This document shows positions 1-33,186 of a stretch of DNA of 33,186 bases, piece after piece (the first letter of the stretch is position 1; each line of letters begins with the position of its first letter). A model generated the notes under the pieces. The model made no database searches. It saw nothing but the letters and a program-made list of their open reading frames with translations, and was not told the DNA's origin. The translations under genes and the position numbers were made by a program. Source of the stretch: Bdellovibrio sp. ZAP7 (GTDB lineage: Bacteria > Bdellovibrionota > UBA1018 > CAIMNF01); NCBI GenBank assembly GCA_945874535.1, contig CAMCGZ010000025.1, positions 1-33,186 on the forward strand, written 5' to 3'.

Positions 1-1380
1 ATGGAGGGGCTGAGCGAGGTGGATTCCAACTTGAAGCCGAAACCCTGCTTGGCCGAGAAAATGGCGGTCTCGAGCGATCAAAAGACCTACACCTTCACGC
101 TCCGCAAAGGGGTGAAGTGGTCCGATGGAACACCGCTTAAGGCCCAGGACTTTGTCGAGGGGTGGAAGCGTCTCCTCACTCCGGCAACCGGAGCCCCGTA
201 TGCCTACCTCCTCTTCGATGTGGTGGGGGCCGAAGATTTCAACAAAAAGAAGCTCCTCGATTTTTCCAAGGTGGGAGTGCAGGCGCGGGATGAGCGGACC
301 TTCGTAGTGACCCTGGCCCGCCCGGTGGCATACTTCCCCTGTTTGACCGCATTTTGGCCCCTTTTTCCGGTCCGCAAGGATTTGATCGAGCGGGATGGAA
401 ATCAATGGCTGAAGCCCGGGAAGCTGGTCTCGGTGGGGCCTTATGTGCTCGAGTCCTACCAGATGCAGACCAAGATCGTGCTCAAGGCGAACCCACACTA
501 CTGGAGAAAAACCGGCAATGTGACCGAGGCTGTGGCCATGGTAATCAAAGACAGTGCGACAGCCATGAATGTGTTCAAGTCGGGAGGGGTCCAAGTCATG
601 CAGGATTTCGCCCCGAATGATCTGAAGCTCGCCCGGCCCATGTCCGAGTTCAAAACCTTTCCCTATCTCAAAACGCACTACCTGGCGTTCAAGACCAAAG
701 GCTCTGTCGCCGAGAACCGGGAGCTCCGCCTGGCATTGGCCCACGCCATCAATCGGAAACCCATTCCGAGCATCCTGAACGGAACTCAAAAAGTGGCCTC
801 GAGCTTCATTCCGCCCAAGGTGACGGGGCACGACCCCAAGCTCGAGTTTCCCTTCGATCCGGAAAAAGCGAAGGAGTACCTGAAAAAGTCCGGAATCAAT
901 CCGGCCACTCTTCAGCTCGAGCTGGTGGCTCGGAACGCTGAAAGGCCTCAAATCATGGCTCAGTACATCCAGAACGAGCTCAAGAAAAACCTGGGTGTCG
1001 AAATGAAGATCCAACTCTTCGATCACAAGGTGTTCCGGAGCCAAGTTCAGACCGGAAACTTTCCGATGATGCTCATGGTGTGGGCAGCGGACTATCCCGA
1101 TGGAGACAGTTTCATGGGGCTGTTCGAAACCGGCACCGGAAACAATCTGACCCGTTTCTCCCATCCCCAGTTCGACGAAAACATCCAGAAAGCACGCGAA
1201 GATTGGAATACGCTGAAGCGTGACGCCCTCTACAAGGAGGCGCAGCGGCTGCTTCAAGCCAAGGAGGCGGCCGTGCTTCCTCTCTATTACGAGGAGAACG
1301 AAGCCTTGGTCGCCAAGCAGGTGAAAGGGTTCAAGATCAATCCGATCGGGTATTACTTCCTTCGGGAAATCGAGCTTTAA
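1..1380 (+). CDS. Peptide ABC transporter substrate-binding protein (OppA/SBP_bac_5 family), 5' end missing
   Basis: This is the C-terminal 459 residues of a periplasmic solute-binding protein that captures peptides for an ABC importer. The reading frame is open to the left edge. The first visible residues (MEGLSEVD) match the conserved EGL segment that normally lies some 60 to 80 residues into an OppA-type protein, so the ATG at base 1 is probably internal and the signal peptide lies outside the window. Diagnostic segments are the TYTFTLRKGVKWSDGTPL signature near residues 29-47, GPYVLESY near 148-155, the ALAHAINR helix near 246-253 and a late AADYPDGDSF segment. Family members usually have 530-550 residues. 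No permease or ATPase gene follows, so this may be an orphan binding protein or belong to an operon that lies upstream. It ends 58 bases before the next gene on the same strand. The family assignment is firm; ligand specificity cannot be read from the sequence. Confidence 0.9.
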   Translation: MEGLSEVDSNLKPKPCLAEKMAVSSDQKTYTFTLRKGVKWSDGTPLKAQDFVEGWKRLLTPATGAPYAYLLFDVVGAEDFNKKKLLDFSKVGVQARDERTFVVTLARPVAYFPCLTAFWPLFPVRKDLIERDGNQWLKPGKLVSVGPYVLESYQMQTKIVLKANPHYWRKTGNVTEAVAMVIKDSATAMNVFKSGGVQVMQDFAPNDLKLARPMSEFKTFPYLKTHYLAFKTKGSVAENRELRLALAHAINRKPIPSILNGTQKVASSFIPPKVTGHDPKLEFPFDPEKAKEYLKKSGINPATLQLELVARNAERPQIMAQYIQNELKKNLGVEMKIQLFDHKVFRSQVQTGNFPMMLMVWAADYPDGDSFMGLFETGTGNNLTRFSHPQFDENIQKAREDWNTLKRDALYKEAQRLLQAKEAAVLPLYYEENEALVAKQVKGFKINPIGYYFLREIEL

Positions 1381-1438
1381 CGCACTGCGGTTTTAAGACT
1401 TCTTGCGCAACAAGCCAGCGCAGGGTATCACCCGAGGC

Positions 1439-2224
1439 ATGAAAATCCTCCTCTTGAACCTGCTTTGTACAGGAATGCTCTCGATGAACAGTGTTGCCGC
1501 CCCCTTGGATCTGTCCGCCTGTGATCAAATGTATGCCGGTCGCGGAGATCGGTTGATTCCAGCTGCCCAATGTTACCAAGCGGCTCTTTCCACCTCCTCG
1601 GACCCAGAAAAAAAGACCGTCTACGAGCGGGCCTTCATCTCGCTCTCTGCTGCAGTCAACGACGGACCCAAGACCCAGGCCGAGACTGATGCGATCGCAC
1701 TCGGCCTCAAGCTTGTGGGAGACTTCGAGCGCGTGGCTCCCGGTACGGCCGATTTGGCTTACTGGCGTGCAGTGTTTGTCAGTTTCGATGCGATCCGGAA
1801 GGACCGCGGCGCCGTATTGCCGAAGAACCTCTTTGCCGTGTTGAAGAGTCTTCAGCAAGACCTTCGCTCGGCGATGTCGCTGGATCCGAAGGTCCATGTC
1901 TACGGACCCAATCGCGTCCTCGGGATCATGCACACTCAAATGCCCGGCATCGTGGGTGGCGACAAGTCGCTTGCCGAGAATCTGCTGCTGGAAGCCTATC
2001 AACGGGCTCCGGAGTTGAGCGGAAACCATGTCGCCTATGCGAAGATCCTCATGGTGAACGGGAAGGACACCCAGGCGAAGATGGTACTGGAACGCTTCCT
2101 GGCCACGAAAGACGAGAACCTCGATCCTTATCCTTCCGAGCCTCTTCGCACAGTGAAGCCCGAGCTCGAGCGCGATCGGAAAACAGCCAAGGCGATGATT
2201 CAGGAACTGAGCGAAGAAGAGTGA
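1439..2224 (+). CDS. Exported helical-repeat protein, TatT-like (TRAP transporter T-component-like)
   Basis: A 261-residue protein with a Sec signal peptide (residues 1-20, hydrophobic core LLLNLLCTGML, AxA-type end near SVAA). I chose the ATG at 1439 rather than the in-frame TTG at 1403 because the signal peptide begins exactly there. The rest looks all-helical and TPR-like. The stretch with GPNRVLGIMHTQMPGIVGGD (about residues 157-176), followed by a helix, NHVAYAKIL and a further helix, resembles the TatT family, periplasmic TPR proteins associated with TRAP-type transport in spirochaetes. No TRAP permease is visible here, so the family resemblance does not establish a transport role. The gene ends 11 bases before the following beta-barrel gene and is probably co-transcribed with it and with the lipoprotein after that. 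Family call moderate; export signal strong. Confidence 0.6.
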   Translation: MKILLLNLLCTGMLSMNSVAAPLDLSACDQMYAGRGDRLIPAAQCYQAALSTSSDPEKKTVYERAFISLSAAVNDGPKTQAETDAIALGLKLVGDFERVAPGTADLAYWRAVFVSFDAIRKDRGAVLPKNLFAVLKSLQQDLRSAMSLDPKVHVYGPNRVLGIMHTQMPGIVGGDKSLAENLLLEAYQRAPELSGNHVAYAKILMVNGKDTQAKMVLERFLATKDENLDPYPSEPLRTVKPELERDRKTAKAMIQELSEEE

Positions 2225-2235
2225 GGAAGATCTGA

Positions 2236-3477
2236 ATGCGCCTCTCCTGGTGGCTCGCAGTATTGCTGCTCGGATGGGCTGGGTCCGCAGAGGCCCAGGT
2301 CCTCTCGACCTACGTGCGCGAGCAGGTCGGGACCTTGCCGAAGGGCCGCTTTCTGGTGAGCATGGTGAATGTCACCGCCTCACTCGACTCGATGTACGGG
2401 CGAAACGGGCAGAAGCAGTCGCTTTCGTCCAATTTGAATCAGGGCGTGAGCTTTCAGAAAATCACTGAAGAGGACTCGGTCCGGGGCAATCAGCTTTCCG
2501 GGCTGTTTCTTTCTAACGGAGTGAGCCTTTCGGATTCGGCTGGGACCTTGAGTGGAACGATTTCCGGATCCGTTTCAGGAAAAATCCCGGTTCTTGGCTA
2601 TGGTCTGACCGATGACACGGGCATTTACCTTTCGATTCCGGTACTGAACTTCCGCATCAGTTCCCGCTATCGCTTCACTCCCAGTTCGGCCACCTCGGGC
2701 TTGGTCTCGCAGCTTCAAGCTTCGGATCAATCCTCGGTCGCGTCCGAGTTCAATACCGCCCTTGCCAACAGCCTTGAGAGCAAACTGACCCGGGCCGGAC
2801 TCACTTGGAACCCAGAAGTGAATCGCGATTATCTCGGTGATGCGCAGATCACCGTCCTCAGGATGATTCCGTCCGATCCGGGATCCTGGAAGCGCTCGCT
2901 CCAGCCCCATGTGATTTTGCCGACCTCCACCACCGCGGATCTTCGGGATCTGTACGGGCTACGTGCCGGTGATCGACGTTTCGGATTCGGTATGAAGTTC
3001 GCAGCTGAGAAAGAATTCCTCTCACGCTTCAAGTTCAACGTCGGGTTGAGCGGAACCTACCTCTTCAATTCCACACAGGGCAGGCGTTTGCCGAAGGATT
3101 CCGCTGACAGCCTCGGAGAACTGGTCGATCCGGCAGCACGGATCGGCGGCGGAGCCCGGTTCCAAGGGCAGACCCAACTCCGGTACACCTTTCCGCGGTG
3201 GGTGGGCGTGAATATGGGGATGGTTTACCAGCGTCGTCTGCAAGAGAAAATCAGCGGAGGTCTCCAGCCTGCCGAGGCTTACGCACTGGCCTCCGGTCGC
3301 TCTTCCTTCCAGCTTTTGTCGGGGTATGCCTCGGTCGATCTCAATTCGATCCAAAGCTTTCTCGAGGGCGGATTCTTGTTTCCAGCCCAAGCCGAGCTCG
3401 GGGTGGGTTTGCCTCTTGCAGGACAGAACGCAGTGGCGGAGCCGGTAGTGGAACTTCAAGGGACCATGTTTTTTTAA
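2236..3477 (+). CDS. Outer-membrane beta-barrel protein (MetA/SphA-like phenol-degradation-type transporter family)
   Basis: A 413-residue exported protein. A signal peptide occupies residues 1-20 (WWLAVLLLGWAGSAEAQ). After it come alternating polar and hydrophobic strands rich in Ser, Gly and aromatic residues, and the last residue is Phe (GTMFF), the usual C-terminal signal for the Bam machinery. The segment GYGLTDDTGIYLSIPVLNFR (about residues 121-140) resembles the opening strands of the MetA-pathway-of-phenol-degradation barrel family, whose members are thought to act as outer-membrane channels for hydrophobic substrates. The start is supported by an AGGA ribosome site eight bases upstream. 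It sits between a TatT-like helical protein and a lipoprotein with 8 to 11 base gaps, which suggests one envelope complex. The barrel assignment is strong; the substrate is unknown. Confidence 0.7.
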   Translation: MRLSWWLAVLLLGWAGSAEAQVLSTYVREQVGTLPKGRFLVSMVNVTASLDSMYGRNGQKQSLSSNLNQGVSFQKITEEDSVRGNQLSGLFLSNGVSLSDSAGTLSGTISGSVSGKIPVLGYGLTDDTGIYLSIPVLNFRISSRYRFTPSSATSGLVSQLQASDQSSVASEFNTALANSLESKLTRAGLTWNPEVNRDYLGDAQITVLRMIPSDPGSWKRSLQPHVILPTSTTADLRDLYGLRAGDRRFGFGMKFAAEKEFLSRFKFNVGLSGTYLFNSTQGRRLPKDSADSLGELVDPAARIGGGARFQGQTQLRYTFPRWVGVNMGMVYQRRLQEKISGGLQPAEAYALASGRSSFQLLSGYASVDLNSIQSFLEGGFLFPAQAELGVGLPLAGQNAVAEPVVELQGTMFF

Positions 3478-3486
3478 GGGGTACGG

Positions 3487-4224
3487 ATGAATCACACAAA
3501 CATTCTGATTGCATTGCCGATTCTCCTCCCGCTCCTCCTCTCTGCCTGTGGGCGGGCGCCGCTCGACCTCGGTCCTGAAATCCGCTCGGAAACCCAAACG
3601 GCGCTCTCGACCGAAAGGCTGAAAGGGCTTCGGGTCAAAGAGCTGTTTGTGGTGGTGTTTCCAAAGAATTACACGCCGCTCGAGTGGAAAGCCATTTTTG
3701 ACGACACTCGGATCCTGAGTCAAAACAAGCGCCGCTTACGGGCCTTGGAAGGTCTGGCCGACGACGCATCCCAGGACGAACGGGCCGAACTCATTGGCCG
3801 GAATGCAGAGATTCTGACCCTGCTCGGCTCCAAAAGCCTTTTCATGATGAGCTGGAGTGCCGCAGACGAGAATTGCAGGATCCGGGACACTCTCAAGATC
3901 ACTTGCCGGCCGTCCAATCCGGACAATCCTTTGAATGGGGGTCTTCCGAAGCACACGTCGCCGCTCGAGTGGGTCCGTCCGGATCCTATTCTTTCGGATG
4001 TCAAAACCCCGTACGTTTCGATCCGTCTCGAACAGAAGGATGCTGAAAAAGGTGCGCTTTACGGCCTGGACTTAAGGCTGAAGCCCGAGTCTCTCGGAGA
4101 GTCCGAACTGTGGTTCAAAGGCGAGGCGATCCCGGTAAAAGGGAGTCTGTTTTCGGGTGCGGAAGGTTCGCCGGTTTCGGAGTATTTTCCTTACGGCTAT
4201 GCTGAGATGACGCTCGGAGAGTGA
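3487..4224 (+). CDS. Lipoprotein of unknown function
   Basis: A 245-residue predicted lipoprotein. The N-terminus has a long hydrophobic core and a clear lipobox (L-S-A-C, Cys at residue 21), so the mature protein should be anchored in a membrane, probably the outer one. I do not recognise the mature domain. It is mixed alpha/beta with two internal cysteines close together (ENCRI and ITCRP, about residues 139 and 147) that could form a disulfide. Lines such as KELFVVVFPKNYTPLEW and SLFMMSWSAAD suggest a folded core. It lies 9 bases downstream of the outer-membrane barrel gene with a GGGG-type ribosome site and is the last gene of the run, followed by a hairpin terminator. The context suggests a lipoprotein partner of the barrel; this is inference. 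Confidence 0.75.
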   Translation: MNHTNILIALPILLPLLLSACGRAPLDLGPEIRSETQTALSTERLKGLRVKELFVVVFPKNYTPLEWKAIFDDTRILSQNKRRLRALEGLADDASQDERAELIGRNAEILTLLGSKSLFMMSWSAADENCRIRDTLKITCRPSNPDNPLNGGLPKHTSPLEWVRPDPILSDVKTPYVSIRLEQKDAEKGALYGLDLRLKPESLGESELWFKGEAIPVKGSLFSGAEGSPVSEYFPYGYAEMTLGE

Positions 4225-4230
4225 AAACGC

Positions 4231-4263
4231 GAACACCCGGAAAGCTTCGCTCTCCGGGTGTTC
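4231..4263. terminator. Hairpin terminator between convergent genes
   Basis: Perfect 11-base stem, GAACACCCGGA (4231-4241) pairing with TCCGGGTGTTC (4253-4263). A short inner AGC/GCT stem caps it. It lies seven bases after the lipoprotein stop and 22 bases after the end of the convergent minus-strand gene. On the minus strand the hairpin is followed by a TTTT run, giving a classic intrinsic shape; on the plus strand there is no U-tract, so termination there may be weaker. Confidence 0.75.
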
Positions 4264-4285
4264 CGATGATGATGAGGGACGGGGT

Positions 4286-5155
4286 TCAGAGTTTCTCAGC
4301 GTTGTTCCGGTCCTTGATGCCGCGGACATAACCGCGAATCCGGGACTTCATGATGATGGTGTAAGAGTCTTCGAGATGCTGATCGCAGTACTTCACCAGG
4401 TTGGCGTTCGGGTTGTCAGAAAGATCGCTGAGCATGCAAGGAACAGTGGAGGAGTACCATCCGAGCAAGGTCACTGCGTACAAGGTCGATGCCGCACCGA
4501 AGCCGGCCAGGGTGAGGATTTTCACAGTGGTTCCTGCAGCGACTCCGAAGCCGACCACAGAGGCAATCCCTTCCCAGGTTTTGACGTCAAGGTTCGGGAA
4601 TGCAGTCACCAGGAGATCGATCTCCGCCATGCTCACTTTGTCACCGCGGAGGATCCGGTCGGTGATCTCGGCAGCGGCGATCTCGCCTTTGCTTCTGAGT
4701 GCGTTTCCGATCCGGGCAATGAGATTGATCATCTTGCTGTCGGTCTGGTCATTCAGACGCTTTTTCTTCTCGAAACGGCCTGACAAATAAGCGGTTCCGT
4801 AGAAAAACGGGGTCATCGCCTTCATCATGCCGCGATTGAGTGCCAATCCGATCTTGGAGGCCAATTTACCAATCTTAGTTTGCTTCTTGGGTTTCTCGCC
4901 GGCACTTTCAGCTTTCAGTTCGTTGACTTCGTTCTGGATCGAGTCGATCACTTCGAGTTCTTCTTCAGAGCTCGCTTCAGTGCGAACGATATCGATACTG
5001 TTCTGGAGGCGCTCCAGGGAAATCGACTCGGATACCTGTTGATCGAAGGTTTCCACCAGTGCGGCGTCTTCAGCACCCGTCGTTTCAGCGTGGGCTTGGA
5101 AGGAAGGAGTGATCAATGAGAGGCAAAGGAGGGCCATCAACAAACGGTTCATCAT
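4286..5155 (-). CDS. Exported protein of unknown function with coiled coil and hydrophobic hairpin
   Basis: A 289-residue protein I do not recognise. Residues 1-23 form a Sec signal peptide ending AHA-E. Residues about 35-90 are acidic, heptad-like and probably coiled coil. A strongly basic patch (KPKKQTKIGKLASKIG) follows. Residues about 195-235 are hydrophobic and Gly/Ala-rich, enough for one or two membrane passes or a buried helical hairpin. The C-terminal tail is basic again (MKSRIRGYVRGIKDRNN). Two cysteines near the end (PCML and KYCDQ) could pair. An AGGA site precedes the ATG at 5155 by seven bases; a second ATG follows directly and cannot be excluded. A separate promoter candidate lies upstream at 5243-5271, so it is likely its own transcription unit. 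The mixture of basic and hydrophobic segments suggests membrane association; nothing more can be claimed. Confidence 0.75.
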   Translation of the reverse strand: MMNRLLMALLCLSLITPSFQAHAETTGAEDAALVETFDQQVSESISLERLQNSIDIVRTEASSEEELEVIDSIQNEVNELKAESAGEKPKKQTKIGKLASKIGLALNRGMMKAMTPFFYGTAYLSGRFEKKKRLNDQTDSKMINLIARIGNALRSKGEIAAAEITDRILRGDKVSMAEIDLLVTAFPNLDVKTWEGIASVVGFGVAAGTTVKILTLAGFGAASTLYAVTLLGWYSSTVPCMLSDLSDNPNANLVKYCDQHLEDSYTIIMKSRIRGYVRGIKDRNNAEKL

Positions 5156-5242
5156 GGGGTAATCCTGTGGGTCAAATTCAGCGAAGGGGTTGCGGGAAGC
5201 GGCAGTGCTTCCCGGGGGGGTACGACGCTGAAGAGTGAGCGA

Positions 5243-5271
5243 ATACTACCTGACCGTTTTGTTTTTGTAAA
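5243..5271 (-). promoter_or_regulatory. Sigma70-type promoter candidate for the 4286-5155 gene
   Basis: Reading the minus strand: -35 TTTACA (5271-5266, five of six consensus bases), a 17-base spacer, and -10 TAGTAT (5248-5243, four of six). It lies in an AT-rich island that stands out from its surroundings. The predicted start site falls about 80 bases before the ATG at 5155, leaving a moderately long leader. Confidence 0.5.
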
Positions 5272-5332
5272 TAAGAAAAGAATAAAAATCAGCAACTTGG
5301 AACAACTGGATCCGTTGATCCAGCCCCAGGGC

Positions 5333-6466
5333 TCACTTCTTTTTAATCAGGAAGTACTGGGCCCCGTATCCTCCGATGCTTTCCGCAGCAATCCGAGCTT
5401 CAGGTCCGTAACCAAAGTACAGATCCGCACGGGCCGGGCCTTTAATGGCTCCTCCGGTATCCTGGCTGAGCATGAATCGGGTCACATCCTTGCCGTTCAC
5501 ATTGACCTTGATGAAGTTCAGCAAACCGGAAGCAGGGTAGTGACGGCGATCGAACGCCAGCGAGCGCCGCTCGGTCAGAGGAATTCCATGGATCCCGACC
5601 GGCTCCTCGTCAGTCAGCTTGAAGTACACATAACTCGGGCTCGCCTGGAACAGCTCGCGCTGGATTTCGGGACGCGAAAGAAACACCGACCTCTGCTGAT
5701 CGTAAGAGGTTTGCGTGGGCTCCAGATAGCCGCGTTCGACCATCAGCTTTGAGAAAAACCTTAAGGGTTGTGCATTCATTCCATCGAAGCTGATGTGCTT
5801 CACTACGCGGACACCGTCTCCGAGATCCACACGGACCCGGCCGCCACCTTCGATTTGAAGTGAATAGAGCTCGAAGAGATCGGTGTCGAGGTAGACAGTT
5901 TCCAGTCCTTTTCCGGCTAATGCGTCTTCATAGATGATTTTCTCGCGAGTGGACTCCTTCAGGGCAGTGTCCTCGGGTGTGCGGTAAAGCGGGACCCGGA
6001 AACGTTCAGAGGGGGCTAGGGACCCTTCAAAATCCGGACTGTAGTAGGCCGTGTAGCGGGTCGACTTCACCGAGGGGCGGTACACTCTGAAGCGGGTCCG
6101 GACTGCGCGGTTGAATCGTTCAAAGCACTCCCCCCGCATTTTCTCGGTCATGCATTCCCGGGCTCCGCGCCCGAGTTCCTGGAACAGCACCAAGCTGTCC
6201 CGCAAGATGGTTTTTGGATACCAGGTCTCACCGAACTTCACGCGCCCCTTCAGGTCCACTCCGGCGTCGAAAGCATCGAGCTGCCGCTGGATGGCCAGAT
6301 CGAGGAGCTCGAAATTGAGGTCGTCCTCGTAGGTGATCTGGGATCCGCTGATCTCGACGGTCGGTGTGATGAAGTCGCCCGCCTTGGCCCACGCGGAGAC
6401 AGGAAGAACAGCACTCGCGATCATTAAAAGCAGGCTCATCAGAGGCAGGCTCGGATTCATGCTCAT
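5333..6466 (-). CDS. mltA: Membrane-bound lytic murein transglycosylase A
   Basis: A 377-residue exported enzyme expected to cleave the MurNAc-GlcNAc bond of peptidoglycan, leaving 1,6-anhydromuropeptides. The N-terminus has a signal peptide (SLLLMIASAVLPVSAWA) without a lipobox, so it may be periplasmic rather than lipid-anchored as in Escherichia coli. The MltA domain is recognisable from TAYYSPDFEGSLAPSERFRV and PLYRTPED in the first half. The C-terminal 3D domain carries the family's SQDTGGAIKGPARADLYFG block, including the aspartates typical of the catalytic region, and then a YGPEA motif. The start at 6466 overlaps the upstream GNAT stop codon (ATGA) and has a GGAG site five bases before it, so the two genes are translationally coupled; an alternative ATG lies two codons on. 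The length is ordinary for the family. Confidence 0.93.
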   Translation of the reverse strand: MSMNPSLPLMSLLLMIASAVLPVSAWAKAGDFITPTVEISGSQITYEDDLNFELLDLAIQRQLDAFDAGVDLKGRVKFGETWYPKTILRDSLVLFQELGRGARECMTEKMRGECFERFNRAVRTRFRVYRPSVKSTRYTAYYSPDFEGSLAPSERFRVPLYRTPEDTALKESTREKIIYEDALAGKGLETVYLDTDLFELYSLQIEGGGRVRVDLGDGVRVVKHISFDGMNAQPLRFFSKLMVERGYLEPTQTSYDQQRSVFLSRPEIQRELFQASPSYVYFKLTDEEPVGIHGIPLTERRSLAFDRRHYPASGLLNFIKVNVNGKDVTRFMLSQDTGGAIKGPARADLYFGYGPEARIAAESIGGYGAQYFLIKKK

Positions 6467-7602
6467 TTCAGCTCCTTCTGGTAGATCCTCCACCTGCGGT
6501 AAAGCGGGGCACCGAGGTCGGTCCAGGGTTTGTTCATGGCTTCATTGTCTTCGAGGATCCAGGAAGCTTCTCCGGCGAGATACCCGAAGCGGTTGGCCCG
6601 CTCGAAGGCTTCGAAGGTGAAGAGGGCGAAGATTCCAGTACCCCGGAACTCCGGCTTCACTCCGAGTGTCACAATTCGGACCGTCTTCATGAGGTGTTTT
6701 CCGATCAGGAGTTTGAAGATCCCGGTCGGGAAGAGTTTACCGGATGGAATGCGCTTGAAGACATGGTTCATGTCCGGAAGGGCGAGCATGAAACCGGCGG
6801 GCTTTCCGTCCACCTCGGCCATGAAAGCCATTCTCGGATCGAGGATCATCTTCATGTCCTTGGCTGCGAACTCGAACTCCTCGCGTGACATCGGGAAAAA
6901 TCCCCAGTTTTTCTCCCAGGCCGAATTATAGATTTCAAAACACTTCGCGACTTCGCCTTTGAAGTCCTTCGTGTTGAAGTCCCGGAAGGTGACGTTTGAG
7001 TTTTCAGAACGCAGTTTCTTCACGTGCTCGATCACCCGCGGAGGAAGCCCTGTGTTTTTCTCTTTGGCGATGATGTAGGCGACGAGATCCTTGGCCTTGG
7101 TCAGGCCGTAACGGTCGTGAAGTTCTTCGTAGTATTTCGGGTTCCACGTGGTCATCAGAGTCGGGTGCTGGCTTTGTCCCCGCACCAGCAGTCCGCACTC
7201 GTGATTCGTCGAGGGATTCATCGGTCCCTGCATGGAATCGAAGCCTCTTGCTCTCAGCCATTTCTCGGCCGTTTGAAATAGAAGATTGGCGACTTCCTGG
7301 TCTTCGACGCACTCGAAGAAGCCATAGAACCCGGTTTTGTCCTCGTGGAAGCTGTTATGGGAGCGGTTTTCCACAGCAGCGATCCGGCCGACCGCCTTGC
7401 CGTTCCGCTCGGCGATGAAGAGTGCGATTTCCGCGTTCTTGTAGAAGGGGTTCTTCTCGGTGTCGAGCGCCTCGTACACCGCCATCCGGAGCGGAGGAAC
7501 CCATTGAGGGTATTTCTTCTGATCGTACAGCTTCCAAAGCACATCGATGAACTCGTTTGTGCCTTGTTTCCCTTTTACTTCACGGATCTGGATCGTACTC
7601 AT
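6463..7602 (-). CDS. GNAT-type N-acetyltransferase
   Basis: A 379-residue cytoplasmic protein that resembles the large GNAT proteins of the YghO type. An N-terminal GNAT-like fold is suggested by IALFIAERNGKAVGRIAAVE (about residues 79-98), where a beta strand carries the GR-I-A segment. A second region with ILDPRMAFMAEVDGKPAGFM, then VTLGVKPEFRGTGIFALFTFEA (about residues 254-330), supplies the strand and the R-G-x-G-x-A-type acetyl-CoA pyrophosphate-binding turn. The acceptor substrate is unknown. The gene lies 41 bases downstream of the lipoprotein protease and overlaps the MltA start. No clear Shine-Dalgarno sequence precedes the ATG at 7602 (the upstream bases are pyrimidine-rich), which is unusual among its neighbours and may mean weak initiation or dependence on upstream translation. 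Confidence 0.8.
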   Translation of the reverse strand: MSTIQIREVKGKQGTNEFIDVLWKLYDQKKYPQWVPPLRMAVYEALDTEKNPFYKNAEIALFIAERNGKAVGRIAAVENRSHNSFHEDKTGFYGFFECVEDQEVANLLFQTAEKWLRARGFDSMQGPMNPSTNHECGLLVRGQSQHPTLMTTWNPKYYEELHDRYGLTKAKDLVAYIIAKEKNTGLPPRVIEHVKKLRSENSNVTFRDFNTKDFKGEVAKCFEIYNSAWEKNWGFFPMSREEFEFAAKDMKMILDPRMAFMAEVDGKPAGFMLALPDMNHVFKRIPSGKLFPTGIFKLLIGKHLMKTVRIVTLGVKPEFRGTGIFALFTFEAFERANRFGYLAGEASWILEDNEAMNKPWTDLGAPLYRRWRIYQKELK

Positions 7603-7643
7603 GATGGAGGGAGCCTACTGAATCCCCGCTCATTTCCAAAGGC

Positions 7644-8534
7644 TTATTTTACTGCTCCGGTGACCTGGTCGAGATTCACGCCGGTCTGCTTGTAAAGGGT
7701 CTGACGGATGTCAAACATGTAGGTTCCGATATTGTACTGGATCGGATCCGGAGTCGCGGCATCGTGAACACCAACCACCTTGGCGCCATTCGGACCGATA
7801 GCCAGGACCGAGCTTCCGCTGTTACCGGGCTCGGTGTCGCACTGGTATGCCATGCGTGCAGCATTCGGAGTTTGAACGGTGATGACCGTATTGCGCTTCA
7901 AGGCGCAGTACTGGGACCACTCGAGCGGACGTCCCTGCGGGTAACCGAAGATGGTCAACTTGGTGTTGGCAGCGGTGCGCGCCGTTTCGGTTGCGATGGC
8001 CACTTTGGCTTTCGGCGGGTTGTTCACCTGGATGATTGCGAAGTCACGCGCTTCGGTGAGTTCAGCGTAAAGGATTCTGGTGCAGGTGCTGGTCGCGGTG
8101 ACCACCGGCTTCGGGCTGCCGGTCGCAGGAGATCCGCGATAACCCCAATAAACTTTGGTGGTTCCGCAAGCCTGGTTCTTCACGATCTGACCCATATCGG
8201 CAAAGCAGTGCCCGGCGGTGAGAACGTAACCGTTTCCGAGGTGGGTTCCCGAACAGGAACCCGAGTTGCCCATGGCGACAATTCCGAATGCGTCGAGGAG
8301 CGGGCGGAGGCCTGCGTCCACATTCGATCCGTCAACCCGCACTGGGGTCAATGAGTTGGCGCCGATGATTTTTGAAGCATGGTACTCAAACGATCCTGCG
8401 GTGGCGGTGTTCGGAGACTGGAGCGCCTCCACGGTCACCGGACTTTGTTGTCCGCAAGCGCTCAGTGCCAGCAAGGTAATGCTGGCGAGGGTGGCTGAGC
8501 AAGAGAGGGATCGTGAGCGGTTCATGTCTTTCAT
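7644..8534 (-). CDS. Trypsin-like serine protease (S1 family), predicted lipoprotein
   Basis: A 296-residue predicted secreted protease. The N-terminus has a lipobox (L-S-A-C, Cys 27), so it is probably membrane-anchored on the periplasmic side or exposed at the surface. The catalytic triad is visible: His in TAGHC (about residue 109), Asp in ARDFAII (about 164) and Ser in EPGNSGS (about 239). The usual GDSGG motif reads GNSGS, a common variant in bacterial V8/glutamyl-endopeptidase-like members. Cysteine pairs around the His loop (SGSCSG with HCF) and elsewhere suggest disulfides. An AAGGA site seven bases upstream supports the ATG at 8534; a second ATG three codons on is possible. The preferred cleavage site cannot be inferred. 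It is divergent from the phosphatase gene across an AT-rich spacer. Confidence 0.88.
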   Translation of the reverse strand: MKDMNRSRSLSCSATLASITLLALSACGQQSPVTVEALQSPNTATAGSFEYHASKIIGANSLTPVRVDGSNVDAGLRPLLDAFGIVAMGNSGSCSGTHLGNGYVLTAGHCFADMGQIVKNQACGTTKVYWGYRGSPATGSPKPVVTATSTCTRILYAELTEARDFAIIQVNNPPKAKVAIATETARTAANTKLTIFGYPQGRPLEWSQYCALKRNTVITVQTPNAARMAYQCDTEPGNSGSSVLAIGPNGAKVVGVHDAATPDPIQYNIGTYMFDIRQTLYKQTGVNLDQVTGAVK

Positions 8535-8628
8535 GAGTCATTCCTTCTCCCGGACCGTTCTTGATCCGGAGTGGCGTTACTAAACACTAAAAGGAATCAG
8601 TTTAGAAGATAAAATGTGATTATTTTAA

Positions 8629-8653
8629 TTAATCAAGTCAAAAGGTTGATTAA
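8629..8653. promoter_or_regulatory. Inverted repeat in divergent intergenic region (possible operator)
   Basis: Perfect 8-base arms TTAATCAA (8629-8636) and TTGATTAA (8646-8653) separated by nine bases. They lie in the AT-rich spacer between the divergent protease and phosphatase genes, about 75 bases upstream of the plus-strand start. The symmetry and position fit a dimeric regulator site; this is inferred from shape only. Confidence 0.35.
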
Positions 8654-8702
8654 CAGCCCGCATGATGAGCGGTCAGTGCAGGGTTGGTCTTCGCAAAAGT
8701 CC

Positions 8703-8708
8703 TATAAT
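8703..8708 (+). promoter_or_regulatory. Consensus -10 element for the 8760 gene
   Basis: A perfect TATAAT lies 51 bases before the ATG at 8760. No good -35 is found 16 to 18 bases upstream; the best TTG there (8684) is too close. It may be an activator-dependent or weak promoter, and the inverted repeat at 8629-8653 lies near -80. Confidence 0.4.
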
Positions 8709-8759
8709 TTCAATTTATTGACTCTTGAACCCTTTAGGGTGTCCCTCAACAATGGGGGA

Positions 8760-10316
8760 ATGAAAATCCTTTTTGGACTGATGAGCGCAGTGGGCTTGGG
8801 GTGGGCCTCGGGACCAGCTTGGGCCGTTCCGGCCCCCGATTACCGCTTGGGGGTGGTTTTGGTGGTCGATCAGTTCCGCTCGGACTATTTGCTCCGATTC
8901 CGAAGGGACTTTAAATCCCCCTCGGAATCCGGTTACCGCATGCTCATGGAGCGAGGAGCTTACTTTCCTCTCGCGGATCACGGTCTGCTCCAAAACATGA
9001 CCGGCCCGGGCCACGCGGTGATCCTTTCCGGGTCCTATCCCTATCGGAATCAAATCTCGACCAACGTCTGGTTTGATCGGGAGAAGAAAAAACCGCAGTA
9101 CTGTGTTTCGGACGATTCCTTTCCGCTGGTCGGTCCCGGAGGAGAAGTGTCAGGGGCGCGCAACGGCGTATCGCCGCGCCTGATGAACGCCGACACAGTC
9201 GGAGACGAACTCAAAAATGCGGATCGTCCGTCCAGAGTGGTCAGCGTGGCGCTTAAGGACCGCGCAGCGGTTTTGATGGGGGGGAAGCGTGCGGATCATG
9301 CGGTCTGGTTCGATGACCGGAACTGCCAGTGGGTGACCAGCACCTTTTACGGTAAAACCCTGCCCGGCTTTGCCTTGGAGCAAAACCAGAAAAACGCCTC
9401 TCAGAAGTCGAAACTTCTATCCTGGGGCCCTTTCCGGGATTTCTCCTGGTGTTCGAAGGAAGGTCTTCAAACCCCCTTTGCGATGGAGAAGACTTTTGAA
9501 TTGGCCTTGGCTGCAGTCGATGAGTTGAAGCTGGGGCAAGGTCGTGACACGGATCTCCTTTTGGTGAGTCTGTCGAGTCACGATTACTATGGACACCATC
9601 ACGGACCGAACGACCCCCACATGAAGCAGATGGTGCTGGATGAGGATCGCCTAGTTTCCGAGTTTTTGAAAAAACTGGCAAAAAAAGTTCCCGGCGGATT
9701 GAAAGATAGCTGGATCGTCCTCACTGGCGATCACGGGATTCCACCGAGCGCACTCCCTCAGGACCGGATCCCGTCGGAGAATATCCCTCCCGAGCGTCTT
9801 CCTCGCTTGGTGGAAGAGGAAATGGAGAAAAAGTTCGGCAAGCCCCGGTCGGGCAAGTGGGTGGAGTCGGTCGTGGAGTTTCAAGTCTACTTCAATCCCG
9901 ATGCTTTGCGTGAAGCCTCACTGAAGCCGCAAGATGCACTCCGTGCGGTCCGCGAGCGCCTGCTGCGGGAACCGTATATCGATCAGGTGTGGGCGCGGGA
10001 TGAGATCCTGTATGAGCGTAAAATTCCGGCGGGTGAATACGGAAAAGTGGCCGACCGCACGCTGAGTCGAAACAGTGGCGACTGGATTGTGGTCCTCAAG
10101 CCTTTTTACTACAGTGACTCCTACCGGATCACCCACATGACGCACTACTCATACGATCGCTATGTTCCTTTGCTCTTTTACGGAAAAGGATTCAGGCCCG
10201 GAACCTACCGTCAAATCGTGAACATGGTAGACATCGCCCCGACGCTTTCCAGTTTGATGGGGGTACTGCCTCCGGCCCAGTCGGAAGGCCGGGTTCTGAC
10301 TGAAGTGTTGCGGTAA
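8760..10316 (+). CDS. Alkaline-phosphatase superfamily phosphomonoesterase/phosphodiesterase (PafA-like)
   Basis: A 518-residue exported metalloenzyme of the type I phosphodiesterase/nucleotide pyrophosphatase/alkaline phosphatase superfamily. The signal peptide spans residues 1-22. Two-zinc active-site elements are visible: Asp in VVLVVDQFRSD (about residue 37), the Thr nucleophile in NMTGPGHA (about 81), DYYGHHHGPND, then LTGDHG, and the late HMTHYSYDRYVPLLFYGKGF block with a ligand His. A Thr nucleophile within M-T-G-P-G-H-A fits PafA-type enzymes, which hydrolyse phosphate monoesters in the periplasm. I chose the ATG at 8760, preceded by GGGGGA, over upstream in-frame starts because the signal peptide starts there. 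The tail-specific protease gene follows 23 bases later on the same strand. The superfamily is certain; mono- or diesterase activity is not. Confidence 0.85.
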   Translation: MKILFGLMSAVGLGWASGPAWAVPAPDYRLGVVLVVDQFRSDYLLRFRRDFKSPSESGYRMLMERGAYFPLADHGLLQNMTGPGHAVILSGSYPYRNQISTNVWFDREKKKPQYCVSDDSFPLVGPGGEVSGARNGVSPRLMNADTVGDELKNADRPSRVVSVALKDRAAVLMGGKRADHAVWFDDRNCQWVTSTFYGKTLPGFALEQNQKNASQKSKLLSWGPFRDFSWCSKEGLQTPFAMEKTFELALAAVDELKLGQGRDTDLLLVSLSSHDYYGHHHGPNDPHMKQMVLDEDRLVSEFLKKLAKKVPGGLKDSWIVLTGDHGIPPSALPQDRIPSENIPPERLPRLVEEEMEKKFGKPRSGKWVESVVEFQVYFNPDALREASLKPQDALRAVRERLLREPYIDQVWARDEILYERKIPAGEYGKVADRTLSRNSGDWIVVLKPFYYSDSYRITHMTHYSYDRYVPLLFYGKGFRPGTYRQIVNMVDIAPTLSSLMGVLPPAQSEGRVLTEVLR

Positions 10317-10339
10317 TTCCTTAAAAATAAGAGACTCTA

Positions 10340-12328
10340 ATGACTATGAAACGCTCCACCTTTGTCCTGTCCCTCTTCGGATTCATTTCAATGCAGGCGA
10401 GTGCCCAGACCTTGCACTGCCAACAGGTTCCATCCCTCATCAATGTGTTCATGAGCAATCACATCTCGGTGAATCAACTCACTCCGGAGTTGAAGGGGCG
10501 GACGGTGAGCCTGTTCCTGAAATTCATGGATCCGAACAAGCAGATGTTCTATCGGAAGGATGCCGAGCGGATGAAAACCCAGCTCGAGTCGCTTTTCGAC
10601 ACGATGAAGAGCGGAAATTGCGCCGCCCTGAACGAAATGAGTTCTGTGATCGTGGAGCGTTCGACCGAGAATCTCAAAATTGCCTCCGAGAAGCTTTCCA
10701 AAGACTTCGCGCTGAAGCCCGAGCTCAAGTATCAGACCGATACCAAAAAGCGCGACTACCCGGCGGACGTGATCGAGAAACGAGCCTTGCTCGAGGCGGC
10801 GATTCACACGCAGGTGGCCACCATCATGGCCGGTGATGTGAAGCTCGATAAAGCCAAAGAACAGCTCGTGAAGCGCTATGAGCTCGCCCTGAAGCGTGCA
10901 AAGGAGCTCACCCTCGGCAAGATGATCAACACCTTTGCCGAAGCCTTCGCCCATGCGCTCGATCCGCACTCCGATTACCTGTCTCCCGAGCAGCTCGATG
11001 AGTTCCGCATCAACATGGGGCTCTCACTCGAGGGCATCGGCGTATCACTCAGTTCGGATGACGGTTACACGATTGTCCAGGAGATCATCCCCGGCGGTAG
11101 CGCTGACCGCGCCAATGCGCTTCAGCCCAAGGATAAGATCATGGCAGTCGCCCAAGAGGGAAAAGAACCCGTCAATATCATCGATATGGAGCTTTCCGAC
11201 GTGGTCAAGATGATCCGGGGTAAAAAGGGAACCAAGGTGAAGCTCACCATCGTCCGGATGAAGGGGGGCAAGAGCTCCACCTTCGATGTGACAATCGTCC
11301 GCGACAAAGTGGACATGCGCGATCAAGCGGCCAAGGTCGAGTACCAGACCCGCAAGCTCGGCGGTAAGACCTATCAGATCGCGGTGATCGATTTGCCCTC
11401 GTTCTACGGCGGTTCGGATCGGAACTCCCGCGATTGTTACGAGGATATCAAGAAAATCGTCGAGGATGCGGTTCGTAAAAAAGTCGACGGCATTGTGCTC
11501 GATCTTTCGCGGAACGGAGGCGGCTTGCTCCAGGATGCCGTCCGGATCGCAGGGCTCTTCATCAAACGTGGCGGAGTCGTGGCCACTCAGGACGGGAAGA
11601 AGAATCGCGAGATCCTCGCGGACGAGGATTCCCGCGTGGTGTTCAGCGGGCCTTTGCTGATCCTGACTTCCCGTGACAGCGCTTCGGCGTCTGAAATTCT
11701 CGCCGGTGCGATGAAAGACTACCGGCGCGCGCTCATCGTCGGGGGAGACCACACCTACGGCAAAGGATCAGTCCAGATCCTGAATCAGCTCCCCTTCAAT
11801 CTCGGTGCGATGAAGCTGACCACCCAGATGTTCTATCTGCCCGGGGGTGTTTCAACCCAGTTCGTCGGGGTGAGTTCGGACATCTCGATGCCCGGTTACG
11901 AAGATACCGACGACCGCGGTGAGCAATTCATGGATTATGCTCTTCCGCCGTCCCGTACCGAGCCGTTCACCGCGCATGATGCCGCCAATAGCCAGGATCT
12001 CAAAGAGCAGTGGAATCCGATCAACGAAGGGCTCGTGAAGCACCTGAAGGAGCGTTCCTCCAAGCGGGTGGCCGAGAATTCCGAGTTCGCAGACATCCGC
12101 AAAGATCTTGAAGAGGCCAAGAAAAACGAAGGTTGGATCAAGGTCGGCGAAATCATGAACCGGATGAGCAAGGACAAGAACAAGCGCAAAGAGAAAAAGG
12201 ACCTCGCCTCCACGGCCAAGGGTCGCCGATCTTTGTGGCTGAAAGATCCCCATGTTCAGGAGTCCATCCAGATCATGGCGGATTGGCTGGAGCGCGATTC
12301 CTCGGGTGTCCCGGTCGGAGCGAAGTGA
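10340..12328 (+). CDS. prc: Tail-specific protease / C-terminal processing peptidase (S41)
   Basis: A 662-residue periplasmic protease close in length to Escherichia coli Prc/Tsp (682). It recognises nonpolar C-termini and trims or degrades periplasmic proteins, including cell-wall enzymes in other species. Residues 1-22 form a signal peptide. An N-terminal helical region runs to about residue 225 and contains FAHALDPHSDYLSPEQL. A PDZ domain follows at about 230-320 (LEGIGVSLSSDDGY onward). The catalytic S41 core includes VLDLSRNGGGLLQDA, the serine in SASASE (Ser 449) and the lysine in YGKGSVQ (Lys 475), which form the Ser/Lys dyad. A C-terminal helical, Lys-rich tail matches the long Prc type rather than the shorter CtpA. 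The ribosome site is weak; ATGs at 10340 and 10346 are both possible. The gene 24 bases upstream is on the same strand and probably co-transcribed. Confidence 0.93.
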   Translation: MTMKRSTFVLSLFGFISMQASAQTLHCQQVPSLINVFMSNHISVNQLTPELKGRTVSLFLKFMDPNKQMFYRKDAERMKTQLESLFDTMKSGNCAALNEMSSVIVERSTENLKIASEKLSKDFALKPELKYQTDTKKRDYPADVIEKRALLEAAIHTQVATIMAGDVKLDKAKEQLVKRYELALKRAKELTLGKMINTFAEAFAHALDPHSDYLSPEQLDEFRINMGLSLEGIGVSLSSDDGYTIVQEIIPGGSADRANALQPKDKIMAVAQEGKEPVNIIDMELSDVVKMIRGKKGTKVKLTIVRMKGGKSSTFDVTIVRDKVDMRDQAAKVEYQTRKLGGKTYQIAVIDLPSFYGGSDRNSRDCYEDIKKIVEDAVRKKVDGIVLDLSRNGGGLLQDAVRIAGLFIKRGGVVATQDGKKNREILADEDSRVVFSGPLLILTSRDSASASEILAGAMKDYRRALIVGGDHTYGKGSVQILNQLPFNLGAMKLTTQMFYLPGGVSTQFVGVSSDISMPGYEDTDDRGEQFMDYALPPSRTEPFTAHDAANSQDLKEQWNPINEGLVKHLKERSSKRVAENSEFADIRKDLEEAKKNEGWIKVGEIMNRMSKDKNKRKEKKDLASTAKGRRSLWLKDPHVQESIQIMADWLERDSSGVPVGAK

Positions 12329-12341
12329 TCGCGGTTCCGTT

Positions 12342-12800
12342 TCACTTTCCCGGAAACACAAGGGTAGGTAGAGCGGTTCCGGGCTTGACCGGCAGGGATG
12401 GTGCAGTACCCATCGAAGAGGGGGGTGGCTGAACCGGCATCTTCTTTTGGGGGAGCTTGGGGGCTGTCGAAAGTTTCGCAGCCGGCTCTTGCCCCGCCTG
12501 GTTCCGCTTGTCCTGCTGCCCGGTTTTTCCTTCCGAGTCTTTTTCGTCGGAGTCTCCGTCGTCCTCCGTCTTTGATTCAGCCTGAGTGGAGTGGACGGTC
12601 ACTCCAGCATCGCCCTTCAGTTTCTGCTCACTTACAGGTCCCTTAGAGTCTTCTGTCGCTTTCTCGAGTGCGAGATTCTTCAATTGCTCCAAACGGAGGC
12701 GTTGATGGCGTGCTTCGGGGGTTTCCGCCTGGGCTGATTCAGTGATGGGTGCCAGGGTTAAACAAAATAAGTTTAAAAATGTGTACAAAATGACTCGCAT
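12342..12800 (-). CDS. Small exported low-complexity protein of unknown function
   Basis: A 152-residue protein with a signal peptide (residues 1-26, VILYTFLNLFCLTLAPI and an AQA-E cleavage site). The mature part begins with a basic helix (EARHQRLRLEQLKNLALEKA), then a highly acidic, Ser/Asp/Glu/Lys-rich region, then a Gln/Pro-rich tail (KLPQKKMPVQPPPSS), all of which looks disordered. The ATG at 12800 is preferred over one at 12836 because the signal peptide starts there. It ends 13 bases from the convergent protease gene and is divergent from the cysteine-rich protein gene at 12849, only 48 bases away. No function can be assigned; a periplasmic linker or scaffold protein is conceivable. Confidence 0.65.
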   Translation of the reverse strand: MRVILYTFLNLFCLTLAPITESAQAETPEARHQRLRLEQLKNLALEKATEDSKGPVSEQKLKGDAGVTVHSTQAESKTEDDGDSDEKDSEGKTGQQDKRNQAGQEPAAKLSTAPKLPQKKMPVQPPPSSMGTAPSLPVKPGTALPTLVFPGK

Positions 12801-12801
12801 G

Positions 12802-12830
12802 TTGAACAGCCTAACATTGCGCGTTATTCT
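12802..12830 (+). promoter_or_regulatory. Promoter candidate for the 12849 gene
   Basis: -35 TTGAAC (12802-12807), a 17-base spacer, and -10 TATTCT (12825-12830); each box has four of six consensus bases. The predicted start lies about 12 bases before the ATG at 12849. The site sits within the 48-base gap between divergent genes, so the two start regions are nearly back to back. Confidence 0.4.
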
Positions 12831-12848
12831 TCTCAAAGGGGTGTTCTG

Positions 12849-14276
12849 ATGATTTCTCGGGGTTTGATTTGGAGACGTGTCGGGTGGTTACTCGCGAGTG
12901 TGTCTTTTTGGATCGGGACAGGGGCCTGGTCGGAGGAGAAACTCGAGGTGGCCTGTTTGGGGTCTGACGGGAAGGTGAAGAACGCACTTCCCGAGGATGT
13001 GTGTAAAGCCATTCTTCCCAAGTGCTCTGATTTGCTTTCTAAAAACTCCAAGGAAGTGCGTCGGATGCTTTCCATGAAAATCATGGGTTACTACAAAGGG
13101 CTGGATCTGGATCTAGATCGGTCCACTAAAGACAACCTGGTGGGGGCTTCGTTGTCGATTCCGGTGTGCAGTGTGGTGGGTCACGATCTTTCGAGAACGG
13201 GGGATGAAGAGCTCTGGCAACAATCAGTCGGCAACCGGGCATCCTGTGGCAAAGCGCCTTACATGACCGGGAAGAGCGGTTCGAAGAGGCTATATCTCCG
13301 TTTTCAGGGCGACGAGGGGAGTGCCTGGGGCGCTTGGATGATGGGGGCTTACCCTTGGGGCATTCGATCTGCGAGTTTCGATTTTTTGAAATCGCTCAAT
13401 GCGGATCTTTCCAACTTGGACGAGCTGCTGAAGTCGGACGTGACCAAGGCCAGAAAAGCTGAGTATGCGCAAGTGGAGGCATCATCCCGAAAATTTTATC
13501 GGGATCTCGAAGCCCCCGCAAAAGCAGTCTGTGATTCAGGTGCCACCGATGTGGGCGAGAAGTGCACCAACGGCGGATTCTCGATCACCGACCCGGCCAT
13601 ACGGATCTGTACCCTTTACAGAGCCCAGTTGGCCACCTCGGGCGCGGCGCTTTCGAGCTTGATGACGGCCGAGATCGTGGCTCGCGCCCAAGTACGCCAT
13701 GATTCCATTTTCAAGAGTGTGATCGCTAATCAAGTCCGTCCGGGGTCTGGATCCAACGGAATCATGAATCAGCTGATTCACGCATGTAATCGTTACACCT
13801 ATGAGGGTGATAGCACAGGAGGGGGCGGTTGCGGTTACAGCAGGCGGCACTACCTCGCAACCGTGGGTTCATGCTTGGGCAATGGAACCACCTACCGCGC
13901 TTTTGCGAGTTGGCATGTGGCAGAAGGAAGCAGTTACACTTGTCGTAGGGAGGGGCAGCGGATTTCCCGATTCAGTCTGACGGATGGTAAAATCCTGACC
14001 AGCAAGGGTGTGCAAGGGGGGGGCTGGTACACCTATGCACTTTCGCCGGCAGCTGGGGTCATCACTACTTTTTATGGAAGCGGACTCGGTGGTTTGACAT
14101 CAGGGGTGAATACCTCTGACCCGAGACTCACCCGACAAAACGGATTTGCGGGCGCGATGGAGTTTGTGATTAGAAAGCTGATCTGTGGTGCGGAACGGCG
14201 GGATATTTCTACCCCGCGCTGTGACACCAGCGAAGCAACGGGGATTCCAGACAAACCTTCGGACATCAGTTGGTGA
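12849..14276 (+). CDS. Exported cysteine-rich protein of unknown function
   Basis: A 475-residue protein with a signal peptide (WLLASVSFWIGTGAWS). I do not recognise it. The mature part holds 14 cysteines, an even number that suggests several disulfides in the periplasm or outside the cell. Near the mature N-terminus it has V-A-C-L-G-S-D-G (Cys 36), a motif partly shared with the next gene. A Gly-rich stretch (STGGGGCGYSRRHY, then GSCLGNGTTYRAFASWHV) lies near residues 322-360, and Gly-rich loops follow (GVQGGGWYTYALSPAAG). The C-terminal part with NGFAGAMEFVIRKLICGAE looks folded. The start follows a GGGG ribosome site and the promoter candidate at 12802-12830. The next gene begins 10 bases after this stop, so the two are almost certainly co-expressed. 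Confidence 0.75.
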   Translation: MISRGLIWRRVGWLLASVSFWIGTGAWSEEKLEVACLGSDGKVKNALPEDVCKAILPKCSDLLSKNSKEVRRMLSMKIMGYYKGLDLDLDRSTKDNLVGASLSIPVCSVVGHDLSRTGDEELWQQSVGNRASCGKAPYMTGKSGSKRLYLRFQGDEGSAWGAWMMGAYPWGIRSASFDFLKSLNADLSNLDELLKSDVTKARKAEYAQVEASSRKFYRDLEAPAKAVCDSGATDVGEKCTNGGFSITDPAIRICTLYRAQLATSGAALSSLMTAEIVARAQVRHDSIFKSVIANQVRPGSGSNGIMNQLIHACNRYTYEGDSTGGGGCGYSRRHYLATVGSCLGNGTTYRAFASWHVAEGSSYTCRREGQRISRFSLTDGKILTSKGVQGGGWYTYALSPAAGVITTFYGSGLGGLTSGVNTSDPRLTRQNGFAGAMEFVIRKLICGAERRDISTPRCDTSEATGIPDKPSDISW

Positions 14277-14286
14277 GGAAAAAATC

Positions 14287-15159
14287 ATGAAATACTTTTT
14301 AGTTTTGTGGTTTGGGGTGGCAATGTTTTGGGGTGTGACCACCTCGGCGGCGGAGGTTGGGGTCGAGTTGAACTACGCCTGCGTGGGGATCGATGGTATT
14401 CCGATCACGAGCGGAAGTTCCCTGGCAGGACAGTGTTGTTCCGGAGGGAGTCTGGTTTCAAATCCTCCCGCAGCATGTCGGGCGGGCTTTGGAAGCATCA
14501 TTTCGAGCGCAGGGGGGGGCGTGGCCCAGCACCTGAATCAGGCGATCAAAGAGCTCGGACAAGTGGCCCATTTATCAGGAACGACTGCCAATTACGACAA
14601 TCCTCAGAATGTCGTGCCGGTAGCGGACTCTCAAGCCATGACGGCCGGCACGGGCGGGAGCCAAGGGAGCGGTGGAAGGGGTGAATCAGGGATCGCCTCC
14701 GGAGCGGCGGGAGAATCTGAAGAAGGTTCTGGTGCTTCCGGCGGTGCGGGTGGGGCTGGTGGTGGAGGAATCGCCGGTGGCGGCCTGGGAACTCCCGGCG
14801 GTACCAAGCGGCTGAAGGATAAGGCCGAAGAAGAGGCCCTGCTTGAAGCTGGAAAATACAAGAGCGCCGCAGGCAAAGACGGTAAAGGCGGCAAAGAAAG
14901 TGGCAATCCTTTCGATTTCTTCGGTCGTCGGGATTCCGGTGGAGTGAAAGCGGGCGGACCAGGCCAGGGGGCACTTCGATTCGGGGCCGCTCCGGCCGCA
15001 GGCGATGCTGGAAATGCAGCTCCGCGTTCGGAGGACGATCGGGATTATCTGTCCCGAATCAATCAGGGCGACAGTATCTTCAAGGTCGTATCGAAGCGTT
15101 ATGTGAAGGAAACGGTCCGGAACAACGTTGCGGGCGTTGAAAAGTTGCCTGCTGAGTGA
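14287..15159 (+). CDS. Exported glycine-rich protein of unknown function
   Basis: A 290-residue protein with a signal peptide (residues 1-22, ending TTSAA-E). The mature N-terminus has Y-A-C-V-G-I-D-G (Cys 32), then a vicinal Cys pair (GQCCSGG) and a fourth Cys. About residues 115-175 are very rich in Gly, Ala, Ser and Glu (for example GGAGGAGGGGIAGGG), typical of a flexible or surface-exposed linker. A mixed-charge region and a short C-terminal block with DYLSRINQGDSIFKVVSKRY follow. The start at 14287 has a GAGGA site seven bases upstream; an upstream in-frame extension would overlap the previous gene and lacks a signal peptide. Its shared motif with the preceding gene and tight spacing suggest a pair that acts together. 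The MFS gene follows after 12 bases. Confidence 0.72.
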   Translation: MKYFLVLWFGVAMFWGVTTSAAEVGVELNYACVGIDGIPITSGSSLAGQCCSGGSLVSNPPAACRAGFGSIISSAGGGVAQHLNQAIKELGQVAHLSGTTANYDNPQNVVPVADSQAMTAGTGGSQGSGGRGESGIASGAAGESEEGSGASGGAGGAGGGGIAGGGLGTPGGTKRLKDKAEEEALLEAGKYKSAAGKDGKGGKESGNPFDFFGRRDSGGVKAGGPGQGALRFGAAPAAGDAGNAAPRSEDDRDYLSRINQGDSIFKVVSKRYVKETVRNNVAGVEKLPAE

Positions 15160-15171
15160 TGTAGTGGGGGC

Positions 15172-16401
15172 ATGAAGTCTGCTTCGACCCGCGTTTCTTT
15201 GTTGAACTCCGCCGTAGTGGTGGCGGCGCTCGGATATTTTGTCGACATCTATGATCTCCTTCTGTTCAGTATCGTCAGAGTCGATAGCCTCAAGTCTCTC
15301 GGCTTTGCCGGCCGCGAGATGGAAGTAGGAGCCCACCTTCACAACATCCAGATGACCGGCTTGATGCTGGGTGGAATCCTCTGGGGAGTCCTGGGAGATA
15401 AAAAGGGGAGACTCTCCGTACTGTTCGGATCCATTTTTCTGTACTCGATTGCGAACCTCCTGAACGGATACGCGGACACATTTACAGAGTATGCCTTTTG
15501 CCGGTTTTTTGCGGGTTTGGGCTTGGCCGGAGAATTGGGAGCGGGAATCACTCTCGTAGCCGAGACCCTCCCTGCTCATTTGCGAGGCTATGGCACCATG
15601 ATTGTGGCCACCGTCGGGGTCTCGGGAGCGGTGGTGGGCGGGTGGGTGGCCCAGGTGTTTGATTGGCGTACCTCCTTCAAGATCGGTGGAGTGCTCGGGT
15701 TCTTGCTGCTGGTGCTCCGGATTGGAGTGTCTGAATCCGGTATTTTCCAGCACATCAAAGAAACCAAGGTAAAACGGGGCAGTTTTTTCAGTCTGTTCAA
15801 TCATCTCGATCGTTTCCGTCGCTTCGGGTTGACCATCCTGATGGGAGTTCCCATCTGGCTCACCATCGGCATTCTAGTCAACTACGCGCCGGAGTTCGCC
15901 ATCCAATGGGGAGTGATCGGCACCGTGAGTACCGCCAAGGCGGTGATGTCCTGCTATGGCGGATTCGTTTTCGGTGATTTTCTTTTCGGTGTTCTCAGTC
16001 AGTGGATGAAGAGCCGGAATCGGGCGGTGTTGATCGCGATCTTGTTGAACTCGATCGCAGCACTGTATTACCTGCTTGCGATGGAGGGTGCGAGTCCTGA
16101 AAAGGTTTACTGGATGTGCGGTATCCTCGGGACCACGGGGGGGTACTGGGCGGTGGTTTGCACCATCGCTGCCGAGCAGTTCGGTACCAACCTCAGGGCG
16201 ACTGTCGCCACAGCGGTGCCGAATTTCATCCGATTCGCTCTCGTGCCGATGAATCTGGCACTTCTGTCTTTGAAGCCTTCCTTCGGAATCGTGCGTGCGG
16301 CCATCATGGTCGGGGCGGTGGTGATCGTGGTCGCCCTCCTTTCCTTGAGAGGGCTCAAGGACTCCTACGGAAAGGATCTCGACTTTGTCGAACCGATCTA
16401 G
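15172..16401 (+). CDS. MFS transporter (metabolite:proton symporter-like)
   Basis: A 409-residue inner-membrane protein with about 12 hydrophobic segments, the usual size for the major facilitator superfamily. The loop 2-3 signature is present as GVLGDKKGRLSVLFGS (about residues 67-82). A second conserved region, RFFAGLGLAGELGAGITLVAE (about 109-129), with its acidic residue in TM4, followed by LPAHLRGYG, resembles sugar and organic-acid symporters. The N-terminal half has VAALGYFVDIYDLLLFSIV, where a conserved Asp lies in TM1, as in sialic-acid and aromatic-acid transporters. The substrate cannot be deduced. It is preceded at 12 bases by an exported Gly-rich protein and overlaps the next gene by 17 bases, so it lies within a long operon. 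Confidence 0.9.
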   Translation: MKSASTRVSLLNSAVVVAALGYFVDIYDLLLFSIVRVDSLKSLGFAGREMEVGAHLHNIQMTGLMLGGILWGVLGDKKGRLSVLFGSIFLYSIANLLNGYADTFTEYAFCRFFAGLGLAGELGAGITLVAETLPAHLRGYGTMIVATVGVSGAVVGGWVAQVFDWRTSFKIGGVLGFLLLVLRIGVSESGIFQHIKETKVKRGSFFSLFNHLDRFRRFGLTILMGVPIWLTIGILVNYAPEFAIQWGVIGTVSTAKAVMSCYGGFVFGDFLFGVLSQWMKSRNRAVLIAILLNSIAALYYLLAMEGASPEKVYWMCGILGTTGGYWAVVCTIAAEQFGTNLRATVATAVPNFIRFALVPMNLALLSLKPSFGIVRAAIMVGAVVIVVALLSLRGLKDSYGKDLDFVEPI

Positions 16402-16813
16402 GAAGGCGCAAGTCTGGATCGCACGGAGAAAAGTCTCCGGAGTCGAGGTTCTCTTGTTCCGCGTCCGTGAAGATCGGGGCGGGGGTTGGCATCCCGTCAC
16501 CGGGGGGGTCGATCCCGAGGAATCGTTTATCGAGGGAGCCAAGCGGGAGCTTGCCGAGGAGACCGGGTTCGATTCTGACCTGGGGGTCTGGTTCGATCTC
16601 GAGATCGAGCTGAAGTTCGAGAGCAGATTCGGACCTGCGAAGGAGCGGGCTTTCGGATTTTGTCTGGCGGGACCGGGTGCCGATCCCGTGCTGGATCCGA
16701 AAGAACATGTGGAATCCCGGTGGGAATCGATTGACCGGGCCTTGGACCTCGTCGCCTATGAATTTCAACGCGATGCACTCCGGCGTTTTTCGTGCTACCT
16801 TGGGGAGTCATGA
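16385..16813 (+). CDS. Nudix hydrolase
   Basis: A 142-residue cytoplasmic hydrolase for nucleoside diphosphates linked to another group. The Nudix box is complete: G (first Gly of TGG), five residues, E, seven residues, then RELAEETGF, matching GX5EX7REUXEEXGU, which coordinates the Mg ions. A GGGWHPVTGG segment just before the box resembles dATP pyrophosphohydrolase (NudB) members, so it may hydrolyse dihydroneopterin triphosphate or (d)NTPs. That is a guess from length and context. The start appears to be TTG at 16385, within the end of the MFS gene, with an AAGGA site eight bases upstream and no suitable ATG before the core. Its stop overlaps the ATG of MutS2 (ATGA), so these genes are translationally coupled. 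Confidence 0.88.
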   Translation: MSNRSRKAQVWIARRKVSGVEVLLFRVREDRGGGWHPVTGGVDPEESFIEGAKRELAEETGFDSDLGVWFDLEIELKFESRFGPAKERAFGFCLAGPGADPVLDPKEHVESRWESIDRALDLVAYEFQRDALRRFSCYLGES

Positions 16814-19257
16814 GTGCGCGTTCTTCTTGGGATGATCTCGATTGGCCGAAGTTCCTGAATTGGACCGGGGAAGAGGCGCGTACACCTTACGGGAAACTGA
16901 GGATTTTCGCCCTCGCTGAGCCGACGGCCTTTGCCCAGTCGGTCGAGCGTGCGCGTGAGCTGCAAGCCGAGACCCAGGAGGTTTCAGCTCTCCTTGAGAA
17001 ATCCGCACTCTGGGGTCCATTGAATGGTCTCGAGGAAATCGATGACGCCCTCGAGGCGCTCGAAAAAGGGGGAGTTCTCGAGCCTGCGTCGCTCGTAAGG
17101 GTCCGCTCCTGGTTGTACGTATTCGATTCATGGAGCCATTTCCCGACCGAAAGCGCCGGTCGGCTGTTCCGGGAAGCATTGACCTCCCTGCTCGATCCGC
17201 ATGAGTGCCTCAGAATTCTCGATCGGGTGCTCACTCCTTCCGGAGAGTTGTCCGAAAAAGCCTCGCCGACTCTTGCGTCCTTGCATGCCCAGGCGCGGGA
17301 GGTTCGTCGTGAGATCGGAATTCGCATGGAGTCCCTCCTGCGGGAATACTCCCAGAAAGGCCTGCTCCAGGAACGCTTTTCGGATGTTCGAGATGGTCGT
17401 TACGTTCTTCCGGTGAGGGTGTCCGATCAGAACAAGATCGAGGGAAGAGTCACTGAGCTTTCGGTCAGTAAGCAAACGGTCTTCATCGAGCCCAAAGAAG
17501 TGGAGCAGCTCCAGTCGCGCCTGCGACGCTTGGAGGCGGATATCGCCCAGGAGATGTTCGCCATCCTGCTCGAGGTGTCCCGTCAGCTCAGACCTTTTGG
17601 CGATGCCATCGGTGCGTCCATGATCCGAGTCGGCTACTGGGATGCCGTTCAGGCCCGAGCCCGGATCGCCAAAGTGTACGGAGGTAAGACCATTTCTCTC
17701 AGTCCGGATCGTGAATGGTACCTCCAGGATACGGCCAATCCGGTCTTGTTCTGGAACCTCGAAGAGTCGGCCATTATCCGGAATTCCATCGAGCTCGGAA
17801 AAGGGCAGCAGATGATCTTGCTGTCGGGGCCCAATACCGGAGGCAAGACCGTCCTGTTGAAGTTGATGGGACTCTCGGCACTTTGCGCGCGGAGCGGGTT
17901 TTTCTTCCCCGGAACAGGAAAGCTCACGGTGCCCTATTTCGACTCCTTTTTTATCGATCTCGGTGATCCGCAATCGATCGAGGATCAGATCTCGTCTTTT
18001 TCGGGACATGTGCTGAAGATGAAGCGCATCCTCGAAGGTCTCGGGCCCCGTTGTTTGATTCTGATCGATGAGATGAATTCAGCTACCGATCCCGAAGAGG
18101 GTGCTGCCCTGGCCATGGCATTCATCGAGACCGTTCTTGAAACTGAGGGAGCGATTCTGGTGGCCACCACTCACGACCCGAAGCTCAAAGCCATGGGGGT
18201 CGGGGATAAGCGAATCATGAGTGCCAGCATCGTATTCGATGAGGCGACACTCAAGCCCACTTATCGAGTGGTTTTCGGTGCACCGGGAAGATCCAGGGCA
18301 CTCGAAACCGCGGCGAGACTGGGCCTACCAGAGCCGGTACTCGAGCGGGCAAGGGCCCATCTCACCGATGAGCACAAGGTAGTCGAGACGGTGCTCCAGA
18401 AATTACAATCCCAGCTCGGGGCGGTTGAACGGGCTGAGCGGGAAGCTCAGCACCTTCGCGACGAAGCGGAACGGATGCGTGCCGAGTGGGAAGAAAAAGT
18501 CAAAGTCACGGTCCAGGAGTCGTTGGAAAAAGCCCGGCAAAAATTGAAGCACGTGCTCGAGCTCGCCCAGATCGAGGTTCGTGAGACGATCAAAAAAATC
18601 CAGTCGACCAAGTCACATAAGCAGCTCGATGAGATTCGCCGCGAATTGAACGAGGTTTTCGAACAAGGTGAAAAACGGATCGGAACCTCCGTGACCGAGG
18701 CCGCCCCCGAACTCAGCGAGGCTTTCGGAGAGGATGTGACGCCTGTTCTCGATACCCCGCGATTTGACAAAGGCGTGTGGGTCCGGGTTCCGAAGTGGAA
18801 AAACGTGGGGGAGATCATCGAATGGGACGGGAAGCGTGCCAAAGTGGCGCTCGGTGCCCAACAAGCGGCCACGGGCATGGGGAAGGCTTTCATGGTGACC
18901 GTGTACCCCGTCGAGATGGAGCCCCTCTCTGAACGCGAATTGAAGACCGTTCTCGGTGTGCGTTCGGGAGTCGGGAATCAACGCTTATCAAAAGTGACGG
19001 TTCAGTCCGAGAGTGTCGGTCACGTCCCTGACCAGGTCGATCTCAGGGGACAAAGGCTGGAAGATGCGGTCCGCGAGGCGGGGTCTTATCTGGATCGAGC
19101 GTTCCGATCCGGAAAAAACGAGGTCACTATCGTGCACGGGCTCGGGACGGGGGCTCTCCGGGAGGGGATCCGGAGTCTGCTCAAAAAGACCAATTATGTA
19201 GCCCAGTTCCAAGACGCCGGGTCCAGTGGTGCGACGCTGGTGCGTTTCTCGGTCTGA
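16810..19257 (+). CDS. mutS2: Endonuclease MutS2 (MutS family ATPase with Smr domain)
   Basis: An 815-residue DNA-binding ATPase. It lacks the mismatch-recognition domain of MutS and ends in a Smr nuclease domain. Studied relatives suppress homologous recombination or rescue collided ribosomes. A clamp/lever helical region spans about 20-310 and includes DVRDGRYVLPVRVSDQNKI. The ATPase has Walker A GPNTGGKT (340-347), Walker B CLILIDEMNSATDPEEG (Asp-Glu at 420-421) and TTHDPKLK. A coiled-coil segment follows at about 500-620. The C-terminal Smr domain starts near 740 with VDLRGQ and has the HGLGTGALREGIR motif. The stretch after the Walker B acidic pair reads MNSATDP rather than the commoner LGAGTDP. 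A GGGGAG site precedes the ATG at 16810, which overlaps the Nudix stop. The length is close to the usual 780-800. Confidence 0.95.
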   Translation: MSARSSWDDLDWPKFLNWTGEEARTPYGKLRIFALAEPTAFAQSVERARELQAETQEVSALLEKSALWGPLNGLEEIDDALEALEKGGVLEPASLVRVRSWLYVFDSWSHFPTESAGRLFREALTSLLDPHECLRILDRVLTPSGELSEKASPTLASLHAQAREVRREIGIRMESLLREYSQKGLLQERFSDVRDGRYVLPVRVSDQNKIEGRVTELSVSKQTVFIEPKEVEQLQSRLRRLEADIAQEMFAILLEVSRQLRPFGDAIGASMIRVGYWDAVQARARIAKVYGGKTISLSPDREWYLQDTANPVLFWNLEESAIIRNSIELGKGQQMILLSGPNTGGKTVLLKLMGLSALCARSGFFFPGTGKLTVPYFDSFFIDLGDPQSIEDQISSFSGHVLKMKRILEGLGPRCLILIDEMNSATDPEEGAALAMAFIETVLETEGAILVATTHDPKLKAMGVGDKRIMSASIVFDEATLKPTYRVVFGAPGRSRALETAARLGLPEPVLERARAHLTDEHKVVETVLQKLQSQLGAVERAEREAQHLRDEAERMRAEWEEKVKVTVQESLEKARQKLKHVLELAQIEVRETIKKIQSTKSHKQLDEIRRELNEVFEQGEKRIGTSVTEAAPELSEAFGEDVTPVLDTPRFDKGVWVRVPKWKNVGEIIEWDGKRAKVALGAQQAATGMGKAFMVTVYPVEMEPLSERELKTVLGVRSGVGNQRLSKVTVQSESVGHVPDQVDLRGQRLEDAVREAGSYLDRAFRSGKNEVTIVHGLGTGALREGIRSLLKKTNYVAQFQDAGSSGATLVRFSV

Positions 19258-19334
19258 TTCGACGTCGGCAAGTTCTGCCCACTTGGTAAATCGGGATTGT
19301 GTAATAAATCAGTTCCTCCTACTCTTGAAGAAGG

Positions 19335-19856
19335 ATGAGCGAGCACGATCTGATCCGGATCTTCACAGAATGGAATCTTCGTTCTTTTTCAGGGGAACTT
19401 CCCGTTCCTGAAATCCGTTGGAACTCGCGGCTGAAAACCTCGGCTGGCCGGTTCATTCCGGATCGAACCCGTTCCATCATTGAGGTGGCGACCTACCTTC
19501 AGGAAGAACCCAATGCCGAACACCTCATCCGGGATACCATGGGTCACGAGATGATCCACTTCTGGCTCTGGGAACGTCGCATGCCGTATGGCCACACTCC
19601 TGAGTTCCATCGGAAGATGGAGGAGATCGGGGTCAGTCGGTACAATAGTGTTCCTCGCCATCGGCCGTTCAAATACTGCTATGCCTGCCCGTCTTGCGAT
19701 CAGAAGATCCTCACCCGGAAACGGATTCGTAGGGCAGCCTGTGCGAAATGTTGCAATGCTCACAATGACGGAGAGTTCCATGCCCGTTACCAACTCAAAT
19801 TGGAGGCTGTGGGTGAGCAGGTCGGGCAGATCGAGAGGCGGGAACGGGTCGGTTGA
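19335..19856 (+). CDS. SprT-like zinc metalloprotein
   Basis: A 173-residue protein of the SprT/Spartan-like fold. The HExxH zinc-protease motif is HEMIH (His 71, Glu 72, His 75), and a third ligand candidate is His 87 in YGHTPEF. A C-terminal zinc ribbon has CPSC (118-121) and CAKC (136-139). Metazoan Spartan is a DNA-protein crosslink protease; bacterial SprT proteins are poorly characterised, so proteolysis here is plausible but not proven. The start at 19335 has an AAGG run immediately before it, closer than usual. It lies 77 bases after MutS2, with no strong terminator between them, and 31 bases before the receiver protein gene. Location next to MutS2 is compatible with a DNA-maintenance role but is not evidence of one. 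Confidence 0.85.
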   Translation: MSEHDLIRIFTEWNLRSFSGELPVPEIRWNSRLKTSAGRFIPDRTRSIIEVATYLQEEPNAEHLIRDTMGHEMIHFWLWERRMPYGHTPEFHRKMEEIGVSRYNSVPRHRPFKYCYACPSCDQKILTRKRIRRAACAKCCNAHNDGEFHARYQLKLEAVGEQVGQIERRERVG

Positions 19857-19887
19857 TCTCTTCGGCGCCCCGTGTTAGCGTGGGTCC

Positions 19888-20676
19888 GTGCATTCACCGA
19901 TAGAAACTTTGATGGAGCCTTGGATCGACGAGCTGAAACGTTCGTTCGCGGCCTATCCTGAGTTTGTAGAAAGGGTCACAGCCACCCTGCCCATGATCGA
20001 GCGGCAACTTTCCGACCTTGGAATCGAGAATGCCGCACTCGAAGCCCGGCTTGCCGTATTGGAGATCGCGAGCCAGGAACGACCCACGTCCGGGCTGACT
20101 CCAGAGGCCCGGCAAGAGATGAATGCCTTGCTCGAGCGCTTCGAAAACGAACTCGAATCCACCCGTGCCGCCGCTGATTCGGCCACGCGGGAGCTGACCA
20201 CACTCAAACGTGAATTGCAGGCGCGCGATGCCGAGATCGAACGATTGAGGAACTCGAAGTTTGCTGTGTCAGCTCCAAAGAGTGTCAGGGTCAAAAAAGA
20301 GCTTTCCGAGAAGCGTGTCCTGCTGATTGATGATGCCGAAGTGAGCCGGGTCTTACTGAGTCACTACTTGAAGGGACTGCCGATTCGGGTCGACTATGCC
20401 ACCTCGGTTTCGAAAGCGATCGAACTTTGCTCCGGCTCGAAGTACGATCTTTTGATCCTCGACACCGGTTTGATCATCCCGGGAGATGATTCGATTCTAT
20501 CGCGGCTGAATTCATCCAAGGGTGATGCTTTGATGTTCGCATTCACCGATAGGGAGTCAGAATCGGCCGATCTTCCTGGAATTTCGGGAGTGATCTCTCG
20601 CGGACTTCCTCGAGAAAGCCTGATCGAGCGTCTCTCTCAGAATCTCTGGTCCGGATCGGATCAGAACAGGGAGTAA
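19888..20676 (+). CDS. Coiled-coil protein with C-terminal response-regulator receiver-like domain
   Basis: A 262-residue cytoplasmic protein. The first half (about 1-125) is helical, and residues 40-125 are strongly coiled coil (LERFENELESTRAAADSAT, ELQARDAEIERLRNSK). Residues about 140-258 resemble a CheY-like receiver: VLLIDDAEVSRVLL gives the acidic pair, LLILDTGL gives the phospho-acceptor Asp, and FAFTDRE supplies the Thr. The usual Lys-Pro after strand 5 is replaced by S-R-G-L-P, so the conserved Lys is missing or substituted. No output domain follows; the coiled coil may be the output or a dimerisation unit. The start is uncertain: GTG at 19888 is given, with ATG at 19912 as an alternative; neither has a good ribosome site. 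Its end overlaps the convergent barrel gene by 16 bases. Confidence 0.75.
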   Translation: MHSPIETLMEPWIDELKRSFAAYPEFVERVTATLPMIERQLSDLGIENAALEARLAVLEIASQERPTSGLTPEARQEMNALLERFENELESTRAAADSATRELTTLKRELQARDAEIERLRNSKFAVSAPKSVRVKKELSEKRVLLIDDAEVSRVLLSHYLKGLPIRVDYATSVSKAIELCSGSKYDLLILDTGLIIPGDDSILSRLNSSKGDALMFAFTDRESESADLPGISGVISRGLPRESLIERLSQNLWSGSDQNRE

Positions 20677-22235
20677 CTCACTCCCGTCGACATCGTCCAA
20701 CGGAAGTACTGGTAGGTGTCGGAGACAGTGGAGATGTTGCGCGAGACGGAACCGTCGGCAGTGAGGCTCCACCTGGGTCCCAGCTGATGGAGAATCTGCA
20801 ATCCAAGGGTGAAATTGCGGTCTTTTCTCTCGCCGTCGAGCCGGTATTTGAAGTCCGTCTCAGACACGCCGAGCGAGACAAAGCCCTTGGTCCGATCCGA
20901 GAAAAGAAGGCCGTTTTGAAGAAGAACCGCACGGGTCATCGATTGGAAGTCCGTTTGATCGGTATCGATTCCCGAGAGGCCCAGTGTCAAGGCGGGATTG
21001 ACCCACTTGCCTTGGGAGGTGAGGGTGAACTGCGAGGTCGCACTCCAGCCGAGACCGGTTCTCCGCTCGTTTCGCGCAAAAAGCAGATCACCGAAAAACA
21101 ATTGAGGACCCGCCCCAGCGCTCAGATTCACGCCCACGCGTTTGCCCCACTTGAAACGGTAATAGGCTTCGAGCTCGGATGTCGCGCTGAACTGTCTGAA
21201 CGTCGAACTCTCCGTAGAGTTGGTGTCGAACTGGTTCTGGAATGTGTGACCGAGATCGATTTTGAAACCGTAGGTCGATGGATCGAGTGGGCGATGGTTG
21301 AGAAAGAGCGAGAGTTCCTGGGTGAGGAACTCCCCCTCACGGGTGTCGGAGTTGAAGTTCTTGTTGTAAGACACGCGGTAAGACGGGATCCACTGGAAGT
21401 TCTCGGTGGGTGAGCTCATCCTTCCGATGCCCGCCTGAACCAAGGTCTTGAAGGTGTCCTGGTTGATATTGAGCACACCCTCGGCTTGATCCGGAAGGGC
21501 CTGAACGTTCGAGTCATACCCCAAAGCCAGAGCAATGGATCCGAAGTTCTGTGCTCGGTCGAGCGGCGCCAGAATGCGCTCGCAGGCTTCCAGAATATTC
21601 TTTGCAGTCGGAGATTGCTTGGCCAGAGGGCGTGCCAGGAGTTTGGCATTCACAAAGCTTGCGCTGGCCGCACCCGATTCACCGATCTTGAGTTGCGCTT
21701 GGCCCAGATAGAATGCTGCCGGGGCAGCGATTTCATCCAGACCTGACTCCGACGCCACTTTGAACCGGACGGCAGCCTCGGCATTTCTTCCGGCCTCGAA
21801 ATGGATCATGCCGAGAAAAAACGAAGCGGGTGCCGTATTGAATCCCGATTGGATCGAGGCTTCGAAAAGCGGGATCGCGGCAACTTTCTGTTGGGTCCGG
21901 AAGCGGATGACGCCCAGTTCGAACTGATAAGGGGAAAGTTCCTTTGCCGATGCACCCGACTGGGATTTTGCTTGGATGATGGATTCGTAGGTGCTGGCAC
22001 TCTCGGTATCGTTCTTCGCTGTTTTCAGTGCAAGCGCTTTCAGTTCCAGGAACTCGATTGAACCCGGGGTGTCACGCAGGAGCTCGTTCAATATTTTGAG
22101 GCTCTCCTGATATTTTTTTTCGTTGTAAGCGATCACAGCCAAGCTGTACTTCGGCTCCTGCCGCTTGAGGATGTCAGCTTGCGCAGGTGCGAGGCTGAAG
22201 AGAAGAGAAATCAAAAGGGTGGAATTCATCCGCAT
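20661..22235 (-). CDS. TPR plus outer-membrane beta-barrel protein (surface lipoprotein assembly modifier-like architecture)
   Basis: A 524-residue exported protein. The signal peptide covers residues 1-20 (LLISLLFSLAPAQA). Residues about 25-215 contain TPR-type helical pairs (YSLAVIAYNEKKYQESLKIL and PASFFLGMIHFEAGRNAEAA). Residues about 235-524 form a beta-barrel that begins IALALGYDSNVQALPD and ends YSLF with a terminal Phe. A periplasmic TPR domain followed by a barrel opening with a G-x-D/N-SNV strand is the layout of Slam/DUF560-type proteins, which move lipoproteins to the cell surface, and also of other TPR-barrels such as PgaA. Which of these it is cannot be decided by eye. The start at 22235 is chosen for the signal peptide; an ATG six bases on is possible. 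It is divergent from FecR-domain and NHL-lipoprotein genes. Confidence 0.72.
   Translation of the reverse strand: MRMNSTLLISLLFSLAPAQADILKRQEPKYSLAVIAYNEKKYQESLKILNELLRDTPGSIEFLELKALALKTAKNDTESASTYESIIQAKSQSGASAKELSPYQFELGVIRFRTQQKVAAIPLFEASIQSGFNTAPASFFLGMIHFEAGRNAEAAVRFKVASESGLDEIAAPAAFYLGQAQLKIGESGAASASFVNAKLLARPLAKQSPTAKNILEACERILAPLDRAQNFGSIALALGYDSNVQALPDQAEGVLNINQDTFKTLVQAGIGRMSSPTENFQWIPSYRVSYNKNFNSDTREGEFLTQELSLFLNHRPLDPSTYGFKIDLGHTFQNQFDTNSTESSTFRQFSATSELEAYYRFKWGKRVGVNLSAGAGPQLFFGDLLFARNERRTGLGWSATSQFTLTSQGKWVNPALTLGLSGIDTDQTDFQSMTRAVLLQNGLLFSDRTKGFVSLGVSETDFKYRLDGERKDRNFTLGLQILHQLGPRWSLTADGSVSRNISTVSDTYQYFRWTMSTGVSYSLF
20669..20685. terminator. Small hairpin at convergent stop codons
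   Basis: GGGAGT (20669-20674) pairs with ACTCCC (20680-20685) around a five-base loop, exactly where the plus-strand receiver gene and the minus-strand barrel gene end and overlap. There is no U-tract on either strand, so it is a weak candidate for bidirectional termination. Confidence 0.3.
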
Positions 22236-22255
22236 ATGGGTCCGGGGTGACACTC

Positions 22256-22285
22256 TTGTTGGCCGTGAAACATGCCGAATAAGAT
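22256..22285 (+). promoter_or_regulatory. Weak promoter candidate for the FecR-domain gene
   Basis: TTGTTG (22256-22261), an 18-base spacer and TAAGAT (22280-22285) lie in the 73-base gap between divergent genes, about 24 bases before the ATG at 22309. The match to consensus is modest. Confidence 0.3.
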
Positions 22286-22308
22286 AAGAGTAAGGAAGGG
22301 TGGGGTAA

Positions 22309-23355
22309 ATGAAAAGGGGCATTCGATCCGTTGCGGCTCTTTTAGGGTTGCTTGCGGCATTTTCAGCTCAGGGGTCCGATGCTCCGGTGGGCAAAGTGGT
22401 GAGCATCCAGGGCAAGGTGGTGGCCCGGGTGGAGGGTGCCATTGCCGGTCTTGCCCGTCTCCGCTACCTGAAGTCTGGCGACTCTGTTTACAAGAAAGAT
22501 CTGATCAACACCTCGAGCGATGGAAACGTCAAAATTTTGTTCCAAGACGAATCGATCATGGATGTGGGTCCCAGCTCCCTGTTCAAGGTCGCTCAATTCG
22601 ATGCAGCCGCGGATTCGAAAAATCGACGCGTGGAAATGGGGCTCGAATACGGAAAAGTGCGCGCATCGGTCAATCAGAAGCTCGGCCCGCGCGGAAAATT
22701 CATTTTGAGAACCCGTGCCGCGACCATGGGTGTCCGGGGAACCGAATTCTATGTCATGAGCGACATCATCGGAGCGCAGGGAGGCCAACCCGATCCGGAC
22801 CAGCCGAAGTCGGCACCGATCAAGACCGAGGTGGTCGTGACCGAGGGCAAGGTCGAAGTCTCGAAGCCGGTTTCACCCAATGCGGGAACCAAAGAGCGCG
22901 AAGCGTCCAAGCCCGTGGAAGTGAATCCGGGTGAGAAAGTCACTGCTGTGGTCGAGACCGCACCTCCGAAAAAGGGCGAGCAGTCAGCAAGTCCGCCCGA
23001 AGTCCGCGAGCCCCCCAAGGTGGAAAAAATCACGCAAGAAGAGATCAAAACAGTCGAGTCCGAGGTGAAACTGAAGGACTCCACCTTCGCAAAGGCCATC
23101 GTGGTCGAGCCGGCGGCTGAACAGGGCAATACGGGTTTGCCCCAGGTGCAAGGCGGTCAGGGTTCGGGGGTGGGCGGTGAAACGCTCGCAGCCATTCAAG
23201 ACATGATGGCCAAAAATCCCGGAAATATCGAAGTCCCGAAGGCGGGTGAACTTGGAATTCCAGGGTCCTTCCAGGCTCAGCCTGGATTCAATGGAAACTT
23301 CCTTCCGGGATTCAACCGGCCGATGGCCAAGCTGAAAGTCATTTTCGATCGATAA
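22309..23355 (+). CDS. FecR-domain periplasmic protein
   Basis: A 348-residue exported protein. A signal peptide lies at residues 1-22. A FecR domain (about 40-150) is recognised from LKSGDSVYKKDLINTSSDG, VKILFQDESIMDVGPSS and the closing block FILRTRAATMGVRGTEFYV. In stand-alone proteins of this kind the domain is periplasmic and often accompanies surface-structure or TPR-barrel genes rather than iron sensing; no sigma factor gene is near. The second half (about 155-348) is low complexity, rich in Pro, Lys, Glu and Val, with a Gly/Gln/Pro-rich end (QVQGGQGSGVGGETL). A GGAAGGG ribosome site precedes the ATG. The NHL-lipoprotein gene follows after 13 bases, so they are co-transcribed. Confidence 0.85.
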   Translation: MKRGIRSVAALLGLLAAFSAQGSDAPVGKVVSIQGKVVARVEGAIAGLARLRYLKSGDSVYKKDLINTSSDGNVKILFQDESIMDVGPSSLFKVAQFDAAADSKNRRVEMGLEYGKVRASVNQKLGPRGKFILRTRAATMGVRGTEFYVMSDIIGAQGGQPDPDQPKSAPIKTEVVVTEGKVEVSKPVSPNAGTKEREASKPVEVNPGEKVTAVVETAPPKKGEQSASPPEVREPPKVEKITQEEIKTVESEVKLKDSTFAKAIVVEPAAEQGNTGLPQVQGGQGSGVGGETLAAIQDMMAKNPGNIEVPKAGELGIPGSFQAQPGFNGNFLPGFNRPMAKLKVIFDR

Positions 23356-23368
23356 AGGTGAGGGTGTG

Positions 23369-26020
23369 ATGGGGACGGGGTACATCATCAGGTTATTGGG
23401 GTTCGCACTGCTGACGATCGCATCGCTTTCGTCGTGTTCCCTCGATCAGCGATCCATTGCAGGAGGCATGGCGAGGATTCAACTCAATACCCGTTCGCAA
23501 ACCGGTGGACCTGCCAAGCTGGGATCCATGACCGGAAACGGAATGACCGCGCCGACCGCAAGTTCCTACTACGTCGTGGATGTGGAAGGCGAGGGGATTC
23601 CCCGTGATGTCATTGAGCCTACGAAGTGCGTCCGAGCCAGTCCGATCAGCAGTGCCATGGTTCCGGCCCTGCTTCAAGCTGGAGAGGCTGATCGCACCGA
23701 GATCGAACTCCTGGTACCGGTCGGAGCGAACCGGAAGATCCGGATCGTTCGGGTAGATTTGAACATTCCAAGCGGGAGCGCTTTTCCGCAGTTCGGAGAG
23801 AATCCGTTCCGGTTCAAGATGCGGAATCCCTCTTACTCGGTCAATCCAAATCTGTTCATTCTGGCTGAGGTGGAGATTCCGTTCCTGAATGGAGACCAGA
23901 GCGTGACCTTGGTCGAGAAAGCCTCGCCACTTCCGTTACCGAATCAGTGCTCGAATCCCGGACCGCCTCCCATCTCGAACGGTGAGGTCCAGATCAGTGA
24001 TTATGAGCCCTTCAGAAGTCAGGTTCTTTGGAGCGGAACTTACGTTTTTAGATTGAGAGGGAGATTGACACGGCTGCAAAGCGGTTTTTCTTCTTATTAC
24101 ACTTCATCACCCGTCTTGAGCATACCGGGTGGGACCGTGACAGCAGAAGGTTCTCCTCCTCCGGTTATTTCGGTGGGGGGACAGGCTCCAGCCCCGATGC
24201 AAGTCTGGTTTTCGCGCGCATTCACCTTCACACCCCCGGCCGTGCTGCCGTTTTCACAGGTCGTGACGGGGACTATTCCCTATACCGGGGGAACCCTCCC
24301 TTCGATTTCCTGGACTTTCCCGGTGACGGTTCGATCTGAAACTGCACCCTTGAATGTGGCGATTACGGGTACCCCCTTGATGTTGAATGGCATGACCTAC
24401 GCGAACACCTTCAAGGCTCAAATCGGGGCAAGTCGTTCTGTGGATCTGCAAGCGATCGACTTGGGCTCGGATATTTTCGGATACTACGACCATTCCTCCT
24501 CGGAGCCCGCACTCGAATTGGTACCACCTCCCCCTTCGGCAACGGGAACTCCCTGTCCTCTGAAAGGGCCCGGCTCTCCGGGCTCTCCGTTGTTTCTCAG
24601 CCCAGCTGCTCTTTGTGATGTTTACGTGAGGACTTATCAGCAGACCGGCTTCGCCCATTACGTATTGAATCTGAAATCAGTGTCGGGTGGGAATTTTGGT
24701 GCTCAGACGGCGATCCTGACACCAGCTGCCGGATTGAGCTTTTCACTCAATGCCCGGGGTGAGAGTGGTATCGAAGGGATTCAAACTTCGGCATCTACCC
24801 TCACTTTTGATGGAAGCACGATCCTTCCCGTTGCCACGCCTACTCTGAACGGTAATTGGGCACTGCCCGTCGCGGAAGCCGGGGCGACACTCACGCTCGA
24901 GCAGGTCCGTACGAGATTTGCGAACGGGACTGAGTGTGCCCAGATCTCCAATCCTTTTTGTGGGGTGACGATCACTGCGGGCAATCCGACTTCCCTGACC
25001 TTTCCGAGTCATGTGGGTGGATCTCCATTAGTGGAGTTAAATGTCGTGGTGAACAAGGTGATTTCCTCGAATACCACCCACTATCGGCAGACCATCCGGC
25101 TAAACAATTTAGTTTATACCGGGGTGCTTGACGATCTGCCTGCGGTGACGCCTGCACCTACACCTGCACCCACACCTGCACCCACACCTGCACCCACACC
25201 TACACTAAATTCCCTTTCTCTCATTGCAGGTTCCATCGGTGGAGCTGGAAATCTCGATGGAACGGGCACATCTGCGTGGTTTAACGGGCCATCCGGCGTC
25301 GCGGTGGATGCATCGGGCAATGTGTATGTGGCTGATTCTAGCAATCACACCATCCGCAAGATCACCCAGGCAGGAGTGGTCACTACCTTGGCTGGGACTG
25401 CTGGATCCCTAGGCTCGAGTGACGGGACTGGCGCCAATGCGAGGTTTAACAATCCACAAGGCGTCGCAGTGGATGCTTCGGGCAATGTGTATGTGGCTGA
25501 TACGGGCAATCACACCATCCGCATGATCACCTCGGCAGGTGTGGTCAGCGCTTTGGCTGGGACAGCTGGGACCTTGGGATCGAATGACGGGACTGGCGCC
25601 TCTGCTAGGTTTAACAATCCATTTGGCGTCGCGGTGGATAGCTCAGGCAATGTGTATGTGGCTGACTCTAGCAATCACACCATCCGTAAAATCACTTCGG
25701 CAGGTGTGGTCAGTACTCTGGCTGGGAAAGCGGGGTCCCTAGGCTCGAGTGACGGGACTGGCGCCTCTGCTAGGTTTAACAATCCATTTGGCGTCGCGGT
25801 GGATGCTTCGGGCAATGTGTATGTGGCTGATACGGACAATCACACCATCCGCAAGATCACCCAGGCACGAGTGGTCAGTACTCTTGCCGGGGCTCCGGGG
25901 AACAGAGGTATTGCACCTGGGGCTTTGCCCTCCACTTTGAGCGCTCCCCAAGGGGTGGCTGTTCGGGGTAGTGACGTTGTGGTGACCTCTGGAGGCTCAG
26001 TGCTCTTGATTGGACCCTGA
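23369..26020 (+). CDS. Large lipoprotein with C-terminal NHL-repeat propeller
   Basis: An 883-residue predicted lipoprotein (lipobox L-S-S-C, Cys 23). Residues about 25-590 are Ser/Thr/Pro-rich beta-type sequence without a family I recognise. A TPAP-repeat linker lies near residues 594-612, and the rest is a set of NHL repeats with the core GVAVDASGNVYVADSSNHTI, four clear copies of 55 residues plus degenerate edges, likely a beta-propeller. NHL propellers usually bind other proteins or glycans. The repeats are nearly identical at the DNA level (see the repeat entry). The ATG at 23369 is taken over the adjacent GTG at 23366 because of the AGGTGAGGG site. Co-transcribed with the FecR-domain gene and opposite the TPR-barrel gene, it is a candidate surface-exposed adhesin or cargo. 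Confidence 0.82.
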   Translation: MGTGYIIRLLGFALLTIASLSSCSLDQRSIAGGMARIQLNTRSQTGGPAKLGSMTGNGMTAPTASSYYVVDVEGEGIPRDVIEPTKCVRASPISSAMVPALLQAGEADRTEIELLVPVGANRKIRIVRVDLNIPSGSAFPQFGENPFRFKMRNPSYSVNPNLFILAEVEIPFLNGDQSVTLVEKASPLPLPNQCSNPGPPPISNGEVQISDYEPFRSQVLWSGTYVFRLRGRLTRLQSGFSSYYTSSPVLSIPGGTVTAEGSPPPVISVGGQAPAPMQVWFSRAFTFTPPAVLPFSQVVTGTIPYTGGTLPSISWTFPVTVRSETAPLNVAITGTPLMLNGMTYANTFKAQIGASRSVDLQAIDLGSDIFGYYDHSSSEPALELVPPPPSATGTPCPLKGPGSPGSPLFLSPAALCDVYVRTYQQTGFAHYVLNLKSVSGGNFGAQTAILTPAAGLSFSLNARGESGIEGIQTSASTLTFDGSTILPVATPTLNGNWALPVAEAGATLTLEQVRTRFANGTECAQISNPFCGVTITAGNPTSLTFPSHVGGSPLVELNVVVNKVISSNTTHYRQTIRLNNLVYTGVLDDLPAVTPAPTPAPTPAPTPAPTPTLNSLSLIAGSIGGAGNLDGTGTSAWFNGPSGVAVDASGNVYVADSSNHTIRKITQAGVVTTLAGTAGSLGSSDGTGANARFNNPQGVAVDASGNVYVADTGNHTIRMITSAGVVSALAGTAGTLGSNDGTGASARFNNPFGVAVDSSGNVYVADSSNHTIRKITSAGVVSTLAGKAGSLGSSDGTGASARFNNPFGVAVDASGNVYVADTDNHTIRKITQARVVSTLAGAPGNRGIAPGALPSTLSAPQGVAVRGSDVVVTSGGSVLLIGP
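25151..25204 (+). repeat. 12-base tandem repeat encoding a Thr-Pro-Ala-Pro linker
   Basis: About four and a half copies of a 12-base unit (ACACCTGCACCC with small variants) in frame within the NHL lipoprotein gene. It encodes a rigid TPAP linker between the beta-rich part and the propeller. Such a tract is liable to change length in 12-base steps without frameshift. Confidence 0.85.
25295..25951 (+). repeat. 165-base tandem repeats encoding NHL blades
   Basis: Four copies start at 25295, 25460, 25625 and 25790, each beginning GGCGTCGCGGTGGAT or close to it, with an exact 165-base period (55 codons). Units 1 to 3 are full length and nearly identical in DNA, including at silent positions; unit 4 diverges in its last third. 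The third and fourth unit starts share the longest identical stretches. Conservation at silent positions points to recent duplication or ongoing gene conversion. Confidence 0.92.
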
Positions 26021-26036
26021 TTTAATTGCCCGCCTC

Positions 26037-26390
26037 TGCTGTTCTTGCCGAGGATAACCAGCATCCGATAGTCAGACCCATCATTCGAAAAGGCGAATGG
26101 GGTCTGATACCTGAGGCTCCAGGAAAGCCGTGTTCCACAAGTTCAATTCGCCGATCTAGAATCCTTCGAACACTCGAAACGGGCCGAAATCCCACGTAAG
26201 AAGTACGGATACAGAAAAGATGAAAGGCCTTTGGGGTGGCGTCGGATGTTTGAAAGTCTAAAGGACGTGCTTGATCCAAAAGCAATTGTTGAATCGGATC
26301 AGAACCTGCATTATCCCAGGTTCGTTCAATAGAACCTTCGATCAGCTCTTCTCACTCGACCACACCTGCGCCATGCTTCGGGCGCAATGA
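26037..26390 (+). pseudogene. Decayed transposase fragment (insertion-sequence remnant)
   Basis: This otherwise empty 380-base gap translates, across at least two frames, into pieces resembling a transposase I know from Bdellovibrionota-like and deltaproteobacterial genomes. From 26120 to 26332 one frame reads VQFADLESFEHSK, then KKYGYRKDERPLGW and SDQNLHYPRFVQ before a stop. A second frame, from 26319 to 26390, reads FDQLFSLDHTCAMLRAQ and then stops. The order matches the catalytic-domain order of that family, but with internal deletions and frameshifts, and the usual C-terminal part is gone. The segment upstream (HPIVRPIIRKGEWG, about 26061-26102) may be an N-terminal zinc-finger remnant. 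No terminal inverted repeats or target duplication were seen. The identification is from memory of family motifs, not a search. Confidence 0.55.
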
Positions 26391-26400
26391 AAGGGGGCAG

Positions 26401-27246
26401 TTAGTGAATCAACCCGTGGAGCTTCAGCTTCTCCATGAGGGTCACGCGCTCCATGCGGGCGGCGCGGGCCGTCTTGTCGAGGTCGTGATTGAAGCTCTTC
26501 AGCAGCTCAGAGAGGTAGATCTTCTCGAACTCGGATCGGGTCGCCTGGAAGTTGATCTTGTCGTGACCGAAATCAGGAAGATCCCGGAGTTCGATTCGCT
26601 CGGAATCGCAAGAGACTGCCGCCATCCGGAGGACGTTCCGGAGTTCGCGAAGGTTGCCGGGCCAGTCGTAATCCCGGAGCTTGCGCCAAGCGGTCTCGGA
26701 GTAGCCCTTGATGAACTCCTTGTGGAGCTCTTGGGTGATCTCCTGCAGGATGCCCATGGCGATGTCTTCGAACTCATCTTCACGCTCGGCCAGATTCGGC
26801 ATCTCGATGCGGTTTTTAGAAAGGCGGAGCAAAAGCTCGTCATTGAACATCCCGGCGCGGGCGCGGGAATCGATCTGAGGAACCGCGGTTGCGATGATCC
26901 GTACATTAGCGATCATCGGCACATTCACCCCTTTTTGAGTTTGGGGAACGGCGCGGGTTTTCAGGAAGTTCAGAACCACCATTTGTTCAGAAACAGGGTA
27001 ATTGGCGATGTCGTCCACAATGAGGGTTCCCCCGTTGCAGTCGCGGATCTGTTCCGCAATCGTACGATCCCGGGTGGCCATGATGCAGATCTGGGCCGCA
27101 CGGGGTGAGTTCTTATGGATCCACTTGGCGAGAGCGCCCTTGCCGGTTCCGGTGCCGCCGATGACCAATACGGGTTCATCATCAGACTGGGCAGCCGAAA
27201 GCGCGATTTTCCGTTGGGACGAAGGAATGAAATAGACCATGCTCAT
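26401..27246 (-). CDS. NtrC-family AAA+ regulator lacking the GAFTGA loop
   Basis: A 281-residue protein made of a shortened sigma54-activator AAA+ domain and a Fis-type DNA-binding helix-turn-helix. Walker A is GGTGTGKG (30-37). Walker B is TLIVDDI (74-80), with Asp in place of the usual catalytic Glu. Between them are only 36 residues, and the segment that normally holds the GAFTGA loop is absent. The later parts are present: FNDELLLRLSKNRIEMPNL (R-finger region), YDWPGNLREL, and the C-terminal HTH (DKTARAARMERVTLMEKLKLHG). There is no N-terminal receiver or sensor domain. GAFTGA is needed to contact sigma54, so this protein should not be a normal sigma54 activator; it may act as a repressor or with another sigma factor. 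An ATG at 27240 is an alternative start. Confidence 0.85.
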   Translation of the reverse strand: MSMVYFIPSSQRKIALSAAQSDDEPVLVIGGTGTGKGALAKWIHKNSPRAAQICIMATRDRTIAEQIRDCNGGTLIVDDIANYPVSEQMVVLNFLKTRAVPQTQKGVNVPMIANVRIIATAVPQIDSRARAGMFNDELLLRLSKNRIEMPNLAEREDEFEDIAMGILQEITQELHKEFIKGYSETAWRKLRDYDWPGNLRELRNVLRMAAVSCDSERIELRDLPDFGHDKINFQATRSEFEKIYLSELLKSFNHDLDKTARAARMERVTLMEKLKLHGLIH

Positions 27247-27257
27247 AGTGTCTTTCG

Positions 27258-27287
27258 AGTATAGCGGAAACGGGGCACGTTCACCAA
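27258..27287 (-). promoter_or_regulatory. Promoter candidate for the AAA+ regulator gene
   Basis: On the minus strand, TTGGTG (27287-27282), an 18-base spacer and TATACT (27263-27258, five of six consensus bases). The predicted start falls only a few bases before the ATG at 27246 and about 11 before the ATG at 27240, which would favour the second start codon or a near-leaderless message. Confidence 0.35.
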
Positions 27288-27360
27288 GGGCAATTAGCGT
27301 CAGAATCTTACCGATTTCAGCTTGTTTTCAATGAAGATACACTTGAGTCACGGAGGTCCC

Positions 27361-28152
27361 ATGAAGACATTTTGGCCGGTGGTGTGGTTCGCGTTCCTGA
27401 TGGTCCCGGAATCGCACGGGCGTGGTTTGAGTGTTCGTGAGGACCTGGTCCAGGTGGCAAACGGTCAAGGCATTGCATCTCCGAGTTACCATGGGGCCCT
27501 TTTCGGGCAAAATCCGGCAGGCTTGGTCCAGAACCAGCGCCTGAAGGTGCAAGGTGGCATCGCATCAATGGATGATTCTACGGCTAATTTGAAAGCCTCC
27601 GGAGCAGTTCTGGCCGGTAACGGAGTTCTGGGCGCCGGTGTCGGATACTCCCAGTTTGACTCCGGAGCTTATGCGTCAGGAACGGGTGCTCTTCAATGGG
27701 GCGCTGCAGGAACCCTGCAGTCTTTATCGACTACCTTGGGCATTTCCGGACGGAGTGTCTCGGGAGGCGCATCGACCTACGATGTCGGGCTGTTTTTTGA
27801 TTTTATCCCCCGGACCCGCATTGCCGGCGTGGTCAAAGATGCAGGGAACGGTCTGCACCTGGTCGGAGCGGGGGTTCAATTCATGGTGGATTCCATGGTC
27901 GATCTGGTGATCGACGCGGATTACGAAACCCGGCTCAAGCAAGGGGTGGTGAAGCCTGGCTTTTCCCTGCATACGGAACGGGTTCAATTCACCGCCGCCT
28001 ACGGCTTCCGCTATGTCGGGTCCACCGACTTGTATCTTTATTCCCGCATGACTGCGGGAATCGGGATCCGGATTGCCGATTCCATCTTGCTCCAATACCA
28101 GTACCGGAGCCTGCCTCAGCACCTGGTCGGTTTGACATTGCGCCTGAACTGA
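27361..28152 (+). CDS. Outer-membrane beta-barrel-type protein of unknown function
   Basis: A 263-residue exported protein. The ATG at 27361 has a strong GGAGG site four bases upstream and opens a signal peptide (FWPVVWFAFLMVPESHG); an upstream in-frame ATG at 27322 lacks these features. The mature part begins GLSVREDLVQVANGQGIAS and has SYHGALFGQNPAGLVQN, a Phe-x-Gln-Asn-Pro-Ala-Gly element reminiscent of PorV/FadL-type barrels where an NPAG motif follows the signal peptide. The rest shows alternating strands such as LGAGVGYSQFDSGAY and ILLQYQYRS. It ends in Asn rather than an aromatic residue (LRLN), so the C-terminal Bam signal is atypical. It is divergent from the AAA+ regulator gene across 114 bases, and the next gene starts 17 bases downstream. 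Confidence 0.65.
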   Translation: MKTFWPVVWFAFLMVPESHGRGLSVREDLVQVANGQGIASPSYHGALFGQNPAGLVQNQRLKVQGGIASMDDSTANLKASGAVLAGNGVLGAGVGYSQFDSGAYASGTGALQWGAAGTLQSLSTTLGISGRSVSGGASTYDVGLFFDFIPRTRIAGVVKDAGNGLHLVGAGVQFMVDSMVDLVIDADYETRLKQGVVKPGFSLHTERVQFTAAYGFRYVGSTDLYLYSRMTAGIGIRIADSILLQYQYRSLPQHLVGLTLRLN

Positions 28153-28160
28153 CTTAGCGT
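28132..28160 (+). promoter_or_regulatory. Possible internal promoter for the 28170 gene
   Basis: A perfect -35 TTGACA (28132-28137) lies 17 bases before a poor -10 (TAGCGT, 28155-28160). It overlaps the end of the upstream coding region. The predicted start would be within a few bases of the ATG at 28170, which has no clear Shine-Dalgarno site. Confidence 0.3.
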
Positions 28161-28169
28161 TTTGGCACT

Positions 28170-28892
28170 ATGAAGACCCTGACCGAATTCTCAGGATTTA
28201 TCCTGAAAGATGCCCTTGCCAAAAAAGCCGCCCTTCTTGCCGAAGGAAAGACCGAAGATGAGGCGCAAGCCCACATTCTCGAGATGCTGAAGCTCGACGA
28301 AGCCAAGGCGGGTTTTTACAAGAATGTGGTCGACATGACCAGTTCACGCATGGACCGGGTCAAGCGGGTGGTCGTTGCACTGAAGGCGACTGAGACCGAG
28401 AAGGTTCCCGAGTCCTACACCGAGCGTGAAGGGCACTTTTACCTGATCGAATATTTTCACAGTGCGGATCAGCGCGGAAGTTCTGATCGTTCGCGAGACG
28501 ACGATCGTCGTGGTGGTCGCCGTGATGGACGTCGTGACGGACGTCGCGATGATCGAAAAGGAAGCGGTGAGAAGCGTGATGGAGGGGGTCGTCCCCCGCG
28601 CGGTGATCGTCCCGCTCCCCGTACAGATGCCGTATTCAAAACCGATGGCGCAGCCAATGGGGATGCGAAGGCTCCGCGCCCAACCCGCGCTCCAAGACCG
28701 CCACGCGAGCCGAGGGCTCCGCAGGCTCCACGCGCACCTCGTGCACCGAGACCTCCGCGTGCTCCTCAGGGTCCCAAGGGTGCAGGTGAGCTCCGTTTGG
28801 TTCTAAAGGGCCAGTCTGAAACCCGCCTTCAGGGTTCAGCGCCGGCAGAAGCGTCGGCAACTCCGGTCACTTCTGAAGCGCCACAGGCATAG
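28170..28892 (+). CDS. Protein with Arg/Gly- and Arg/Pro-rich basic tail, unknown function
   Basis: A 240-residue cytoplasmic protein (no signal peptide). Residues 1-95 form a compact, Lys/Glu-rich helical-looking domain that ends with a short strand region (EGHFYLIEYFH); I do not recognise it. Residues about 100-150 are Arg/Asp/Gly-rich with RGGRRDGRRDGRRDD, like an RGG box. Residues about 165-205 are repeats of Arg-Ala-Pro and Arg-Pro-Pro (RAPRAPRPPRAPQ), followed by an Ala/Ser/Thr/Pro tail. The basic, disordered tail suggests nucleic-acid, probably RNA, binding. RGG tails also occur on bacterial RNA helicases, but no helicase is present here. No clear ribosome site is seen before the ATG. 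The gene's 3' end overlaps the convergent small secreted protein gene by 26 bases. Confidence 0.7.
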   Translation: MKTLTEFSGFILKDALAKKAALLAEGKTEDEAQAHILEMLKLDEAKAGFYKNVVDMTSSRMDRVKRVVVALKATETEKVPESYTEREGHFYLIEYFHSADQRGSSDRSRDDDRRGGRRDGRRDGRRDDRKGSGEKRDGGGRPPRGDRPAPRTDAVFKTDGAANGDAKAPRPTRAPRPPREPRAPQAPRAPRAPRPPRAPQGPKGAGELRLVLKGQSETRLQGSAPAEASATPVTSEAPQA

Positions 28893-29289
28893 CGTTCATC
28901 GGTCCGACAGATTCGGGCTTCGGGAAAGCATGCATCACGGTCTTCAGGTCAGTGGATTCCGTGCGGTACTCGAACACGGTGCGGGGTAAGCTTGACTCGC
29001 TTTCCAGGTGAACCAATTCTACTTTGAGACCGGCTTTTTCGAGATCGGACTCAACGGTTTTCGTGATGATGATCGCGTCGGGAGCCTTGCTGAACAAGGA
29101 TTCGCTCGAGGGGGCATATCCCATCTTTTTCAGCACCAGACGGACAAAACGGCCCTCTTCGGCATTCAGATTGTCGAGCACATGGACTTTCAGTGCGGGA
29201 GCGGCAGATGCGCTCTGGCCCAGCCACAGTGAGCCCAGGATGAAGATGAAACCGAAGAACTTGATGTTTTGAATTCCAAACCGCTTCAT
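28867..29289 (-). CDS. Small exported protein of unknown function
   Basis: A 140-residue protein with a signal peptide (IKFFGFIFILGSLWLGQSASA). The ATG at 29289 follows AGGTAGGGGT and starts the signal peptide; the longer reading frame upstream lacks one. The mature part (LKVHVLDNLNAEEGRFVRLV) starts like a small alpha/beta domain, with a following strand in DAIIITKTVESDLEKAGLKV and an acidic helix. I do not recognise a family. It lies downstream of the methyltransferase gene on the same strand with a 96-base gap that contains a palindrome. The overlap with the convergent basic-tail gene is 26 bases. Confidence 0.65.
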   Translation of the reverse strand: MKRFGIQNIKFFGFIFILGSLWLGQSASAAPALKVHVLDNLNAEEGRFVRLVLKKMGYAPSSESLFSKAPDAIIITKTVESDLEKAGLKVELVHLESESSLPRTVFEYRTESTDLKTVMHAFPKPESVGPMNAMPVALQK

Positions 29290-29375
29290 ACCCCTACCTA
29301 AAGCGAAAGGTGTGCCAGCCTGAAATCGAATCCGGCTCGGTCCCATCCCCAATCACTGACCAGGCGGAACCGGGG

Positions 29376-29392
29376 TGTCTAAATCTTAGACA
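29376..29392. promoter_or_regulatory. Short perfect palindrome overlapping a stop codon
   Basis: TGTCTAA (29376-29382) and TTAGACA (29386-29392) are perfect 7-base arms around a three-base centre. The right arm includes the stop codon of the methyltransferase gene. It is AT-rich with no U-tract, so it looks more like an operator or an RNA stem that stabilises the 3' end than an intrinsic terminator. Confidence 0.3.
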
Positions 29393-30348
29393 GAGCGCAA
29401 GTAGAACCCCTTCAAGTAGCGCTGCTTGGAATCGAGGGGCGTCGGAAAGGTCTCGGGCAGATCCACCCGACCGAGCCACTGGAGGCGGGTCCCCGCCTGC
29501 TGGGCGGCAGCCTCGATATCGCCTAAAAATGCCCGTTCAGAGATGTTTTCTGAATTGATCGAGGTGACGAGGATTCCGTTTTTCGCGAGAAGGGGCAGGA
29601 TCAATCCATGGAGCCGGGCCAGGTCTTTTCCTGTCGAAAAAGCGCCCGTCTTGGTCCTCGAAAAAGAGGGCGGATCACAGAGGATCGTATCGTATTCGAG
29701 CCCCTTCTTCTTCAGTCGGGGGAGCCAGTCGAAAACGTCACCGAAGATAAAATCGCCAGTCGATCCCGCTAGAGCGGCATTCTCCCAGCTCTCGCGAGCC
29801 CACTCGATGGTGGGTTTGGAAAGATCGAGGGTAGTGACACTCGAAGCACCACCGGCTCCTGCGGCGACCGAGAGCGCCCCGGTGTAAGAGAATAGATTCA
29901 GAACACGCTTGTTTGCCTGAGTCCGGGTCAACCAGCGTCGAAGCGGAGCATGGTCGAGAAAGAGCCCCGGGTGTTTGGTGTTTTTCATCTGCACGAGATA
30001 AGGAATCCCGAACTCCTTCACTACGAATCTTCCCTCCCGGACTTCGCCATCCAACGGAACCGAATCCGCCTCGCTGGCCACTTTCGAGCGGTCCATGAGC
30101 ACGATCCCCCTGCTCCGCTCCGGAAGTCTTTGCCGGATCACGCTGACCACATCCCGCATCAGAGTTTCAGAAACGGGGGCCCACTGGGTGATCCAGGTCT
30201 GGTCCGAAAACACGTCGATGGCGAGCTGTGAAAGGACTGAGTCGGTGCTTTCTCCCGGCCCGTAAAACATCCGGAGTGCCTCACTGTCCCGGAGCGCACC
30301 CAGGGATTCACGGAGTTGGAATGCGGTCGCCAACGAGGATTCAAGCAT
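29386..30348 (-). CDS. RlmI-like class I SAM-dependent methyltransferase
   Basis: A 320-residue protein of the RlmI/RlmK family, which methylates cytosine C5 or guanine in 23S rRNA using S-adenosylmethionine. The methyltransferase core (about 120-320) has GLFLDHAPLRRWL, the SAM-binding motif VLNLFSYTGALSVAA, TTLDLSKPTIEWARESWENA and the active-site block CDPPSFSRTKTG; the Asp-Pro-Pro-Ser-Phe motif is typical. The usual N-terminal PUA domain is not evident, and the N-terminal 120 residues are divergent, so the RNA position modified is unknown. The ATG at 30348 lies inside the end of the upstream pseudouridine-synthase gene (8-base overlap), so the two are coupled. Family strong, target weak. 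Confidence 0.85.
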   Translation of the reverse strand: MLESSLATAFQLRESLGALRDSEALRMFYGPGESTDSVLSQLAIDVFSDQTWITQWAPVSETLMRDVVSVIRQRLPERSRGIVLMDRSKVASEADSVPLDGEVREGRFVVKEFGIPYLVQMKNTKHPGLFLDHAPLRRWLTRTQANKRVLNLFSYTGALSVAAGAGGASSVTTLDLSKPTIEWARESWENAALAGSTGDFIFGDVFDWLPRLKKKGLEYDTILCDPPSFSRTKTGAFSTGKDLARLHGLILPLLAKNGILVTSINSENISERAFLGDIEAAAQQAGTRLQWLGRVDLPETFPTPLDSKQRYLKGFYLRSV

Positions 30349-30937
30349 GCTTTAACTTCTCCCAAAGTGTTGCGAGATCCAATGCCAAGGGGGCTTCGAA
30401 CCTACCCACCGGAGTTTCGAGAGAGTGAGCGTGCAGGCAGACCCTTTCGGCGGTCTCCCCCCCAAAAGATTTGTCCCCGAGAAGCGGAAATCCGGCCCGA
30501 GCGGCATGTTCGCGGATTTGATGGAATCGCCCGGTCAAGGGTGTCGCCCGACCCAGAAAATACCGGGATGAAGCTTCAACCGCTTCGAAGAGCGTCTGAG
30601 CCGGCTTCCCGTCGACCGGAGTCCGGATCTGGATGGCCGGTCTCGAGGGTGGGGGAGAAGCGAGAAAGAGGTAAATCTTTTTGGCAACTCGCTTTTCGAA
30701 CCAAGCGCATCCTTTGCGATGGGCTACCGGATTTTTCGCCACCAGCATGACTCCGCTGGTGAATCGATCCAGGCGGTGGATCATGTAAGCCGATCCGATA
30801 GCGCTTTCTCTCAGCCAAAGGCTCACTACCCGGTCTGAGGGAGTGGGGTGCCGGGCGGGTACACTGAACCACCCCGGGGGCTTGTCGAGAGCGACGAAGT
30901 CCTCGTTTTCAAAAAGGATGCCGGGTGTGGGTTCCAT
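30341..30937 (-). CDS. RluA-family pseudouridine synthase
   Basis: A 198-residue enzyme that isomerises uridine to pseudouridine in rRNA or tRNA. The catalytic motif is HRLDRFTSGVMLVAKN (Asp in H-R-L-D). Other family markers are LDKPPGWFSVPA near the start and TGRFHQIREHAARAGFPLLGD near the C-terminus. It lacks the S4 RNA-binding domain, as do small RluA/TruC-type members; the length is short but complete. The start is taken as ATG 30937; an in-frame TTG at 30973 is possible but would coincide with a putative promoter. It overlaps the start of the methyltransferase gene by 8 bases. The neighbouring pair suggests a small RNA-modification operon. Confidence 0.88.
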   Translation of the reverse strand: MEPTPGILFENEDFVALDKPPGWFSVPARHPTPSDRVVSLWLRESAIGSAYMIHRLDRFTSGVMLVAKNPVAHRKGCAWFEKRVAKKIYLFLASPPPSRPAIQIRTPVDGKPAQTLFEAVEASSRYFLGRATPLTGRFHQIREHAARAGFPLLGDKSFGGETAERVCLHAHSLETPVGRFEAPLALDLATLWEKLKHA

Positions 30938-30944
30938 CCGTTTG

Positions 30945-30985
30945 AGCTTATCGCCATTGAGGGGGACCGTCAAATGGGGTAGTCT
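30945..30985. promoter_or_regulatory. Overlapping divergent promoter candidates
   Basis: Minus strand: TTGACG (30973-30968), 17 bases, TAAGCT (30950-30945), for the pseudouridine synthase. Plus strand: TTGAGG (30957-30962), 17 bases, TAGTCT (30980-30985), for the ZIP transporter. The two candidates interleave in the 54-base gap, so polymerase binding to one would exclude the other. Both -10 boxes match consensus poorly. Confidence 0.35.
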
Positions 30986-30991
30986 GAGGAC

Positions 30992-31879
30992 ATGATTCTA
31001 TTGCTTGCATCTCTCGCCATTGCGCTCTCGATGATTCTGCTCGGAATGTGGATCATGGCGCGTGCCGGGAGTCATGTGAACATGGACCGATTGCAGGTGT
31101 TCATTGCAATCGCCACGGGATTCATGATGGCGGTTCTGTTCGTGGACTTGCTGCCCGAGAACCTCCTGCAATATCCGTCAGGACCCAAGTCCTTCTTCAA
31201 TTGGGCATTGGCGGGCATGGGGCTGGTGATCGCATTCGAACGGTACGGGGTCCCGAGACTCAGGTTTGTCGAGAGGTTTTTCTCGACCGATGATGCGACA
31301 CTCGAAAAAATCGAGACTCACGACGGGCATGTCCACGAATCGCACGGGCACCATGAACACCATGATCTGAAAGAGGCGACTCACTGCGATCATTCGCATG
31401 AGCACGGGCACCTTCACCAGCACACTCACCTCGAAGTTCTCGGACACGGCGAGGTCTGCTCGGCCATCGCCTGTTTCATGATCTGCGCCTTTTTCGACGG
31501 GATCGCTCTTTCATCGGTACAGGCAGTGGACCAAAAACTCGGAGTGATCCTCGTAGTCGGTGTGATCCTGCACCTGCTTCCCGAAGGTGTTTTATCCGGA
31601 GCGATGGCGCTCGCCGGGGGCGCGAGCATGAAGTCCGCACAAAAAGTCCTGTTTTTTATCGGGGGTGCCTTTCTGACCGGTTCGTTGATCCCCCAGGTGT
31701 TCCGGGGTTTTGAACACACCTTCCTGGCGATTTCGAGTGGGATTCTGATTTTTGTGACCCTGGTTCAGCTCCTTCCTACCGCGCTCAAACTCAGGTTCGC
31801 TCCCGGCTGGATTCTGGCCGGTGCAGGAGTGTACTACGGGTCTCATGCGGTCTTGGCAGCCTTGGGGGTTCATTTCTGA
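30992..31879 (+). CDS. ZIP-family metal transporter
   Basis: A 295-residue inner-membrane protein of the Zrt/Irt-like family, which brings zinc or other divalent metals into the cytoplasm. About eight hydrophobic segments are visible. A His-rich loop (about residues 109-150, with HESHGHHEHHDLKE and HSHEHGHLHQHTH) lies between TM3 and TM4, as is typical. The metal-site segments are CAFFDGIALSSVQA in TM4 and GVILHLLPEGVLSG in TM5, the latter with the family's His and Glu, although the canonical H-N-x-x-D of TM4 is changed to F-F-D-G-I. A GAGGA site lies directly before the ATG at 30992. The stop overlaps the photolyase ATG (ATGA), so both are translated together. Confidence 0.88.
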   Translation: MILLLASLAIALSMILLGMWIMARAGSHVNMDRLQVFIAIATGFMMAVLFVDLLPENLLQYPSGPKSFFNWALAGMGLVIAFERYGVPRLRFVERFFSTDDATLEKIETHDGHVHESHGHHEHHDLKEATHCDHSHEHGHLHQHTHLEVLGHGEVCSAIACFMICAFFDGIALSSVQAVDQKLGVILVVGVILHLLPEGVLSGAMALAGGASMKSAQKVLFFIGGAFLTGSLIPQVFRGFEHTFLAISSGILIFVTLVQLLPTALKLRFAPGWILAGAGVYYGSHAVLAALGVHF

Positions 31880-33186
31880 TGGCTCGCTTCAAGAAGAGTT
31901 TGGTCTGGTTGCGACGTGATCTCCGGCTTTCGGATCACCGTGTGCTCTACGAGGCTTGTGCGACTTCAGACGAAGTGATCCCGGTTTTTTTGATCGATGA
32001 AGATATCCTCGACGACCTCCCGAAAGAAAACCGCCAGGTTCACTTCATTCAGGGGTGTCTGGACGAACTCGATGAGCGGCTTCGTGAGAAAGGCTCGCGA
32101 TTGCTGGTGATTCGGGGACGTCCCCGCGAAGCGATCCCGGCTTTGGCGACACGACTCAGGGTGGATGCGGTTTTCTTCGGGCATGATTATGAGCCCGCTG
32201 CCAAGAAGAGGGATCAAGATGTCAGCAAGGCGCTTTCCAAGTATGGTGTGCAGGTTCTTTCTTTCAAGGATCAGGTGATCTTCGAGTCGAGGGAGATCCT
32301 CGGCGGAAGCGGGGATCCTTACAAAGTCTTCACTCCGTACTCCAAGAACTGGCTGAAGACCCTGGAGTCCGGAATCGAAGGCCACCTCAAGGATTATCGT
32401 CCTGACTTGAAGCGGCTCATTCCTACGGATCAAATCCGCGATCGGAATGCGCGCTTCTCGGAACTTGGATTCATCGAGAGTTTTTTGTTTGTTTCTCCGG
32501 GTGAGAAAACTGCGAAGACACTGTTAAAATCTTTTTCAAAAAAGATCACGGCCTACCACGAACAGCGTGACTTCCCGGCATTGGAGGGAACCTCCGGTCT
32601 TTCCCCTCATTTCCGTTTTGGAACCCTGTCTCCGCGCGAAGGGGTCCGATTTGCGCGGGAACACCTCTCTGCCGGAGCCAAAACCTGGCTCAATGAGCTC
32701 ATCTGGCGCGAATTCTATCAGATGATTCTCGATCAGTTTCCCCATGTCGAAAAGGGGGCCTTCAAGCCCGAGTACGACCGCCTGAAGTGGGCCTCGAGCC
32801 GGGAGCACCTTCGCGCCTGGTGCGAGGGGCGGACCGGTTACCCCATTGTCGATGCGGCCATGAGGCAGTTGAATCAAACTGGCTTCATGCACAACCGTCT
32901 TCGGATGGTGGCGGCCATGTTCCTCACCAAGGATCTGTTGATCGATTGGAAGGAGGGGGAACGCTACTTTGCCTCGCAACTCCTCGATCACGAATTAGCG
33001 GCCAATAATGGTGGCTGGCAGTGGAGCGCTTCCACGGGTTGCGATGCCCAGCCCTATTTCAGAGTGATGAACCCCATTTCACAAAGTGAGCGGTTTGATC
33101 CCGAGGGCGAGTTCATCCGGAAGTATGTTCCGGAACTGAAGGGACTCGATGCAAAGAGAATCCATTGGCCTCATGAGGGCGGTCTG
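31879..33186 (+). CDS. phrB: Class I deoxyribodipyrimidine photolyase, 3' end missing
   Basis: The first 436 residues of a DNA photolyase that uses blue light and FAD to split cyclobutane pyrimidine dimers. The frame is open to the right edge; the usual length is about 470, so only a few dozen residues are missing. The N-terminal alpha/beta antenna domain starts LVWLRRDLRLSDHRVL and has VIPVFLIDEDIL and FFGHDYEPAAKKRD. The FAD-binding domain contains VFTPYSKNWLK, ELIWREFYQMIL, TGFMHNRLRMVAAMF, DWKEGERYF and NNGGWQWSASTGCDAQPYF, with Trp 380 and Trp 382 near the electron-transfer positions. ATG 31879 overlaps the ZIP stop. This operon partner is unusual. A cryptochrome-like protein is not excluded, but the motifs favour photolyase. 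Confidence 0.93.
   Translation, partial: MARFKKSLVWLRRDLRLSDHRVLYEACATSDEVIPVFLIDEDILDDLPKENRQVHFIQGCLDELDERLREKGSRLLVIRGRPREAIPALATRLRVDAVFFGHDYEPAAKKRDQDVSKALSKYGVQVLSFKDQVIFESREILGGSGDPYKVFTPYSKNWLKTLESGIEGHLKDYRPDLKRLIPTDQIRDRNARFSELGFIESFLFVSPGEKTAKTLLKSFSKKITAYHEQRDFPALEGTSGLSPHFRFGTLSPREGVRFAREHLSAGAKTWLNELIWREFYQMILDQFPHVEKGAFKPEYDRLKWASSREHLRAWCEGRTGYPIVDAAMRQLNQTGFMHNRLRMVAAMFLTKDLLIDWKEGERYFASQLLDHELAANNGGWQWSASTGCDAQPYFRVMNPISQSERFDPEGEFIRKYVPELKGLDAKRIHWPHEGGL

Follow-up and report, generated by a model that had tools for sequence, protein, structure and literature searches.

An NtrC-type AAA+ protein without the GAFTGA loop in an order of Bdellovibrionota: a candidate sigma54-independent regulator

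Introduction

PspF consists of an AAA+ part and an HTH without any N-terminal domain; TyrR, DhaR and HupR carry N-terminal domains, and VpsR has one that is receiver-like. The working motor parts of sigma54 activators are loop 1, Walker B, the switch Asn and the R fingers (PMC7175178, in excerpt). Activators that lack GAFTGA have been reported at sigma70 promoters, and NtrC of Rhodobacter capsulatus needs ATP binding but not hydrolysis; the authors of that report anticipate a role in Caulobacter NtrC for hydrolysis as well as for ATP binding (PMC10274813, in excerpt). TyrR and DhaR of E. coli and HupR of R. capsulatus are activator-derived proteins with a defective GAFTGA that depend on sigma70, and VpsR of V. 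cholerae also lacks an intact GAFTGA (PMC3162934, in excerpt). GAFTGA-less regulators derived from activators are already a known kind.

Here we analyse a protein of this kind encoded in a window of 33,186 nucleotides (contig CAMCGZ010000025.1, assembly GCA_945874535.1) from Bdellovibrio sp. ZAP7, whose genome assembly is 2.42 Mb long and 96% complete; its near relatives are all MAGs. The protein resembles the NtrC proteins of R. capsulatus and Caulobacter in combining an NtrC-type AAA+ domain and an HTH with a loop-1 deletion that spans GAFTGA (PMC10274813, in excerpt). However, those two belong to the phosphorylated response regulators and each has a partner kinase, whereas the window protein has no N-terminal domain and shows additional catalytic losses. 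Its predicted fold is that of the GAFTGA-deficient VpsR (PMC3162934, in excerpt), whose structure (7v2b) is c-di-GMP-bound according to the entry title. Unlike the window protein, PspF has GAFTGA, two Arg fingers, the switch Asn and sigma54 as its partner (PMC4132715, in excerpt). In the literature searched, no paper treats GAFTGA and Bdellovibrio together.

Gene and protein anatomy

The gene occupies positions 26401..27246 of the reverse strand, the strand of all its features given below, and was delimited by open reading frame, Pfam, alignment and structural model. Its start codon (ATG) lies at 27244-27246 and its stop codon (TAA) at 26401-26403, giving a protein of 281 aa. Pfam (Sigma54_activ_2, 64.9 bits; AAA_lid_14, 57.6 bits) and a fold match to NtrC1 both identify the fold as NtrC-type AAA+. 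Walker A is present, and so is the lid, which covers residues 154-228 (26563..26787). A Fis-type HTH follows at residues 237-275 (26422..26538); its HTH_8 score of 19.8 bits is slightly below the Pfam cut-off of 22, and the model has three terminal helices there. The AAA+ domain begins at the first residues of the protein, with no N-terminal domain before it, and the upstream open frame would add just 27 residues (308 vs 281).

An AlphaFold2 model built from the window protein and 49 aligned relatives has a mean pLDDT of 89.4 and a pTM of 0.75. The predicted fold matches NtrC1 (Z 24.3 over 223 residues, 2.7 A), VpsR (Z 22.9 over 219 residues, 2.9 A) and PspF 2c96 (Z 22.7). The best single-sequence match in the PDB is VpsR 7v2b (E 1.5e-23).

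Loss of loop 1

The original prediction placed only 36 residues between Walker A and Walker B and held that GAFTGA was missing. The first figure is right within one residue, the spacing from K36 to D78 being 42, and alignment bears out the second: neither GAFTGA nor an equivalent is found between Walker A (K36) and Walker B (L75-I80). Among other activators of the same genome (13 listed, 11 fetched and examined), the spacing from the Walker A Lys to the first acidic residue of Walker B is 65 in nine of the eleven, so that ∼23 residues, GAFTGA included, have been lost. Aligned to these paralogues, the gap falls on the loop-1 segment, with its junction at residues 63/64 (27055..27060).

Relatives keep the deletion. 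Loop 1 is missing in 43/43 aligned family rows, fragments included (the alignment contains G032 and the G051 fragment), and the Walker spacing is 42 in 23 rows and 43 in one (24 parsed of 27). Relatives with an intact loop, or with GAFTGA elsewhere, were not found in this alignment. The genome of the window encodes sigma54, and 9/11 of the fetched activators retain GAFTGA or GSFTGA; loss of the loop is therefore not due to loss of sigma54. With GAFTGA deleted and Walker A kept, the window protein fits the GAFTGA-less, activator-derived kind of regulator.

Two further activators of this genome also lack the loop, at G000:C6:51926-52873 (L007/L165) and G000:C3:2564-3535 (L011/L166), with spacings of 50 and 49. 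Their orthologues in the family of the window's genome (hereafter f1) are likewise without GAFTGA in the f1 genomes read (9 and 10 of 13); orthologues in G020 and G028, and one of the two in G055, keep it. Genes downstream of one of the two activators are, judged by their first residues, presumably related to fliF, fliG, fliH and fliI, and a flagellar regulator may thus have left sigma54. On a more speculative view, f1 has separately lost this loop in two flagellar-cluster activators, as though activators of the lineage were on their way out of sigma54 control.

State of the motor residues

We compared motor residues in an alignment of 41 members (13 from f1, 23 other HTH-bearing and 5 HTH-less rows). 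From the 46 genomes matched, it leaves out G047, the fragments of G042, G051 and G053, and G032, which has an in-frame TGA. Equivalences to PspF R162, R168 and N64 follow the alignment and the PspF numbering. In Walker A (residues 30-37, GGTGTGKG; 27136..27159) the Gly residues are invariant, and the position of Lys36 holds Lys in 38/41 members and Arg in the other three, which suggests that nucleotide binding may not be universal in the family. Walker B (residues 75-80, LIVDDI; 27007..27024) reads DD (D78, D79) in 13/13 f1 rows. In the 28 rows outside f1, Asp never occupies its first position, where P, S, H, N, Q, A or E stands instead, and its second is still acidic (E in 25, D in 3).

The arginine-finger segment F134-L142 (FNDELLLRL; 26821..26847) retains just one of the two fingers. 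The first, of the R162 type, is Asn in 35 of the 36 HTH-bearing rows (N135 in the window protein). The second, of the R168 type, is R141, with Arg in 13/13 f1 rows and Lys in 19/23 of the other HTH-bearing ones. The switch-Asn position, A57 of the window protein, is occupied by A, T or S in 36/36 HTH-bearing rows. Sensor II Arg200 (26647-26649) is invariant in 41/41 members. The prediction that the Arg-finger region, sensor II and the HTH were kept thus holds for R200, the second finger and, with a weak match, the Fis-type HTH; it fails for the first finger. A canonical motor carries DE in Walker B, a pair of Arg fingers and the switch Asn; in their place the window protein has DD, N135/R141 and A57.

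The Asp in place of Glu had been read as possibly weakening hydrolysis. The substitution itself is real, but on duplex DNA the E108D variant of PspF is as good an activator of transcription as the wild type, even with its reduced ATPase activity (PMC4132715, in excerpt). We regard it as the weakest argument; the finger and switch losses weigh more, as does the missing Walker B Asp outside f1. Judged from the residues present, the DD Walker B and the R168-type finger of the window protein may still allow hydrolysis.

Distribution and selection

The family profile matches 46/58 genomes of the class (E <= 1e-45) and none of the 310 genomes from the rest of the phylum (E <= 1e-46), giving 46/368 overall with the best six candidates per genome scored. 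Each genome has a single match except G053, with two fragments, and G045, where the second match is a GAFTGA-bearing relative and not a second family copy. Between the window's species and its two nearest species, dN/dS is 0.012/0.66 and 0.021/0.92 for the whole gene. For the HTH part the same pairs give 0.000/0.53 and 0.037/1.07, a constraint about as strong as that on the rest. These values come from our own Nei-Gojobori script, and six of the other ten pairs are saturated in dS. The gene is under strong purifying selection.

The HTH is missing from the orthologues of G016, G029, G030, G035 and G044, which end early or have unrelated tails and in which the AAA+/lid part stays. Those of G029, G030, G035 and G044 have neighbours in common with HTH-bearing members and therefore look like true orthologues; G016 shares few. 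For G030, G035 and G044, the shared neighbours are the clusters with the SprT-like and MutS2 members of L124. The five HTH-less proteins suggest that DNA binding is dispensable in places.

Ancestry

In the phylogenetic tree, all 27 family rows group in a single clade (100/100), the branch of which is long (1.58). The family and 17 short activators are set apart by a branch with 100/97 support. On its other side lie the remaining 31 rows, including all 11 sampled other activators of the window's genome as well as L184 and L187, two similar proteins that other families of the class encode. The short activators have a full-length loop 1 (spacing 65 in 17/17) and mostly a GAFTGA-type motif (15/17). 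One of them, L167, was read whole (314 aa, without an N-terminal domain); the others were judged by the length of their open frames, mostly 290-420 aa and 507 in one case. Because the family branch is long, the exact sister group is uncertain. The ancestor was probably a PspF-like sigma54 activator without an N-terminal domain.

The loci of short GAFTGA-type activators (L168-L187; e.g. L167:227-1168, ∼315 aa) often contain a second activator gene. Twelve such partner activators form a clade of their own (100/100), and the short activators and their partners possibly constitute a paired-activator system.

Upstream region and neighbouring genes

A probable housekeeping promoter, TTGGTG-N18-TATACT (27258..27287, reverse strand), was recognized by eye in an alignment of the genus and ends 11 nt before the ATG. 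CTATAATC occurs in 4/11 upstream regions of f1, with two near copies left out. With its -10-like element only 11 nt from the start codon (27247-27263), the mRNA would probably be leaderless or have a very short leader. No dyad recurs upstream of the gene in f1 beyond near copies.

The divergent neighbour at 27361-28152 (cluster 14) has no Pfam match. It is constant in 12/12 loci of the window's genus, whereas the remaining 20 of the 32 loci compared yielded no copy of it; L138, from the other genus of f1, lacks it. We thus rejected it as a widely conserved target. The neighbours across families (SprT-like, MutS2 and a PnrA-type ABC transporter) are too mixed to reveal a coherent target gene. 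On the other side, positions 23366-26020 of the window encode a protein of 884 aa that has four NHL repeats and a PAPTPAPT linker. A similar open reading frame is present in 6/12 loci from this genus; contig ends truncate some of these loci.

Outside f1, a loose pattern, TTGAC-N14-GCGTTA, lies upstream of 19/29 orthologues (two of them near copies), vs 0/13 in f1; a profile of the motif was built on 18 sites. Genome-wide in six genomes the loose pattern is not enriched (19 hits vs 40 for the reversed control). The refined pattern TTGAC-N8-YGC-N3-GCGTTA, which contains the dyad TAACGC-N3-GCGTTA (e.g. L194:1499-1523, with similar sites in L201-L230), gives 37 hits vs 3 for the reversed control in 58 genomes, 14 of them before the family gene; it was fitted on these same upstream regions. 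A pattern that differs by one base gives 6 hits vs 1, and two of the six precede the family gene. Five refined hits precede a small XRE-type HTH gene, and the others lie before genes for secreted-looking proteins or before genes that were not read.

We first took this motif for an operator of the family protein itself, and now lean to the XRE protein as the binder, because perfect palindromes stand before the XRE gene in 4/7 cases (before secreted-looking proteins in the other three). The motif also occurs in genomes without a family match, namely G056, G039, G054 and G048 (the last two 74-76% complete). The XRE gene is present in 45/58 genomes, and several genera carry the motif before it. 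Strict patterns match 7/42 XRE upstream regions, several more being recognizable by eye, and the XRE genes of f1 are without the motif. As far as these site patterns go, the family gene outside f1 is a likely but unproven target of the XRE regulator.

Possible roles of the protein

Loss of loop 1 would leave the protein unable to engage sigma54. The original proposal of a repurposed regulator that cannot remodel sigma54 is well supported, given the order-wide absence of the loop, a sigma54 gene in the same genome and purifying selection. We consider it reasonably likely that the protein is a sigma54-independent DNA-binding regulator derived from a sigma54 activator, with the AAA+ domain serving nucleotide binding or assembly, along the lines reported for Rhodobacter NtrC; binding of DNA and nucleotide we infer. 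The loop would have been lost before the order radiated, ending contact with sigma54, and erosion of the catalytic residues would have come after it. The AAA+ fold, retained together with Walker A and sensor II, would probably bind nucleotide and set an oligomeric state in which the Fis-type HTH is presented to DNA; the promoters concerned would be those of a different sigma factor. The sigma factor used and the sign of regulation we likewise infer.

A bolder and rather speculative proposal is an order-wide pseudo-motor without productive ATP hydrolysis, acting either as a nucleotide-sensing DNA switch that has no sensory domain or, without its HTH, as a cap or poison of sigma54-activator rings.

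Somewhat less plausible is a regulatory subunit or antagonist that enters the rings of loop-bearing activators by way of the AAA+ interface and poisons or tunes them. The protein does derive from such an activator, the genome still holds GAFTGA-bearing activators and sigma54, and the HTH-less orthologues would fit. Moreover, engineered linked PspF dimers in which a loop-1-defective T86A subunit stands beside a wild-type one support transcription poorly (PMC4132715, in excerpt), which suggests that a loop-less partner could act negatively. However, the nearest canonical relatives in the tree come from other families, and the 13 f1 genomes match those relatives more weakly (best 6.8e-66 vs 1e-77 to 1e-115 among the order's holders listed, with the best six candidates per genome scored). 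With its first Arg finger gone, the protein is also unlikely to aid a neighbour's active site.

We give marginally less weight to a pseudo-ATPase adaptor that acts without DNA, its HTH being a relic or a dimerization piece. The loss of the HTH in 5/41 aligned members that retain AAA+ and lid speaks for it, and so does Trp W42, invariant in 41/41 members and found in 0/11 paralogues shown. Against it, the HTH and AAA+ parts are under roughly equal constraint in the window's genus, and HTH_8 matches 30/41 members at E <= 0.01.

Action with sigma54 through a different surface appears improbable. Caulobacter NtrC is without GAFTGA, and when its HTH is mutated it raises the level of some flagellar transcripts that depend on sigma54 (PMC12421884, in excerpt); sigma54 is also encoded in the genome of the window. 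Here, however, the motif has gone together with the rest of the loop, and neither the switch Asn nor the first finger remains.

Decay of the gene is scarcely credible, for all the in-frame TGA of the G032 orthologue and the shortening of some members, given its presence in 46/58 genomes, the purifying selection and the constant motif spacing; decay of this single copy was rejected because relatives share the loss and dN/dS is low.

Significance

Loop-less relatives of sigma54 activators are known individually, and those compared here have N-terminal domains. What is new is a family without an N-terminal domain in which loop loss is kept across an order, while the motor is lost by degrees and some members have shed the HTH too. 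This graded erosion (the Walker B Asp, the Arg fingers, a few Walker A Lys residues and the HTH) provides a natural series from which to learn what in an AAA+ activator still matters when remodelling is no longer its task.
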